Assembly: GCA_017449935.1 (NCBI GenBank)
Contig: JAFSYP010000089.1
Span: forward strand, 1 to 58,289
Length of the DNA stretch: 58,289 nt
Reading direction: 5' to 3'
DNA from: Clostridia bacterium
GTDB taxonomy: Bacteria > Bacillota > Clostridia > Oscillospirales > Acutalibacteraceae
A program made the translations under genes and the position numbers. This document shows, piece by piece, positions 1 to 58,289 of this stretch. Under the pieces are notes generated by a model, which had not been told where the DNA came from, searched no databases, and saw nothing but the letters and a program-made list of their open reading frames with translations. The number at the start of each line of letters is the position of its first letter. Position 1 is the first letter of the stretch.

Positions 1-108
1 GATGCACGCCTTGCTCGAATCTTATTCCGTCATGCTGCACAAAAATCTCTTGACTTGCGTCAGCAAGCCTTCGATCTTTTTGTACAACCTGACGAAAAAT
101 CTTGCTTC

Positions 109-140
109 GCAATCCGCACACCGGAATTGTGCGGTATTGC
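109..140. other. Inverted repeat (hairpin) near the window edge
   Basis: GCAATCCGCACA and TGTGCGGTATTGC pair over about 12 bases with one bulged base around a 7-base loop. It lies beyond the terminator of the minus-strand gene. Read on the minus strand, a TTTTT run follows about 9 bases later, so it may be a second weak terminator. No gene is recognised in bases 1-158. Confidence 0.4.
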
Positions 141-158
141 CTTAAATCAAAAATATCG

Positions 159-190
159 CGGGGCCGCCGAGCATCATTTCGGCAGCCCCG
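159..190 (-). terminator. Rho-independent terminator of the dacA/esterase operon
   Basis: CGGGGCCGCCGA pairs with TTCGGCAGCCCCG over 11 of 12 positions around an 8-base loop. On the minus strand the hairpin is followed by ATATTTTTG, and on the plus strand the flank is also T-rich, so it could work in both directions. It sits 20 bases past the stop of the esterase gene. Confidence 0.8.
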
Positions 191-210
191 TATTCTTATT
201 GTCTTTTTAT

Positions 211-2436
211 TTATCGCACAAACAAAGCCACGATCTGCATGGCAAGAGCGGAAAGCCATTCCCATGGTGTCCGCGCGCGGTCAAAGCGCGGGATGAACCG
301 CCGCGCGGCGCCTTCCGTTCCGTCCGGTGTGAAGCGGAAATCGTCCAGCTCGACTTTGCCGTCCTTCTCGCCGGAGAAGCACAGCCGCATCTGCCGCACG
401 CTGCCGAGTTTGGCACGGGAATACGTCACGCCGCAGACGTTGCCGGCACGGAAGATCTGCGAGAGATCCAACGTCACGGTATGCCATTCGCCGTCCGCGG
501 GGATCACGGCGGACGCGCCGTGCGTTCCGTCGACCAGCGGCGCGTACCACTGTGTCGCGGACGTATACAGGCGCACCTGCCGCAGCTTGACGCTGTGCGC
601 ACCGGTGTTGCGTACGCGGAAGGCGAGCTTGCCGTAGTACCGCCAATCGGGACGCGCGTCACGGAACTGCCTGTCTTTACTGCCGTCGCGGCAGACGGCC
701 GTCGGATACACGCTGAACGAGCGGGCGTCCGGCTGCACGCACAGATACCTGTCGGCCTCGCCGCCGCCATAGGACAGCGACGCATGATCGACCGACCAGG
801 CGTCATAATAGCCGGTCGTCGTTTCGCCGGCCAGACGCCAGAGCTTTTCACTGTCGCAGTCCGTCCATTCCTTTCCCTGCCAGGAGAACTGCATGACCGA
901 AGGATCGGTCACGAACGGCGATACGGGCAGCGCGGCGCCGTTTTCGTCCGAAGCATACAGATTCGCGCGGGCGTTCACCTCGCCGAACGCATACGCCGCC
1001 GCAACAGGCTGCGGCACCTGCTCGGCGGAAACAAACAGCGTATCGCGGTCGACGATCCGCGCGTCCGCCTGCACAAAGACCCCGTCCCTGCCGCAGACGG
1101 AGAAGCCGCGCAGCTTCCCCTGCTTGCATATAAGTCCGCTGCCTGTGTCGCGCAGCGTCACGGTGACGCCGCCGTTTTCCGGCACGGCGGACTGCACCGT
1201 CGCCGCCGTATACGTATCCCGCAGGCCGTAGACCAGCCCCTCGGCCGCATACGCCATGCGCGCGCCGACGATGTCTTTTTCGGTCGGGTGGATCACGCCG
1301 GATTCCTGCCGGTAGGTCAGCGGCACGTCATAGATCGGCGTCACGGCGCGCGACTGCGGGTGCGAACGCTGCATGTCGGCAAAGCCCGCGTTCATGCTCT
1401 GGAGACGATCGCCGCCGTAAGAGTACGCCGCGATCTGCGAGTTCACGACCGGCAGACGCGCGTCGTCGGAATAGCCGAACAGCTCCGACCAGGAACGCTG
1501 CAGCAGATCGAACGCGCGCGCGTACGCCTGCGGCGAAGTGTCCCGGAATATCTCCGTTTCTCCCTGATACCAGATCAGTCCCCGCGGCGAGAACACGCGC
1601 AGGGCGCTGATCTTTTTGTTGTAATTCGTCGTCATATCGAGATAGACGTCGTGACCGCTCTCCTGCCAGTCCTCCGCGGCGGTATAGCGGCCGTCTTGCT
1701 GCAGATCCTTCAGCACTTCGGGATCGGATTCGATCGCGCTGCGCGAGAGCCACGTATAGATCGACGAGCCGCCGAGCGACGCGGACAGCACGCCCACGGG
1801 CATATCGAGCGTCTTTTGCAGCTGCTGCGCAAACAGCACCGATACGGCGCTCACGCCGAACACGGACGGATCGTCGCCGCGCACCCAGACGCTGCCGGGC
1901 ACGTCGCGCTGCGGATCGTCCGGGAAGCGCTCCGTGTCGCCGCCGAACTCCACCAGCGGCGGTTCCTGCAGGAAGCGCAGGGCAGAGCTGCACGTCTGTC
2001 CCCCGGCCTGCATTTGTATCCCTGTCTCCGTCGCGCCGAGATGCATCTGCATATTGGACTGTCCGCTCGACAGCCACAGCTCGCCGAAAACGACGCCGCG
2101 AAGGCGGGCAAACTCCGCGCCCTCCAGCGCCAGAACGGCCGTATACTCCGCATAGCCGCCTGCCGGCGCGGGAATGCCGACGGAAAAGCGTCCGCTTTTA
2201 TTGACCGCGCCCTCGCCCTTGGCGACCGCGTTCCCCGCACTGTCCAAAAGCGTGCAGGTCACATGGATGCCGCCCGTCGCGACGCCGGCAAACACGGCCG
2301 TTTTTTTCTGCTGAAACAGCATATTGTCGCCGTAGATACTGTACAGACGAGCCGGTACGCCGTCCGCGGCAAAGCCGGCCGTCATGCAGCCGAAGCACAG
2401 CAGCGCCGCCGTAAGCGCCGCCAAAATCCGTTTCAT
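211..2436 (-). CDS. Secreted sialate O-acetylesterase-like SGNH hydrolase
   Basis: A 741-residue exported esterase, probably removing acetyl groups from sugars such as acetylated sialic acid or plant/mucin glycans. An N-terminal signal peptide (MKRILAALTAALL, processed near AGFAAD) precedes the family block WLSSGQSNMQM carrying the nucleophile Ser. GVLSASLGGSSIYTWLS, GLIWYQGETE and the His block SGVIHPTEKDIVGARMA follow, all typical of this family. The C-terminal third (about 480-741) looks like a beta-rich carbohydrate-binding region. The ATG at 2436 is chosen over one 33 bases upstream because AAGGGGGG lies about 10 bases before it and it clears the dacA stop. It is 16 bases downstream of dacA, so the two are probably co-transcribed. 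The true substrate is inferred. Confidence 0.85.
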   Translation of the reverse strand: MKRILAALTAALLCFGCMTAGFAADGVPARLYSIYGDNMLFQQKKTAVFAGVATGGIHVTCTLLDSAGNAVAKGEGAVNKSGRFSVGIPAPAGGYAEYTAVLALEGAEFARLRGVVFGELWLSSGQSNMQMHLGATETGIQMQAGGQTCSSALRFLQEPPLVEFGGDTERFPDDPQRDVPGSVWVRGDDPSVFGVSAVSVLFAQQLQKTLDMPVGVLSASLGGSSIYTWLSRSAIESDPEVLKDLQQDGRYTAAEDWQESGHDVYLDMTTNYNKKISALRVFSPRGLIWYQGETEIFRDTSPQAYARAFDLLQRSWSELFGYSDDARLPVVNSQIAAYSYGGDRLQSMNAGFADMQRSHPQSRAVTPIYDVPLTYRQESGVIHPTEKDIVGARMAYAAEGLVYGLRDTYTAATVQSAVPENGGVTVTLRDTGSGLICKQGKLRGFSVCGRDGVFVQADARIVDRDTLFVSAEQVPQPVAAAYAFGEVNARANLYASDENGAALPVSPFVTDPSVMQFSWQGKEWTDCDSEKLWRLAGETTTGYYDAWSVDHASLSYGGGEADRYLCVQPDARSFSVYPTAVCRDGSKDRQFRDARPDWRYYGKLAFRVRNTGAHSVKLRQVRLYTSATQWYAPLVDGTHGASAVIPADGEWHTVTLDLSQIFRAGNVCGVTYSRAKLGSVRQMRLCFSGEKDGKVELDDFRFTPDGTEGAARRFIPRFDRARTPWEWLSALAMQIVALFVR

Positions 2437-2452
2437 TCCGTTTGCGCCCCCC

Positions 2453-3841
2453 TTATTTCCTGAAATCATTCATCCGCACGACCTTGGATCGGCTGTTGCG
2501 GCGTTTGCGTTTTTTCTGCGCCTTGCGGCCAGCGCGGATCACAAGGGCAAAGTATGTGCCGATCACAAGCACCAAAGCGCCCAGCAGAAGCTGCACGACC
2601 GTGTTGGAGAGGATCGTCTTGAGAATGGAGCCGAACCACAAAAACAGGTTGCGATCCACGTCCGCGGAGGCGATCAGATCGGTGCGTGCGATCTCCTGGC
2701 CGGCGTAAAGCACGACAGCCTCGGCGATCTTTTCACCCTTGCGGATCGGCGCGTCCACCTCTTCGGGCATCGAGCCCTCCGCGACCTGCACGAGCACGCT
2801 CTTCTCCCCCACGCCGGCGGGCACGTACGCGAACAGATCCTCCGCCGGAAGCAGCGCCAGATGATCCGTCTTGGAGGAAAGATGCACCGGCACCTCTGCC
2901 GTCACGTCCGTTTTCCGCAGCACGGAATCATAGCGGATATTCTCAAATACCCATTCCAGCAGCAGCTTCGAGTCGGTGAAGGCGCCGTTCTCCTCATACC
3001 CGTCGTTGTCGATGTCGTCATGCGGCGCGTTCATGATGACGACCATGTAGGAATACCCGCCGCTCTGCGCCAGCGCGGCGACGCACTTGCCCGCCTGCGA
3101 CGTGGAGCCGGTTTTGCCGCCGGTCACGTATTTGCAGTAGTACTCCGCGTACCCCTCGTTGAGCAGATAATTCGTGTTGCGGATGATGCGGGATTCCTCA
3201 TGCATATTGGAGGGCGGCAGCTCGTACGACACGGTGGAGATGATCTCGGTGAACAGCTCGCTCTGTTCGCAGGTGAGCGCGTACTTCATAATCTTCGCGA
3301 TATCCGCCGCGCAGGTATACTGTCCCTCGGCGTCCAGACCGTGCGGCGTCATGAAGTGCGTGTCCTTGCAGCCGAGCCGCTCGACGAAGACGTTCATCTT
3401 TTCCACAAAGCCGTCGATGTTTCCGCCGCTGACGTAATACGCGAGCGTCGACGCCGCGTCGTTGCCGCTGGGAATGAGCATACAGCGCAGCAGATCCGCC
3501 ACGCTGATCTCCTCGCCCGCCATCAGTCCGGCGGTGGAGCTGTCGGTGTTGTACAGAGAATCGATCACTGCCTGCGGCACCGTCACCATCGCGTCAAAAT
3601 CGGTGCAGTTTTCCAGCGTCAGGATCGCCGTCACCAACTTCGTCAGCGACGCGGGCGGCGTATGCTCATAGGTGTTTTTGTCGAAAATGATCGCGCCGTC
3701 CTCCAGGCTCTGGAGCAGGATGATGCCGGAGCGCGGCTCCAATTCTTCCAAGATCGAATTATATGCGGCGTTCGCCGTGGAAAACGGCAGGCTCGCACAG
3801 ACCAAAATCAAACAAATAATAAAAAATCTCCATTTTTTCAT
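2453..3841 (-). CDS. dacA: D-alanyl-D-alanine carboxypeptidase (PBP5/6-type, peptidase S11)
   Basis: A 462-residue penicillin-binding protein that trims the terminal D-Ala from peptidoglycan stem peptides outside the membrane. A signal peptide (residues 1-26, ending STANA) is followed by the three active-site motifs in order: S65-L-T-K68, S125-G-N127 and K243-T-G245. A linker domain comes next, then a C-terminal membrane helix (about 418-440) with a strongly basic tail, so it is anchored rather than held by an amphipathic helix. The ATG at 3841 is preferred because upstream codons do not encode a signal sequence. It heads the two-gene minus-strand unit with the esterase. Function is secure at family level; the exact paralogue type is not. 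Confidence 0.93.
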   Translation of the reverse strand: MKKWRFFIICLILVCASLPFSTANAAYNSILEELEPRSGIILLQSLEDGAIIFDKNTYEHTPPASLTKLVTAILTLENCTDFDAMVTVPQAVIDSLYNTDSSTAGLMAGEEISVADLLRCMLIPSGNDAASTLAYYVSGGNIDGFVEKMNVFVERLGCKDTHFMTPHGLDAEGQYTCAADIAKIMKYALTCEQSELFTEIISTVSYELPPSNMHEESRIIRNTNYLLNEGYAEYYCKYVTGGKTGSTSQAGKCVAALAQSGGYSYMVVIMNAPHDDIDNDGYEENGAFTDSKLLLEWVFENIRYDSVLRKTDVTAEVPVHLSSKTDHLALLPAEDLFAYVPAGVGEKSVLVQVAEGSMPEEVDAPIRKGEKIAEAVVLYAGQEIARTDLIASADVDRNLFLWFGSILKTILSNTVVQLLLGALVLVIGTYFALVIRAGRKAQKKRKRRNSRSKVVRMNDFRK

Positions 3842-3902
3842 AGACAACGCACCACCAAATGTAGTATGATAAGAGCAGATCGCATAGCGGAAGGTGAGGA
3901 AT

Positions 3903-4598
3903 ATGGTATACGTAACGGGAGACACGCACGGCGATTACAAGCGTTTTCTGGACCCGCGCCTGCGCGCGCTGAAAAAGGGCGACACGCTGATCGTCTGCGG
4001 CGACTTCGGTTTCATATGGGACGGAAGTCCGGAAGAGGAGCGCATTCTGCGCCGCCTCGGGAAAAGACGGTACAACGTCTGCTTCCTCGACGGCACGCAT
4101 GAAAACTTCGACCTGCTGAACGCCTATCCCGTCGAGATGTGGAACGGCGGAAAGGTCCATGCCATTTCCGGCCATCTCTACCATCTCATGCGCGGGCAGG
4201 TCTTTACGCTCGAGGGCAGGCGCTACTTCACCATGGGCGGCGGCGAAAGTCCGGACATGGACATCCGCATCGAGTACAACACCTGGTCCAAGGCGGAGAT
4301 CCCCACGAAAAAAGAGCTGCTGGACGCGGCGCGGGTGGTCGACAGGACCGGCGGCGTCATCGACATCATTCTCACGCACGAACCGCCGCTGCGCATCAAG
4401 GGCTTTTTGCAGCTCAAGGAAAACAAGGAAGCCGTGCGCGTGACCGGCCTGAACACCTTCTTTGACGAACTGGCGTCCTTCTGCAAATTCAAGCGCTGGT
4501 TCTTCGGCTCGCTGCACGAGGACAAATTCATCTCCACCACGCACATCGCCGTTTTCCACAATATCGTCAATGCCGAGACCGGCGAACTGCTGCAGTAA
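3903..4598 (+). CDS. Calcineurin-like metallophosphoesterase
   Basis: A 231-residue soluble phosphoesterase of the calcineurin superfamily with metal-binding blocks GDTHGD (residues 6-11), GDFGF, GTHEN (the GNHE block with Thr for Asn), THEP and a terminal GSLHED in place of GHxH. These fit a two-metal phosphohydrolase, but the substitutions make the substrate unclear. The ATG at 3903 follows AAGGTGAGG directly; the GTG nine bases earlier lies inside that ribosome-binding site. It is divergent from dacA. No partner gene points to a pathway. Confidence 0.8.
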   Translation: MVYVTGDTHGDYKRFLDPRLRALKKGDTLIVCGDFGFIWDGSPEEERILRRLGKRRYNVCFLDGTHENFDLLNAYPVEMWNGGKVHAISGHLYHLMRGQVFTLEGRRYFTMGGGESPDMDIRIEYNTWSKAEIPTKKELLDAARVVDRTGGVIDIILTHEPPLRIKGFLQLKENKEAVRVTGLNTFFDELASFCKFKRWFFGSLHEDKFISTTHIAVFHNIVNAETGELLQ

Positions 4599-4674
4599 CA
4601 GATATAGTATAACATGAACTTCGGCCGTTGAAAAGTTTTATTTTGCTTTTTTACGGCTTTTTTTGAGGATTTTT

Positions 4675-5862
4675 ATGCATTCATACCGCGCTACCGTCCG
4701 CGCCTGCTTCGTCGGCTATGCCGTGCAGGCCGTCATCAACAACTTCCTGCCCCTGCTGTTCACCACGTTCATGGCCGATTACGGTCTGTCTTTGACGCGT
4801 ATCTCGCTGCTCGTCACCTTCAATTTCGGCGTGCAGCTGTTGGTGGACGTGCTGGCGGGACTGTTCGCCGACCGCATCGGCTACCGCCGGTGCATGATCG
4901 CGGCGCATGTTTTCTGCGCGGCGGGCCTTGCTGGGCTGACGTTTTTGCCGAACCTGCTGCCCGTCCCCTTCTGGGGCATCCTGCTGTCCGTTACGGTCTA
5001 CGCCGTCGGCGGCGGACTTTTAGAGGTGCTTGTCAGTCCCATCGTGGAGCACTGTCCCGGCGACGACAAGGCTGGCGCAATGAGCCTGCTGCACTCCTTC
5101 TACTGCTGGGGCACGGTCGCGGTCGTGCTGCTGTCAACGCTGTTCTTCTCGGCGTTCGGCACGAAAAACTGGCGTATCCTCGCGCTGCTCTGGGCGCTGC
5201 TGCCGGCGGCCAACGCGGTCGTATTCACGCGCGTACCGATCCCCGCTTCGCCGAACGAAGCCAAGGGCGGCAGACTCGGCGCGCTGTTCCGCTGCCGGCT
5301 GTTCCCGGCTGTGCTTCTGCTGATGTTCTGCGCCGGCGCGTCGGAACAGGCGGTCAGCCAGTGGGCGTCCGCCTTCACGGAGTCCGCGCTGCACGTATCC
5401 AAGACGACGGGCGACCTGCTGGGCACGATGATGTTCAGCATCCTGATGGGCGCTGCGCGTCTGTTCTACGGCCGAAAGAGCGCAAAAATACCGCTGCGGG
5501 CGTTCATGCTCGGCAGCGGTCTGCTGTGCGTGGGCAGCTATCTGCTGATCTCGCTCACCCGCTCCCCTGTTCCGGGGCTGATCGGGTGCGCGCTGTGCGG
5601 TCTGGCGGTCGGCATCTTCTGGCCGGGCACGACGAGCCTCGCGGCCGGCTCGATCCCCGGCGGCGGCACGGCGATGTTCGCGCTCATGGCGCTGTTCGGC
5701 GACGTCGGCTGCGCTTCCGGCCCGACGTTCGTCGGTACGCTCGCCGACCGGCTCGGCGGTCTGCGCAGCGGCGTCCTCGCGGCCGTCATGTTCCCCGCGC
5801 TGCTGCTTGTCGGCCTTTTGTGGTTCCGCAGGGCGGAAAAGAAAACGCGGACGGACGCATGA
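4675..5862 (+). CDS. MFS transporter
   Basis: A 395-residue major facilitator superfamily permease with about 12 hydrophobic segments. The loop between segments 2 and 3 carries the MFS signature (LFADRIGYRR), and a matching half-signature (TLADRLGGLRSG) recurs in the C-terminal half. The ATG at 4675 has TGAGGA five bases upstream, so the in-frame TTG at 4663 is less likely. It may be read from the same transcript as the phosphoesterase 76 bases upstream. The substrate cannot be predicted; sugars or small drugs are equally possible. Confidence 0.82.
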   Translation: MHSYRATVRACFVGYAVQAVINNFLPLLFTTFMADYGLSLTRISLLVTFNFGVQLLVDVLAGLFADRIGYRRCMIAAHVFCAAGLAGLTFLPNLLPVPFWGILLSVTVYAVGGGLLEVLVSPIVEHCPGDDKAGAMSLLHSFYCWGTVAVVLLSTLFFSAFGTKNWRILALLWALLPAANAVVFTRVPIPASPNEAKGGRLGALFRCRLFPAVLLLMFCAGASEQAVSQWASAFTESALHVSKTTGDLLGTMMFSILMGAARLFYGRKSAKIPLRAFMLGSGLLCVGSYLLISLTRSPVPGLIGCALCGLAVGIFWPGTTSLAAGSIPGGGTAMFALMALFGDVGCASGPTFVGTLADRLGGLRSGVLAAVMFPALLLVGLLWFRRAEKKTRTDA

Positions 5863-5892
5863 GCCGCTGCAAAAAACGAACGGAGCAGTTCT

Positions 5893-6258
5893 GATTGCCG
5901 TGTAGATAGCAGGTTCCCGAACCTCCTGCTTTAAAAGGTTCGTCGGTTCCTCGAACAGAGAGGAGGTAGGATCCAAAAAGGTATTCTTTACGTTTTCCTC
6001 GATACTCAGTCGTTCGTCCATTTGCAGCAGATACTGCGGCGTACCGCCCATGATCCCGTACGCCAGCGCTTTCTCCTCGGCGGAAAATCTTGGAAAGCAG
6101 CGACAGGTCTGTTCAAAGTCGAAGGGCGTCAGTTTGATCTGCGCCGTGCGGCGGCCGTAAAGGACGACGAACTCGAATCGACCGGAGAGACCGTTTTCTC
6201 TCATACTGAAAGACAGGCGCGCACAGCCGAAGCCGTGCGCACCTGAAAGCACAAGCAC
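5893..6258 (-). pseudogene. Fragment of an archaeal-type (DUF234/PF01637-like) AAA ATPase
   Basis: About 120 residues of minus-strand sequence match the middle of the bacterial/archaeal AAA ATPase family that carries a DUF234-like C-terminus. Diagnostic stretches are LYGRRTAQIKLTPFDF, FSAEEKALAYGIMGGTPQYL and LFEEPTNLLKQEVREPAIY. There is no Walker A before it, the upstream part loses the family pattern, and the homology stops at position 5893 where the frame runs on into sequence antisense to the MFS gene. It is therefore a relic truncated at both ends. Such ATPases are often found singly in islands, so it may mark an old transfer. Confidence 0.75.
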
Positions 6259-6450
6259 TTATTTCTTTTTCTTAGATTTCACGATCAGAAGGACGCCGCC
6301 GATCAGACATGCCAGCAGCAGGATCACTTCGGTCGCGGCCGTGATCGGGTGCTCGTACGGCAGGGCTGCCCACATGCCGTTTATGATCCCGCCCGCAAGC
6401 GCCATCGCGCCGATCACAAGAAGAATGATACCGATTATTCTTTTCACCAT
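6259..6450 (-). CDS. Small two-helix membrane protein
   Basis: A 63-residue protein with two membrane helices (about 5-24 and 38-58) joined by a short loop and ending in the basic tail KSKKKK. It begins 15 bases after the serA stop and is probably carried on the serC-serA transcript. No family is recognised and no catalytic motif is visible. A role tied to serine synthesis is possible from position only. Confidence 0.6.
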   Translation of the reverse strand: MVKRIIGIILLVIGAMALAGGIINGMWAALPYEHPITAATEVILLLACLIGGVLLIVKSKKKK

Positions 6451-6465
6451 CGCGTACGTTCTCCG

Positions 6466-7587
6466 TTATTCCGCTTTCAGCACGCGCACGCGCACAACGC
6501 CGTCGATGGAGGCGAGCGCCGCTTCGTCCGCGGCCTTGTCCGCGACGGTGTAGCCGTAGCCCTTTTTCGCGCCGGCGAACACGACGTCGCCCAGTGCGGC
6601 GGCGACCGCTTCGGCGGCGGCTTCGGTATGCAGCACGCAGGTGCGGACGGCGAAATTCGCGGAAAGCGGAGCGTTCGGGAAGTTGACGGAATTCTTGATC
6701 GCGCCCGTTTCGATGTACGCCGTCAGCTCCTCGGCGGCCATGATTGCGCAGTTATCCTCGCTCTCCGGCGTGGACGCGCCCAAATGCGGAATGGCGATCA
6801 CGCCCTCGGCGCCGAGCTGCGCGTCGGTCGGGAAATCGGTCGCATACGCCGCGACCTTGCCGTCCGCCAGCGCCGCCAGAATGTCGTCGGAATCGACCAG
6901 ATCGCCGCGCGCAAAGTTGAGAATGCGCACGCTGTCCTTCATGGACGCGATGGTAGTTTTGTTGATCATGCCCTTCGTCTGCGGCGTCGAAGGCGCATGG
7001 AGCGTGATGTAGTCGCATTCGGCGAAGACGGGTTCGAGCGTATCGACGACCGTCACCGCTTCGTTCACGCCCTTGACGGGGAAGGGATCGTAGCCGATCA
7101 CGCGCATACCGAGCAGCACAGCCGCGTCCGCGACCAGACGGCCGATCGCGCCCAGGCCCACGACGCCGAGCGTCTTGCCCTTGATCTCCGGGCCGACGAA
7201 AGCGCCCTTGCCTTTTTCTACGGCCTTACCGACCGCGTCGCCCTGTCCCTTGAGCGTCTTGCACCATTCGATGCCGGGCACGATCCTGCGCGACGAAAGC
7301 AGCATGGCGCACAGCACCAGCTCCTTCACGCCGTTGGCGTTCGCGCCGGGCGTATTGAACACGACGACGCCCTGTGCAGCGCACGCGTCCACGGGGATGT
7401 TGTTCGTGCCCGCGCCGCAGCGCGCAATGGCGATGGTTTTCGGATCGAGCGTCATATCGTGCATGGCGGCGGAGCGCACCATGACCGCGTCGGGCGAGGC
7501 GACGGCGTCACCCCAGACGTACTTGGACGCGTCCAGTTTTTCAAGACCGTACTTGGAGATCTTGTTCAGCGTAAGGATCTCAAACAT
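6466..7587 (-). CDS. serA: D-3-phosphoglycerate dehydrogenase
   Basis: A 373-residue NAD-dependent enzyme oxidising 3-phosphoglycerate to 3-phosphohydroxypyruvate, the first step of serine synthesis. The Rossmann motif GVVGLGAIGRLVA (around 145-157), the catalytic Arg in NFARGDLVD, the Glu in the following strand and the final His in IPHLGAST mark the 2-hydroxyacid dehydrogenase fold. The C-terminal ~70 residues resemble a short ACT-like domain, as in compact Clostridial SerA proteins. It starts 13 bases after serC, so the two form an operon read from the promoter at 8741-8770. Confidence 0.95.
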   Translation of the reverse strand: MFEILTLNKISKYGLEKLDASKYVWGDAVASPDAVMVRSAAMHDMTLDPKTIAIARCGAGTNNIPVDACAAQGVVVFNTPGANANGVKELVLCAMLLSSRRIVPGIEWCKTLKGQGDAVGKAVEKGKGAFVGPEIKGKTLGVVGLGAIGRLVADAAVLLGMRVIGYDPFPVKGVNEAVTVVDTLEPVFAECDYITLHAPSTPQTKGMINKTTIASMKDSVRILNFARGDLVDSDDILAALADGKVAAYATDFPTDAQLGAEGVIAIPHLGASTPESEDNCAIMAAEELTAYIETGAIKNSVNFPNAPLSANFAVRTCVLHTEAAAEAVAAALGDVVFAGAKKGYGYTVADKAADEAALASIDGVVRVRVLKAE

Positions 7588-7599
7588 AGCGTTTCTCCC

Positions 7600-8688
7600 T
7601 TATTTGTTGTTTTTCTCGAAGTCTTCCATGAACTGGACGAGCTTCTCCACGCCCTCGATCGGCATGGCGTTGTAGATCGACGCGCGCATACCGCCGGCGA
7701 TCCGATGGCCCTTGAGGTTGACGAATCCGGCCGCGGCAGCTTCCGCGATGAACTTCTTGTTGAGGTCTTCGTCCGCCGTCTTGAACACGACGTTCATCAT
7801 CGAACGGTCGCGCGGCAGAACGGGCGCGATAAACAGGTCGCTCTTGTCGAGATAATCGTACAGGATGCCGGCCTTCTTTTCGTTGCGCAGCTTCATCGCG
7901 GGAAGACCGCCGATGCTCTTGATCCACTCGAGCACGAGCTTGCAGATGTAGATCGTGTAGCAGGGCGGCGTGTTGTACATGGAATCCTTCTCCGCCATGA
8001 CGGCGTAGTTGAGCATGGTGGGCGTGACGTCGCGCGCGTTGCCGAGCAGATCCTCGCGCACGATGACGACCGTCAGGCCGGCGGGGGCGATGTTCTTCTG
8101 CGCGCCGCCGTAAATCAGACCGTACTGCGACACGTCCATCGGCTCCGACAGGAAGCAGGACGACACGTCCGCGAACAGCGGCACGTCGCCTGTCTTCGGC
8201 AGCGTCGCCTCTGTGAAGCGCGTGCCGTAGATCGTGTTGTTGTAGCAGATGTAGAAATAGTCTGCGTCGGGCGTATACATGGACGGATCGTGATCCGGGA
8301 TGTGGGTATACTTGTCTTCCTTGGACGAGGCGACAGCGTTCGCTTCGCCGTACTTTTTGGCCTCCTCCCACGCCTTGGTGGAGAACTGGCCGCTGAGGAT
8401 ATAGTCCGCCTTGCCGGAGCCGTTCATGAAGTTCAGCGGGATCGCCGCGAACTGCGTGGACGCGCCGCCCTGCAGGAACAGGATCTGGTAGTTGTCCGGA
8501 ACGCCCAGGACCTCGCGGAACAGATCGCGCGCGCCGAAGATGATCGGCTCGTAGACCTTGGAGCGGTGGGACATCTCCATGACGGACTGGCCGCTGCCCT
8601 GATAATCCAGCATCTCCTCCGCCGCACGGTTCAGAACGGACTCCGGCAGCATCGAGGGGCCTGCGGAAAAGTTGTACACTCTTGCCAT
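7600..8688 (-). CDS. serC: Phosphoserine aminotransferase
   Basis: A 362-residue PLP enzyme converting 3-phosphohydroxypyruvate and glutamate to phosphoserine. The N-terminus ARVYNFSAGPSMLPESVL is the class-V SerC signature. The PLP region follows with GGAQKNIAPAGLTVVIVR, where Lys in AQKN is the Schiff-base residue. The C-terminus GHRIAGGMRASIYNAMP is also typical. The start at 8688 follows GGAGG with an 8-base spacer; the in-frame ATG codons upstream lie in the promoter region. First gene of serC-serA. No separate phosphoserine phosphatase is present in the window. Confidence 0.95.
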   Translation of the reverse strand: MARVYNFSAGPSMLPESVLNRAAEEMLDYQGSGQSVMEMSHRSKVYEPIIFGARDLFREVLGVPDNYQILFLQGGASTQFAAIPLNFMNGSGKADYILSGQFSTKAWEEAKKYGEANAVASSKEDKYTHIPDHDPSMYTPDADYFYICYNNTIYGTRFTEATLPKTGDVPLFADVSSCFLSEPMDVSQYGLIYGGAQKNIAPAGLTVVIVREDLLGNARDVTPTMLNYAVMAEKDSMYNTPPCYTIYICKLVLEWIKSIGGLPAMKLRNEKKAGILYDYLDKSDLFIAPVLPRDRSMMNVVFKTADEDLNKKFIAEAAAAGFVNLKGHRIAGGMRASIYNAMPIEGVEKLVQFMEDFEKNNK

Positions 8689-8740
8689 TGTATTATCCTC
8701 CATTATAAAAAATTGCATTGGATTAAAAAACCGCACGCTC

Positions 8741-8770
8741 ATTATAGTCCCTTTCGCCGCAGGAAGTCAA
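8741..8770 (-). promoter_or_regulatory. Sigma-A-type promoter of serC-serA
   Basis: On the minus strand TTGACT (8765-8770), an 18-base spacer and a perfect TATAAT (8741-8746) lie about 55 bases upstream of serC. The divergent pgk promoter is about 80 bases away, so one short region serves both directions. Confidence 0.75.
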
Positions 8771-8850
8771 GCCTCTTTTGCCGAATTTGTGGATTTTACG
8801 GCGCTCCCGTGCGGGGTTTTTATGGAAATCTCCATTTCTTGCAAAAAGAC

Positions 8851-8879
8851 TTGCAAAGTCTATGAAAAGAGTATAGAAT
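8851..8879 (+). promoter_or_regulatory. Promoter of pgk-tpiA-gpmI
   Basis: TTGCAA (8851-8856), a 17-base spacer and TAGAAT (8874-8879) precede pgk by about 55 bases. The -35 box lies inside a short dyad, GACTT-GCA-AAGTC (8849-8861), which could be a weak operator. Confidence 0.6.
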
Positions 8880-8931
8880 ATATGACTGGCAATATATTGT
8901 ATAAGCGATATAAAGAAAGGAATGATCCACA

Positions 8932-10125
8932 ATGAGCTCACTCAACAAAAGAACAATTGAAGACATCGACGTATCCGGCAAGCGCGTATTCGTGCGCTGC
9001 GACTTCAACGTCCCGCTGAAAGACGGCGTTATCACCAGCGACAAGCGCATCGTCGCTTCGCTGCCCACCATTCAGTATCTGCTTTCCCACGGCGCGAAGG
9101 TGATCCTTGCTTCCCATCTGGGCAGACCGAAGGGTACGGTCGATCCGCAGTTCTCGCTTGCGCCCGTCGCGGCGCGGCTTTCCGAGCTGCTTGGCCTGGA
9201 AGTCAAGATGGCGTCCGACGTGGTCGGCGAAAGCGCGTTTTCTCTGGCCGATTCGCTCAAGGACGGCGAAGTCATGCTGATCGAAAACGTCCGCTTTGAG
9301 CCGGGCGAAACGAAGAACGATCCGGAGCTTTCCAAAAAGTTCGCGTCCATGGCCGACATTTTCGTGGGCGACGCGTTCGGCTCCGCGCACAGGGCGCACT
9401 CCTCCACCACCGGCATCGCGGACTATATCCCGGCCGTGTGCGGCTACTTGATTCAGAAAGAGATCGAATTCATCGGCGGCGCGCTGGAAAATCCGAAGCG
9501 TCCTCTGGTCGCGATCCTCGGCGGCGCGAAAGTCTCCGATAAAATCGGCGTCATCACGAACCTCCTCGACAAGGTCGACACGCTCATCGTCGGCGGCGGC
9601 ATGGCGTACACGTTCTTCGCCGCGCAGGGACATCACGTCGGCGACTCGATCTGCGAGCACGACAAGATCGATCTCGCGAACAGCCTGCTGGCTGCCGCGA
9701 AGGAAAAGGGCGTCAACTTCCTGCTGCCCGTGGACAATCGCGTGGGCAAGGAATATAAAGAAGACACCGACTACATGGACGTCAATTCCGACGAGATCCC
9801 GGCCGGCTGGATGGGCCTGGATATCGGTCCGCGCACGATGGAGCTGTTCACGAACGCCATCAAGGGCGCCGGCACCGTGATCTGGAACGGCCCGATGGGC
9901 GTTTCCGAGTGGGAGAATTTCGCCAAAGGCACCATCGCAGTGGCCACGGCCGTGGCGGATTCCGGCGCGATCTCCATCATCGGCGGCGGCGACTCTGCGG
10001 CAGCCGTGCAGAAGCTCGGCTTCGCGGACAAGATGACGCACATCTCCACCGGCGGCGGCGCTTCTCTGGAATTCTTAGAGGGCAAGCAGCTTCCCGGTAT
10101 CGTCGCGCTGAACGAAAAAGTCTGA
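8932..10125 (+). CDS. pgk: Phosphoglycerate kinase
   Basis: A 397-residue cytoplasmic kinase interconverting 1,3-bisphosphoglycerate plus ADP and 3-phosphoglycerate plus ATP. The PGK signature [15 protein letters not shown] (residues 18-32), the substrate-binding ASHLGRPKG, the nucleotide-binding stretch [11 protein letters not shown] and the glycine-rich GGGDSAAAV near the C-terminus are all intact. The length is normal for the family. The ATG at 8932 is preceded by AAAGAAAGG. First gene of the pgk-tpiA-gpmI operon; gap and eno are absent from the window. Confidence 0.97.
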
Positions 10126-10152
10126 TCCCGACATAAAGAAAGGAATAGTATC

Positions 10153-10920
10153 ATGAATAAAGCTCTGCGTAAAGCCGTGATCGCCGGCAACTGGAAAATG
10201 AACAAGACGCCCGCCGAAACGAAGGTGCTGATCGAAGAAATGAAGCCCCTCGTCAAGGACGCGGACTGCGACGTGGTACTGTGCGTGCCGTTCGTCGATC
10301 TGTACGCCGCACTCGAAGCCGCCGCCGGCTCCAACATCAAGATCGGCGCGGAGAACTGCCACTGGGCAAAGAGCGGCGCCTTTACGGGCGAAGTATCCGC
10401 CGAGATGCTCGCCGCCGTCGGCGTGCCGTATGTCATCATCGGCCACAGCGAGCGCCGTCAGTATTTCGGCGAGACGGACGTGACCGTGCACGACCGCGTG
10501 CGCGCGGCGCTGGACGCCGGTCTGACCGTCATCCTCTGCGTGGGCGAAACGCTCGAGCAGAGAAAGCAGGACATCACCATGGAGATCATCTCCATGCAGA
10601 CGAAGATCGCGCTTGCAGGCGTTTCCGCGCAGGAACTGAAGAACATCATCATCGCATATGAGCCTGTCTGGGCGATCGGCACGGGCGAGACCGCGACGGC
10701 GGAGCAGGCGGACGAGGTCAACGGCGGCATCCGCGAACTGATCGCGGCGCTGTATTCCCAGGCCGACGCCGACGCGTTCGTCGTGCAGTACGGCGGCTCC
10801 ATGAACGCGAAGAACGCGGCGGAGCTTCTGGCGAAGGAGCATGTGGACGGCGGTCTGATCGGCGGCGCGTCCCTGAAAGCGCCCGATTTTGCGACGATCG
10901 TCGCCGCTGCATCCAAATAA
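10153..10920 (+). CDS. tpiA: Triosephosphate isomerase
   Basis: A 255-residue TIM-barrel enzyme interconverting dihydroxyacetone phosphate and glyceraldehyde 3-phosphate. The catalytic residues are present: Lys in AGNWKMNKT, His in IIGHSERRQ and Glu in AYEPVWAIGTG. The phosphate-binding YGGSMN and GGASLK segments also match. It starts 27 bases after pgk with AAAGGAATAGTATC upstream, consistent with co-transcription. Confidence 0.97.
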   Translation: MNKALRKAVIAGNWKMNKTPAETKVLIEEMKPLVKDADCDVVLCVPFVDLYAALEAAAGSNIKIGAENCHWAKSGAFTGEVSAEMLAAVGVPYVIIGHSERRQYFGETDVTVHDRVRAALDAGLTVILCVGETLEQRKQDITMEIISMQTKIALAGVSAQELKNIIIAYEPVWAIGTGETATAEQADEVNGGIRELIAALYSQADADAFVVQYGGSMNAKNAAELLAKEHVDGGLIGGASLKAPDFATIVAAASK

Positions 10921-10930
10921 GGAGACAGTC

Positions 10931-12481
10931 ATGAGCAAAAGACCTATGCTTCTGTGCATCATGGACGGTTTCGGCAAAAACGAAAGCGACTACGGCAACG
11001 CCATCCATGCAGCCAAAACGCCGAATCTCAGCCGTCTGTTTTCCGAAAACCCGTTGACCTTTATCGGCGCGTCCGGCATGGACGTCGGTCTGCCGGACGG
11101 TCAGATGGGCAACAGCGAGGTGGGACACACCAACATCGGCGCGGGCCGCGTTGTGTACCAACCGCTGACGAAGATCACGAAATTCATCGAGGACGGCGTC
11201 TTTTTTGACAATCCCCGTCTGCTCGCGGCGATGGAGAACTGCAAGAAGAACGGCAGCGCCCTGCACATCATGGGACTGCTGTCCGACGGCGGCGTCCACA
11301 GCCACAATACGCATATGTGGGCGATCGTCGAGATGGCCAAGCGCTGCGGTCTTACGGACGTGTATGTGCACGCGTTCCTCGACGGGCGCGACGTGCCGCC
11401 CGCATCCGGCGCGGATTATGTGGCGGAAACCGTCGCGAGGCTCGGCGAGATCGGCGTCGGCCGGATCGCCACCGTTATGGGCCGCTACTACGCAATGGAC
11501 CGCGACAACCGCTGGGACCGCGTGGAAAAGGCGTACGCCGCCATGGTGTACGGCGAGGGCGAGCAGGCAGACGATCCCGTCGCCGCCATCCACGCGTCCT
11601 ATGAAACGCTCGACGAGGAAGGCAAATACCTGACGGACGAATTCGTGATCCCGAAGGTCTGCGCCGGCGCAAAGCCGATCGGCGCGAACGACAGCATCAT
11701 CTTCTACAACTTCCGCCCCGACCGTGCGCGCGAGATCACCCGCGCGTTCGTCGACGAAGCGTTCACGGGCTTCGAGCGCCGGAAGGGCTTCTTCCCCGTG
11801 CATTACGTCTGCATGTCCCAGTACGACGCCACCATGCCGAACGTCAGCGTGGCGTATACGCCGGAGGACTTCGAGACGGTACTGCACAATACGTTCGGCG
11901 AATACATGGCCGCCTGCGGCAAGACGCAGCTGCGCATCGCCGAAACGGAGAAGTACGCGCATGTGACGTTCTTCTTCAACGGCGGCGTGGAGACCACGTT
12001 CGAGGGCGAGGACCGCATCCTCGTCCCCTCTCCGAAGGTGGCGACCTATGACCTGCAGCCGGAAATGAGCGCGTACCCCGTCGCCGAAAAAGTCGTGGAA
12101 GCGGTCGAAAGCGACAAGTATGACGCGATCATCCTCAACTTCGCCAACTGCGATATGGTTGGACACACGGGCGTGTTCGAGGCCGCCGTCAAAGCGGTCG
12201 AGGCCGTCGACGCGTGCGTCGGCAAGGTCGTCGCAGCCGTCGAAGCGAAGGGCGGCGCGGTCATCATCACCGCCGACCACGGCAACGCCGACAAGATGCT
12301 CGAGGATGACGGCACGCCGTTCACGGCGCACACCACCAACCCGGTCCCGCTGTGCGTCGTCGGCTATCCGTGCAAGCTCCGCACCGGCGGCAGGCTCAGC
12401 GACATCGCGCCGACGATGCTCGAGATTATGGGACTGCCCCAGCCGGAGCAGATGACCGGCACGAGCCTGATCGAAAAATAA
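10931..12481 (+). CDS. gpmI: 2,3-bisphosphoglycerate-independent phosphoglycerate mutase
   Basis: A 516-residue Mn-dependent mutase of the alkaline-phosphatase superfamily moving the phosphate between C3 and C2 of glycerate. CIMDGFG holds the first metal Asp, and MGNSEVGHTNIGAGR carries the phosphoserine. DGRDVPP, NFRPDRAREIT and the C-terminal ITADHGNADKM with AHTTNPVP complete the metal sites. The ATG at 10931 has GGAGACAGTC upstream; the longer frame into tpiA is not used. It starts 10 bases after tpiA, ends the operon and is followed by a strong terminator. Confidence 0.96.
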   Translation: MSKRPMLLCIMDGFGKNESDYGNAIHAAKTPNLSRLFSENPLTFIGASGMDVGLPDGQMGNSEVGHTNIGAGRVVYQPLTKITKFIEDGVFFDNPRLLAAMENCKKNGSALHIMGLLSDGGVHSHNTHMWAIVEMAKRCGLTDVYVHAFLDGRDVPPASGADYVAETVARLGEIGVGRIATVMGRYYAMDRDNRWDRVEKAYAAMVYGEGEQADDPVAAIHASYETLDEEGKYLTDEFVIPKVCAGAKPIGANDSIIFYNFRPDRAREITRAFVDEAFTGFERRKGFFPVHYVCMSQYDATMPNVSVAYTPEDFETVLHNTFGEYMAACGKTQLRIAETEKYAHVTFFFNGGVETTFEGEDRILVPSPKVATYDLQPEMSAYPVAEKVVEAVESDKYDAIILNFANCDMVGHTGVFEAAVKAVEAVDACVGKVVAAVEAKGGAVIITADHGNADKMLEDDGTPFTAHTTNPVPLCVVGYPCKLRTGGRLSDIAPTMLEIMGLPQPEQMTGTSLIEK

Positions 12482-12495
12482 CGCAAAATATACCG

Positions 12496-12545
12496 CGCCC
12501 CGCCTGCCTGTGAACGGTAAGCGGGGCGTATTCTTTTATTCTTTT
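12496..12545 (+). terminator. Rho-independent terminator after gpmI
   Basis: A perfect 8-bp stem, CGCCCCGC with GCGGGGCG (12521-12528), encloses a 17-base loop and is followed by TATTCTTTTATTCTTTT. It closes the glycolytic operon before the convergent minus-strand genes. Confidence 0.85.
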
Positions 12546-12587
12546 GTGAAACGGCTTGCCTTCGGCGCCGCCGGGATCGGAACGGTC

Positions 12588-12875
12588 TTACAGAGGACTT
12601 CCGCAGTATGCGCAGAATTTGCCGCCGGAAACCGCCGCGCCGCAATTCGCACAGAATTTCGGCGTCTCTTTCGGCGCGGACGCCGTGAGCCTCGCGGCGT
12701 CGTCCAACAGCTTCTGAATGGACGCCTGATCCTCTTCGATCAGCTGTTTGGCTCTGCGATCCGCCTGCTCACGCTCTTCCGGCGTCATCTTTTCCAGCAT
12801 CTCCTGCATATCTCTCTGGGCTTTTTCCAGCGCTTTTTCAAGCTCTTCCCGACTCATTTCCGGAATGTGTTCCAT
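12588..12875 (-). CDS. Small coiled-coil protein with C-terminal zinc ribbon
   Basis: A 95-residue protein. Residues 1-65 are highly charged and probably form a coiled coil (EELEKALEKAQRDMQEMLEKM), and the C-terminus carries two knuckles, CANCG and CAYCG, that should bind one zinc. Function unknown; such ribbons often act in protein or nucleic-acid contacts. It starts one base after the phosphoesterase stop, so it is the last gene of that minus-strand operon. Confidence 0.7.
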   Translation of the reverse strand: MEHIPEMSREELEKALEKAQRDMQEMLEKMTPEEREQADRRAKQLIEEDQASIQKLLDDAARLTASAPKETPKFCANCGAAVSGGKFCAYCGSPL

Positions 12876-12876
12876 A

Positions 12877-14028
12877 TCATTTTTCTCCTTTTCCGTTTTT
12901 TCTGTTCGTGCGCCGTCCTGCGATCAGAGCTGTCGCGGCGAACGCGATGGATGCGGCGCCCAGCGCGATATACTTCTCCGCGATCTTGTCGTCCGCGTCG
13001 AGAAAGTACCGAAGCTGCGCGGGGAAGTCCGTTCCGCACAGCATATCGTAGGTGTAATACTGCGTGGCGAAGTGCGCGGGATCATCCGCGCGCAAGATGA
13101 ACTCCCGCACGCCGCGGATGCGTCCGCCGTAGCAGCGGAAGGACGCCGCGCCGCTCTGGATGAACCGCAGACCGTCCGCAGCGCCGTCGAAGCAGTTCAA
13201 ATGATCGTGTCCGGAGATCACGGCGCGCACGTCGCCGCGCCGGCGCATTTCGTCCGCAAGACCGTATTCGTCCCCACAGACGCTCAAGCTTTCTCCGAGC
13301 ACGCCCTGCGCCTTTTCCGCGTCCAGACAAGCCCATCCGCCGCCGTCGCGCACCGCGCCGGGATGATCCGGGCCGCACGGCGACAGCAGCGCCTTCGTCT
13401 GCGGCAGCGGCACATGCACGAACAGCAGCGACGGGACGGCGTTCCCGCCGTTCTGCGCGCGAAGGCTGTCGCTCGTGCGGGCATACCAGCGCACCGTTTC
13501 CTCCTTGATGCAGCAGTGCTGCCCGCGCTCGTCGTTCCATGCACTGTCCAACAGATACAGGTTCCACGCCGTCCGGCCGTCCGCAGTGCGGATCGGAATG
13601 CAGTAAGTGTCGCAGTCCACACTGTTGTCCGTTTCATTCATCGGCAAGCAATGCGAATACGCGCGGTACAGCGCAAACTGCGCCTGCTTCGACACGTCGT
13701 TCATATCGTCGTGATTGCCGTAGATCATCGCAAACGGAATGCCGCGCCGTTCGACGGGATCGAGGATCTGCGCGAGCGCGCGCCGCATCTTCCGCAGCGT
13801 TTTGTCGGGATCGTTCGCCGTCTTCACGCGGATATATCCGACGTCGTGCAGATGGTTGCCGAGCGTATTGTCGCCGGTGAACAGCACAAGATCGGGCCGC
13901 AGAGCGTCATAGGCGCGATCGAGCATTTGCAGCATCGCGCGCCGCGCATGCGGCAGATCCTGCGGATCGCTGACCTGAAGAATGTGAAACGTTCCGTCCT
14001 CGCGGAAACGCATGACATTGTCGTTCAT
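12877..14028 (-). CDS. Membrane-anchored calcineurin-like phosphoesterase
   Basis: A 383-residue metallophosphoesterase with the five family blocks SDPQD, GDNTLGN, YGNHDD, VHVPLPQ and SGHDHLN. It resembles purple acid phosphatase/PPX1-type enzymes acting on small phosphoesters. A C-terminal helix (about 350-370) followed by RRTNRKNGKGEK suggests tail anchoring with a basic cytoplasmic end; no N-terminal signal peptide is seen. The ATG at 14028 lies two bases past the transporter stop, with GAGGAAGCGTG as its ribosome-binding site. The in-frame extension upstream overlaps the transporter and is not used. The pairing with a GPH transporter suggests a shared imported substrate. Confidence 0.8.
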   Translation of the reverse strand: MNDNVMRFREDGTFHILQVSDPQDLPHARRAMLQMLDRAYDALRPDLVLFTGDNTLGNHLHDVGYIRVKTANDPDKTLRKMRRALAQILDPVERRGIPFAMIYGNHDDMNDVSKQAQFALYRAYSHCLPMNETDNSVDCDTYCIPIRTADGRTAWNLYLLDSAWNDERGQHCCIKEETVRWYARTSDSLRAQNGGNAVPSLLFVHVPLPQTKALLSPCGPDHPGAVRDGGGWACLDAEKAQGVLGESLSVCGDEYGLADEMRRRGDVRAVISGHDHLNCFDGAADGLRFIQSGAASFRCYGGRIRGVREFILRADDPAHFATQYYTYDMLCGTDFPAQLRYFLDADDKIAEKYIALGAASIAFAATALIAGRRTNRKNGKGEK

Positions 14029-14030
14029 AC

Positions 14031-15608
14031 TCACGCTTCCTCGGCGGCGCCGGACGCGTCCGCTTCGCGCTTGATCATTTCCGCGACGGCCACGCGGCGT
14101 TCGTTCAGCTCGCGGTACATCTTGTCGCGGGTGCTGCGGTCGATGTTGAACCAGAACATGGGGATCATGCTCGTCAGGACGATGATCGCCGGGATCAGCG
14201 TCGCCATGGCGAAGATCCACTTCTGCGCGCGCAGGGGCTGCTGTCTGCCCTCGGTGTACGCCGTCTGGTCATAATCGACCCACTGTTTATACTTTGGCTG
14301 CAGGATACCGTTGATACGCGCGGGGATCTTGGTGATGAACGCGCTGGCCGCCGAGAGCGTCGCTTCGCTGCGGTAGCCGTATTTCCATTCCAGATAGTCG
14401 TTGCACTCGTTACGCATCTCGTTGATGGAGATGGAACGCACGCCCCACATCGTGGCGTAAAGGATCTCCCACACGGCGGTCACGGGCAGCATCGCCCAGC
14501 GGTTCTGGAAGAAATGCCTGCCCTGCCGGTCCTTGATGAACATGCCGTAGCAGAACAGCGGGATATAGAAGCTCTTGGCAAACACCTGACCGACCATGAA
14601 CAGCGTGCGCGTGGAAAAGCGCCGCGCCAGACGGTTGTAGTTTGCGAAGCCGATCGGCTGGAAGAAGAACGACGGAATGCCCGCGAACGTCTCGAACGTC
14701 GTCCAGTTGAGCACCTGCCGGTAGTAATCGTTGGTCGTCAGGCCCGTGCCGAAGGAGCCGAGCGCGTTGGAGATCATGTAGATCAGGATCGGCCGGTTGG
14801 TCATCACGACGCGCAGAGAATCGCGGATGCGCGGACGCTCGATCTTCTGGTGCACACGCTCCTTGGCGATGGTCGTATACCATGTGAATACCAGACCTGC
14901 CAGGATCGCCGTCGTCGGGCCGACGATCATGATCGAACGGCGGATCATCTGGTCAGTCGTGCGGTTCTTGGCGGATTTGACGATGCCGTTCTTGATGAAG
15001 TCCAGCATGAACTCCACGACGATGTCGGGCAATCGCGAATAGATGATGCTGAAGTAACTCGACACCGCCAGCAGACGCCGTCGGTCGGACGGGTACGGCG
15101 TGATCGTGGACAAATACCCCTCGATGGACACGGAACGGATATTGCCCAAAAACTCGATCGTCATGTCGATCAGCGCATAGGCGAAGAACTTCGGCAGATA
15201 GGAAAAATCGTTGATATGCGCAGGCGAGAACAAAAGAGGCAGCAGCCAGTACAGCGTCGCGATCAGCGCATACGGCAGACCGCCGACGAATATGTACGGC
15301 ACGAATTTGCCCCAGCGTGTGCGCGTCTTCTCCATGAGGGCGCTGACGATGAAATCGTCCACGATGTCCCAAACGCCGGCGAAGAAATTATAACGCGACT
15401 GCAGCTTCAGACTGATCTTGAGGATGCTGTCGTTGAACAGATCCTTGTGGCCGTCGATATGGAAGCTCCGGCTGCCGTCAAGGAACATATATCCGATCGT
15501 CTGCTTGCGCGACAGCACGCGGCGGTCGACGTCCACCAACTCGCGCAGCTCGGCGTTTACGCGGCGAAGCTCGGACGATTCATCCAAACGGGTCGTATCG
15601 GTACGCAT
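14031..15608 (-). CDS. GPH/MFS_2-family sugar-type transporter
   Basis: A 525-residue polytopic membrane protein with about 12 hydrophobic segments and the layout of glycoside-pentoside-hexuronide:cation symporters. VWDIVDDFIVSALMEKTRTRWGKFVPYI matches the helix 2-3 region of that family, which reads (N)DxxxG..D.t.trwGrfrPwi. The N-terminal 60 residues form a charged cytoplasmic extension. The ATG at 15608 follows GGGAGGAG. Substrate not predictable; the adjacent phosphoesterase hints at a phosphorylated or nucleoside-like compound, which is inference only. Confidence 0.75.
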   Translation of the reverse strand: MRTDTTRLDESSELRRVNAELRELVDVDRRVLSRKQTIGYMFLDGSRSFHIDGHKDLFNDSILKISLKLQSRYNFFAGVWDIVDDFIVSALMEKTRTRWGKFVPYIFVGGLPYALIATLYWLLPLLFSPAHINDFSYLPKFFAYALIDMTIEFLGNIRSVSIEGYLSTITPYPSDRRRLLAVSSYFSIIYSRLPDIVVEFMLDFIKNGIVKSAKNRTTDQMIRRSIMIVGPTTAILAGLVFTWYTTIAKERVHQKIERPRIRDSLRVVMTNRPILIYMISNALGSFGTGLTTNDYYRQVLNWTTFETFAGIPSFFFQPIGFANYNRLARRFSTRTLFMVGQVFAKSFYIPLFCYGMFIKDRQGRHFFQNRWAMLPVTAVWEILYATMWGVRSISINEMRNECNDYLEWKYGYRSEATLSAASAFITKIPARINGILQPKYKQWVDYDQTAYTEGRQQPLRAQKWIFAMATLIPAIIVLTSMIPMFWFNIDRSTRDKMYRELNERRVAVAEMIKREADASGAAEEA

Positions 15609-15624
15609 CGGCTCTCCTCCCCTC

Positions 15625-16431
15625 TCACTTGTGCTCGGCGCGCTTTTGAAGCGCCTCGGCTTCTTCACGCGCTTCTTTGGCGCGGGCCTCGTTCTGCATC
15701 ACGGTCAAGGCCTCGACCATCTTCTTGCGGATCTCCAGCTCCGACACGCCGTCTTCCATCATTTTGAAGTATTCCTCGCTCGGCAGACCGCCGATATAGC
15801 AGACGGTGTATTTGATCTTCAGTCCCTTCTTTGCCAACACGAGATTGTACACGAGGATCGCCAGCAGCAGGAAAAGATAGACGAACGCGCCGATCATCAG
15901 CCGGCCGCCGTACACGACGAACGCGACCGCGCTCGCCGCCGCGGAGCCGAACAACAGAAGGTTCAGGATCAGGTTGCGCGCTTTGCCGTGCCTGCCCAGC
16001 GACATCGGCAGACAGATCAGGCACACGAGGATCAGGACGGCCGAAAACAGCAGCAGCAACAACGACAGCGCCGCCGCGTTCCCCGAAAATGCGCCGTCGA
16101 GGATCGAGTCGAACCCCGCGTCGCTGATATATTGATAGATCCGGATCGCGTTGTATGCCGCAGACGCCGTGCCGCCCAGCGGCAGGAACAGCGCACCGAT
16201 CGGCAAAGCCGACAGCACGATGCGCGCGATCGCCGGCGACGAACCGAAAAACGCCGCCTTCGCCCGGTCGATGCGCGGCTGGCTGTGTGCGTGCTCGATC
16301 TCCGCGACCTCCGTTTCCGCGAGCATCCGGTCGTTGGAGTTGTAGTACACCATGTTGACGCCGCAGAACGGGCACTCCGGCCGCCAGTGATACAGCCGCA
16401 GCTTCTTGCCGCATTTCGGACAGTTTGCCAT
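15625..16431 (-). CDS. Zinc-ribbon membrane protein of unknown function
   Basis: A 268-residue protein opening with a zinc ribbon (CPKCGKKLRLYHWRPECPFCG), followed by four hydrophobic segments (about 70-220) and a charged C-terminal helix rich in Glu, Lys and Ala. It resembles the many Clostridial zinc-ribbon membrane proteins without assigned function. The ATG at 16431 is chosen because AAGGCGGT lies about 8 bases upstream, whereas the ATG at 16437 abuts it. First gene of the minus-strand set that continues with the transporter and phosphoesterase. Confidence 0.65.
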   Translation of the reverse strand: MANCPKCGKKLRLYHWRPECPFCGVNMVYYNSNDRMLAETEVAEIEHAHSQPRIDRAKAAFFGSSPAIARIVLSALPIGALFLPLGGTASAAYNAIRIYQYISDAGFDSILDGAFSGNAAALSLLLLLFSAVLILVCLICLPMSLGRHGKARNLILNLLLFGSAAASAVAFVVYGGRLMIGAFVYLFLLLAILVYNLVLAKKGLKIKYTVCYIGGLPSEEYFKMMEDGVSELEIRKKMVEALTVMQNEARAKEAREEAEALQKRAEHK

Positions 16432-16518
16432 AATCATACCGCCTTTCCGGATAATCATTCGGGGGCTCTCGGAAACGCGCGGAACACATTCCGCCGCCGT
16501 TTCCAAAAGGATATTTTA

Positions 16519-16547
16519 TTTTACCATATCCCTGAAAAAAAGTCAAA
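16519..16547 (-). promoter_or_regulatory. Promoter of the zinc-ribbon/transporter/phosphoesterase operon
   Basis: On the minus strand TTGACT (16542-16547), a 17-base spacer and TAAAAT (16519-16524) lie about 90 bases upstream of the gene starting at 16431. Confidence 0.5.
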
Positions 16548-16555
16548 AACTATGT

Positions 16556-17143
16556 TCACCGCAGGCCCGTGACAAAGATCTCGATGCCGATGCCGATCAG
16601 GATCACGCCGCCGAGGATCTCCGCCTTACCGGAAAAGCGCGTGCCGAACCGCTTGCCGAGCCACAGTCCCGCCATGCAGATGCCGAACGTCACGGCGCCG
16701 ATGATGAGCGATTCGACCAGCGCCGGCAGCCATGTGCTGTCCGCGATCGTGAATCCCACCGACAGCGCGTCGATGGACGTTGCGACGCCCTGAAGCAGCA
16801 GTCCCGAAAGACCGATCGCAGCGGCTTCTTCCTCAGCGCCCTTATGCCTGATCCCGTCATACAGCATTTTGCCGCCGATGTACAACAGCAGCAGCAGCGC
16901 GATCCAGGGGATAAACCGCTGCGCCGAGGAAAACAACTGCCGGATCGTATGCACGCAGACCCAGCCGATCAGCGGCATCGCCGTCTGAAACATCGCGAAA
17001 ATCCCCGCGATCCCGCACGTCCGCCGCACCTTCATCGTCGGTTCGTGCAGCCCGTTCGCCAGTGACACGGAAAACGCGTCCATCGCCAATCCCGCGCCGA
17101 ACAAGATGCTGTTCAGAAAAAAACGCAGCGTCCACATAAACAC
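16556..17143 (-). CDS. mntP: MntP-like manganese efflux pump
   Basis: A 195-residue inner-membrane protein with six helices in two inverted halves. The family motifs GLAMDAFSVSLANGL (helix 1) and GVATSIDALSVGFTI (helix 4) supply the paired Asp residues of Mn(II)-exporting MntP. Three starts are possible (TTG 17149, GTG 17143, ATG 17137). AAGGGAG gives a good 6-base spacer to the GTG, which is used here; the ATG is the main alternative. No yybP-ykoY manganese riboswitch is visible upstream. Confidence 0.82.
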   Translation of the reverse strand: MFMWTLRFFLNSILFGAGLAMDAFSVSLANGLHEPTMKVRRTCGIAGIFAMFQTAMPLIGWVCVHTIRQLFSSAQRFIPWIALLLLLYIGGKMLYDGIRHKGAEEEAAAIGLSGLLLQGVATSIDALSVGFTIADSTWLPALVESLIIGAVTFGICMAGLWLGKRFGTRFSGKAEILGGVILIGIGIEIFVTGLR

Positions 17144-17200
17144 GATCAACTCCCTTTTTGTTTCTTTCTATTATACTACAGAAAAAACACAAGAAAAGGC

Positions 17201-17229
17201 TTGACATTTCATTTTTTATCTGCTACAAT
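17201..17229 (+). promoter_or_regulatory. Promoter of tRNA-Leu
   Basis: A perfect TTGACA (17201-17206), a 17-base spacer and TACAAT (17224-17229) end 14 bases before the tRNA. Confidence 0.8.
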
Positions 17230-17243
17230 ATCACATGTTCCGA

Positions 17244-17327
17244 GCGAGAGTGGCGGAATAGGCAGACGCGCACGTTTGAGGGGCGTGTGTTCTTAACGTA
17301 CGGGTTCAAGTCCCGTCTCTCGCACCA
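17244..17327 (+). tRNA. tRNA-Leu (anticodon GAG)
   Basis: A class-II tRNA with acceptor arms GCGAGAG and CTCTCGC followed by A and an encoded CCA. The D-arm contains AATAGGCAGACGC. The anticodon stem is CACGT/GCGTG around the loop TTGAGGG, giving anticodon GAG for CUC/CUU leucine codons. A short variable arm and the T-arm CGGGTTCAAGTCCCG follow. It sits at the left edge of the accessory island, a common integration neighbourhood, but no copy of its 3' end was found to the right. Confidence 0.93.
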
Positions 17328-17335
17328 CCACAAAA

Positions 17336-17380
17336 AAGTCGACATTTTGCAAAAATGCAAGATGTCGGCTTTTTCTTTTC
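17336..17380 (+). terminator. Terminator after tRNA-Leu; also left island repeat
   Basis: GTCGACAT...GC (17338-17350) pairs with GC...ATGTCGGC (17356-17369), followed by TTTTTCTTTTCTTT. A diverged copy of the hairpin and its T-tract occurs at 29446-29494, at the other end of the island. The half-site GTCGACAT also recurs in the operator at 17425-17480. Confidence 0.75.
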
Positions 17381-17424
17381 TTTGACAAATAAAGGATTTC
17401 GGGCGAAATGGGCAAAAACTACAA

Positions 17425-17480
17425 GTCGACATTGTCGCTGTTTGCTTGCTATTTGTCGAGCTTTATGGTAAGATGTCGAC
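17425..17480 (+). promoter_or_regulatory. Promoter with paired GTCGACAT/ATGTCGAC operator
   Basis: A perfect 8-bp inverted repeat, GTCGACAT (17425-17432) and ATGTCGAC (17473-17480), flanks a candidate promoter (TTGCTT 17442-17447, 16-base spacer, TATGGT 17464-17469). AbiEi-type antitoxins are known to repress their own promoters through paired inverted repeats, so this is a good candidate autoregulatory site. The promoter boxes themselves are weak. Confidence 0.55.
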
Positions 17481-17491
17481 GAGGTGATGAC

Positions 17492-18124
17492 ATGAATTAC
17501 ACAAAAACGCTGCGTCAATACTGCTTGCAGCATAACGGCTCCATTCTTGACGTTGCATGGCTGGCAGATCGTTACTTCCCCATGGTTCCGTACAAGTCGC
17601 TTCTGAAAATCTTGAACCGTCTGCGCGACGAGGGGATCATCACGTCTGTTTCAAAAGGGGTGTACCTGATCGGCGACGGCGACCTTGACGACGCAATACG
17701 GAAATACTATTCGGGCAGTTCCCATGGCATGTTCATCGGCGATCAGTTGTTCTATGAAGAGGGCATTCTTTCCGAACCGCCGGAAGTCGCTGAGATCATT
17801 ACAAATGCGATCGTCACGGGCCATAAAACGATCGGAAAGTATCACTTGACCAAGGTGGATCTTTTCTTTAGCGTATACGAAAGAGAATTGATTTGCATTC
17901 TCAACATACTGGAAAAGGGATATACGCTGTCCATGGATGCGCAAGTCAAGTGCGCGCAATACCTTGCAGATCATTTGTTTCCTGTTTATAGTGACCGGGT
18001 GTGGAGGGAAATCGTGCAAGCGATGCACGTTCCGTATTCCACCGTCGTAAAACTGCACGAAACGCTGACGGCAAACAGGATAAAAAACGACTGCATCAGG
18101 ATCTATAACGAGCTGAACGCATGA
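17492..18124 (+). CDS. AbiEi-like (DUF6088-type) antitoxin/transcriptional regulator
   Basis: A 210-residue cytoplasmic protein. Residues 1-65 form a winged helix (LKILNRLRDEGIITSVSKGVYLIG) of the kind that opens AbiEi antitoxins of type IV toxin-antitoxin systems, and the rest resembles the larger AbiEi antitoxin domain. It probably binds the flanking inverted repeats and represses the operon. The ATG at 17492 has GAGGTGATGAC directly before it; in-frame codons upstream lie in the promoter. It overlaps the next gene by ATGA, the usual coupling in such pairs. The partner is not a recognisable AbiEii nucleotidyltransferase, which makes this pair unusual. Confidence 0.75.
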   Translation: MNYTKTLRQYCLQHNGSILDVAWLADRYFPMVPYKSLLKILNRLRDEGIITSVSKGVYLIGDGDLDDAIRKYYSGSSHGMFIGDQLFYEEGILSEPPEVAEIITNAIVTGHKTIGKYHLTKVDLFFSVYERELICILNILEKGYTLSMDAQVKCAQYLADHLFPVYSDRVWREIVQAMHVPYSTVVKLHETLTANRIKNDCIRIYNELNA

Positions 18125-18672
18125 GACAGTATTATTTCCGATCCAATGACGTCGACTTCCGAAAGTGGTGCCGGTACTATGTCGGCGATGCGCTGCGGCA
18201 GATTTACTCGATCGAAACGGCAAAAAACGTGACGCATTTGGTTTTATACCAAAATGAGTACCATGAGGCGCTGCGTATCAAACGACAGTATGAAGTCTTG
18301 CGCGCTTCACTCACCGATTCGCAGCGTGAATTGCTGGATCGACTGCGCAGAGGGACGGATTACGATCTGAGAAACCCGGAAACCAATTATGATTATTGGG
18401 AGATATTTCACAACTGGCAGGAGATCTGCTTCCCGAAATCCAAACCCCGCATCAAAACGATCGACGACGTATTATTGGGAAGAATCCTCTGGGAACAGCG
18501 TCTGCGCTGCGACCTCTCCGCCGCGCAAGTGTCCGAACTGCTGCACATCGCGCCCGGCACGCTGTATGCGTATGAACACGGCACCCGTCCGATCAAATTG
18601 AACACCCTGTACGGTATGTCGCAGATGTACGGGATCAGCATCGACGAATTGATACAGAAGCACTTTTTATAA
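18121..18672 (+). CDS. Unknown protein with C-terminal XRE-type HTH; partner of AbiEi-like gene
   Basis: A 183-residue protein translationally coupled (ATGA overlap) to the AbiEi-like gene. Residues 1-110 are unassigned and rich in Tyr, Arg and Asp (DVDFRKWCRYYVGDAL, NPETNYDYWEIFHNW). Residues 115-180 form a helix-turn-helix (AQVSELLHIAPGTLYAYEHG) of the Cro/CI type. In an AbiE system this position holds the AbiEii toxin, whose GSX10DxD nucleotidyltransferase motif is absent here. It may be a new toxin fused to an HTH, or a second regulator. Function inferred from position only. Confidence 0.6.
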   Translation: MRQYYFRSNDVDFRKWCRYYVGDALRQIYSIETAKNVTHLVLYQNEYHEALRIKRQYEVLRASLTDSQRELLDRLRRGTDYDLRNPETNYDYWEIFHNWQEICFPKSKPRIKTIDDVLLGRILWEQRLRCDLSAAQVSELLHIAPGTLYAYEHGTRPIKLNTLYGMSQMYGISIDELIQKHFL

Positions 18673-18799
18673 AAATGTGCCCAGGTGAGCCGTACGCTTT
18701 CCGGCACGTATTATTCCGAAACGCCCGAAAACAATGCCCGGGGATGCAAATGTTGAGAGAATTAATAAATGATCTATCTTTGAAAAAATAGTCTTTGCC

Positions 18800-18840
18800 T
18801 TTAACGTGTCGAAATATTTATACTATTTCGACACGTTAAA
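18800..18840. promoter_or_regulatory. 17-bp perfect inverted repeat, probable operator
   Basis: TTTAACGTGTCGAAATA (18800-18816) and its exact reverse complement (18824-18840) flank a 7-base spacer. No T-run follows, so it is a poor terminator. The right arm ends three bases before the -35 box of the downstream promoter, the expected place for a repressor or controller site. Confidence 0.7.
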
Positions 18841-18843
18841 CAC

Positions 18844-18872
18844 TTGATAAGGCTACTTCTTTGTGATATAAT
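18844..18872 (+). promoter_or_regulatory. Promoter of the HNH-fic-hsdMS-...-hsdR operon
   Basis: TTGATA (18844-18849), a 17-base spacer and a perfect TATAAT (18867-18872). All seven following genes lie on the same strand with small gaps or overlaps, so this is probably their main promoter. Confidence 0.75.
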
Positions 18873-19020
18873 ACACATGAAAAGACAAATCCGCCGCCAG
18901 CTGGCACTGACGACGGTTGGGGTAAAACCAGCGGTTTACCAAGCGCTCTAACACGCGTGTTTATGATATCACATCCGCGACGCTTTGTCAATTCCCGCTG
19001 GAGAAAGGATACGTGAGACA

Positions 19021-19281
19021 ATGGCGTTTTCAAGTAACGTTATTGCTGCGGCGTGGCAGCGATCAGGCGGAAGATGCGAGTGTTGCCGTACAACCTGCGG
19101 CCACGGGCGCTTACGTTGCGGCAAGATCCTGAACTGGTACGCGCGCGGTAACGACTATTCTCCCGGCGGCTGGGAGGCACACCACAGAATTGCCGTGGCG
19201 TCCGGCGGCACAGACACGCTCTCGAATTGTGAGATACTCTGTATTGCCTGCCACAAAAACACCCGTACTTACGGACGATAA
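19021..19281 (+). CDS. Small HNH endonuclease
   Basis: An 86-residue protein with the HNH/zinc layout CECC near the N-terminus, then HHRIAVASGGTDTLSNCEIL and CIACHKN at the C-terminus. The first His of HHR, the Asn of SNCEIL and the His of ACHKN form the expected beta-beta-alpha-metal nuclease core. It is single-domain and shorter than most HNH restriction enzymes. The ATG at 19021 has AAAGGATACGTGAGACA upstream. First gene of the restriction-modification operon, 57 bases before fic. Its target is unknown; a role as an accessory nuclease is inferred. Confidence 0.78.
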   Translation: MAFSSNVIAAAWQRSGGRCECCRTTCGHGRLRCGKILNWYARGNDYSPGGWEAHHRIAVASGGTDTLSNCEILCIACHKNTRTYGR

Positions 19282-19338
19282 TCATTCTACGGCGGGTAGG
19301 TTTATACCTGCCCGCCCATTAGTCGAGGAGAACAAATT

Positions 19339-20466
19339 ATGTTTGATCCCCAAATACCGTACAACGACCTTCCGATGATTACTATGCTGGATGTCAGTGC
19401 GCTGAAAAAACTCGGCAAGCTGGCCGAGGACACGCGCGTAGTGATTGAAATACTCAATTATGCGGTGAAAAACTTGCCGGATCCCAATATTCTTCTGGAT
19501 ACTCTTGCGCTTCAAGAGGCACGAGTCAGCAGCAACATTGAGAATATCGTGACCACGAACGATGATCTGTATCGCGGCGTTGTGTTTGAAGACTATACGG
19601 CGGAGGCAAAAGAGGTCAGTCGGTATAAAGACGCCTTGTTCACCGGTTTCAAACGTTTGCGTGAGAAGACTTTGGTTTCGCCCGGCGATATAGAGGAGAT
19701 AAATAGTTTAGTGAATCAAAAGCAGCCAGGCATCCGCACCAATCTCATGAATTTTAACGATCTAACACGGATTGCGAATCGGCGTGCAGACGGTGATCTT
19801 GAAATCATTTATACGCCGCCTCATGGGGCGGATCTGTTACAGCGATTGCTGATTGATATGCTGGAATTCGTATATAATGACGATGTTTACGATCTCCATC
19901 CGCTCATCAAAATCGCACTGGCGCACTATCAATTTGAAAGCATTCATCCCTTCCGGGACGGAAACGGCAGAACCGGACGTATTCTGAACATCCTGTTTTT
20001 ATGTCAAAAAGGGTACATGGATTCGCCGATCCTGTATGCAAGCTCTTACATCATCCGAAACAAAAATCTGTACTATGATCTGTTACGGGTATCTAAAGAG
20101 ACGGGGCAATATGAACCGATTGTAGAGTTTATGCTTCGATCATTTAAAGAAACAGCCGAGCAAACGCTGAAAATCGTGGAGGGCATCCGTGCGCTTTTAG
20201 CGGAATACTCCGACGAAAAGTTTCTCACCTCGTTGAAGGGGCAGCTTGAGCCGCTGCAAAACACGGTTAATGTGATCTTTAAAAAGGTTTATGTTCGGGT
20301 TGCAGATCTTGTGGAGCTGGGCATACATCGTCAGACAGCAGCCGTCTATCTTGATCAGTTTGCGGATCGCGGACTGTTGAGCAAAGATCGTATCGGACGT
20401 GACAATATTTACAAAAATATCAAACTGCTGGAACTGTTTGAACATGATAGCGAGGAATCGAAATGA
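19339..20466 (+). CDS. Fic family protein (AMPylase type, N-terminal inhibitory helix)
   Basis: A 375-residue Fic protein that would transfer AMP, or another phosphate-linked group, to a hydroxyl of a target protein. The catalytic motif HPFRDGNGRTGR is complete at residues 203-214. An N-terminal inhibitory motif of the (S/T)xxxE(G/N) type is visible as S64-S-N-I-E68-N, so this is a class II, self-restrained Fic. A winged-helix-like C-terminal region (about 300-370) follows. GAGGAGAACAAAT precedes the ATG. It overlaps hsdM by ATGA, so its synthesis is coupled to the methyltransferase. Fic genes inside type I loci are known; their purpose is unsettled. Confidence 0.9.
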   Translation: MFDPQIPYNDLPMITMLDVSALKKLGKLAEDTRVVIEILNYAVKNLPDPNILLDTLALQEARVSSNIENIVTTNDDLYRGVVFEDYTAEAKEVSRYKDALFTGFKRLREKTLVSPGDIEEINSLVNQKQPGIRTNLMNFNDLTRIANRRADGDLEIIYTPPHGADLLQRLLIDMLEFVYNDDVYDLHPLIKIALAHYQFESIHPFRDGNGRTGRILNILFLCQKGYMDSPILYASSYIIRNKNLYYDLLRVSKETGQYEPIVEFMLRSFKETAEQTLKIVEGIRALLAEYSDEKFLTSLKGQLEPLQNTVNVIFKKVYVRVADLVELGIHRQTAAVYLDQFADRGLLSKDRIGRDNIYKNIKLLELFEHDSEESK

Positions 20467-22202
20467 ATAACATTGCACTGACTGCAGACGTAAGCAGTAA
20501 AGTAAATCTCGTTAAGAGCATCGCGAACAAAACCCGCGGTCCGTACACGCCCGAGAAATACGGCAGCGTGATAATCCCCATGGCGATCATACGCCGTTTT
20601 GACTGTATCTTGGCGGACAAAAATGCGGCGATTGATCAGATTTTGCAGGCGTCGTCCAAGATCAAAGGCATTACGCCCGAAAAGAAAGAAGAACTGGTCA
20701 AGCGCCAATGCGGCGTGCCGTTTTATAATGCAAAGTGCGTATCGCTCGAGCAGCTTGTTGGCGACAGCGACAATCTGAATTCCAACTTTTTGGAGTTTAT
20801 CGCTGCATACTCTCCCAGCATTCAGCGTATCCTGCAAAGCTTGAAGTTCCGCGAAGAAGTGGAATTCATGATAAAGAAGGGTATTCTGTTCGAGGTGGTC
20901 AAGGCGTTCTCCGAGGTGGATTTCCATCCTTCCACCACGAATTCTATCGCGATGGGTTACATATTTGAAGAGATCATTCGCACATACAAAGCCAATGCCG
21001 AAGCCGGTGATCATTACACGCCCCGCGAAGTGATCGAACTCTGCATTGATCTGATGCTCAGCGAAAACGTCGACAGCCTGAAAAAAGAAGGCAAAATCAT
21101 TCGCATTTACGACGGGTGCTGCGGTACCGGCGGTATGCTGACCACGGCTAAGCGTATGTTGACCGATCCGGAAGAAGGTTTCGGCATTCGCGCCGAAAAC
21201 ATCCGTCTCTACGGACAGGACAACAATCCGGAAGCTTACGCGGTATGTCAGGCGGAGATGCTGATGCTCGGCGACGAACCCACCTATATCCGCGAGGGCA
21301 ACACGCTGACAGAGGACCGCTTTCCGGGAGAGAAGTTCGACCTGCTGATCACCAATCCGCCCTTTGGCGTGGAATGGAAAACAGAAAAAAGCGCCGTGGA
21401 AAAAGAACTGAAGCAACCCAACAACCGTTTCGTGGCAGGAACGCCGCGCGTCAGCGACGGACAGCTTCTGTTTTTGCAAAATCTGCTGGCCAAGGCGGAA
21501 GACGACGCCCGCATTGCCATTATTCTGAACGGTTCGCCGCTGTTCTCCGGCGACGCCGGCAGCGGAGAAAGCGAGATTCGGCGTTATGTGCTGGAAAACC
21601 ATCTGTTGGAGGCTATTGTTGCGCTGCCGGATCAGATGTTCTACAACACCGGGATCTACACCTATGTCTGGATTTTCTCCAAAACACCCAATCCCCGTCG
21701 CAATCACAAGATCCAGCTTATCGACGCGACGGCTCTCTATGTGCCGCAAATGCCGAAATCGCTCGGCAACAAGCGTAAATACATCGACGACGCCAACCGC
21801 AGAAAAATCGTTGCGGAGTATACATCGTTTGCCCCATCGGAGATCAGCCGGATTTTCGACGCGGATGATTTCGGCTATACCAAGGTGACGATGGAATGCC
21901 CGCTCTATGATGAACAGGGAAATAAGGTCATCAAGCGCGGCGTGGTGCAGGTGGACCCGAAACGGCGCGACACGGAAACGATTCCGCGCAAACAGGATAT
22001 CGATGCCTATATCAAGGCGGAGGTGCTGCCCTACGTGCCGGATGCTTTTGCGGACCGCAGCAAGGACAAAATCGGGTATGAGATTCCCTTCACCCGCTAT
22101 TTCTACAAGTACACGCCGCCGCGCAAGAGCAGTGAGATTCTGCAGGAGATCATAGAAAACGAAGCGGCGCTGCAGGAGACTTTAAAGGCGGTGCTGCAAT
22201 GA
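20463..22202 (+). CDS. hsdM: Type I restriction-modification system methyltransferase subunit
   Basis: A 579-residue N6-adenine methyltransferase, the modification subunit that with HsdS protects host DNA and with HsdR forms the restriction complex. An N-terminal helical domain (about 10-150) is followed by the SAM-binding motif I DGCCGTGGM (217-225) and catalytic motif IV NPPF (298-301). ATGA overlaps link it to fic before and hsdS after. Both key motifs are intact, so it should be active. Confidence 0.95.
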   Translation: MNNIALTADVSSKVNLVKSIANKTRGPYTPEKYGSVIIPMAIIRRFDCILADKNAAIDQILQASSKIKGITPEKKEELVKRQCGVPFYNAKCVSLEQLVGDSDNLNSNFLEFIAAYSPSIQRILQSLKFREEVEFMIKKGILFEVVKAFSEVDFHPSTTNSIAMGYIFEEIIRTYKANAEAGDHYTPREVIELCIDLMLSENVDSLKKEGKIIRIYDGCCGTGGMLTTAKRMLTDPEEGFGIRAENIRLYGQDNNPEAYAVCQAEMLMLGDEPTYIREGNTLTEDRFPGEKFDLLITNPPFGVEWKTEKSAVEKELKQPNNRFVAGTPRVSDGQLLFLQNLLAKAEDDARIAIILNGSPLFSGDAGSGESEIRRYVLENHLLEAIVALPDQMFYNTGIYTYVWIFSKTPNPRRNHKIQLIDATALYVPQMPKSLGNKRKYIDDANRRKIVAEYTSFAPSEISRIFDADDFGYTKVTMECPLYDEQGNKVIKRGVVQVDPKRRDTETIPRKQDIDAYIKAEVLPYVPDAFADRSKDKIGYEIPFTRYFYKYTPPRKSSEILQEIIENEAALQETLKAVLQ

Positions 22203-23485
22203 GAGTAATGAAAGACAGTGGGATCGAGTGGATTGGAGAGATCCCAAAAGAATGGAACATCGAACGATTAAAGCTCCATGCACATTTTAACCCGGAAACT
22301 ACACTTCCAGAATTTTCAGACGAAGATCATGTATCTTTTATACCAATGGATCATCTGAAATCAGGTTATCATACACAATCCTCAACCGTTTTTGACAAGG
22401 TGAAAAAGGGCTATGTTTCTTTTGCTGAGGATGATATATTAATGGCCAAAGTAACGCCTTGCTTAGAGAATGGCAATTTAGCAATTGCTACAGATTTGAT
22501 TGATGGAGTAGGATTTGGTTCAACTGAGATCAATGTGATTCGCTGTAAAACAATCAACAATAAATATCTTTTCTATCTTTTGCAGTGCCAAAGCTATATT
22601 AAAAAGGCAACATATAATATGTTCGGGGTTGCCGGATTGAAACGTTTAACTCCGGAGTTTATACCCAATTCTTTTTTTCCTATTCCTTCTTACGAAGAAC
22701 AGCTCGCAATTGTAGAATATCTTGACAACAAATGCTCGGAAATCAATACTTTGATTGCTTCAAAGGAGAAAACCAACGCGCTGCTGAAAGAACGGCGGCA
22801 AAGCATGATTTATGAAGCCGTTACAAAAGGGATTGATCCTGCCGCGCCTATGAAAGACAGCGGCGTTGAGTGGATCGGGAAGATTCCGGATAGCTGGGAA
22901 CTCCGAAAGATAAAACACAACTTTGATGTTGTTGCTGGTGCGACACCTAAAAGCGGAGAAATGAGTTTTTGGGACGGAGATATTCCATGGATAACACCAG
23001 CCGATTACACGACAGAAGATGTGTTCGTATCTGCAGGCAGGAAAAATATTACGCGAGAAGGCATGAATTCATGCGCAACGACCATGATCCCTGAAGGAAG
23101 TATTGTTTTTTCAAAGCGAGCTCCCGTTGGACTTGTTGCTATCAGCAGCAATCGGCTTTGCACAAACCAAGGTTGTTTATCTTGTGTCCCAAAGGAAAAC
23201 GTAGATGCAAAATACTTCTACTACACGATGAGCGTTTTCAACAAGCAATTTGACTTGTTTGCGTCTGGAACTACATTCAAGGAATTATCTGCAGACTCAT
23301 TTGCAAACTTCAAACTGCCATTCCCGAATTATGGGGTACAAAGAGAAATCGCCGCGTATCTTGACAATAAGTGTTCAGAGCTTGATTTTGCAGCATTACA
23401 AAATAACACAACTATTCAAAAACTCAAAGAATACCGCCAAAGCCTGATCTACGAGGTGGTTACAGGAAAAATAGAAATACAATAA
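22199..23485 (+). CDS. hsdS: Type I restriction-modification system specificity subunit
   Basis: A 428-residue DNA-recognition subunit with the usual two target-recognition domains (about 1-150 and 222-370). Each opens with a matching segment (MKDSGIEWIGEIPKEW and MKDSGVEWIGKIPDSW) and ends in a long conserved helix (LDNKCSEIN... and LDNKCSELD...RQSLIYEVVTGKI). It recognises a bipartite site that cannot be read from the protein alone. It is AT-richer than hsdM, as often seen for swapped recognition domains. No second silent hsdS or invertase is nearby, so phase shuffling is not indicated. Confidence 0.93.
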   Translation: MRVMKDSGIEWIGEIPKEWNIERLKLHAHFNPETTLPEFSDEDHVSFIPMDHLKSGYHTQSSTVFDKVKKGYVSFAEDDILMAKVTPCLENGNLAIATDLIDGVGFGSTEINVIRCKTINNKYLFYLLQCQSYIKKATYNMFGVAGLKRLTPEFIPNSFFPIPSYEEQLAIVEYLDNKCSEINTLIASKEKTNALLKERRQSMIYEAVTKGIDPAAPMKDSGVEWIGKIPDSWELRKIKHNFDVVAGATPKSGEMSFWDGDIPWITPADYTTEDVFVSAGRKNITREGMNSCATTMIPEGSIVFSKRAPVGLVAISSNRLCTNQGCLSCVPKENVDAKYFYYTMSVFNKQFDLFASGTTFKELSADSFANFKLPFPNYGVQREIAAYLDNKCSELDFAALQNNTTIQKLKEYRQSLIYEVVTGKIEIQ

Positions 23486-23498
23486 GGAGGACAATAAA

Positions 23499-24098
23499 AT
23501 GACTGATTATCCGTACATGGTATCTAACAACAAAATCGCACCGATTATTGAAAAAATCCAACAAGCGGCACGTCCCCAAAAGTTTACTATTGAAGTACTT
23601 AGAACTCTTGGCTTTACAAGTACAAACGACAGAGCGTTTATTCCGCTTTTTAAAAAACTCGGCTTTTTTGCCGATGACGGCACCCCTACAACTCTTTATG
23701 ATCAACTCAAGGATGCGACTTCAACGAAGTACATTCTTGCAGCTCAAATCAAGGAACTGTACTCCGAACTGTATGCTATCAACACCGAGATACATAAAGC
23801 ACCTGAAACAGAAATCAAAGGGGCTATCAGCAGGGTAACAGGTAAAGATGCAGACGGCGTTGGTAGGATCTATAATACCTTTAAGACATTATGTTCTATT
23901 GCGGATTTTACTCACATTGTCACTACACCATCTCAGGAAGAAAACAATAGTGATGATCCCGTGCCGACTTGCTCCGCTCCAGTTGCTCTTCGGTCAAGCG
24001 AATTTCACTACAATATTCAGATTCATCTTCCTGCGACGAACGATATTTCTGTATATAACACCATTTTCAAGAGTCTGAAAGAAAACCTGCTTATGTGA
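23499..24098 (+). CDS. DUF5343 family protein
   Basis: A 199-residue protein matching the DUF5343 pattern. The N-terminal segment PYMVSNNKIAPIIEKIQQAARPQKFT is followed by LGFTSTNDRAFIPLFKKLGFF, GTPTTLYDQLKD and, at the C-terminus, HYNIQIHLPATNDISVYNTI. The family is known from defence islands and often sits beside HEPN genes, but its biochemistry is unknown. It starts 13 bases after hsdS with AAGGAGG upstream and is followed 16 bases later by the HEPN gene, so the pair is wedged between hsdS and hsdR. Confidence 0.75.
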   Translation: MTDYPYMVSNNKIAPIIEKIQQAARPQKFTIEVLRTLGFTSTNDRAFIPLFKKLGFFADDGTPTTLYDQLKDATSTKYILAAQIKELYSELYAINTEIHKAPETEIKGAISRVTGKDADGVGRIYNTFKTLCSIADFTHIVTTPSQEENNSDDPVPTCSAPVALRSSEFHYNIQIHLPATNDISVYNTIFKSLKENLLM

Positions 24099-24114
24099 TT
24101 ATGGGGAGTATTTC

Positions 24115-24690
24115 ATGGAAGAAAAGGTATTAAGGCAATTTGTATTCAATGGATTGTTGCTTCAAGATTCTTTTGATGCACTTCAAAAAGAAGGTATTTC
24201 CGTTTCTGCTTCAGGGGATTTTCAGCAGGTGACCCGTGTGGTGGAAGCCGACTTTAGTCCTCGCATCTGGCATGATGCCACAGATATGGCTTCTGTGTAT
24301 CAGGCTATTTTCTGCATTGAAAACACCTTGCGAAAATTCATTGTAGAACGGATGTCTGAGCGTTATGGATTAGATTGGTGGGAAGAAAAAGTCAGTTCAA
24401 GAATCAAGAAAGCAGTAAAAACACTAAAGGATAAAGAAGAAAAGAACAAATTCTTTTCCAGCCGTTCAGATTCGGAAATTGGATACACAATGCTTGGGAA
24501 TTTAGGACAACTAATCATTGATAATTGGGATGATTTCTCCGATATTATTCCAAGTCAGGCATGGCTTTCTTCTCGTATGGATGATCTGGAAATGGCACGA
24601 AATATTGTAATGCATACAGGAGTACTTCCGCAAATTGAAATTGACCGTATCTCCAGTATCGTCCGTGATATATTACGACAAATTGGATAA
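24115..24690 (+). CDS. Swt1-like HEPN domain protein
   Basis: A 191-residue helical protein ending in a HEPN fold like that of Swt1. The candidate RNase motif Rx4H is R162-NIVM-H167 within LEMARNIVMHTG. HEPN proteins are commonly RNases that act as toxins or abortive-infection effectors, so with the preceding DUF5343 gene it may form an effector/regulator pair guarding the restriction system. It starts at ATG 24115 after GGGGAGT. The activity is inferred from the motif. Confidence 0.72.
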   Translation: MEEKVLRQFVFNGLLLQDSFDALQKEGISVSASGDFQQVTRVVEADFSPRIWHDATDMASVYQAIFCIENTLRKFIVERMSERYGLDWWEEKVSSRIKKAVKTLKDKEEKNKFFSSRSDSEIGYTMLGNLGQLIIDNWDDFSDIIPSQAWLSSRMDDLEMARNIVMHTGVLPQIEIDRISSIVRDILRQIG

Positions 24691-24743
24691 CTATTCCCCG
24701 CCTCCGAAGGTGCCAGACTTCGGCGGACAAAGGAGGAATTATT

Positions 24744-27692
24744 ATGGCAGAAAAAGATCTTCGGGAAAATCCATTCCGGGATGAGATCTATGACTATTTC
24801 CTTGCGCACGGCTATGTGGCAGGACAGAAAGCGGACTACGACTGCAAGCACGCGCTTGACGTGGGCAAGCTGTTTGCGTTTCTGGAAGCCACGCAGGCGG
24901 ATGAACTGGGCAGGTTCAAGGAGACATACGGTTCCCGCTATCGGGAACGGTATGTGGAGCTGCTGTGTCAAAAAATAGAAAACCGCGGTTTGCTGACTGC
25001 CCTGAACGAATGGGTGGAAGACTACGCCAGCGGCACAAAATTCAGCCTTGCCTATTTTAAGGCAGGGCTGTCGTCCATGCAGGAGGGACTTGCGCTTTAC
25101 GAAAAAAACGTGTTCTCCGTCCGCAAAGAGTTCAGCTATGAGGATAAAGACGATCCATACCGTGTGGATCTTGCAATTTTTCTCAACGGAATTCCGATTG
25201 TGATGATCGAGCTGAAAAAACAGACCGCCGGACAAAAGGCGGTATTTGAAGGCACCAAGCAGTTTAAAACGACGCGCAATCCGGACGAGCTGGTTTTCTC
25301 CTTCAATCGCCGCACGTTAGTGTACTTCGCGATGGACGAGCTGGTCGCCTTCCTGACCACGCGGCTGGATCGAAAAGACACGCGCTTCCTGCCCTTTAAC
25401 CGCGGATCCGAAGACGAAGGCGCGGGCAATCCCGTCGTACCGGACAAACACAGCACCTGCTATGTTTGGGAAAACATCCTCCAAAAGGATATGCTGCTGC
25501 GCATCATCCGGGAGTTTATGTTCATTGACGACGAGGGCAAAATGATCTTCCCGCGCTACCATCAGCTCCGTGCCGTTCTGCGCTGCGAGAAGGACGTGCA
25601 GGATAAAGGGGTTGGCGGACGCTATTTGATTTGGCACAGCGCCGGCAGCGGCAAGACAAAAACGATTGCCTGGCTCGCCAAACGGTTAATCAATCATCCG
25701 GACATCAACACCGTGATTGTAATCAGTGACCGTACCGTCATTGACGGACAGCTCGGAACGGAGCTTTTGAACGTTGACGGGCAAAAGGGCGTTGCACAGC
25801 ATATCGACACCACGTCCAAAGATTTGCTGAAGATGCTGAATAACGGCGGGTATATCATTGTCACGACGCTGCAGAAGTTCCGCCCGATTCTGAACGAAAT
25901 CAAACAGCACGAGGATCGCAATTATGCCATCATTATTGATGAGGCGCATTCCTCAACCGCGGGCAAGTCCATGTCCAAAGCATCGGAGACGCTGACCGGC
26001 AAATCGCTGAAAGACGCTGTCGAGTTGGATGATATTTATGATGATCTGGAAGACGGGCAAAACCAGTTGATCCGTGACGGCGCCGCGATCCGCAACACAC
26101 GAAATGTCAGCTACTTTGCCTTTACCGCAACGCCTAAAAAAGAAACCATGGAACTTTTCGGAACACGTACAGAAATCGGCAAAACGTATTTCGATAAGTA
26201 CTCCATGAAGCAGGCTATCGAGGAACGCTTTATTCTGAATCCGCTGCTTTGCTACACATCGTATCAGGACTTCTTCCGTATTGAAAAGAAGAAAGAAGAC
26301 GACACCGAGTATGACAGTGCAAAAGCGCAGGCTGCGATATTGAGCTATGTAACGACTTCCGATGAAGTGATTCAGACGAAAACAGAGATCATGCTGAAAG
26401 ATTTCACGGAGCGTCGTGCGGCTTGGCTTGGAGGCAGAGCCAAGGCTATGATTATTACGCCATCCCGGAAACATGCGGTTTGCTATAAACTTGCTGTGGA
26501 TGAATACCTGAAAAAGCATGGCGGCGGATTCCGGGCATGTGTTGCTTTTACCGGAACCATAGAGCTGGATGGCGTAAAGTTCACCGAAGAACAGATGAAT
26601 CGGGATTTTGCTGAACAGGGCGGTCCGTATGATCTGAAATCAATCATCCGCAAGAATGATGATTGCCGCATTATTATCGTTGCAGATAAACTGCAAACCG
26701 GTTTTGACGAAGATACGCTCTGCGTCATGTATATTGACAAAAAGCTCAACAGTGCTGTTAAGGCCGTTCAAACAATCTCCCGATTGAATAGACCGTCCAA
26801 AAACAAGCGAACCTTTGTGATGGATTTTATCAACTCCCCGAATGCAATTCAGTCATTCTTCACGGAGTATTACGGCGGTGAATTGTATTTGCCGACCGAA
26901 AATGAGACGGACCCCAACATTCTCTTCGGGAAAAGAGATCATATTTTGGACTACTGCGTTGTAACATTGTTGGATGTGCAAAGAATCTATGAGCTGATTT
27001 CATCTGAGGCAGAGAATAGCGGGGAGATATCTTCACTGTTTGCCGGTGTCTCTCGGAAATACCGTGCATTGGAACCGGAACGAAAAAAAGAATTCGTTCA
27101 AGAGTTAAAAAAGTTCGTAAAACTCTTCTATTACATTTCTGCTGTTTTCAATGTGTGGAATGCGGATATGGAGCAGTTGGCAGTTGTGTTTGACGTTTTG
27201 TACAATGTGCTTTATGAGCAGGAGGTCACACCGAATATTGATGCAGCAGAATTGGTTGATCTGGTTGAGTATTCCACAAAACTGGCGATTGAGGATTTCT
27301 CCATTATTCTGCATACAGAAGATCAGGCATTTGAGGGCGTTTCTACGGATGTTACAACGGCGGATAGAACGAAATCGACCATTGATGAAATCGTTGAGAG
27401 GTTCAATATCCGTTATGCAAATGCGCAGGAAGAAATCGGAAGCATTATTTCTGATTTGAGCAGCGACCAGGATCTGCAATCAAATGTTCAGAACAGCAGC
27501 GAGAGCGCTTATGAAGCTGCGGTTGCAGAACGCGTGAGCTCACGTATCATGGATGGCGTTTTTGAGGGAACCATTCAAGGCGATACGGAAAAAGCAGAGT
27601 TCTATAGCGAATTAAGCGAAAACACTTCCGCGCTGATTCAGATCCGCAACTCTATCATACGGAAAATTAAAAGCCTTCTTCTTGCAGGCTAA
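24744..27692 (+). CDS. hsdR: Type I restriction-modification system endonuclease/translocase subunit
   Basis: A 982-residue motor and nuclease subunit that translocates and cuts unmodified DNA with HsdM2S. The PD-(D/E)xK nuclease is at the N-terminus (D142, E156-L-K158). Superfamily 2 helicase motifs follow: Walker A SAGSGKT (299-305), DEAH (399-402), the FTATPK box and QTISRLNRP. A helical C-terminal region completes a normal length. The ATG follows GGAGGAATTATT. All motifs are intact. Its last codons are at 27692, after which the repeat-rich zone begins. Confidence 0.95.
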   Translation: MAEKDLRENPFRDEIYDYFLAHGYVAGQKADYDCKHALDVGKLFAFLEATQADELGRFKETYGSRYRERYVELLCQKIENRGLLTALNEWVEDYASGTKFSLAYFKAGLSSMQEGLALYEKNVFSVRKEFSYEDKDDPYRVDLAIFLNGIPIVMIELKKQTAGQKAVFEGTKQFKTTRNPDELVFSFNRRTLVYFAMDELVAFLTTRLDRKDTRFLPFNRGSEDEGAGNPVVPDKHSTCYVWENILQKDMLLRIIREFMFIDDEGKMIFPRYHQLRAVLRCEKDVQDKGVGGRYLIWHSAGSGKTKTIAWLAKRLINHPDINTVIVISDRTVIDGQLGTELLNVDGQKGVAQHIDTTSKDLLKMLNNGGYIIVTTLQKFRPILNEIKQHEDRNYAIIIDEAHSSTAGKSMSKASETLTGKSLKDAVELDDIYDDLEDGQNQLIRDGAAIRNTRNVSYFAFTATPKKETMELFGTRTEIGKTYFDKYSMKQAIEERFILNPLLCYTSYQDFFRIEKKKEDDTEYDSAKAQAAILSYVTTSDEVIQTKTEIMLKDFTERRAAWLGGRAKAMIITPSRKHAVCYKLAVDEYLKKHGGGFRACVAFTGTIELDGVKFTEEQMNRDFAEQGGPYDLKSIIRKNDDCRIIIVADKLQTGFDEDTLCVMYIDKKLNSAVKAVQTISRLNRPSKNKRTFVMDFINSPNAIQSFFTEYYGGELYLPTENETDPNILFGKRDHILDYCVVTLLDVQRIYELISSEAENSGEISSLFAGVSRKYRALEPERKKEFVQELKKFVKLFYYISAVFNVWNADMEQLAVVFDVLYNVLYEQEVTPNIDAAELVDLVEYSTKLAIEDFSIILHTEDQAFEGVSTDVTTADRTKSTIDEIVERFNIRYANAQEEIGSIISDLSSDQDLQSNVQNSSESAYEAAVAERVSSRIMDGVFEGTIQGDTEKAEFYSELSENTSALIQIRNSIIRKIKSLLLAG

Positions 27693-27797
27693 TCGTATTT
27701 GGAACCACAGAGTGCAATGGAAGAATAGAAGTCATGTGGTGATGATGAACAAAAGCAAACCAGCCTGACGAAAAAACCAGGCAGACTAATTCTATTC

Positions 27798-27885
27798 GTG
27801 CAAATGTAGCGCAAATGTGGTGCAAATCTCGTGCAAATGTAGTGCAAATATAGCGCAAATCTCGTGCAAATGTAGTGCAAAGGTT
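27798..27885. repeat. Eight tandem 11-bp iteron-like repeats
   Basis: Eight consecutive 11-base units of the form G(T/C)GCAAAT(G/A/C)T(A/G/C), with the last unit degenerate. One unit equals roughly one helical turn, so all sit on the same DNA face. The period is not a multiple of three. They lie about 100 bases past hsdR. Similar arrays bind replication initiators or regulators; no Rep gene is seen here. Confidence 0.85.
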
Positions 27886-27903
27886 TCACAGCAAAGGGTT
27901 TTA

Positions 27904-27932
27904 ATTGTATCAAAATAAGCGTACTCTGCCAT
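27904..27932. repeat. Direct repeat A, copy 1
   Basis: 29 bases ending in GCGTACTCTGCCAT; a second copy with two mismatches lies at 29409-29437. The first 14 bases, ATTGTATCAAAATA, are also the left arm of a perfect inverted repeat with 27944-27957. Confidence 0.8.
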
Positions 27933-27964
27933 AGCGGAAGGACTATTTTGATACAATGTAGTTC

Positions 27965-28056
27965 TTCCGCTTTTATTTTTGCAATCGTTGATACATAACG
28001 GTTTCCGGTGATTGGCGGACTAAAACTGAATATGAAATCATGCGCAGGATGGTCTT
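27965..28056. repeat. Imperfect direct repeat B, copy 1
   Basis: About 90 bases beginning TTCCGCTTTT and ending GCGCAGGATGGTCTT. They align, with short gaps, to 30955-31042 just after the HD-GYP gene. Shared blocks include GTTGATACA and GCGCAGGATGGTCTT. Confidence 0.7.
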
Positions 28057-28084
28057 TTTTGAGGCTGTCCTGCGCTTTTTTTGT
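28042..28084 (+). terminator. Rho-independent terminator
   Basis: GCGCAGGA (28042-28049) pairs perfectly with TCCTGCGC (28068-28075) and is followed by TTTTTTTTT. It is about 350 bases past hsdR and may end read-through from the operon. Confidence 0.75.
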
Positions 28085-28142
28085 TTTTCGCCGAAAATGT
28101 TTCACGGTCAGATTTGAAACCGGTTTCACAAATACGCCGCTT

Positions 28143-28295
28143 GGGGGTTTCAAGGGGGTTTCAATGGGGGTTTCACTCATGCAGACGTTTTTTTACAGGG
28201 GGTTTCACTCACGCTGACTTTATTTTTATGGGGGTTTCACTCACGCAGACGTTATTGCTCTTGGGGGTTTCAGTCTTGCAGACTTTATTATTTAT
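28143..28295. repeat. Helically spaced GGGGGTTTCA repeats
   Basis: GGGGGTTTCA begins at 28143, 28154, 28166, 28198, 28230 and 28263, giving steps of 11, 12, 32, 32 and 33 bases, all near whole helical turns. The last four units extend to about 32 bases with CTCACGCAGACGTT-like tails. Two worn copies lie at about 29290 and 29320, on the far side of the HTH/SHOCT genes. Confidence 0.8.
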
Positions 28296-28369
28296 TTCAT
28301 CTTCTTTGTGCCGGGTGACTTAATTTTTGCCGTTCTCGACGACGTAATAATGAAGGGAGTGTTTAACAC

Positions 28370-28798
28370 ATGACGGAACAAGAGAAAAAAGATGTCATCA
28401 AAATGAGAGAAAACGGCGCCTCTTTTACGTCAATCGCAACGGAGCTCAACCTGCCCGTCGGGACGGTCAAAACAGTTTGCAGCCGGAATAAGCGACCGGA
28501 TGCGGAGAACACTGATGCGGCAGAACCGGAGATTGTCAAGGAGTCAGGCACAGAAACCGATACCTGCCTTCTTTGCGGAAAACCTTTCCGCCCCACAACC
28601 CGCGGGCGAAAGAAACAGTTCTGCAGCCGTATCTGCTATACCCGCTGGTGGCAGATCAACCGGGCGAAGCGGACGGAATACCACCGCGTTTGTCCTACCT
28701 GCGGCAAGGCGTTCACCGTGCAGTCGAATAAGCGGCAGAAGTACTGTTCGATGAAATACTATCAAGTTGCGCGAAGGGCTGGTGGCGAACGTGAATAA
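28370..28798 (+). CDS. HTH plus double zinc-knuckle protein of mobile-element type
   Basis: A 142-residue protein. Residues 1-45 form a resolvase/sigma-r4-like HTH (KMRENGASFTSIATELNLPVGTVKTVCSRN). Two zinc modules follow, CLLCGKPFRP...FCSRICYTRWW and CPTCGKAF...KYCSMKYYQVARR. Clostridial genomes carry many such proteins, often annotated as RNA polymerase sigma-like, immediately upstream of a SHOCT mini-gene and a serine recombinase. The first two members are present here and the recombinase is missing. GGGAG lies ahead of the ATG. DNA binding is likely; the target is unknown. Confidence 0.75.
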   Translation: MTEQEKKDVIKMRENGASFTSIATELNLPVGTVKTVCSRNKRPDAENTDAAEPEIVKESGTETDTCLLCGKPFRPTTRGRKKQFCSRICYTRWWQINRAKRTEYHRVCPTCGKAFTVQSNKRQKYCSMKYYQVARRAGGERE

Positions 28799-28922
28799 GG
28801 ATCTATTCAGGTCGCTGCTGGCCTACAAGAGCATCATGGCGCAGGCGAAGGTTTTGCTGCAGCGAGGCATAATCACAAGGAGAGAGTATACGCATTTTGA
28901 TATGAGCAGCTTTTGCAGCTGA
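28791..28922 (+). CDS. SHOCT-domain mini-protein, C-terminally degraded
   Basis: A 43-residue frame starting at GTG 28791, overlapping the previous gene by eight bases. DLFRSLLAYKSIMAQAKVLLQRGIITRREY is a clear SHOCT-type segment as found downstream of this HTH/zinc protein in mobile modules. After REYTHFD the family pattern (normally continuing to a conserved end) breaks off and the sequence runs into an HsdR fragment, so the C-terminus has been lost at a recombination junction near 28900. Confidence 0.65.
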   Translation: MNKDLFRSLLAYKSIMAQAKVLLQRGIITRREYTHFDMSSFCS

Positions 28923-29281
28923 TCGAGGATCTGAAGGCCGAAGAGAAACGAGCAGACGCGGAAGGTCTGACGGAAGAAGAACTCGAAATATTTGACTTGC
29001 TGATCTCCGGAAAAAAGCTGACGAAGGAAGAGGAACAGAAAGTCAAACTGTCGGCAAAGCATCTGTTCAAAAAGCTCACAGAGGAAAAAGAAGACTTGCT
29101 GGTCGTGGACTGGTATAAAGATGAGCAGCCGCTGGCCAAAGTCAAAACGGCGATCGAAACGTCTTTGGACGCCGACCTTCCGGTTTCGTACGACAAAGAT
29201 ACTTTCGCGGCCAAAATCAATCTGATACTGACGCATTTCATCGACATGGCCGTCCAGGGTTACGGCTGGATCGCGGCATAG
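28901..29281 (+). pseudogene. C-terminal fragment of a second type I HsdR
   Basis: About 125 in-frame residues (beginning near YEQLLQLIEDLKAEEKRADA) match the C-terminal region of EcoEI-type HsdR proteins. Typical pieces are EGLTEEELEIFDLL, KKLTKEEEQKVK, LLVVDWYKDEQPLAKVK and the terminal AAKINLILTHFIDMA. A stop codon sits just before the fragment, no nuclease or motor domains are present, and the intact hsdR of this window belongs to another subtype. It is therefore a relic of a different type I locus, fused to the end of the SHOCT gene. Confidence 0.75.
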
Positions 29282-29408
29282 CCTAAAACGGTTTTACTCA
29301 CGCTGACGTTTACCTCGCAGGGGGGTTCAGTCTTGCATACGTTTGCAGACAAAATTGCCCGTACCGTTGCTGACGTTTGCAGAGAAAATTAAAAAAATGT
29401 TTCACGGC

Positions 29409-29437
29409 ATTGTATCCAAATAGGCGTACTCTGCCAT
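29409..29437. repeat. Direct repeat A, copy 2
   Basis: It matches 27904-27932 at 27 of 29 positions, including the whole GCGTACTCTGCCAT block. Together the copies bracket the HTH/SHOCT/HsdR-fragment module. Confidence 0.8.
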
Positions 29438-29440
29438 TTC

Positions 29441-29494
29441 ACAAAGTCGACATTTTTGTAAAATTACAGAATATCGGCTTTGTCTTTTCTTTTT
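29441..29494 (+). repeat. Diverged copy of the tRNA-Leu terminator (right island repeat)
   Basis: CACAAAGTCGACATTTT...ATATCGGCTTTGTCTTTTCTTT mirrors CACAAAAAAGTCGACATTTT...ATGTCGGCTTTTTCTTTTCTTT at 17330-17385. The two copies lie 12.1 kb apart and bracket the restriction island. Confidence 0.7.
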
Positions 29495-29516
29495 TTGCAA
29501 TTGCACAAAAAAAGGC

Positions 29517-29545
29517 TTGAGTTTTTATGGATTTCCTGTTATAAT
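29517..29545 (+). promoter_or_regulatory. Promoter of the HD-GYP gene
   Basis: TTGAGT (29517-29522), a 17-base spacer and a perfect TATAAT (29540-29545) lie about 85 bases before the chosen start. Confidence 0.75.
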
Positions 29546-29628
29546 ATACAAAATCAATACATATCCGGACCTTGCCGGCTGTCTGTTTTCGTTTGAAGAC
29601 ACGCATACCGGATCGGGAGTTGATTCAC

Positions 29629-30951
29629 TTGACGCTGTTTTTAAGAACTTATCAAACGCAGATCATGCTTGTGCTCAGCGGGATCTGCGGTATTATTGCT
29701 GTTTTTGCGTTCATCACCAAATACCCGTCCAGGCACAGAAAGACTTCGCAGATCATAATGGCGCTTAGCGCGATGATGCTGCTGATCTCGGAGATCCTCG
29801 GCGAATACTATTTCGGCGTGACAACGCCCACCGGATACTGGGTGGTCAGGATCTGCAATTTTCTTGTTTATCTGACGACGATCTGGGTTGTTCATTCCTT
29901 TACTCTGTTCTTGATGGACTATGTCCGTGTCGATTTGAAACAACCTGTTCCGAAACGTCTGAATGTAGTCTCCTATCTCTCGGTCGTCGGTGAGCTTCTT
30001 GTCTTGATTTCGCCTTTTACAGGGCTGTATTACACGTTCGACGAGCAAAACCGGTACCATCGTTCCGCTTTGTATCCGATCAGTTATGTTTTTCCGCTGC
30101 TGTCCATTTTGCTGCTGTTTACGGTAATCATCCAATTGCGCAAAAAGACCAGGATCAAAATGTGGATCACGCTGATGCTGTTCCCTCTGATCCCGCTGGT
30201 CGCCGCGATCATTCAGTTTTTTGCTTACGGGATTTATATTACGGACATGGCTATCGTCGGCATGGTCGTTCTGCTCTATATGCTCACGCTGTTTGATACG
30301 AATCATCGCCTCGCGCAGGCACAAAAGCGCGAAGTCGAGTTTTTGAAGCAGGAGCGGGCGCACACACAGAAACTGTTCGTCGAGACGGCGATCGCACTTG
30401 TGGACGCGATCGACGCCAAGGACGCCTATACCCACGGACACTCCGCAAGGGTCGCCGCGTATGCAAAAGAAATTGCGTCGCTCAGCAGCAAAAGCGAAGA
30501 AGAATGTGAGAGGGTGTATTATGCCGCGCTGCTGCATGATGTGGGCAAGATCGGTATTCCGGATCATATCATCAATAAGGACGGCGTGCTGACGCCGCAG
30601 GAGTATGAAATCATAAAATCGCATACCACGATCGGCAGCCAGATCCTTTCTGAGATCAAGGATTCTCCGTATCTGAGCGTCGCCGCCAAGTATCACCATG
30701 AGCGTTACGACGGCTCAGGTTATCCGGAAGGACTGGCGGGAGAGGAGATCCCCGAACTGGCACGGATCATCTCTGTGGCGGATGCGTATGATGCGATGAC
30801 CTCCAACCGCAGTTATCGCAAGCAGTTGTCGCAGGAAGAAGTGCATGACGAATTGGTTCGGTGCGCCGGCACACAATTCGACCCGGAATATGTGCGGATC
30901 ATGCTCAGCCTTATTGAACGGGATAAACTCTATACGATGCGTGAAGCCTGA
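29629..30951 (+). CDS. Membrane-bound HD-GYP domain phosphodiesterase
   Basis: A 440-residue protein with an N-terminal block of about seven hydrophobic segments (10-225), a short linking coiled coil and a C-terminal HD-GYP domain. Catalytic motifs are canonical: HDVGKIGIPD (from H303) and HHERYDGSGYP (356-366). It should therefore hydrolyse cyclic di-GMP or a related dinucleotide in response to a signal at the membrane. The start is uncertain: TTG 29629 has GGGAG nine bases upstream, while the first in-frame ATG (29665) lies inside the first helix. A diverged repeat (B) abuts its 3' end. Confidence 0.85.
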   Translation: MTLFLRTYQTQIMLVLSGICGIIAVFAFITKYPSRHRKTSQIIMALSAMMLLISEILGEYYFGVTTPTGYWVVRICNFLVYLTTIWVVHSFTLFLMDYVRVDLKQPVPKRLNVVSYLSVVGELLVLISPFTGLYYTFDEQNRYHRSALYPISYVFPLLSILLLFTVIIQLRKKTRIKMWITLMLFPLIPLVAAIIQFFAYGIYITDMAIVGMVVLLYMLTLFDTNHRLAQAQKREVEFLKQERAHTQKLFVETAIALVDAIDAKDAYTHGHSARVAAYAKEIASLSSKSEEECERVYYAALLHDVGKIGIPDHIINKDGVLTPQEYEIIKSHTTIGSQILSEIKDSPYLSVAAKYHHERYDGSGYPEGLAGEEIPELARIISVADAYDAMTSNRSYRKQLSQEEVHDELVRCAGTQFDPEYVRIMLSLIERDKLYTMREA

Positions 30952-30954
30952 GTT

Positions 30955-31042
30955 TTCCGCTTTTTTGTAATTGTTGATACACTACTTCTTTCGCTGAACG
31001 ATTGGTTCAAATCGCAGACGAAATCAAGCGCAGGATGGTCTT
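30955..31042. repeat. Imperfect direct repeat B, copy 2
   Basis: Starts four bases after the HD-GYP stop and aligns with 27965-28056. Together with repeat A it frames the HD-GYP gene here, whereas at 27.9-28.1 kb repeats A and B lie side by side. Confidence 0.7.
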
Positions 31043-31092
31043 AGTCATCATAAAGGAGTTATTAATCATTCATTAAGAAGAGGGCAAAACCG

Positions 31093-31403
31093 ATGAAAGT
31101 AATATGTGAATATGTGCATACTGTGATTCCTACGTTGAAGTAGAGGACAAAGAAATCTGCCCGCACTGTGGCGCCTCTCTTGCAGATGCGATACGACAAG
31201 CAAAACAAGAGCAAATTGAGGAAGAACAACATGTAAGAGAAGTTGAGATGCAACAAAAAAAGGAAGAACGAGAGGCTGAAGAAACCTCTCGTATGCTGGA
31301 TATTGCTGCAGGGATTCTTGGATTCGGAGCAAGATCAGGGCTTATTGGAAGACACCTGCGTCGATTTATTCTCAAAGAAATCAGATCATCTTTTCGCAGA
31401 TAA
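31093..31403 (+). pseudogene. Zinc-ribbon protein gene frameshifted by an 8-bp duplication
   Basis: The ATG at 31093 (AAGAGGG upstream) opens MKVICEY..., which stops after 16 codons. Bases ATATGTGA (31102-31109) are followed at once by ATATGTGC. Removing one 8-base copy restores a 100-residue frame to the TAA at 31401. The restored protein has a zinc ribbon (CAYCDSYVEVEDKEICPHCG), a charged coiled coil (EQIEEEQHVREVEMQQKKEE) and a basic C-terminus (RRFILKEIRSSFRR). Slippage across the two copies could turn the gene on or off. No function is known. Confidence 0.75.
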
Positions 31404-31430
31404 TCCTACGGAGATTATGTTTTCGCAAAT

Positions 31431-32291
31431 ATGACTGCTGTTATGAATGTCTTATTGTCTTTTCTTATGCTGTTCGGCGGCTTGGCTTCGCAAGCGGATT
31501 TTCTCGTCCATCCCGCCAAATACAACGCAAAGACGCTCAGAACGTCCGATCTGCCTGCGCCTGCTGCACAGGCAGAAACAGACGATTATGTTCAATTGTC
31601 CGAAGTGCGGATGCACTACAAAGTGTACGGCAAAGACAAACCGCCGCTGCTGCTCATTCACGGCAACGGCGGAAACGCGGATTCCCTGCGTGAAGCTGCG
31701 GCTTATCTTGCGAACGATTACACGGTCTATGTTCCGGAAAGCCGCTGCCACGGCAGCAGCAGCGATCCCGGCGAGATCACCTATCATCTCATGGCCAAGG
31801 ATCTCAAGGAATTCATTGATGCGCTGGCGATTCAAAAGCCTGTGGTCATGGGACACAGCGACGGCGCGATCAACGCGATCACGCTCGCCGCAGACTACCC
31901 CGACGTCCCCGGCGCGATCATTGCCTGCGGCGCGAATTCGCATCCGAAAATGTTCAAGCCGTACTTCCCTCTCGGCGTGGCGATACGGAATCTGTTTCAT
32001 CACGACAAGCTCAACGATCTGATGCTGACGCTGCCGGACTTGACGCCGGAGTATCTCGCGCAGATCACTTGCCCCGCCTATATCGTCAGCGGTCAGTTTG
32101 ACATCCTGTGGGTATCCGATACCGTCTATCTCGCTTCGCATATCCCGTCAAGCGAAATGGCGATCCTCACGGGCGAAACACACAGCTCCTATATGTCGCA
32201 AAACGGCAAAAAAGCATACGTGCTCGCGCATGAGTGGTTACAGACAAAAGCAGTTTCGCGCACGGCATATCGGAAAACGCCGTACATGTGA
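31431..32291 (+). CDS. Alpha/beta hydrolase with N-terminal membrane segment
   Basis: A 286-residue hydrolase of the alpha/beta fold. An N-terminal hydrophobic stretch (MNVLLSFLMLFGGLAS) may be a signal peptide or anchor. The oxyanion region LLIHGNGGNADS, nucleophile elbow GHSDG, the Asp in GQFDILW and the His in GETHSSYM make a complete triad. The start is weakly supported because GGAG is about 16 bases away; ATG 31443 is an alternative. Substrate unknown. It is followed 17 bases later by the SGNH hydrolase, so the two may be co-transcribed. Confidence 0.75.
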   Translation: MTAVMNVLLSFLMLFGGLASQADFLVHPAKYNAKTLRTSDLPAPAAQAETDDYVQLSEVRMHYKVYGKDKPPLLLIHGNGGNADSLREAAAYLANDYTVYVPESRCHGSSSDPGEITYHLMAKDLKEFIDALAIQKPVVMGHSDGAINAITLAADYPDVPGAIIACGANSHPKMFKPYFPLGVAIRNLFHHDKLNDLMLTLPDLTPEYLAQITCPAYIVSGQFDILWVSDTVYLASHIPSSEMAILTGETHSSYMSQNGKKAYVLAHEWLQTKAVSRTAYRKTPYM

Positions 32292-32308
32292 TCAACGGAG
32301 ACAGAAAA

Positions 32309-33337
32309 ATGAAAAAGATCGGCTTAACAGACAACAGACTTCAAATCGAAGGGCTGTACGGTTTTGAAGGCCACGGGCGTTTTCGCCGGTATACGGACGA
32401 GATCGTCTCTGCGTATCCGCGGCTGTCGACTGCGGACCGAAAGAGCGTCGGCGCGCGTCTGCGATTCCGCACGGACAGCAAACGCATCCGTGTACAACTG
32501 CGTCTGTCCAATCAGTTTGTCGACAGGGGCATGTCGTTCTATCAGGCCAACACGGCCTACGCGTTCGTCGGACCGTATGACCGGGCGGCCTACGCGGCGC
32601 TGCTGAGCGCAGACGAACCGTACAAGGACGAGACGATCTATGCCGACTTCGGCAACGACGGGATGAACGACGTGACCGTATTCTTTCCGCAGAATCCTAC
32701 GGTAGAAGACGTATGCGTCTATCTGGAGGACGGCGCGGCGCTGGAGAAGCCGACGCCGCACCGGATCGCTCTTCCCTTTGTTTTCTACGGATCGTCGATC
32801 ACGCAGCAGGGTCATACTTCGTCGTTTCTGGCGTATCCTTCTCTATTATCCCGTTTGTTCGACGCGGACTTCTATAACTTCGGCGCCTCCGGCAACGCGA
32901 TGGGCGAGCCGGAGCTGGCACTGCATCTGGGCGCTGTTCCGAAGTCGATCTTCTTTTACGACTACGATCACAACGCGCCGACCGCGGAGCATCTGCGGCA
33001 GACGCATGAGGCGTTTTTTCGTCTGTTCCGGTCCGTGGATCCCCTGACGCCCGTTATCATGACGAGCCGTCCCGCGGACGATACGGCCGAGACGGCGGAG
33101 CGTACCGCGATCATCCGGACGACCTATGAAAACGCACGGCGCGGCGGCGACCGGAACGTGTACTTCCTCGACGGACTGACCTTGTTCGGGGACGCGGACC
33201 CGGCGCTCTGCACCACGGACCGAACACACCCGAACGATCTCGGCCACTATATGATCGCCGCGACGCTGGAGGGACTGATCCGCAGAGAAAACCTGCTCGA
33301 TCCGGATGCGTCCTCGGCGGCAAGGACGCCGCGCTGA
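32309..33337 (+). CDS. SGNH/GDSL-type hydrolase (carbohydrate esterase-like)
   Basis: A 342-residue esterase with an N-terminal beta-sandwich region (about 1-155) and a SGNH domain. Block I is FYGSSITQQG with the nucleophile Ser, block II FGASGNAMGE, and block V DRTHPNDLGH supplies the catalytic Asp and His. No signal peptide is seen, so it probably acts in the cytoplasm on imported acetylated sugars. GGAGACAGAAAA precedes the ATG. The two-domain layout resembles bacterial acetyl-xylan-type esterases. Confidence 0.78.
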   Translation: MKKIGLTDNRLQIEGLYGFEGHGRFRRYTDEIVSAYPRLSTADRKSVGARLRFRTDSKRIRVQLRLSNQFVDRGMSFYQANTAYAFVGPYDRAAYAALLSADEPYKDETIYADFGNDGMNDVTVFFPQNPTVEDVCVYLEDGAALEKPTPHRIALPFVFYGSSITQQGHTSSFLAYPSLLSRLFDADFYNFGASGNAMGEPELALHLGAVPKSIFFYDYDHNAPTAEHLRQTHEAFFRLFRSVDPLTPVIMTSRPADDTAETAERTAIIRTTYENARRGGDRNVYFLDGLTLFGDADPALCTTDRTHPNDLGHYMIAATLEGLIRRENLLDPDASSAARTPR

Positions 33338-33373
33338 CCTTCATTTCCATACCGAAACCGTTGATAATAAGAG

Positions 33374-33416
33374 ATCCGGCACGGATCAGGTCGTTTTGGA
33401 CCTGTCTGCGCCGGAT
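33374..33416 (+). terminator. Probable terminator after the SGNH hydrolase
   Basis: ATCCGGC (33374-33380) and GCCGGAT (33410-33416) enclose a second stem, CAGGTC/GACCTG. The trailing sequence GTTTCTTT is only moderately T-rich. It separates convergent genes. Confidence 0.45.
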
Positions 33417-33512
33417 GTTTCTTTCCGCCGAGTCGGGACGCGGAGGCGTCCGAACCGTCTGCCTCAAGCGCCTTTTCGTATTCTGCCTGCGTCCCGTGAT
33501 CTTCCGGTTCGA

Positions 33513-33956
33513 TTAATCGTCCATGTAAATGGAGAACGGGAGCTTGTAATCTTCCGTATGTGCGCGTGTGCGGCGTCTTTCGGTTTCATCTTTCGGAGGC
33601 TCCGGCACTTCGTCCACAAACGCGTGGAACACCTTGCCGGCATCCATAAGGCGTGCGATCGTCTCGTTTTTGAATCGCGTTACATAACCGAGCTCACGGT
33701 CTTCGGTCGTATAAACGGAGATCGCCCACCGGTCATGCTCGTTGTCCGGATCCCGAAACAACCGGAGCTCCGTGCCGGGCGTGAGCTTTTCCAAAATCTG
33801 CCGCTCTTCCTCGCTCCCCTCGTCCACATAGAACTGCATACCCGCAATTCCCGTTTTCAGCACAAGGATCGAATGACTCTTGCGTGCAAAAGCCTCGCTG
33901 TCAAAGTAACCCGAACGAAGCGGCATACCTTGCTGTATCTTTTGCGGATCAGCCAT
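33513..33956 (-). CDS. HIRAN domain protein
   Basis: A 147-residue protein whose residues 60-120 match the HIRAN fold: TPGTELRLFRDPDNEHDRWAISV, then GYVTRFKNETIARLMDAG. In Rad5/HLTF-type proteins HIRAN binds DNA 3' ends or damaged forks; free-standing bacterial versions are not well studied. It overlaps the preceding gene by eight bases and is the last gene of the AAA+/J-like/HIRAN operon, which suggests a DNA-damage or quality-control complex. The function is inferred. Confidence 0.78.
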   Translation of the reverse strand: MADPQKIQQGMPLRSGYFDSEAFARKSHSILVLKTGIAGMQFYVDEGSEEERQILEKLTPGTELRLFRDPDNEHDRWAISVYTTEDRELGYVTRFKNETIARLMDAGKVFHAFVDEVPEPPKDETERRRTRAHTEDYKLPFSIYMDD

Positions 33957-34872
33957 TCCGGATCGCCTCCGTCAGTCGTTGGATCTTTTTCTCAAGCTGC
34001 GCCTTTTCCATACGGCAATTCATAGCGCGAACCTGAAGCTGTGCGAGATAGTCCGCCGTCTTTTTAGGGCTGTCGAGCGTTGCGGCGGCGTTGAACGGAA
34101 ATGCCGCACGGACCGTTTCGATCTCCTGTTGAACGGCATGTTGTTTCTCGATGCAATCATGGAGGAACGCAGACACAACAGCGTCTTCCTCCAACGGAAT
34201 GAAGGCCGGATAAACCTGTTCTGCAAGACGGTAATCCACCGACAGCTCGCTTGCGGCTTCGGCATACTCCTGACGCAGCTCTTCCAAAGAATTCCGATCA
34301 GAGTTTTCAGGGATCTCGATCGTCATTTCTATATTTAAATTGATCCCATCCTGCGGAAAAAGCAGATCGTAGATGATCTGCATGCCTTGCACATCCTGCA
34401 TCTTGTAGGCGTAGACGGCTTTTTCATACAGTTCGCGCTGCGTCTGCGTAAAATCCGAATGCAGGGCCGGATGGAACGATTGGGTAATGTCCCGATACAG
34501 ATCATGCAATTGTCTCTGATGTTCTTCCGTGAGTTCCGGCAGTTCCTCAAGCGTACGATCGGCGCTTTCCACGGATGCGATCATCGCCTCGCGCTCCTCG
34601 GCAAGCGCCAGTTCGATCTTGGGAAGGTCGATCGGTTCCCGGCGGTTGACGGCGATCTGGATCATCTCCGCTTTCCGGCGCAACAGCGCGGTCTCCAGTT
34701 CCGCCTGCAGCACGGCGTCTTCCTCTTTGCCGATGACTTCCATGTAGCGTCTGCGCAGTGCGGGCGCCTGCTCGTACAGCAGCTCGTCCCGCGTCACGTA
34801 CAATCCGAGCAGCGCGGCGCGTGCCGTCTGCAATTCATTCAACAGCCAGTCATAAAACGATTGCGCACGCAT
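33949..34872 (-). CDS. Coiled-coil protein with a J-like segment; middle gene of AAA+/HIRAN operon
   Basis: A 307-residue charged helical protein. The segment LHDLYRDITQSFHPALHSDF...ELYEKAVYAYKMQDVQ (about 122-168) resembles a J-domain, with HPA in place of HPD, so Hsp70 stimulation is doubtful. Long helices before and after it look like coiled coils. The start codon overlaps the stop of the AAA+ gene by one base (TGATG), so translation is coupled. It may be an adaptor between the AAA+ motor and the HIRAN protein. No firm family. Confidence 0.55.
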   Translation of the reverse strand: MRAQSFYDWLLNELQTARAALLGLYVTRDELLYEQAPALRRRYMEVIGKEEDAVLQAELETALLRRKAEMIQIAVNRREPIDLPKIELALAEEREAMIASVESADRTLEELPELTEEHQRQLHDLYRDITQSFHPALHSDFTQTQRELYEKAVYAYKMQDVQGMQIIYDLLFPQDGINLNIEMTIEIPENSDRNSLEELRQEYAEAASELSVDYRLAEQVYPAFIPLEEDAVVSAFLHDCIEKQHAVQQEIETVRAAFPFNAAATLDSPKKTADYLAQLQVRAMNCRMEKAQLEKKIQRLTEAIRNG

Positions 34873-36386
34873 CAAACGACACCTCCGATCGCTTCCAGAA
34901 TATCCGCTTCGGTCACAGACTCCAGATCGCTGTCGGTAAACGCCGCCTGCATCGCGATGCGGTTCGCCTGCGCGTTGATCGCTTTTTCAAAGATGTTCCG
35001 TGCGGTGCGCGCGTTGCCGAAGTGTTCGTTCCGCTTTTCGTACAGCGCGTCGAAGGTTTCCAGCAGTTTGGCTTCCGCCGGCAGATCGAGCGTATATCCG
35101 TTCTTGGCGCAGAACCGTTTGAAGATCGCGAGAAGCTCCGCGCCCGTATAGTCCGGGAATTCAAAGTATTTGCTGAACCGGGAAGACAGGCCGGGGTTGG
35201 ATTCGATGAACTGCCGCATCAGGCCCGTGTACCCCGCAACGATCACGACCAGTTCGTCCCGATGGTCCTCCATCGCCTTGAGGATCGTTTCGATCGCTTC
35301 CTTGCCGTAGCTGTCGTCGTTGGCGTTCGTCAGAGAATACGCCTCGTCGATGAACAGCACGCCGCCCAGCGCCTTCTGGATCACCTTCTGCGTTTTGATG
35401 GCGGTCTGTCCGAGGTAACCGGCGACCAATGCGCTGCGGTCGGTTTCCACAAGCTGCCCCTGCGAGAGAATACCCATATGGTAATACAGCTTTGCGACCA
35501 GCCGCGCGACCGTTGTTTTGCCGGTGCCGGGATTGCCGGTGAAAACGAGATGATAGGAGATCGTCGGCACCTTCATGCCGCGCTGTGCGCGGATCTGCGT
35601 GACCTTGATGAAATTCATCAGGCTGTGTACGTCCTGCTTGACGCCATCCAGACCGACAAGCCCATCCAGTTCCGCCAGCAGGCTCTCGATCGTTTCGTCT
35701 TCTTTCTCCGACGCATTGGTGATCACGGGCTTGATCTCCGGCTCGTCCGAATCTGTTTCGTCCTCCGTCTCATTCTCCGGCCGGTCGTTTTTCGGGGATC
35801 TCGGAGGGTTTTGATCGCGTCCCGTCTTTTTCCTGCGTACCGCTTCGACCAGCGCATCGTTCTGCAGATATGTTTCCGGCATCACGGGCGTCACTCTTCC
35901 CATCAGATCGGTCGGCGTCTGCACACGCACGCCGGACCGTCCGGCGACACGGATCAGTTCGGTCAGGATCTGCGTCAGGCACGTCGCTTCTTCCAGCGTG
36001 AAATCACCGTTGATCATGGATGCGCCGACCAGAAATGCGTTCAGTTTCTGAATAAAGACCGAGGCAAGGGAACTGTTCTGTCCGGCGTCTTTCCGTACAA
36101 GCGCCCCGAAGAAGGCCGGGACCTGAAGACGCCGTTCCGGATCGCCGCAGCAGCTCATCGCCGTCACGATCTGTTCGATGGTATACGTTGTGCCGAACAG
36201 CGTCGAAAAAAGCGTTGCGTAATCCGGCGCATACAGCGTGTTGCTGCCCCAGATCTTCAGAATAGCGCCGGTACAGAATAAAGTTAGCTGCGAACGCGCT
36301 TCGCTGCGTTCCGATTCCGGAAAGCTGTTTTCCACAAACTGCACAAGCGCTTCGAATTCCGCTTTGCTTTGCGTGAACTTTTCCAT
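34872..36386 (-). CDS. CbbX/SpoVK-type AAA+ ATPase with TerB-like N-terminal region
   Basis: A 504-residue AAA+ protein. Residues 100-150 resemble a TerB-like helical bundle (FIQKLNAFLVGASMINGDFTLEEATCL), followed by an acidic linker (about 200-235). The CbbX-family motor has Walker A GNPGTGKT (284-291), the pore segment VAGYLGQTAIKTQ, Walker B LFIDEAYSL (344-352) and the sensor/arginine-finger region SRFSKYFEFPDY. Relatives remodel protein complexes. AGGAGAGACAGC precedes the ATG. First gene of a three-gene operon under the promoter and palindrome at 36422-36453. Confidence 0.85.
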   Translation of the reverse strand: MEKFTQSKAEFEALVQFVENSFPESERSEARSQLTLFCTGAILKIWGSNTLYAPDYATLFSTLFGTTYTIEQIVTAMSCCGDPERRLQVPAFFGALVRKDAGQNSSLASVFIQKLNAFLVGASMINGDFTLEEATCLTQILTELIRVAGRSGVRVQTPTDLMGRVTPVMPETYLQNDALVEAVRRKKTGRDQNPPRSPKNDRPENETEDETDSDEPEIKPVITNASEKEDETIESLLAELDGLVGLDGVKQDVHSLMNFIKVTQIRAQRGMKVPTISYHLVFTGNPGTGKTTVARLVAKLYYHMGILSQGQLVETDRSALVAGYLGQTAIKTQKVIQKALGGVLFIDEAYSLTNANDDSYGKEAIETILKAMEDHRDELVVIVAGYTGLMRQFIESNPGLSSRFSKYFEFPDYTGAELLAIFKRFCAKNGYTLDLPAEAKLLETFDALYEKRNEHFGNARTARNIFEKAINAQANRIAMQAAFTDSDLESVTEADILEAIGGVV

Positions 36387-36421
36387 GCTGTCTCTCCTGT
36401 TTTCAGGTTAGTTGATCTGAA

Positions 36422-36453
36422 AACAGTATAGCATACTGTTGGCTTGACATCAA
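36422..36453 (-). promoter_or_regulatory. Promoter with overlapping palindromic operator for the AAA+/HIRAN operon
   Basis: On the minus strand TTGATG (36448-36453), a 17-base spacer and TATACT (36425-36430). The -10 box lies inside the 19-bp palindrome AACAGTAT-AGC-ATACTGTT (36422-36440), so a repressor bound there would block transcription. No linked repressor gene is obvious. Confidence 0.7.
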
Positions 36454-36575
36454 AAAAAATAAATGTTTTTTTATTCTTAAAGCTCATTGAATTGAATAAC
36501 GCAGTATGGTATTTCAGTGAAGGCGCTCCGGGACATTTCCGGACAGCCGCCACACGCAAACAGCCGAAGACCTGA

Positions 36576-37159
36576 ACGCGCTGCAATCTGAGCGAAGACA
36601 CGACGCTGCCGCATACGTTTTCGTCCGGCAGATGCACCGTTTGCGGCGTCAAGGCGCCCGAGTGCTCTTTAAACGAAGCGACCAACCGAGGGGACATCGA
36701 AACAAAAATCGTCATGTCGTCGATCGACAGCGGACGGATCGAAGTGAAAAACCTTTCAAACGAATACATCGCCGTGACCATCCCTGCCGGAACGTATTTC
36801 GTCGCAAATTCAACGTCCAACCAGAATATGCTCGTCACGTCTTCGTCGACGTTTTACCTGTCTCCCGGTAAAAAAACGACCAAGAACCTGCCGACGGCCT
36901 GCATGAATCTTCACCGTGCCATACCAAACCAGAGCGCAGGCTATACCGTCGGCTATACGTCGAACGCCGCGCTGCAGAATCTCGTCAAACTCTTTGCGGA
37001 AAACAATACGCCGTACAACATCCGGCAGGCGGCCGTTTGGATTGTCACCGACAACTCGACCTATGACGATACAACGCCCTTGTCAGCGGCGGCAGGTCGA
37101 TCATCAGTCAGAGCGATTACAACGAAGCGCAGCGGCTCGTGTCTCTGGCGCGGGGATAT
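36576..37159 (+). pseudogene. Truncated, frameshifted gene of unknown function
   Basis: An open stretch with coding character but no start codon context: it begins after a stop at 36573-36575 and includes a CTVCGVKAPEC motif. It continues as VKNLSNEYIAVTIPAGTYFVANSTSN..., LQNLVKLFAENNTPYNIRQAAVWIVTDN, and then loses frame after YDDT near 37070. The +1 frame resumes the pattern (LVSGGRSIISQSDYNEAQRLVSLARGY) to a TGA at 37157. So one base has been gained or lost, and the 5' end is missing. The family was not recognised; the pattern suggests a secreted beta-rich protein. Positions 36454-36575 hold nothing recognisable. Confidence 0.6.
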
Positions 37160-37189
37160 TGACGCGCAGGCGCTTTTGCAGGCTTCTTC

Positions 37190-37218
37190 TTGACAGATGC
37201 ATTCAAATCGGGTATACT
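37190..37218 (+). promoter_or_regulatory. Promoter of the small secreted protein gene
   Basis: A perfect TTGACA (37190-37195), a 17-base spacer and TATACT (37213-37218). The start codon is about 145 bases downstream, leaving an unusually long leader. Confidence 0.75.
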
Positions 37219-37364
37219 GTATGCGCAGTCGGTTCTCTTTTGCGGGCGGACCGCCCTGCCGACACAGTCTGCTTCTTATGTCCGCTTTGCTCAACGGCTG
37301 CATTTTTGCCGGCGTTGTGCTCAGTATATCTTCTTACAGAATCCCACAGAAAAGAGGAAAAGCC

Positions 37365-37559
37365 ATGAAAAAAATCAGTGTTTTCTTTTGTACTGTTTGC
37401 GTCGGACTGCTGACGAGCTTCGCCGTGTTTGCGGACGTGATCGGCCCCCGTATTCCGGTCGTGGACAACCCGGATCCGAAATCCATCTGGGCTGTCATCG
37501 TCTCCGCTGTCGTGGCGGTAGCAACGTATATCTGGCACCTGCTGACCCAGAAAAAGTAA
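37365..37559 (+). CDS. Small exported or membrane protein (64 residues)
   Basis: A 64-residue protein with a signal peptide (MKKISVFFCTVCVGLLTSFAVFA), a 15-residue external segment with several Pro and Asp (DVIGPRIPVVDNPDPKS) and a C-terminal helix ending in LLTQKK. It resembles small unassigned Clostridial peptides seen near pilin-like or bacteriocin-like genes, but no family is certain. AGAGGAAAAGCC lies before the ATG. Its own strong promoter and terminator mark it as an independent unit. Confidence 0.6.
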   Translation: MKKISVFFCTVCVGLLTSFAVFADVIGPRIPVVDNPDPKSIWAVIVSAVVAVATYIWHLLTQKK

Positions 37560-37610
37560 TTGCCGCACGATGCCGCTGAAAACTCAAGAGGAGCAAAACG
37601 GACAAAGCGA

Positions 37611-37661
37611 ACGACCTGCCGCTGTTCCGCCTGCAAGGGCCCGACAGCGACAGGTCGTTTT
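37611..37661 (+). terminator. Terminator after the small secreted protein gene
   Basis: ACGACCTG-C-CGCTGT pairs with ACAGCG-A-CAGGTCGT (14 pairs, one mismatch) around an 18-base loop, followed by TTTTA. Confidence 0.75.
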
Positions 37662-37694
37662 AAAAAACAAACATGGGAACAGCCGAAATACCGG

Positions 37695-37723
37695 TTGTTT
37701 TCCTGCGGATAATGTGCTACTAT
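37695..37723 (+). promoter_or_regulatory. Promoter of the Ltp-type lipoprotein gene
   Basis: TTGTTT (37695-37700), a 17-base spacer and TACTAT (37718-37723), about 40 bases before the start codon. Confidence 0.5.
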
Positions 37724-37760
37724 ATCCATGATACAAAATTACGTTAAAGAGGTCGTCAAA

Positions 37761-38597
37761 ATGAAAAGAATCGCCATCGTGTGCCTTGCGGCTTGGACGT
37801 GTCTCGCATTTGCTTCGTGCCGGAAAAAGCCCGACGTCTCCGCAGAGGTCATGTCCTGCTACAACGCCGCGAACAAGCTGATCGAAGACGGCGACTATGA
37901 CGCCGCGAGGCGGCTGATCGACGACGCCGTCGCGGTCTACGGCGAGGGCGAACTGCTGCATTCGCTGATCCGGAAAATGGAGCCGACGACCGAGGCGCCG
38001 TCCGAAGCCGAAACGACCGAAGAGGCGTCCGAAACGACCGCCAAATGGGAAGCCGCACCCGTCGAAGACGACATCCCGGACGAAGACGATTTGGACGACC
38101 TGTCCGATCTGCCGGATACTACCGCAGTGAAAACGACGAAGAAATCCACCGCGCGGACGACGACAAGATCGTACTACTATTCTTCTTATACGACCGCCGC
38201 GCCGGAAACGGAGCCTTCCGCGACGACGGTCACGGAGGCGGAAACGACCGCGCCGGCGATACAGACCACGACGCAGCCGGTCACATTGACGGCGCCCACG
38301 CTCGTGCAGACGAGCGTCCGCGAAAAAGCCGCGGCGCTCGCCAAAGAGCAGCTCGAGCAGGCAGCCTGTTCCAGAAGCCGGCTCATCGGGGAGCTGCAGG
38401 CACACGGCTTCTCCGAGTCGGAAGCCGTATACGCGGCGGATCACTGCGGTGCGGATTGGAAAGCACAAGCCGTGCTTTTCGCCAAAGCCGCGCTGCAGGA
38501 CGATCCGGATATCACGGACGAGGCGCTGCTTGAGCGTCTGACCGACGCAGGCTTCACCGACGACGAGACGCAATACGCGCTCGGGCATTGCAGATAA
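37761..38597 (+). CDS. Lipoprotein with C-terminal Ltp-like repeats
   Basis: A 278-residue surface lipoprotein. The signal ends in the lipobox LAFASC with the lipidated Cys at residue 20. A helical stretch (30-70) and a Thr/Glu/Pro-rich linker (75-185) lead to an Ltp-type module (196-245): EQLEQAACSRSRLIGELQAHGF...AVYAADHCGADWKAQAVLFA. A second, shorter repeat ends the protein (DEALLERLTDAGFTDDETQYALGHC). Ltp of phage TP-J34 blocks DNA injection by other phages, and chromosomal relatives are common; a superinfection role here is only inferred. GAGG lies eight bases before ATG 37761. Confidence 0.8.
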   Translation: MKRIAIVCLAAWTCLAFASCRKKPDVSAEVMSCYNAANKLIEDGDYDAARRLIDDAVAVYGEGELLHSLIRKMEPTTEAPSEAETTEEASETTAKWEAAPVEDDIPDEDDLDDLSDLPDTTAVKTTKKSTARTTTRSYYYSSYTTAAPETEPSATTVTEAETTAPAIQTTTQPVTLTAPTLVQTSVREKAAALAKEQLEQAACSRSRLIGELQAHGFSESEAVYAADHCGADWKAQAVLFAKAALQDDPDITDEALLERLTDAGFTDDETQYALGHCR

Positions 38598-38612
38598 AAA
38601 GGATGTGATACG

Positions 38613-39515
38613 GTGTTCAAACGGATCGGTGCGTTTTTTATGGCCATTCTCGGATTCTTCAACGTCCTGTTCTCCGGATATATCCGGTATTTTCCGCATA
38701 ACCGGATCTTCCTCGATCAGCATTACGCCGACACGCGCGACGTCAGACAAACGTACGACCTGGCGATCCCCCGAAGCGCTTCGGGCAGCGCCGGCCTGGT
38801 CCTGTGCATCCACGGCGGCGGATGGATCGGAGGCAGCCGAGACGAATACACCGAATCACTCATGCGCATGAGCGAAGAAAAAGGCTTCGCCGCCGCCTGT
38901 ATGAATTACAGATTCGTTTCCGAGACGGTCGGTTTTTCGGATATTCTGGACGACGTCACCGCTGCGCTTGCCGCGATCAAGGCCAAAGGCGAGGCGTACG
39001 GCGTCCGCTTCGACAGAGTGCTGCTGACCGGCACGTCCGCGGGCGGGCACATTTCGCTGCTGTATGCCTATACCAGGAAAGACGCCGCGCCCGTGAAGCC
39101 CGTCTGCGTGGTGGAGCTTTGCGGTCCGACTGACCTGGAGGACGCGTATTATTACTCACAGGAAAACAGCATCGCGAAGGCTGTCGGCGCGGACTTCTTC
39201 CGCGGCGTCATCAGCCGCGGCGTGCAGTATACAATCCTTCCGGAGGATTTCGATGCCGCAAGACCGGCGCTGCAGAAGTATTCACCCGTACGGTATGTCG
39301 GAAAAGATACCGTCCCTACCGTCTTCGGCCACGGCGAGCAGGACGAGATCGTCTCATATCAAAACTCGCTCGAGCTGGACGAAGCGCTGACGGCGTATGG
39401 CGTGGAGCATACCTTCGTTTCGTTCCCGAATTCCGGTCACGGCTGCGAGGATAAGGCGTCCATGTCAAAGATCATGGAGCTTTTCTTCCGGTGCGCGGAC
39501 AAGTATTTGAAATAA
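38613..39515 (+). CDS. Alpha/beta hydrolase (HSL/carboxylesterase type)
   Basis: A 300-residue esterase with an N-terminal hydrophobic helix (about 5-25) that probably anchors it to the membrane. The oxyanion motif CIHGGGWIGG, nucleophile elbow GTSAGG, the Asp in HGEQDEIV and the His in PNSGHGCED give a complete triad typical of hormone-sensitive-lipase-like esterases. The GTG start has GGATGTGATACG upstream. It starts 15 bases after the lipoprotein gene and is probably on the same transcript; the Gfo/Idh gene follows 19 bases later. Confidence 0.82.
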   Translation: MFKRIGAFFMAILGFFNVLFSGYIRYFPHNRIFLDQHYADTRDVRQTYDLAIPRSASGSAGLVLCIHGGGWIGGSRDEYTESLMRMSEEKGFAAACMNYRFVSETVGFSDILDDVTAALAAIKAKGEAYGVRFDRVLLTGTSAGGHISLLYAYTRKDAAPVKPVCVVELCGPTDLEDAYYYSQENSIAKAVGADFFRGVISRGVQYTILPEDFDAARPALQKYSPVRYVGKDTVPTVFGHGEQDEIVSYQNSLELDEALTAYGVEHTFVSFPNSGHGCEDKASMSKIMELFFRCADKYLK

Positions 39516-39534
39516 AACTATCGGAGGCGGCAGT

Positions 39535-40830
39535 ATGGAAAAAGTCAGGATCGGCGTTATGGGCGCATACCGCGGCGCCAGCATGATAAACTACTGTGAG
39601 AACGCGGACAATGCGAAGGTCGTGGCCATCTGCGACAAGTGGATCGAGGGTCTGGAGCGTCAGAAGGCCGCGCTGAACGACCCGGATATCACGTATTATA
39701 CAGACTTTGAAGACTTCATCCGACACGATATGGACGCCGTCGTGCTGGCCAATTACGCCACCGAACACGCGCCGTTCGCGATCAAAGCCATGAAAGCCGG
39801 CAAGCACGTCTTTTCCGAAGTGCTGCCTGTGCAGACCATGCAGGAAGCCGTCGAGCTGGTCGAGACCGTGGAGGCGACCGGAAAGGTCTATGCCTACGGC
39901 GAAAACTACTGCTATATGCCCGCGCCGTATGAAATGCGCCGTCTGTACAGAGAAGGAAAGATCGGCGATTTTGAATACGGCGAGGCCGAATACATCCACA
40001 ACTGCGAGTCGATCTGGCCGAGCATCACGTACGGCGAAGAGGATCACTGGCGCAACAATATCTATTCCACGTTTTACTGCACGCACTCGCTCGGTCCGAT
40101 CATCCACATCACCGGTCTGCGTCCCGTTTCCGTGATCGGCCTTGAAGGGACCAAAACGGAAAGGCGTCGCCGCACCGGCTCGAAGGCCGGCTCGTTCGGT
40201 ATCGAGATGGTGACGCTGGAAAACGGCGGGATCGTCAAAAGCGTCCACGGCGGACTGTACAACCACTCGATCTGGTATTCGGTTTACGGCTCGCACGGCA
40301 GGATGGAGTGCGCCCGCGAGGACGCGGACGACGGCGGCATAGAGCGCGTGTATCTCAATGCGGACGCGTATTCCGGCGAATATGCGCCGCACGACGTCCT
40401 GCGCTATAATCCGACGGAGCAGCACGCGGAAGAAAGCGCCGCGTTCGGTCACGGCGGCTCGGACTATTATTCGATGTACAACTTCGTGCAGAAGATCCTC
40501 GGCGACGACGATGCGGATATTATCGACGTGTATGAAGCGCTGGATATGTCCCTGCCCGGCATGTTTGCGTACCGTTCCATCCTGCGCGGCGGCGTCAGCG
40601 TGGAGATCCCGGATCTGCGGGATAAAGCGGAACGGGAAAAATGGCGCGATGATACGGCCTGCACCGATCCCAAGATCGCGGGAGACGCCCTGCTGCCGAC
40701 TTTTTCGCTGGGCACGCCGACGATCGACAAATCCGTTTACGAAAAAATGTACGCCCTGTGGCGAAAGGATCTCGAAGACGAGGACGGATACACAAACGCG
40801 GCGTTTACCCAAGGCAGCAAAAAAGAATGA
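39535..40830 (+). CDS. Gfo/Idh/MocA-family oxidoreductase
   Basis: A 431-residue NAD(P)-dependent sugar or cyclitol dehydrogenase. The Rossmann motif GVMGAYRGASMI opens the protein, and the substrate domain includes AYGENYCYMPA and FYCTHSLGPI with a likely catalytic His. The usual E-K-P motif after GKHV is replaced by SEVLPVQT, a recurrent variant in Firmicute paralogues that loses the Lys, so chemistry may differ from classical inositol dehydrogenases. GGAGG precedes the ATG. It ends the lipoprotein-esterase-oxidoreductase unit before a terminator. Confidence 0.82.
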   Translation: MEKVRIGVMGAYRGASMINYCENADNAKVVAICDKWIEGLERQKAALNDPDITYYTDFEDFIRHDMDAVVLANYATEHAPFAIKAMKAGKHVFSEVLPVQTMQEAVELVETVEATGKVYAYGENYCYMPAPYEMRRLYREGKIGDFEYGEAEYIHNCESIWPSITYGEEDHWRNNIYSTFYCTHSLGPIIHITGLRPVSVIGLEGTKTERRRRTGSKAGSFGIEMVTLENGGIVKSVHGGLYNHSIWYSVYGSHGRMECAREDADDGGIERVYLNADAYSGEYAPHDVLRYNPTEQHAEESAAFGHGGSDYYSMYNFVQKILGDDDADIIDVYEALDMSLPGMFAYRSILRGGVSVEIPDLRDKAEREKWRDDTACTDPKIAGDALLPTFSLGTPTIDKSVYEKMYALWRKDLEDEDGYTNAAFTQGSKKE

Positions 40831-40851
40831 TACGAAAAAGCCTATAACTCT

Positions 40852-40881
40852 GCCCGACAGCTTTGCGCTGCCGGGTTTTTT
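40852..40881 (+). terminator. Rho-independent terminator
   Basis: GCCCGACAGC (40852-40861) and GCTGCCGGG (40867-40875) form a 9-bp stem with one mismatch and a 5-base loop, followed by TTTTTT. It separates the oxidoreductase from the SOS-type cassette. Confidence 0.85.
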
Positions 40882-40906
40882 AATTGTAAACTTTTCCGTT
40901 TTTCTC

Positions 40907-40958
40907 TTGACAAAAGAACATTTGTTCGCTATTATAGTTACATAGGGAACAAATGTTC
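40907..40958 (+). promoter_or_regulatory. Promoter with two LexA-type (GAAC-N4-GTTC) boxes
   Basis: TTGACA (40907-40912), a 17-base spacer and TATTAT (40930-40935). One perfect box, GAACATTTGTTC (40916-40927), fills the spacer, and a second, GAACAAATGTTC (40947-40958), lies just after the expected transcription start. Both match the Firmicute DinR/LexA core. A site for the cassette's own XRE protein is the alternative. Confidence 0.8.
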
Positions 40959-40991
40959 TTTTATGATTTTTGAGCAGAAAGAAGGGATGAG

Positions 40992-41615
40992 ATGCAAAAG
41001 GAATGGGACAAACTGCCGACGCCCGAGGAAGCGGCGATGGCACAGCTTGCATACGCGCGCTGGGAGCGCGCCAAGGCGGAGGATATGGCGGAATACGTCA
41101 GCCGACGGCGAACGGTCGATCTGGCCGTGCTGGTGCGGCAGGTCATCGACGAAGAGCTGACCGACACGGAGCGCGACGTCATCCGGATGCATTACGACGA
41201 AAACATGCAGCTGATCGAGATCGCCGAGCGGATGCACACCAACAAGGCCACCGCTTCGCGCACGCTTCAACGCGCCGAGGGCCGCATCCGGCGGTATCTG
41301 AAATACGTCGTGCGGTACCAACACGATCTGCGGCATGTGCCGTTCCTGCCGCTGTGCGTGCGGGAGGCGTTCGTGCTCTCCCTTTCCAGATACGGCCGCG
41401 CGGACGATCTGGCCGCGCGAGTGTGCGCGCTGCGGCGGCGCGAAAACCTGACGCAGGAGGCTGTCGCCGGCGCGTCGCGCATTCCCCTGCCGCGTCTTCA
41501 GGCGATCGAAGACGGTTCGCAGACGCCCGATGCACGGGAGCTGCTGTGTCTGAGCGCGTTTTTCGACGTGAGCGCCGACAGTATTTTGAAAGGAGAATCC
41601 CCATGCAGACATTGA
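40992..41615 (+). CDS. Sigma-r4-like and XRE HTH fusion regulator of the SOS-type cassette
   Basis: A 207-residue DNA-binding protein with two HTH regions. Residues 55-105 resemble sigma region 4 or an ArpU-like phage regulator (LTDTERDVIRMHYDENMQLIEIAERMHTNKATASRTLQRAEGRI). Residues 140-198 are a Cro/CI-type HTH (LRRRENLTQEAVAGASRIPLPRLQAIEDG). It lies 33 bases after the second LexA-type box with AAGAAGGGATGAG upstream. It overlaps the next gene by 13 bases. It probably controls late expression of the cassette; the mechanism is inferred. Confidence 0.72.
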   Translation: MQKEWDKLPTPEEAAMAQLAYARWERAKAEDMAEYVSRRRTVDLAVLVRQVIDEELTDTERDVIRMHYDENMQLIEIAERMHTNKATASRTLQRAEGRIRRYLKYVVRYQHDLRHVPFLPLCVREAFVLSLSRYGRADDLAARVCALRRRENLTQEAVAGASRIPLPRLQAIEDGSQTPDARELLCLSAFFDVSADSILKGESPCRH

Positions 41616-41836
41616 GTGAACTTGCCGAAGAATACATATACAGCGTCGGTCTGCTCACGCAGCAGATCGCGTCCTGCAACGAAAGGATGCGCCGCGCGCG
41701 GCAGAACGGCGATACGGAGGAGATGTACCGCCTGCGCGCGTTCCTGCAGGACCTGTATCACCAGCGGATGCATCTGCGCGAGATCGCCCATCATTTAAAA
41801 AACTATTACAACCACGGCGACAGGCGCATACATTGA
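41603..41836 (+). CDS. Small helical protein of the SOS-type cassette
   Basis: A 77-residue, mostly helical, highly charged protein without membrane segments. The core is LLTQQIASCNERMRRARQNGDTEEMYRLRAFLQDLYHQR. The ATG at 41603 has AAAGGAGAATCCCC directly upstream and lies inside the end of the previous gene. It is not a holin by sequence; small proteins of this type occur beside phage-like sigma regulators. Function unknown. Confidence 0.65.
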   Translation: MQTLSELAEEYIYSVGLLTQQIASCNERMRRARQNGDTEEMYRLRAFLQDLYHQRMHLREIAHHLKNYYNHGDRRIH

Positions 41837-41855
41837 ATAGCGGGAGGGATAAAAT

Positions 41856-42716
41856 ATGAGCACCACTTTCGGAATCGACGTTTCGGAGTATCAATCGGAG
41901 ATCGACTGGGAAAAAGTCAAAGCCGCAGGCAAGACCTTTGCGATCCTGCGCTGCGGCTACGGCCGGTATGAAAGTCAGATCGACCGCCGCTTTCTGGAAA
42001 ACTACAAAAACGCGAAAGCGGCAGGCGTGCATGTGGGCGCGTATCTGTTCAGCTACGCCGTCACACCCGAGCAGGCGCGCGAAGAAGCGCACAACTGCCT
42101 TGCGCTCATCCGCGGCAAGCGGTTTGAATACCCCATCGTCTATGACGTGGAAACTGCCGCGCAGAGAAAGCTGGGCAAAGAAAAGCTTTCGGCGAACGTG
42201 CAGGCGTTCTGCGAGACGATGGAACAGAACGGCTGTTACGTGAGCCTGTATTCCAATCTCGATTTCCTGCGAAACGTCCTGACGACCGCCGTCACGAGCC
42301 GCTACGATATATGGCTGGCGCAGTGGGCGTCGAAGCCGACCTATACCGGCGCGTTCGGGATGTGGCAGTATTCCGCGACCGGCCGCGTGAACGGCATCCG
42401 CGGCGCGGTCGATCTGGATGCGGCATACAAGGATTACCCCGCCATCATGCGCCGCAACGGACTCAACGGCTTTCCGGCCGTGTCCCGGCGCAGCACAGAG
42501 CCGTATGTCGGCATGGCGCTGGAGCTTGCGGACACGCCGCTGTACGTGTCGTCCGATACGCCGTACGCTTCGGGCCGGCTGAACGGAACGTACTATCTGT
42601 ACGACACGCAGACCGTGAACGGCCGCTGCCGCGTCACCGACCGGCGCGGCTTTGCGGGCATCCGTCCGGCCGCGCTCTTCGTCACCGGCTGGATCGACGC
42701 GTCCGTGCTGGAATAA
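41856..42716 (+). CDS. GH25 muramidase (phage-type lysozyme)
   Basis: A 286-residue glycoside hydrolase family 25 enzyme cutting the MurNAc-GlcNAc bond of peptidoglycan. GIDVSEYQSEIDWEKVK (catalytic Asp 8 region), LRCGYGRYESQIDRRF, GAYLFSYA, PIVYDVET and IWLAQWAS...MWQYSATGRVNGIRGAVDLD are family hallmarks. Residues 205-286 form an unassigned C-terminal region, perhaps an SH3-like wall-binding part. No signal peptide is present, as in many endolysins. It follows 19 bases after the small gene with GGGAGGG upstream, in the LexA-type-box-controlled cassette. Confidence 0.9.
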   Translation: MSTTFGIDVSEYQSEIDWEKVKAAGKTFAILRCGYGRYESQIDRRFLENYKNAKAAGVHVGAYLFSYAVTPEQAREEAHNCLALIRGKRFEYPIVYDVETAAQRKLGKEKLSANVQAFCETMEQNGCYVSLYSNLDFLRNVLTTAVTSRYDIWLAQWASKPTYTGAFGMWQYSATGRVNGIRGAVDLDAAYKDYPAIMRRNGLNGFPAVSRRSTEPYVGMALELADTPLYVSSDTPYASGRLNGTYYLYDTQTVNGRCRVTDRRGFAGIRPAALFVTGWIDASVLE

Positions 42717-42746
42717 ACGACGCATCCGTGCCGGAATAAACCTTCG

Positions 42747-42775
42747 TTGACAAACCACACTTTTTTGGGTATACT
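42747..42775 (+). promoter_or_regulatory. Promoter of the glycerophosphotransferase-like gene
   Basis: A perfect TTGACA (42747-42752), a 17-base spacer and TATACT (42770-42775), about 40 bases before the start. Confidence 0.75.
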
Positions 42776-42815
42776 AAATAGGCAATACCGCTTGTATCCG
42801 AAGAGGTGTGGTTTT

Positions 42816-43904
42816 TTGAAGCGATCATTAAAAAAGATCTACCGTGCGCTGCTGCGGCTGTGGCAGGCGTTCTGCCGCCGGCTGCCTCTGCGGCGGCGCG
42901 TGCTGTTTTTTTCCATCCGCGCCGACGGGAAGCTGCTCGAAAACGCGCAGTGCGTCTATGACGCGCTGGACGCAAAGAAGACCGTCTTCGCGCACAAATA
43001 CCCGACGCCTCCCCGGCTGCGGCCGTATATCTGGCTGCTGCTGCTGACGCACAAGGTCGTCGTCACGGACGACTATCTGCCGTTTCTGCGGGAAGTCCGG
43101 CTGCGTCCCGAACAGAAGCTGTTTCAGATCTGGCACGCGGGCGGCGGGTTCAAAAAGATGGGATTCGACGTGTTCCCCGCGCCCGATACGATCCACGAAC
43201 AGTACGACGACGTGATCGTGACGGCCGAGGACTGCCGCAAATATTTCGTCACGGCGTTCCGTCTGCCGATCGAAAAGATCCACGCCTACGGCCTGCCTCG
43301 CACGGACAAGCTGCACGATCCCGAATGGCTGCGCCGGACGCGCGAGGGATTCTTTGCGCGGCATCCGCAGCTTCGGGACAAAACGATCTACCTCTACTGC
43401 CCTACCTTCCGCGAAAAGAACGGCAAGCGCGTGCGTTTCGACCCGCAGCTCGATTTCGGGCGCATCGACGGCGAGCTTGACGACGGCGAAGCGCTGGTGC
43501 TGCACATGCACCCGACGGTGGACTACACCTTCGTCGACAAACCGTACCGGCACATCTTCGATCTGACGCGGGAAGAAGACACGCTCACGCTGATGTGCGC
43601 GTCGGCGCTGTTGGTGACGGACTACTCGTCCGTGATCGTCGAAGGCTCGGTGCTGGGCATGCCGATGCTCTTTTACAGCCCGGATTTCGACGTTTATGAA
43701 CGCGGCTTCTACCTGAACTACCCGGACGATCTGCCGGGCAGGCTGTTCACCGACGGCAGCCGCTTCGTGCCCGAGCTGCGACGCGCCGTGCGGGAGAGAG
43801 ATTTCGAGCGCGAGGCGGCTTACCGCAAAGCGCAGACCTCGGCCTGCGACGGTCATGCGACCGAGCGCGTCGTGCGGGTGATCGAAAAATGGCTGGATGA
43901 ATAA
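42816..43904 (+). CDS. CDP-glycerol:poly(glycerophosphate) glycerophosphotransferase family protein
   Basis: A 362-residue TagB/TagF-like transferase that would add glycerol phosphate (or ribitol phosphate) units to a wall or capsule polymer at the inner membrane face. Family blocks are FQIWHAGGGFKKMGFD, AYGLPRTDKLHD, YLYCPTFREK, LVLHMHPTVDY and VTDYSSVIVEGSVLGMP. It lacks the N-terminal glycosyltransferase domain of long TagF proteins. The TTG at 42816 is chosen because AGAGGTG lies seven bases upstream and the first residues (KRSLKKIYR) are membrane-proximal. It has its own promoter and terminator. Confidence 0.85.
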   Translation: MKRSLKKIYRALLRLWQAFCRRLPLRRRVLFFSIRADGKLLENAQCVYDALDAKKTVFAHKYPTPPRLRPYIWLLLLTHKVVVTDDYLPFLREVRLRPEQKLFQIWHAGGGFKKMGFDVFPAPDTIHEQYDDVIVTAEDCRKYFVTAFRLPIEKIHAYGLPRTDKLHDPEWLRRTREGFFARHPQLRDKTIYLYCPTFREKNGKRVRFDPQLDFGRIDGELDDGEALVLHMHPTVDYTFVDKPYRHIFDLTREEDTLTLMCASALLVTDYSSVIVEGSVLGMPMLFYSPDFDVYERGFYLNYPDDLPGRLFTDGSRFVPELRRAVRERDFEREAAYRKAQTSACDGHATERVVRVIEKWLDE

Positions 43905-43915
43905 CGCAAAAAAAT

Positions 43916-43947
43916 GGGGACTGTCGTTTTGACAGCCCCTCTTTTTT
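43916..43947. terminator. Terminator between convergent genes
   Basis: GGGGACTGTC (43916-43925) pairs with GACAGCCCC (43931-43939) around a 5-base loop, with one bulged base. TCTTTTTT follows on the plus strand and an A-rich flank allows use on the minus strand. Confidence 0.85.
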
Positions 43948-43956
43948 ATTTATTCA

Positions 43957-45783
43957 TCAATACCACAGGAACCCGAGCAGGAAGATGCGGATCAGGACCT
44001 GCCACCATGCGTAATAGACCTCCACGGTGCAAACGGCGATCTCTCCCGTCTCTTCGCACGTCGCAAGGATCCTGGTATTGCCCTTGCCCGTCGCGTCGAC
44101 GTGACCTTTTTCATCCACGGTCGCAACGTCCTCGTTCTCGGATGCCCAGATCGCTTCCGCGTTCGCGCGCAAGCGGACCGTATCCTTATAACGCAGACGG
44201 ACGTTCGTCTTATCCAGCTTGATCGGTTCCACAACGCTGACGTAGAAGCTGATCGCCTCGCAGTTCGCCGACGCGTTCTTGGCCGTCAGGCGTACCTGCA
44301 CGGATTTCTTGCCGATCGCGGACGGCTGGAAGGTGATCGTCTGCGTCGCCGCGTCGATCACCGCGTCGCCCTTGGGCAGGCACTCCACCGTAACAAGATC
44401 CGTCAGGTAGTATGTACGCACGAACCACAGCAGGAAGTCCGCGTCGGACGCGGGGTGCGAAACCTTGTCATACTCCACGCCGAGCGCCTTCAGGCCGGCG
44501 ACCAGGAAGAGGACCAGATTCTTTTGCAGATCTTCGTTCGTCTTGGGATCGTCGGAGAGCTTCAGCACATCCGAAGCCTTCATCGAGGAGATGTTCCTGC
44601 CGATGCTCTGAAGTCCCGAGGACAGCAGGGAATGCATCGCGGCGGCGTCCTGACCCTTTCCGGCGATTTCGGACGTCAGCTCGGCATAGTCGGTGCAGCG
44701 CGTCGGATAATAGGTATGGATGAACCAGTACAGGATCGACCGCGTCGACTCTTTCTTGTATGCCTCGTCGATCGGAATGCCAAGCTCCTCCAGGCCTTCA
44801 AAGACAGAACGCACGATCTCGATCCGCGCGGTTTCCGTGTACGTCATGATCTCCGCGCTGCGGATGTTCCGGATGTCGACGCTGATAATCTTCAGCGCGT
44901 CCGCGAGCAGCGCAACCATATCCTTCTTGCCGTAACCCTTGCGGCGGATCTCGTCGCCCAGGCCGTTCAGGCGCGTATAGTATCCGGTGAAGTAGTAACG
45001 CAACACCCAGTAAACGAATGCGCTCGACGGTTCCTCGGACAGCGTATCCGGCACAGTCACGCCCAGCGCCGACAGACCGACGATTATCTGCGCCTTCACC
45101 TGATCGAGCTGCGCGTCCGACAGCGCCATGACGTCGACCGGGTCCATGTTTCTCATATCTCTGCCGATGAAACGCAGCGCCGAAGACAGCGTCACGATCA
45201 CGTCGGTGTCGGTCAGGCCCTTATTCTCGATCGCCAGACGCACTTCATGGAACGTGCCCTGCGAGCCGTTGAAGTACGAAGTCAGGAACCAGTACAGGAA
45301 CGCGCGCGGCGGCACGTTTTCGATCTCCGACACGTCGATGCCGAACGTCTGAAGTCCTGCGGTCAGATACGTTTGCAGCGCCTCGGCCTGCTGCTGCGGA
45401 AGACTGATCACGTCGAGGAAGGTCATGTAATCGACGCGCTTGCCGATGCTGGTAAGGCCCGTCGTCAGCAGATAGGGCATATCCTTTTCAAATCCCCTGC
45501 CCTTGATCTGCGCGCCGACCGCCGAGAGACGGTTGCAAAGATCGGAATGATCCAGCGGATCGATCACAAGCTGTAAAAAGCCGTTGAGATCATAGGCATA
45601 TCCGGCAGCAGCCGCGGCCGTGGTCCTGTTCAGAAACAGCGTTTCGACCTCACGCTCCGCCGCGGAAGGCACGTCCTTGGCCGACGTCAGCACAAAGACG
45701 CCGGTCTGCGAAACGAGAAGGATCGCGATCAGGATCGCGCACAGCCTTTTGAAGCCGCGAAATGCGGTATGTTGTGTTTTCAT
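43957..45783 (-). CDS. Secreted repeat protein with four ~94-residue units and a Big_2 domain
   Basis: A 608-residue surface protein. A signal peptide or anchor spans 10-35. Four helical repeats follow; each unit junction carries a (F/I)(L/V)YW or FLLW motif (near residues 161, 255, 349 and 449), giving spacings of 94, 94 and 100. Units share a GLxxxG-type helix (TTGLTSIGKRV, SSALRFIGRDM, SSGLQSIGRNI) and the pattern LxALGV near the end. Residues 520-590 are a bacterial Ig-like (Big_2) domain, and the protein ends in a hydrophobic WWQVLIRIFLLGFLWY tail. GGAGGAG precedes ATG 45783. The helical repeat was not recognised as any named family; adhesion or scaffolding is a guess. Confidence 0.75.
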   Translation of the reverse strand: MKTQHTAFRGFKRLCAILIAILLVSQTGVFVLTSAKDVPSAAEREVETLFLNRTTAAAAAGYAYDLNGFLQLVIDPLDHSDLCNRLSAVGAQIKGRGFEKDMPYLLTTGLTSIGKRVDYMTFLDVISLPQQQAEALQTYLTAGLQTFGIDVSEIENVPPRAFLYWFLTSYFNGSQGTFHEVRLAIENKGLTDTDVIVTLSSALRFIGRDMRNMDPVDVMALSDAQLDQVKAQIIVGLSALGVTVPDTLSEEPSSAFVYWVLRYYFTGYYTRLNGLGDEIRRKGYGKKDMVALLADALKIISVDIRNIRSAEIMTYTETARIEIVRSVFEGLEELGIPIDEAYKKESTRSILYWFIHTYYPTRCTDYAELTSEIAGKGQDAAAMHSLLSSGLQSIGRNISSMKASDVLKLSDDPKTNEDLQKNLVLFLVAGLKALGVEYDKVSHPASDADFLLWFVRTYYLTDLVTVECLPKGDAVIDAATQTITFQPSAIGKKSVQVRLTAKNASANCEAISFYVSVVEPIKLDKTNVRLRYKDTVRLRANAEAIWASENEDVATVDEKGHVDATGKGNTRILATCEETGEIAVCTVEVYYAWWQVLIRIFLLGFLWY

Positions 45784-45811
45784 ATGTACTCCTCCTTTGG
45801 TGGATAGGAAT

Positions 45812-45841
45812 ATTATAACAAATCCCGACAGCCTTTTGCAA
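45812..45841 (-). promoter_or_regulatory. Promoter of the repeat protein gene
   Basis: On the minus strand TTGCAA (45836-45841), an 18-base spacer and a perfect TATAAT (45812-45817), about 30 bases before the start codon. Confidence 0.6.
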
Positions 45842-45896
45842 GTCTTTTTGACGCAGAACCGTCGAAAAAAGCCAAAACGCCGCAAGATATGCGCGA

Positions 45897-48110
45897 TCAG
45901 CTCCGGAACGTGTGCGTTCCGGCGGCGATCTGTGTGCTCTGTCCGGGCAGGATCACCGTTGCGGTGCAGCCCTGCGGAACGGTAAACGTGTATAAATAGC
46001 CGTCCGCCGTTTCTTCCCACGCGGCGGCCGCGAGCCCGTGCACCGTGTCGATGGACGCCTTGACGTACCGCAGGCGCTTGTCCGTCAGCGGGCGGAACGT
46101 GATGTGGCTGAAGCCCGCGTGTTCGTCGTCGTGACGGATGCCCGCCGCACACTCAAACATCCACTGCGCCACGGAGCCGTAGGCATAGTGGTTGAAGGAA
46201 TTCATGCCCGCGTCCCACATGGACCCGTCCGGATTGCGCGAATCCCAATGCTCCCAGATCGTCGTCGCGCCGTTGTCTACCGAGTAAAGCCAGCTCGGGA
46301 ATTCATGCCGCAGCAGCAGATCGTACGCCAGTTCCACATAGCCGTTGTCCGACAGCGCGCGCAGCAGGTACGGCGTGCCGAGGAAGCCGGTCGTCAGATG
46401 GCCGCCGCAGCCGCGCACCAGATCGGCAAGCTGCGCGGCGACGCTCTTTTTCTCCTCGTCGTTCAGGAAGCCGAACGCCAGCGCTTCGGCGCAGGCCGTC
46501 TGCGTATTTTCCGTGATACGGCCGTCCCGCATGAACCGTTTGCGGAAGGCGGCGAGCGTTTCGTCAAAGCACGCTTCATATACGGACATGTCCAGCCCCA
46601 GCAGCTTGCCCGTGCGAATGAGCAGCGAGTTGGAGTACAGGAAATACGCGTTTTGCAGATAGGGCTTGGATGTGGGCGCGTCGCCGTCCAGATTGAGCCA
46701 GTCGGCAAAATGATCGCCGCCCAGCCACAGTCCGTCCGTGCTGTGCGTGCGCATATAGTCGACCCAGCCGCGCATGGACGCGAACTGCTCGACCAGCACC
46801 TCGCGGTCGCCGTAGGTCTGGTAGATCTCCCACGGGCAGATGACCGCCGCGTCCGCCCAGCCGCACGCGCCGCCGTCCAGCCATTCGAGCGACGGGATCA
46901 CATGCTCGACGCTGCCGTCGGCGAACTGGCCGAACGACAGATCGCGCAGCCACTTTTTGAAAAACAATCGCACATCGTAAATATACGTCGCGGCGCGGGC
47001 AAACACCTGCGCGTCGCCCGTCCAGCCCAGACGCTCGTCGCGCTGCGGGCAGTCCGTCGGGACGTCGACAAAGTTGCCGCGCTGTCCCCACACCACGTTT
47101 TCAAACAGACGGTTGACGTCCTTGTCGGAGCATTCAAAATGACCGATGCGCTTCATATCGGAGAAAATGACGACAGCCGTAAAGTTTTCCGCCTTTACAT
47201 CCTCCGGCCAATCGTGCAGACAAATATACTGGAAACCGTAGAAGGTGAATTCCGGTTTGAAGGTGCGGCGCGTTCCGTCGCAGTAATACGTCACGGTCGT
47301 CTGCGCCGAACGCAGATTCTCCACATAGACGTTGCCGTCCTTGTCGAGCACCTCAAAGCAGCGCATCGACGCCTTATGTCCCTTTTCGCCGCAGACGGAG
47401 AACTCCACATAGCCGACCAGATTCTGGCCGAAGTCGATCACCGTGTCGCCCTGCGGCGTCTGAAACACACGCACGGCAGGCAGACGCAGCTTTTCGCGCA
47501 CCGGCTCGTTCTGCTGCGGCGTGAGCAGACGGACCGGGTAGGGCTTGTCCGATTTGCCGCCGAAGTCGCAGTAAACCTCCATCGCCGGCTGCGCGAACGT
47601 TTCGCAGAACGTCGCGTCGAACGTCTCGCCGTTGTACATATTCGCCATGCGCGTACCGGTCTGGCTGCACATCCACGTGCCGTCCGTCAGGACCGTTTCC
47701 GCAGTGCCGTCGGCATACTCCAGCGACAGCGCGGCGATGAACGCCGTGTTCGTACCGAACATCCGGCTCTCCTGCCAGCCGCGGCTCGGACCGCCCTGCC
47801 ACTCGGGGCGCGGATGCATCCGCCAGCCCTTGGCCACGCGGGCGCGCAGACGGTTGTCGGCGCGGAGCATGTCGGTCACGTCGTACGTCTGGTACTGCAC
47901 GCGGAACCGATAGTCCGTCCATCCGGGCGAAAGGATCTGATCACCGACGCGCGCGCCGTTCAGCTCCAGCACGTACACGCCCATCGCCGACGCCTGCAGC
48001 GTCGCCTTGCGCAAGGGCTTGTCCACCGAAAACGTTTTCTCCAGCGCATACGCCGCCTCCCCGCAGGGTAGGGGCGACGCGATCCATCGGGCATTGTAAA
48101 TCGTATCCAT
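45897..48110 (-). CDS. Alpha-L-rhamnosidase (GH78)
   Basis: A 737-residue glycoside hydrolase removing terminal alpha-L-rhamnose from plant glycosides or polysaccharides. N-terminal beta-sandwich domains include the conserved MGVYVLELNGARVGDQILSPGWTDY. The (alpha/alpha)6 barrel carries the family signature DVPTDCPQRDERLGWTGDAQ with acidic catalytic residues, the Glu in TTIWEHWDS and the C-terminal NSFNHYAYGSVAQWMF. No signal peptide is present, so it works on imported oligosaccharides. GAAGGAG precedes the ATG. It stands alone with its own promoter; no rhamnose catabolic genes are nearby. Confidence 0.92.
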   Translation of the reverse strand: MDTIYNARWIASPLPCGEAAYALEKTFSVDKPLRKATLQASAMGVYVLELNGARVGDQILSPGWTDYRFRVQYQTYDVTDMLRADNRLRARVAKGWRMHPRPEWQGGPSRGWQESRMFGTNTAFIAALSLEYADGTAETVLTDGTWMCSQTGTRMANMYNGETFDATFCETFAQPAMEVYCDFGGKSDKPYPVRLLTPQQNEPVREKLRLPAVRVFQTPQGDTVIDFGQNLVGYVEFSVCGEKGHKASMRCFEVLDKDGNVYVENLRSAQTTVTYYCDGTRRTFKPEFTFYGFQYICLHDWPEDVKAENFTAVVIFSDMKRIGHFECSDKDVNRLFENVVWGQRGNFVDVPTDCPQRDERLGWTGDAQVFARAATYIYDVRLFFKKWLRDLSFGQFADGSVEHVIPSLEWLDGGACGWADAAVICPWEIYQTYGDREVLVEQFASMRGWVDYMRTHSTDGLWLGGDHFADWLNLDGDAPTSKPYLQNAYFLYSNSLLIRTGKLLGLDMSVYEACFDETLAAFRKRFMRDGRITENTQTACAEALAFGFLNDEEKKSVAAQLADLVRGCGGHLTTGFLGTPYLLRALSDNGYVELAYDLLLRHEFPSWLYSVDNGATTIWEHWDSRNPDGSMWDAGMNSFNHYAYGSVAQWMFECAAGIRHDDEHAGFSHITFRPLTDKRLRYVKASIDTVHGLAAAAWEETADGYLYTFTVPQGCTATVILPGQSTQIAAGTHTFRS

Positions 48111-48146
48111 ATAATAACTCCTTCTCTGTCAAATCAGGTTGATACT

Positions 48147-48175
48147 ATTATAGCAAGGTATGTTTTACCTGTCAA
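48147..48175 (-). promoter_or_regulatory. Promoter of the rhamnosidase gene
   Basis: On the minus strand a perfect TTGACA (48170-48175), a 17-base spacer and a perfect TATAAT (48147-48152). It is back to back with the promoter at 48184-48212. Confidence 0.85.
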
Positions 48176-48183
48176 TGCATCTA

Positions 48184-48212
48184 TTGACGCAACGGGCAAA
48201 AAATGGTATAGT
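48184..48212 (+). promoter_or_regulatory. Promoter of the secreted protein gene
   Basis: TTGACG (48184-48189), a 17-base spacer and TATAGT (48207-48212), about 30 bases before the start codon. Confidence 0.75.
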
Positions 48213-48243
48213 ATGAACAGTTTTCGGAACAGGAGTTTTTCAC

Positions 48244-49188
48244 ATGAAAAGAACGCTTTCTCTCATTCTCGCTCTGCTGACGGTCTTCTCGGCGTCGAGC
48301 TTCACGGTCTGTGCCGCCGAGCCGCAGCCCCTTTTGGTCTACGACCTGCTCAAGTACGACACGGACAGCGCGTCCGACGTCTGCCGCACGGTGGAAGTCT
48401 ACTTTCAGCGGCAGATGCGCAACTTGGACCGGACGAAGCAGATCACCTTCCGCACCGCCGACGACACGGTCGTCGCCGTCTGCGTCCCCTATGCCGACAA
48501 CAACCGCAAGTATGATCTCTATACGCCCGACGGCCGTTTCGGCGTGGTCCTCGATCCCGCGCGGCTGTACTTTCTGACCATTCCGCAGGGCGCATACTTC
48601 ACCGACGACGGCATCGTCTGCGCCGCCTACCGCGGCGAGTACAACGGCGTGTACCTGACGAGCAACGACGCGGCCTATACCGTCTGCGATCTGGGCGTTT
48701 CGGAGTTCCTTGCGACGAGCTTCAAGGATAAGCAGCTTTTTTCCGGACGGATCAGCGTAAACCCGGTCTTCACGACGCAGCGCTATACGGAGAGCGCCGT
48801 AACGCTGTACCGAAAAGACGGCGACGGCTATGAAAAGGTCTGTGTCTGTACCGTCGTCTCGATGAAAAAGAACAGCGTGGATCTCGGCTTCGGCGGTGTT
48901 GAGATCGACCAATACGCGAGCTACAAGCTGCACGTGGACTACGGCGCCTTTACCGACGGCAAGCGGACCGTGAACGGGCACAGCGACTATGTGCTTTCGG
49001 GCAAAAAGCTGCTCGGCAAGCGGGAGACATATCCCGCGGTCGACCTGCTGATCGGGTGGTTCGGCGCCGATCACTGGACGCTCAAGGCCGTCACGACCGT
49101 GCTGGACGTCCTGTCGAAGATCAAGCTCGTCGACAAAGCGCTCGCCAAGGACGTCAAGGACTACATCAGCGCCAAAAAGAGCGCCTGA
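48244..49188 (+). CDS. Secreted protein of unknown function
   Basis: A 314-residue exported protein with a signal peptide ([24 protein letters not shown], cleaved near CAAEP). The mature part looks beta-rich, with short Tyr/Asp strands, and is followed by a C-terminal helical segment (about 275-314). No family motif or catalytic block was recognised. Weak AGGAG about 10 bases upstream supports the start. It is followed almost directly by a decapitated AAA gene, so its 3' flank marks a deletion or insertion point. Confidence 0.6.
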
Positions 49189-49210
49189 GCCGCCGACGCC
49201 CTGAGCCGAT

Positions 49211-49978
49211 ACGGCAAAAGCGATGAGCGCGATCTGGGGCCTGCCGCTTCTGAATCTCGATATGGGCAAGATCTTCGGCGGGATCGTCGGCAGCTCCGAA
49301 GAGAATATGCGCAAGGCGATCGCCACGGCCGAAGCCGTCTCCCCGTCCATCCTCTGGGTCGACGAGATCGAAAAAGGCTTTGTCGGCATGAAGAGCGGCG
49401 GCGATTCCGGCACGTCCGCGCGCGTGTTCGGCACGTTCCTGACGTGGATGCAGGAAAAGACCAAGCCGGTCTTTGTCATCGCGACCGCCAACGACATCAG
49501 CGCGCTGCCGCCGGAGCTGCTGCGCAAGGGACGGTTCGACGAGATCTTTTTTGTCGATCTGCCGACGACCGCAGAGCGCCGGAAGATCTTCTCGCTGCAT
49601 ATCAACAAGCTGATCAAAAACAGCTCCATCCGTCATGAGATCGAGCCGACCGACGAGGTGTGTCAGCGCCTTGCCGAGCTGTCCGCCGGTTACGTCGGCG
49701 CCGAGATCGAGCAGATCGTGATCGCCGCCATGTACGAAGCGTTCTATGCGAACAGAGGACTGCGCGAAGAAGACATCGTCAAGGCGATCCGCGAGACTGT
49801 CCCGCTGTCCAGCACCCAGCGCGAACAGATCCTGAATCTTCGCGATTGGGCCAAGGAAAGAGCCGTTCTTGCGACCGCGGAAGACGACAGAGAGCCCGAC
49901 GGCGGGACCGACGCCGCCGGCAGCAGCGGTTCCTTCTTAGGCGCGCAGGGCGGCAGGATCGTGGATTTCGATCTGTGA
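49211..49978 (+). pseudogene. 5'-truncated Ycf46-like AAA ATPase gene
   Basis: The frame opens mid-domain with [24 protein letters not shown], the residues that normally come just after the Walker A motif; the P-loop and the whole N-terminal half are missing. What remains is intact: Walker [12 protein letters not shown], sensor 1 [10 protein letters not shown], the arginine fingers [12 protein letters not shown] and a C-terminal lid to residue ~225. The junction lies about 20 bases after the stop of the secreted protein gene. ATG 49223 could still start a 251-residue product that cannot bind ATP normally. A deletion joining two loci is the simplest cause. Confidence 0.75.
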
Positions 49979-50009
49979 TCCTGTTCCGGTCAGAAAGGAG
50001 ATCATCATT

Positions 50010-50474
50010 ATGTCTTTTATTCTTTCCTTAACTTCTGTTGCGATCGTCGCGGCGTTCACCGTAAGCAATTCCGCGCTGGTCAGTTTGCTTGACTGCACCG
50101 ACGAGGAGAACGAATCGGCCATCGAAAAAGGTCTGGATACCATGTTTGTGGATCAGGAACTGCTGGTAAAAACCTTGCAGGGATTTGACTGCCATATGCA
50201 GTGCGCCGAAAACGAGATCCGTGTGGAAACGTCCTGCGGCGTGCTGCGGTATGCCCGAAGCAGCGCCGCGGAAAACTTCAAGATGTATGTGGATGAGATC
50301 CATGATGTGGACGCGCTGATCCGCAACATCCGTGCGTTCGAGGTCGACTACGGTCGAAACGTCCAGAGCTATACATACGATCACATCCGCCAAAACCTTG
50401 CGGACAATATGACGATCGCCGACATGGAGGTCCAGGACGACGACTGCCTGTATCTGACGATCAACCTGGAATAA
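50010..50474 (+). CDS. Hypothetical protein, partner of the Ycf46-like ATPase
   Basis: A 154-residue protein starting 31 bases after the AAA fragment with AAAGGAGATCATCATT upstream. It opens MSFILSLTSVAIV and ends YDHIRQNLADNMTIADMEVQDDDCLYLTINLE. The C-terminal shape resembles the DUF1257/Ycf35-like proteins that accompany Ycf46-type ATPases, but the match is weak. With its ATPase decapitated it may be an orphan. Function unknown. Confidence 0.55.
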   Translation: MSFILSLTSVAIVAAFTVSNSALVSLLDCTDEENESAIEKGLDTMFVDQELLVKTLQGFDCHMQCAENEIRVETSCGVLRYARSSAAENFKMYVDEIHDVDALIRNIRAFEVDYGRNVQSYTYDHIRQNLADNMTIADMEVQDDDCLYLTINLE

Positions 50475-50510
50475 AAAAGAAAGCAGCGCTGAGAGAAAGA
50501 AGAGGAAAAT

Positions 50511-52883
50511 ATGTCAAAGACGGGAAAAAGCGATCTTACGTTCCAGCCGTTTCTGTCGCCGCTGACAGTGATGGCGTTTGCCGTCGGCACCAGCTTGGGG
50601 TGGGGTTCGCTTGTCGTTACGGCCAATACCTATCTCAGACAGGCCGGCCCTTGGGGGAGCGTCTTCGGACTGCTCGCCGGCGCCGTCGTTATGCTGCTCG
50701 TCTGCCGGAACTACCACTATGTCTCGAACAAATATCCGGACGGCGCGGGCGTGTACACATACACAAAAAGCATTTTTGGATATGACCGCGCTTTTCTTAT
50801 CTCCTGGTTTGTTTTCCTGCTCTATTTCTCGATCTTCCTGGCCAATGCGACGGCGGTCCCTCTGTTTGTCCGCTATGCTTTCGGAGACGTTTTTCGGTTC
50901 GGTTATCTGTACACGATCTTCGGCTATGAAGTCTATATCGGCGAGATACTGCTGACCGCCGCCGCCATCGGACTGACCGTTCTGCTCCTGATTCGGAGCA
51001 AGCGCGGCGTCGCAAAGCTGATGGTCGTTCTGGTGGCGCTGTTTCTGGTCGGGCTCGTCGTCTGCTTTGCCGTGGCGATGATCCGGCATTTCTCCGGCTC
51101 CGAAGGATTTGACCCGGGATTTGTACCCGACAGTCTTCCAATCGGACAAGTCGCGAAGATCGCCTGCATCTCCCCGTGGGCTTTCATCGGATTTGAAAGC
51201 GTGACGCATTCGCTCGGAGAGTTCCGTTTTTCCAAGACCAAGCTTTTCCGGCTCCTGGCCGCTTCGGTCGTCATCTCGACGGCGCTGTACATTTTTGTCA
51301 CGCTCCTTTCGGTGACGGCCTATCCGCCGAGATATGAAAACTGGCTCGCTTACATCAACGATCTGGGCAACCTTTCCGGACTGGAAGCGCTTCCGGCATT
51401 CTACGCCGCGGGGCATTACCTCGGCAACACAGGATTGGTTCTGCTCTTTGTCTCGCTGTTTGCGTTGGTTGCGACCAGTCTGATCGCCAATCTTTGGGCG
51501 CTCAGCCGGCTGATCTGCGCGGTGGCGCAGGATTCGATCCTTCCGGAAAAATTCGCCAAGCTCAACAGAAGGGGCAACCCCGCAAACGCGTTTTTGCTCG
51601 TGGCCGGACTCTCGGTTGTGCTCATTTTCCTCGGCCGCTCGGCGATCGGCTGGATCGTCGACGTCACCACGATCATGGCGACGCTTCTCTACGGCATCGT
51701 TGCCGTGGCGGCGATGAAGTGCGCGAAAGTTGACAAACGCAAAACAGACTATTTTGCCGGACTGATCGTTTTGATCGTCATGGTCTGTTTCGGAGCGGTG
51801 CTGCTTGTACCGGGCCTTCGCTCGGATTCGTTGGAAGCGGAGACATACCTTCTGTTTATACTTTGGTCTGTGCTCGGCATGGTTTTCTTCCACCGTGTCA
51901 TCGCCAAGGATCAGGCGCGCCACTTCGGCAAAGCCATCATCGTTTGGCTCTTCCTGATCTCACTGATCATCTTTCTGGGGATCATCTGGATGGAAAAGAT
52001 CGAAAAGTCGGCAAGCGAACAGATCCTCACGGCGCTTGAGAACTACCACGCCGGAAACGCGTCCGCGGAGATCCTGGCGATGAGCGAGAGCGAGTACGTG
52101 GCCGTTCTGGACCATCAGTTCGATAAAACCAGCCTGACCGGTGTTTTTGTCGTGCTCGGTCTGTTTGCGCTCTCGATCGGCGGCTTCGTCAGCAATTACT
52201 TCTCCATGCGGAAATATGAAACCCTGCTGGAAAAGGAAGTCGCAGCCAAGACCGATCACATCGTCGAAATGCAGAACAACCTCGTGATCGGCATGGCCAC
52301 CATGGTCGAAAGCCGGGATAACTCCACCGGCGGACACATCCGGCGAACCAGCGACGTGGTGCGTATTCTCGTGGATGAAATGAAAAAGGACAACGCCCTC
52401 GGCATGAGCGACAGCTTCTACGCGGATGTGATCAAGGCCGCCCCGATGCACGACCTCGGCAAGATCGCCGTCGACGACGGCATTCTGCGCAAGCCCGGCA
52501 GATTCACGCCCGAGGAATATGAGGTGATGAAGTCGCACGCGAAGGAAGGCGCGCGGATCGTCGAAGAGATCATGAAGAACACGGACGACGAACAGTTCCG
52601 GCGCATCGCCGTAAACATGGCGCATTACCACCACGAGTGGGTCAACGGGGCGGGCTACCTCGAAAAGCTGAAAGACGACGAGATCCCGCTTGAGGCGCGG
52701 ATCATGGCGATCGCGGACGTCTATGACGCGCTCGTCTCCAAGCGCGTGTATAAGGAAAAAATGACCTTCGAGGAAGCGGACAGGATCATCCTCGGCGGCA
52801 TGGGCACACAGTTTGACAGTCGCCTGCTGCCGTACTATGAAGCGGCGCGCCCGAAGCTCGAAGCCTATTACGCCGAAAGTTGA
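50511..52883 (+). CDS. APC-family amino-acid permease fused to a variant HD-GYP domain
   Basis: A 790-residue fusion. Residues 1-490 form an APC-superfamily transporter of about 12 helices (helix 1 FAVGTSLGWGSLVV, helix 6 region ISPWAFIGFESVTHSLGE). An external loop with a further helix pair (about 475-565) leads to a coiled coil and an HD-GYP domain (590-790). The HD site APMHDLGKIAVDD is intact at H647-D648. The second motif reads HHEWVNGAGYL (707-717) instead of HHExxDGxGYP, so Pro and Asp are lost. It probably senses or carries an amino acid and adjusts a cyclic dinucleotide or binds a partner. AAGAAGAGG precedes the ATG. Confidence 0.85.
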   Translation: MSKTGKSDLTFQPFLSPLTVMAFAVGTSLGWGSLVVTANTYLRQAGPWGSVFGLLAGAVVMLLVCRNYHYVSNKYPDGAGVYTYTKSIFGYDRAFLISWFVFLLYFSIFLANATAVPLFVRYAFGDVFRFGYLYTIFGYEVYIGEILLTAAAIGLTVLLLIRSKRGVAKLMVVLVALFLVGLVVCFAVAMIRHFSGSEGFDPGFVPDSLPIGQVAKIACISPWAFIGFESVTHSLGEFRFSKTKLFRLLAASVVISTALYIFVTLLSVTAYPPRYENWLAYINDLGNLSGLEALPAFYAAGHYLGNTGLVLLFVSLFALVATSLIANLWALSRLICAVAQDSILPEKFAKLNRRGNPANAFLLVAGLSVVLIFLGRSAIGWIVDVTTIMATLLYGIVAVAAMKCAKVDKRKTDYFAGLIVLIVMVCFGAVLLVPGLRSDSLEAETYLLFILWSVLGMVFFHRVIAKDQARHFGKAIIVWLFLISLIIFLGIIWMEKIEKSASEQILTALENYHAGNASAEILAMSESEYVAVLDHQFDKTSLTGVFVVLGLFALSIGGFVSNYFSMRKYETLLEKEVAAKTDHIVEMQNNLVIGMATMVESRDNSTGGHIRRTSDVVRILVDEMKKDNALGMSDSFYADVIKAAPMHDLGKIAVDDGILRKPGRFTPEEYEVMKSHAKEGARIVEEIMKNTDDEQFRRIAVNMAHYHHEWVNGAGYLEKLKDDEIPLEARIMAIADVYDALVSKRVYKEKMTFEEADRIILGGMGTQFDSRLLPYYEAARPKLEAYYAES

Positions 52884-52909
52884 CGGTCAAACTTTTTTTG
52901 CATAAAGTA

Positions 52910-52938
52910 TTGACAAAGCGATCATGCCGTGCTACAAT
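52910..52938 (+). promoter_or_regulatory. Promoter of the T-box-controlled ligase gene
   Basis: A perfect TTGACA (52910-52915), a 17-base spacer and TACAAT (52933-52938), placing the start of RNA a few bases before the T-box leader. Confidence 0.8.
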
Positions 52939-52944
52939 CAAGAA

Positions 52945-53213
52945 AATTTACAAAGGCTGTGACGAAGACTGTCGGGTTCGTCGGATTTCAGAGAGCCGGT
53001 GGATGGTGCAAACCGGTATCTGCGTTCCCAGGACACATCACTTCTGAGCCGGAGGTCCGATAGCGTTTTGCAGGTAGGCGCCTCCCGTGACTGCTGCGTT
53101 AAGGCATAGGGATTGTCTGATCCCGAAGAGCGGCGTCTTCGGACGCAAATTGAGTGGTACCGCGGATGTTTCACATTCGTCTCAATGCATGTTGAGACGG
53201 ATGTTTTTTTATT
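52945..53213 (+). promoter_or_regulatory. T-box riboswitch, specifier ATC (isoleucine)
   Basis: Stem I is readable: GGCT/AGCC (52955-52958, 53047-53050), GAAG/CTTC (52964-52967, 53041-53044) and TGTCGGG pairing with CCC and GACA (52970-52976; 53027-53035). The AGAGAG block (52990-52995) and the distal hairpin CCGGTGGATGGTGCAAACCGG are also present. The strand between GACA and CTTC reads C-ATC-A, giving specifier ATC (53037-53039). The T-box core TGGTACCGCGG is at 53155-53165, followed by a terminator (53173-53204) and TTTTTTTT. Uncharged tRNA-Ile should stabilise the antiterminator and turn on the ligase gene. Confidence 0.9.
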
Positions 53214-53240
53214 ATTCTTTTCAAAAAGGAGGTCGTTTTC

Positions 53241-55508
53241 ATGTCTACCGTCGATTCCGGAAAACTGCTGGAGGTCGCGCAGCGCATTCGCGAGATGCGG
53301 GTGATCGAGAACATTACCGAGGCCGAAATGGCCGCGAAAACGGAAGTCACGCTCGAACAGTATCTGGAGTATGAAGCCGGTCGGCTTGATTTCCCCTTTA
53401 CCTTTATCCACAAGTGCGCGCAGGCGTTCGGCGTGGGCATGACGGATCTGCTCGAAGGGCAGAGCGCGCATCTGTCGTCGTATACCGTTACCCGCAAGGG
53501 CGAGGGACATGCCACCGCCAAGGAAAACGGCATCGAGATCCAGAATCTCGCGCCCATGTTCCGCAAGAAGCTGTCCGAGCCGTACTACGTGCGCTACGCC
53601 TACGATCCCGAGCTTCAGGATAAACCGATCCACCAGACGACGCACTCCGGCCAGGAATTCGATTTCATCCTCTCCGGCCGTCTCAAGGTGCAGGTCGGCG
53701 AGCATGTGGAGTATCTGTCCGAGGGCGACAGCATCTACTACAACAGCTCCACACCGCACGGCATGATCGCCGTCGACGGACAGGACTGCCTGTTCCTGGC
53801 GGTCGTGCTGCCCGGGCAGAACGAGAGCGAGCCGGTCGTGCGCGAGGCGCTGCTGCAAACGCCGGAAGCCGACGTCAAAACGGTCGCAGACAACTTCATC
53901 GATACCGTCGAGGACGAAAAGGGCGTGCTCCGGAAGATCTCGTTCAAAAACGAGGAGAGCTTCAACTTCGGGTTCGACGTCGTGGACGTCATCGCACAGC
54001 GCACGCCGGAAAAGCTGGCGCTTCTGCACGTTTCGCAGGACAAGGTCGAGCGCCGCTTCACCTTCTCCGATATTAAGCGCGCCTCCAACCAGTGCGCCAA
54101 CTACTTCAAGGCGCTGGGCATCGGCCGCGGCGACAAGGTCATGCTCGTACTCAAGCGGCATTACCAGTTCTGGTTCGCCATGGTCGCGCTGCACAAGCTG
54201 GGCGCGATCGCCATCCCCGCCTCCAACCAGCTTCAGTCGCACGACTTTGAGTACCGCTTCCGCTCCGCGGGCGTGAGCGCCATCCTCTGCACGGCTGACG
54301 GCGACACGGCCAATCAGGTCGATCTCGCCGCCGAAACGTGTCCGGAGCTTCGGCACAGGATCATCGTGAACGGCACGCGTGAGGGCTGGCACACGTTCGA
54401 CGAGGAATATTCCCTGTACAGCACGCATTTCCGCCGCCGCGGCGATTCCCCCTGCGGCAGCGACACCTCCCTGATGTTCTTTACGTCCGGCACCACGGGC
54501 TATCCGAAGATCGCCGCGCACAGCTACAAATACGCGCTCGGTCACTACATCACCGCCAAATACTGGCACGGCGCCGACAGGGACGGCCTGCACTTCACCA
54601 TCTCCGACACCGGCTGGGGCAAGGCGCTCTGGGGCAAGCTGTACGGCCAGTGGCTGTGCGAATGCGCCGTGTTCGTCTACGATTTCGACCGCTTCCATGC
54701 CGAGGACATCCTGCCGCTGTTCGCGCAGTACAGGATCACGTCCTTCTGCGCGCCGCCGACGATGCTGCGCATGATGATCAAGCAGGATCTGTCCTCGTAC
54801 GATTTCTCCTCCGTGCGGCACATGACCACCGCAGGCGAGGCGCTCAACCCCGAGGTCTACCGCCAGTTTGAAAAAGCGACGGGACTGCATATCATGGAAG
54901 GCTTCGGCCAGACCGAAACGACTATGGTCATCGGCAACCTCATGGGCGCCAGCCATAAGATCGGCTCCATGGGCAAGGCCTCTCCCCTGTACGACATCAT
55001 GCTCATGGACCCGGACGGTAAAGAGGTCCCCGTCGGACAGACGGGCGAGATCGTCGTCAAAACATCCGACTATGTGCCCTGCGGTCTGTTCAAGGGCTAT
55101 TACCGCGATCCCGAAAAGACCGAGGAGGTCTGGCACGACGGGTATTACCACACCGGCGACGTGGCCTGGAAGGACGAAGACGGCTTCTACTGGTACGTCA
55201 GCCGCGTGGACGACGTGATCAAGTCCTCCGGATACCGCATCGGCCCGTTCGAGATCGAAAGCGTTATCATGGAGCTGCCGTACGTGCTGGAATGCGGCGT
55301 CTCCGCCGCGCCGGACGAGGTGCGCGGACAGGTCGTCAAGGCCAGCGTCGTGCTGGTCCCCGGCACAGAGGGCACGGAGGAACTGAAAAAAGAGATCCAG
55401 ACCTACGTCAAAGAGCACACCGCGCCCTACAAATACCCGCGTATCGTCGTCTTCCGCGACAGCCTGCCGAAATCCACCGGCGGCAAGATCCAGCGGAACA
55501 AGCTGTGA
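53241..55508 (+). CDS. XRE-cupin-AMP-dependent acyl-CoA synthetase fusion
   Basis: A 755-residue protein in three parts. An XRE HTH (about 8-70, MAAKTEVTLEQYLEYEAGRL) is followed by a cupin (130-195, with HSGQEF and STPHGM giving likely metal or ligand residues). The third part is a full ANL-family ligase (235-755) with TSGTTGYPK (415-423), GFGQTET, YYHTGDVAW and the catalytic Lys in GGKIQRNK. It should activate a carboxylic acid to acyl-CoA via acyl-AMP; the HTH-cupin part may sense the acid. AAGGAGG precedes the ATG. Being under an Ile-reading T-box and beside VOR genes, branched short acids such as 2-methylbutyrate are the best guess. Confidence 0.88.
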   Translation: MSTVDSGKLLEVAQRIREMRVIENITEAEMAAKTEVTLEQYLEYEAGRLDFPFTFIHKCAQAFGVGMTDLLEGQSAHLSSYTVTRKGEGHATAKENGIEIQNLAPMFRKKLSEPYYVRYAYDPELQDKPIHQTTHSGQEFDFILSGRLKVQVGEHVEYLSEGDSIYYNSSTPHGMIAVDGQDCLFLAVVLPGQNESEPVVREALLQTPEADVKTVADNFIDTVEDEKGVLRKISFKNEESFNFGFDVVDVIAQRTPEKLALLHVSQDKVERRFTFSDIKRASNQCANYFKALGIGRGDKVMLVLKRHYQFWFAMVALHKLGAIAIPASNQLQSHDFEYRFRSAGVSAILCTADGDTANQVDLAAETCPELRHRIIVNGTREGWHTFDEEYSLYSTHFRRRGDSPCGSDTSLMFFTSGTTGYPKIAAHSYKYALGHYITAKYWHGADRDGLHFTISDTGWGKALWGKLYGQWLCECAVFVYDFDRFHAEDILPLFAQYRITSFCAPPTMLRMMIKQDLSSYDFSSVRHMTTAGEALNPEVYRQFEKATGLHIMEGFGQTETTMVIGNLMGASHKIGSMGKASPLYDIMLMDPDGKEVPVGQTGEIVVKTSDYVPCGLFKGYYRDPEKTEEVWHDGYYHTGDVAWKDEDGFYWYVSRVDDVIKSSGYRIGPFEIESVIMELPYVLECGVSAAPDEVRGQVVKASVVLVPGTEGTEELKKEIQTYVKEHTAPYKYPRIVVFRDSLPKSTGGKIQRNKL

Positions 55509-55560
55509 TCGCTTCCCCGCAATCTTCCCCACAATCCCTTTATTCTTCAAACTAAAATCA

Positions 55561-55589
55561 TTGACATCCCCCGCGACTTGTGCTATACT
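55561..55589 (+). promoter_or_regulatory. Promoter of the MinD-like/vor gene set
   Basis: A perfect TTGACA (55561-55566), a 17-base spacer and TATACT (55584-55589), about 90 bases before the ATPase gene. Thus these genes can be transcribed apart from the T-box leader, although no terminator separates them from the ligase. Confidence 0.75.
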
Positions 55590-55677
55590 ATCGTGTGGTA
55601 AATTCCCGGATGCACCGCATCCGTCTGGCGGGCAAGTCGCTCTCGGACGGGTGCTTTTTCACGAACACAGGTGGTTT

Positions 55678-56340
55678 ATGGATTTTAAACGCATCACTCT
55701 GCTCGCCGGCCATTACGGCAGCGGAAAGACCAACATCGCCGTCAACCTCGCCATGCTGCTGCGGCAGACGCGCATGCGCGTGGCGATCGCGGATCTGGAC
55801 ATCGTCAATCCCTATTTCCGCACCAAGGACAGCCAGTATTCCCTGGAGCAGGCGGGCATCCGCTTTATTTGTTCGGAATACGCCAATTCCAATGTGGACA
55901 TCCCCGCCCTGCCGCAGACGCTCTACGCCGTCACGGACGACCGGGAGCTGACCTGCGTGCTGGACATCGGCGGCGACGACCGCGGCGCGCTCGCGCTCGG
56001 CAGACTCGCGCCGGCGATCGCCGAGGAAAACGACTTTGAGATGCTTTTCGTCGTCAACTTCTACCGTCCGCTGACGCAGACGCCGCAGGATGCGCTGGAC
56101 GTGATGCGCGAGATCGAAGCTGCCGGTCATCTGCCCTTCACGGGCGTCGTCAACAATTCAAACCTCGGCGACGAAACGACGCCGGAAACGGTGCTGCGTA
56201 CGGCACAGCGTACGGCGGAGCTTTGCGCGCTCAGCGGCCTGCCTCTCGTGTTCACGAGCGTGCACCGTCCCCTCCTGCCCGCGCTGGAGGGCAAATTACC
56301 CAATCTGATCGGGCTTGATCTGCAAGCCAAAATACGATAA
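55678..56340 (+). CDS. MinD/ParA-like P-loop ATPase
   Basis: A 220-residue ATPase with P-loop GHYGSGKT (11-18), the switch region [15 protein letters not shown] and [14 protein letters not shown]. It belongs to the small SIMIBI-type proteins often found next to 2-oxoacid:ferredoxin oxidoreductase genes, where a role in cluster or cofactor delivery is suspected but not shown. The ATG at 55678 follows AGGTGG; upstream in-frame codons lie over the promoter. It is 13 bases before the ferredoxin gene. Confidence 0.8.
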
Positions 56341-56353
56341 AAGGAGAATGGTT

Positions 56354-56560
56354 ATGGCAAAACTGACGTTCAAAACCGAGATCTGCAAGGGCTGCGGTCT
56401 GTGTATCAACGCTTGCCCGAAAGGCGTTCTGGAGCTGAATAAAGACAAGCTCAACGGCAAGGGACATCACCCTGTCGAAGCTGCCTATCCCGACAAATGC
56501 ATCGGCTGCGCTTTCTGCGCGACGATGTGTCCCGATTGCGTGATTACAGTAGAAAGGTGA
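56354..56560 (+). CDS. vorD: Ferredoxin-type subunit of 2-oxoacid:ferredoxin oxidoreductase
   Basis: A 68-residue protein with two 4Fe-4S sites, [12 protein letters not shown] and [12 protein letters not shown], with a small insertion between them. It acts as the delta (electron-carrying) subunit for the oxidoreductase encoded next. AAAGGAGA lies about seven bases before ATG 56354, which is preferred over ATG 56348. The alpha-subunit gene starts 10 bases after its stop. Confidence 0.88.
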
Positions 56561-56570
56561 GTGAAAAAGA

Positions 56571-57629
56571 ATGGCTGACAAAGTATTGATGAAGGGCAAC
56601 GAAGCCATCGCGGAAGCCGCTATCCTCGCCGGCTGCCGCCATTACTTCGGCTACCCCATCACCCCCCAGACGGAGATCGCCGCCTATATGGCCAAGCGTA
56701 TGCCCAAGATCGGCGGTACGTTCCTGCAGGCGGAAAGTGAGATCGCCGCCATCAACATGGTCTACGGCTGCGCCTCCGCGGGCAAACGCGCAATGACCTC
56801 CTCCTCCAGCCCCGGCGTCTCGCTCAAGGGCGAAGGCATTTCCTATATGGCGGGTTCCGATCTGCCCGGTCTGATCGTCAACGTACAGCGCGGCGGTCCC
56901 GGCCTCGGCGGCATCCAGCCTTCCCAGTCCGACTACTTCCAGTCCACCCGCGGCGGCGGACACGGCGACTACCATCTGATCGTGCTCGCGCCCGCTTCCG
57001 TGCAGGAAATGGCGGATATGACCGTCAAGGGCTTCGATCTTGCGGACAAGTACCGTATGCCCGTCATGCTGCTGGCAGACGGCACCATGGGACAGATGAT
57101 GGAGCCCGTGTCGCTTGACCTTTCCGTCAGCGAAGCGCCCGAAAAGCCGTGGGCGACCACCGGCACGAAGCTCGCGCGCAAGCATAACATCATCAACTCC
57201 CTTTCCCTCGTTCCGGAAGAGCTGGAGAGGCTCAACAACGAGCGCTACGCGAAGTACGACCTCGTAAAGAAAAACGAGGTGCTGTACGAGGAGTTCCTGA
57301 CGGACGACGCTGAGATCTGCATCGTGGCGTTCGGCATCGCAGCCAGAGTCTCCAAAAACGCCGTCGTCACCGCGCGCAAAAACGGCGTCAAGGTCGGTCT
57401 GATCCGTCCCATCACGCTCTGGCCGTTCCCGGAAGAAGTGATCCGCAAAGCCGCCGATCACGTCCGGCGCTTCATCTCCGTGGAGCTGTCCATGGGACAG
57501 ATGATCGAGGACGTGCGTCTGGCCGTCAACGGCAAAGCGCCCGTGGAGCTGTGCTACCGCGTGGGCGGCATGATCCCCACGCCCGACCAGGTCCTGGATG
57601 CAATCGAAAACGGAGGTGCGAAAGAATGA
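56571..57629 (+). CDS. vorB: 2-oxoacid:ferredoxin oxidoreductase alpha subunit (branched-chain, VorB type)
   Basis: A 352-residue subunit carrying the pyrimidine-binding and transketolase C-terminal domains. LMKGNEAIAEAAILAGCRHYFGYPITPQTEI, AESEIAAINMVYGCASAGKRAMTSSSSPG and GLGGIQPSQSDYFQSTRGGGHGDYHL are typical of the VOR/KOR branch. With the TPP subunit it interconverts 2-oxoacids and acyl-CoA plus CO2 using ferredoxin. The branched-chain call rests on similarity to proteins annotated VorB and on the neighbouring Ile T-box; a 2-oxoglutarate enzyme remains possible. ATGA overlap with the next gene. Confidence 0.88.
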   Translation: MADKVLMKGNEAIAEAAILAGCRHYFGYPITPQTEIAAYMAKRMPKIGGTFLQAESEIAAINMVYGCASAGKRAMTSSSSPGVSLKGEGISYMAGSDLPGLIVNVQRGGPGLGGIQPSQSDYFQSTRGGGHGDYHLIVLAPASVQEMADMTVKGFDLADKYRMPVMLLADGTMGQMMEPVSLDLSVSEAPEKPWATTGTKLARKHNIINSLSLVPEELERLNNERYAKYDLVKKNEVLYEEFLTDDAEICIVAFGIAARVSKNAVVTARKNGVKVGLIRPITLWPFPEEVIRKAADHVRRFISVELSMGQMIEDVRLAVNGKAPVELCYRVGGMIPTPDQVLDAIENGGAKE

Positions 57630-58289
57630 TCGTATTTGAGAAACCCCATGCGCTCACAGATGCGCCCATGCATTACTGCCCCGGCTGCACGCACGGCATC
57701 GTCCACCGTCTGGTGGCGGAAGCCATCGACGCGCTGGGCATCGAAGGCAAGACGGTCGGCATCGCGCCGGTCGGCTGCTCCGTGATGGCCTACAACTATT
57801 TCGCCTGCGACATGATCGAAGCCGCGCACGGCCGCGCGCCGGCTGTGGCGACGGGCGTCAAGCGTTCCGATCCCGACGGTCTGATCGTGTTCACCTACCA
57901 GGGCGACGGCGATCTCGCGTCCATCGGTATGGCGGAGACGGTCCACGCCGCCGCCAGAAACGAAAACATCACCATCATCTTCATCAACAACGCCATTTAC
58001 GGCATGACCGGCGGCCAGATGGCGCCCACGTCCCTGCCCGGCCAGGTCACGCAGACCTCGCCCTACGGCCGCGACGTCAAGGCGTGCGGCTATCCGGTGC
58101 GCGTGTGCGAAATGCTCGCCACGCTCGACGGTCCCGAATATCTCGAACGCGTCGCCGTCAACAACATCAAGAACATCAAGGCGGCCGGCAAAGCGATCCG
58201 CAAGGCGTTCCAGAACCAGATCGACGGCAAGGGCTTCTCGCTGATCGAGGTTATTTCGAGCTGCCCGACCAACTGGGGCATGACGCCGC
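57626..58289 (+). CDS. vorA: 2-oxoacid:ferredoxin oxidoreductase TPP-binding (beta) subunit, cut by window end
   Basis: The first 221 residues of the thiamine-diphosphate subunit. YCPGCTHGIVHR near the N-terminus, GIAPVGCSVM, and the TPP motif YQGDGDLASIG...IIFINNAIYGMTGGQ are present. It starts inside the stop of the alpha gene (ATGA) and runs off the window at the stretch SSCPTNWGMTP. A gamma subunit gene is expected next. Together with vorD and vorB it forms the catalytic complex. Confidence 0.9.
   Translation, partial: MIVFEKPHALTDAPMHYCPGCTHGIVHRLVAEAIDALGIEGKTVGIAPVGCSVMAYNYFACDMIEAAHGRAPAVATGVKRSDPDGLIVFTYQGDGDLASIGMAETVHAAARNENITIIFINNAIYGMTGGQMAPTSLPGQVTQTSPYGRDVKACGYPVRVCEMLATLDGPEYLERVAVNNIKNIKAAGKAIRKAFQNQIDGKGFSLIEVISSCPTNWGMTP

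Follow-up and report, generated by a model that had tools for sequence, protein, structure and literature searches.

T-box leaders of the RF00230 family regulate ilv-leu, aminoacyl-tRNA synthetase and transporter genes, and are switched on by starvation for the cognate amino acid. They combine a Stem I specifier, an AGAGAG region, a UGGN antiterminator and an intrinsic terminator, and tRNA identity is read through a codon. Among acyl-CoA ligases, we know of no T-box for Macs of Methanosarcina acetivorans (PDB 3etc). This enzyme prefers 2-methylbutyrate (PMC10455477). Staphylococcus aureus MbcS (NCBIfam NF047394) activates both 2-methylbutyrate and isobutyrate, with Km <10 uM, and serves fatty acid synthesis, as described in PMC10026030, whose main text does not contain the term "T-box". 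Physiological work has already established that isoacids serve rumen and gut microbes for making amino acids: 2-methylbutyrate is described as a source of Ile and isobutyrate of Val (PMC7356843), and 2-methylbutyrate as a source of Ile and isovalerate of Leu (PMC10658910).

Here we describe a locus on the 58,289-nt contig JAFSYP010000089.1 (the window) of Clostridia bacterium assembly GCA_017449935.1 (Acutalibacteraceae). Its leader has the elements of known T-boxes; unlike those, it precedes a predicted volatile-acid ligase, and two paralogous enzymes carry different specifiers. The precursor–product pairs that we propose match those of isoacid use by rumen microbes and methanogens, which is a physiological finding, whereas genes, linkage and control are proposed here. 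We found no account of T-box control of these genes in the open-access literature searched, and an earlier mention may exist. Judging from sequence, we consider it likely that a tRNA-gated pathway converts scavenged volatile acids with branched chains into branched-chain amino acids, and that this locus forms its isoleucine arm.

An isoleucine-reading T-box precedes an acyl-CoA ligase gene

The leader and its ligase gene comprise the following features:

52910–52938, + strand: sigma-70-type promoter of the T-box/ligase unit (TTGACA-17-TACAAT, 11/12)
52950–53187, + strand: T-box leader RNA (RF00230; covariation across 35 leaders)
53037–53039, + strand: specifier codon AUC (Ile), followed by A and CUUCUGAGC (covariance alignment; reading rule)
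53150–53165, + strand: antiterminator T-box sequence TTGAGTGGTACCGCGG, with the UGGN bulge for the tRNA acceptor end
53173–53204, + strand: intrinsic terminator, putative competitor of the antiterminator (pairs conserved in aligned leaders)
53241–55508, + strand: ligI, an HTH–cupin–AMP-forming acyl-CoA ligase fusion of 755 aa, predicted 2-methylbutyryl-CoA synthetase
54618–54632, + strand: codons 460–464 (GKALW), in which G460 and L463 best separate Ile- from Val-controlled ligases and W464 aligns with Macs Trp259

The covariance search that the sequence-only reading had proposed as a check gave an RF00230 match of 94.9 bits (gathering score 93; E 1.4e-19) and confirmed the Ile specifier. We read specifiers as a codon, one base and a 9-nt stretch that closes with GAGC or GAGG, and this rule returned the expected codon on five other T-boxes of the same genome: pheS (UUC), thrS (ACC), cysES (UGC), trpB-like (UGG) and leuA-like (CUC), all named from their translations, with a family search for leuA only. 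Applied to a valS leader, it gave GUC. The score, barely over the cut-off, would fit a misread specifier or a decayed T-box; we regard this as extremely improbable, given the performance of the codon rule on genes of recognisable function and the strong conservation of the leaders. Across 35 aligned leaders, 31 of the 51 predicted pairs had at least one sequence changed on both sides with pairing kept, and the antiterminator and competing terminator, both upstream of the ligase gene, were conserved. The AUC codon is clear, and the pathway role of the ligase that follows it is our inference.

LigI contains an HTH (below the Pfam cut-off), Cupin_2, AMP-binding and AMP-binding_C domains. Its nearest solved relative is Macs (E 7e-183), to which the whole ligase region aligns, with pocket residues Trp259 (W464 in LigI) and Gly255 and the YHTGD motif conserved; unlike in Macs, an HTH–cupin part is present in LigI, without a counterpart there, and activity on 2-methylbutyrate is predicted only.

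A sister ligase is preceded by a valine-reading T-box

The same genome encodes a second ligase, 69% identical to LigI, behind a T-box with a Val-reading GUA specifier (RF00230 score 89.9, below the cut-off of 93). The sequence-only reading had overlooked this sister, the leader–enzyme pairing across relatives and the possible Leu arm described below. Leaders could be read for 169 of 248 unique related ligase genes, 101 for Ile (all AUC) and 68 for Val (60 GUA, 8 GUC). Leaders were found with an nhmmer profile built on 92 leaders motif-read as ATC, GTA or GTC, and Rfam was used for divergent and split-gene leaders; a simple-motif search was dropped, as it overlooked leaders lacking AGAGAG or a well-formed GAGC. 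No other codon was seen with this profile, which was trained on Ile and Val leaders and may pass over those that differ in specificity and structure. In the fused group, 17 genes lacked a readable T-box of their own (none in 14, cut in 3). Since 20 more distant or cut loci yielded one partial T-box, we do not claim T-box control for the distant ligase clade (32 genes).

Specifier labels followed the ligase tree, with 3 changes for residues 237–755, 4 for 237–470, 2 for 400–560 and 5 for 560–640, against at least 43 in shuffles (minima 43–45). We discarded C-terminal trees when assigning clades, since that of residues 640–755 required 26 label changes, an apparent effect of gene conversion. Three Erysipelotrichaceae-type loci carry, before ligV, a Val leader that is unlike the other Val leaders and resembles a valS leader, which suggests independent recruitment.

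Pocket-side residues vary with the specifier. Residue 460, the best separator, lies four positions before the Macs pocket tryptophan and is Gly in 100/101 Ile-controlled and Ala in 68/68 Val-controlled ligases; residue 463 is Leu in 94 of the 101 and Met, Ala or Thr in 66 of the 68, and W464 is present in all 169. The Gly/Ala split stems mostly from one duplication, so these genes are not 169 independent events. The exception is the Ile-controlled ligase L023, with Ala460. Residue 460 was rejected as a universal code, because Met460 is found in three split-gene ligases behind AUC leaders and Ala460 also occurs among distant ligases without a read T-box.

These patterns bear on whether the two ligases might be equally broad in substrate, their T-boxes forming an OR gate that responds to branched-chain starvation in general. 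The breadth of MbcS is compatible with such a gate, as are the homogenised look of the paralogs' C-termini and the occurrence of some ligV genes <100 bp after ligI with no T-box of their own (for example L049). Yet the acyl pocket side, where Gly/Ala460 and Leu/Met463 track the specifier, falls in the segment over which the paralogs remain distinct, and a second, dissimilar Val leader precedes ligV in the three Erysipelotrichaceae-type loci. We therefore judge the OR gate unlikely, and favour ligases of differing preference.

A putative branched-chain oxidoreductase lies downstream

ORFs and domain matches bore out the proposed order of T-box, ligase fusion, ferredoxin and VOR genes, with an ATPase gene between:

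55561–55589, + strand: promoter-like site before the ATPase–vor genes (TTGACA-17-TATACT, 11/12; similar site in congener G087)
55638–55653, + strand: terminator-like hairpin with a T run, after the promoter-like site and before the ATPase gene (conserved in part in the congener)
55678–56340, + strand: CbiA/ParA-like P-loop ATPase, kept between ligases and vor in relatives
56354–56560, + strand: 2x[4Fe-4S] ferredoxin, vor delta subunit (vorD)
56571–57629, + strand: 2-oxoacid:ferredoxin oxidoreductase alpha subunit (NCBIfam VorB over cut-off)
57626–58289, + strand: 2-oxoacid:ferredoxin oxidoreductase beta subunit, truncated where the contig ends

The alpha subunit scored 548 against a cut-off of 399 for VorB (NF005507); the NCBIfam matches listed for the ferredoxin, the cut beta gene and the congener's gamma subunit were all below their cut-offs. 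The predicted substrates are branched-chain 2-oxoacids, and 2-oxoglutarate or other 2-oxoacids may also be used. Beyond vor beta, vor gamma and ilvE follow in the congener. The gene order in relatives is ligI–ligV–ATPase–vorDABC, in some cases with ilvE: vor alpha followed the ligases in 52 of the 63 loci having at least 2.5 kb downstream, and vor gamma was present in 42/80 loci and the branched-chain aminotransferase gene ilvE in 20/80. One carrier of the tandem cluster is Erysipelotrichaceae bacterium NK3D112 (L068), a record not labelled as a MAG.

The sequence-only reading had given the vor set its own promoter and placed only the ligase surely under the T-box. The first point agrees with the promoter-like site in the window and congener. 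Among relatives, the ligase-to-ATPase gap is at most 60 bp in 38 of the 61 loci with an ATPase downstream, and in those 38 vor is probably in the ligase operon. A leader attenuator upstream of the window's ATPase–vor genes was considered as a candidate; its conservation in the congener is only partial, and terminator-like hairpins in this region were no more numerous than in shuffles.

Carriers often lack the canonical isoleucine and valine genes

Family searches of the window's own assembly did not find ilvC or ilvD (14/14 controls positive for each), nor ilvA or cimA above cut-off; at 87% completeness, gene absence there is weak evidence alone. In the congener (95% complete), ilvC and ilvD were likewise not found. 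Across genomes, ilvC was present in 3/23 with both Ile and Val leaders (absent from the other 20), in 17/33 with only Ile leaders and in 65/94 without a read leader. Fisher tests of the two-leader genomes gave p 1.6e-6 against the 94 and p 4.7e-5 against 59 genomes without any ligase match (38 with ilvC), and Ile-only genomes gave p 0.09 against those without a read leader, all optimistic values because the genomes are related. None of ilvA, cimA, ilvC and ilvD was over cut-off in 18 of the 23 two-leader genomes; the same held for 21/94 genomes without a read leader, so the loss is not specific. Of the 56 genomes in which a T-box ligase was read, 15 retain a complete canonical Ile route (3/23 with both leaders, 12/33 Ile-only). 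Many gut and rumen bacteria carrying the system seem to have lost the normal pathway.

Could the ligases instead supply branched acyl-CoA primers for branched-chain fatty acids, with the T-boxes reporting a shortage of the usual primer source? MbcS, which has this role in S. aureus, is the best NCBIfam match of LigI; the scores of 417 bits for the window ligase (P0001) and 420.5 for P0006, however, fall well below the equivalog cut-off of 850. Mixed primers would need no separate Ile and Val control, and neither the adjoining VOR and aminotransferase genes nor the ilv gaps fit this role, which we consider improbable. More improbable still is a catabolic cluster, in which Ile and Val would be transaminated and oxidised by VOR to acyl-CoA, with the acids released. 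VOR-type enzymes do run oxidatively in amino acid fermenters, but a T-box would then induce breakdown during scarcity, the AMP-forming ligase consumes ATP, and canonical biosynthetic genes were not found.

A proposed route from volatile acids to amino acids

The route from 2-methylbutyrate to Ile, already put forward in the sequence-only reading, is supported by the proximity to Macs, the ilvC and ilvD gaps and the grouping of ligases, VOR and aminotransferase in relatives. Under Ile shortage, uncharged tRNA-Ile would pair with the AUC specifier and the antiterminator, and transcription would read through. LigI would activate 2-methylbutyrate to 2-methylbutyryl-CoA, which VOR, running in the carboxylating direction with reduced ferredoxin, would convert to 3-methyl-2-oxopentanoate. 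Flux would then pass to Ile through a branched-chain aminotransferase, whose gene was seen in the loci of the congener and other relatives. The sister ligase, encoded elsewhere in the genome, would activate isobutyrate for valine via the same VOR and aminotransferase. The branched short fatty acids themselves would be leftovers of other microbes.

More tentatively, and with somewhat less than even confidence, we suggest a three-armed system in which each branched gut volatile acid has an AMP-forming ligase under the T-box of its product amino acid. The arms, sharing VOR and IlvE, would be Ile leader, LigI and 2-methylbutyrate; Val leader, LigV and isobutyrate; and a Leu leader (CUC) with a LeuA-like protein and a TIM-barrel–ligase fusion, for which isovalerate carries a question mark. 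The own assembly has a single gene of the aconitase family, which passes the aconitase cut-off, and a single Iso_dh-family gene, best matched by isocitrate dehydrogenase below cut-off, so that leuCD and perhaps leuB seem to be missing (assembly 87% complete); the LeuA-like protein may not be an ordinary one.

If the three-armed reading is true, the RNA codon would predict the substrate of an enzyme whose specificity is unassigned. If the proposed pathway itself holds, the locus would provide a concrete gene cluster for isoacid-to-amino-acid use and a marker by which uncultured genomes that depend on isoacids could be recognised. It would also be a natural experiment, with an RNA codon and a residue of the enzyme pocket changing in step.

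An isoleucine-reading T-box precedes a fused acyl-CoA ligase

The window makes up an entire contig of an 87% complete, 2.95-Mb assembly in 129 contigs (GCA_017449935.1), and its sole tRNA gene is a tRNA-Leu (GAG; 17244-17327, +). A covariance search with RF00230 placed a T-box at 52950-53187 (94.9 bits against the Rfam cut-off of 93) with AUC at 53037-53039, bearing out the isoleucine specifier proposed by the sequence-only reading. The open reading frame behind it encodes a 755-aa fusion, LigI, in which an XRE-type HTH domain (scoring under the Pfam cut-off) and a cupin are joined to an entire AMP-forming acyl-CoA ligase. Downstream of ligI lie, in order, genes for an ATPase, a ferredoxin and two subunits (alpha, beta) of a VOR-type oxidoreductase; the separate vor promoter claimed in the same reading was recovered as a promoter-like site at 55561-55589 serving the ATPase-ferredoxin-vor genes. 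The hairpin that follows this site is partially conserved in a congener and is possibly a leader attenuator.

Features of the ligI locus
50511-52883, +, 790-aa protein encoded immediately before the T-box; amino acid permease at the N-terminus, HD-type domain (HD-GYP-like as we read it) at the C-terminus
52910-52938, promoter of the T-box leader
53173-53204, terminator of the T-box leader
55590-55677, +, hairpin resembling a terminator, after the vor promoter-like site and ahead of the ATPase gene
55678-56340, +, ParA/CbiA-like ATPase

At an E-value limit of 0.001 the assembly yielded seven T-boxes, of which three exceeded the cut-off. Because the specifier rule read fitting codons at the leaders of five other genes (UUC for pheS, ACC for thrS, UGC for cysES, UGG for a trpB-like gene and CUC for a leuA-like gene, with names taken from reading of the translations and, for leuA, also from a family search), the isoleucine reading of the window leader is well founded. 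Only one further leader of the seven reads Ile or Val. It lies on contig C119, scores 89.9 bits (narrowly below the cut-off), reads GUA and precedes a second HTH-cupin-ligase fusion, LigV, 69% identical to LigI.

Specifier codon and ligase type co-segregate

From one scan, the best 80 loci of at least 575 relatives were retained, mainly from Clostridia MAGs (Oscillospiraceae, Ruminococcus and others) with a few of Erysipelotrichaceae type; rumen, colon or faeces appear in many of their record titles. Within the same family, 91 of 150 sampled genomes carried a ligase match at E up to 1e-100, and, apart from 8, every match listed entered our set. Among the 248 unique ligase genes assembled, a T-box could be read for 169 (AUC in 101, GUA in 60, GUC in 8), with no other specifier seen in these leaders; for 74 no T-box lay within some 750 bp, and a further 5 were truncated. 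Of the leaderless ligases, 44 of 74 align only beyond residue 150, many being split genes with the HTH-cupin as a separate upstream gene, and stretches further upstream yielded a T-box in 11 of 40 cases, all reading AUC. Seventeen fused-group genes had no readable leader of their own. Some of these are ligV genes 41-84 bp behind ligI (L049, L055, L058, L085), and in L055, L058, L064, L070 and L085 ligI itself lies 15-63 bp behind a TIM-barrel-ligase gene of the putative leucine arm; given such short gaps, these genes are probably transcribed from another gene's leader. This reading does not extend to the leaderless fused-group genes L077, L079, L090 and L122.

Trees of the labelled ligases needed only 3 changes of the Ile/Val label for the whole ligase domain, 4 for residues 237-470, 2 for 400-560 and 5 for 560-640; the lowest count among 200 label shuffles per tree was 43-45. 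Residues 640-755 required 26 changes (shuffled minimum 46), which in our reading would reflect gene conversion between tandem paralogs: the final parts of the two own ligases (53241-55508 in the window and L014:6780-9065, -) are nearly identical, and the relatives' C-termini group against the specifier label.

The best solved relative of both own ligases is the Methanosarcina acetivorans acyl-CoA synthetase Macs (3etc; E 7e-183 and 8e-184). The top NCBIfam model is MbcS, the Staphylococcus aureus ligase, but its score is far below the cut-off, so LigI was not called MbcS. Among the ligase-domain columns compared, residue 460 separates the two groups best: Gly occupies it in 100 of 101 Ile-controlled enzymes and Ala in 68 of 68 Val-controlled ones. 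Residue 463 comes second, with Leu in 94 of 101 and one of Met, Ala and Thr in 66 of 68, respectively. Mapped through the YHTGD motif (Macs 431-435) and the LigI-3etc alignment, the two residues correspond to Macs Gly255 and Val258, and the invariant W464 (169 of 169 T-box ligases) corresponds to Macs Trp259. A bulkier side chain beside the pocket of the Val form would suit a smaller acid, isobutyrate having one carbon less. Most of the Gly/Ala split traces to one duplication. Exceptions to it are L023, which pairs AUC with Ala460, three split-gene ligases that combine AUC with Met460, and distant ligases that carry Ala460 but lack a read T-box. Met460 marks a third ligase class (L165, L168, L170, L172, L174, L175, L177, L178, L184, L187-L189, L193 and others), with the HTH-cupin as a separate gene in several and AUC leaders upstream of three.

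Valine control appears to have arisen twice

Three loci of Erysipelotrichaceae type (L068, L069, L075) carry an Ile-reading ligI leader that resembles others of the set, with best scores of 130-141 bits. Their ligV leader, which reads GUC, scarcely matches the set: it scores 37 bits for L069, is absent from the ten matches listed for L068 (the tenth at 43.7 bits) and has no match at all for L075. Each other aside, these Val leaders best match a single leader of the L075 genome (88.7, 88.7 and 117 bits, in a comparison covering 30 of the 58 T-boxes of the three genomes), which precedes valS and likewise reads GUC. A Val T-box thus seems to have been placed before ligV twice, and this double placement is the strongest argument that the valine reading matters.

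A proposed leucine arm adjoins ligI in some relatives

On own contig C120, a CUC leader precedes a LeuA-like gene; the next gene, directly after it, encodes a third AMP-forming ligase in fusion with a xylose-isomerase-like TIM barrel.

L015:3253-7148 (contig C120), -, Leu T-box-LeuA-like-TIM-barrel-ligase unit; also in L002

The pair adjoins ligI in a number of relatives' loci. By the simple rule its leaders read CUC in L096, L116, L121 and L123 and CUG in L050, and were unreadable in L068 and L069; some others showed no antiterminator. A single aconitase-family gene is present in the assembly, exceeding the aconitase cut-off and, narrowly, that of a mixed aconitase/isopropylmalate dehydratase subfamily; its single Iso_dh-family gene has isocitrate dehydrogenase as best match, below cut-off. 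So leuCD and perhaps leuB were not seen at 87% completeness, and the LeuA-like protein may be without its usual partners. Isovalerate would be our guess for the substrate of the third ligase.

A predicted route from branched-chain acids

Antitermination by uncharged tRNA is established for the T-box family, and uncharged tRNA would act likewise at the window leader; the HTH-cupin may additionally sense acid or product. Relatives usually show the order ligI, ligV, ATPase, vorD, vor alpha, vor beta, vor gamma. Where at least 2.5 kb follow the last ligase match (63 of 80 loci), the ATPase is present in 53 and vor alpha in 52. Across the 61 relatives' loci with the ATPase downstream, the ligase-ATPase gap is at most 60 bp in 38, 61-500 bp in 10 and larger in 13. 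Many loci end earlier, with vor gamma in 42 of 80 and a branched-chain aminotransferase in 20 of 80. In the congener the vor genes run on into gamma and ilvE, so there and in such relatives the chain from acid through acyl-CoA and 2-oxoacid to amino acid would be complete, given the predicted ligase substrates and VOR direction. Two accounts (PMC7356843, PMC10658910) derive Ile, Val or Leu from 2-methylbutyrate, isobutyrate or isovalerate in the rumen or in methanogens; within the open-access literature consulted, older T-box surveys being outside this scope, we recognised no account of T-box control of such ligases.

Canonical isoleucine and valine genes

Neither ilvC nor ilvD was found in the 87% complete assembly (both present in 14 of 14 controls) or in the 95% complete congener, and the assembly's ilvA and cimA matches were weak and under cut-off. 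We split the 150 genomes by leaders read. With both kinds (n=23), ilvC occurred in 3, and none of ilvA, cimA, ilvC and ilvD exceeded its cut-off in 18. With the Ile leader only (n=33), ilvC occurred in 17, a complete Ile route in 12, and ilvC and ilvD with neither ilvA nor cimA in 4. With none (n=94), ilvC occurred in 65, a complete route in 61 and none of the four genes in 21; the 94 divide into 59 genomes lacking a ligase match (38 with ilvC) and 35 that have a match but no leader read (27 with ilvC). By Fisher tests, optimistic since the genomes are related, ilvC in both-leader genomes differed from the 94 (p 1.6e-6), the 59 (p 4.7e-5) and the Ile-only group (p 0.004), with p 0.09 for Ile-only against the 94. 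Of the 56 genomes with a read leader, 15 keep a complete canonical Ile route alongside the ligases. The ilvC pattern is as expected if LigI alone replaces the isoleucine branch only, and both ligases together make ilvCD dispensable.
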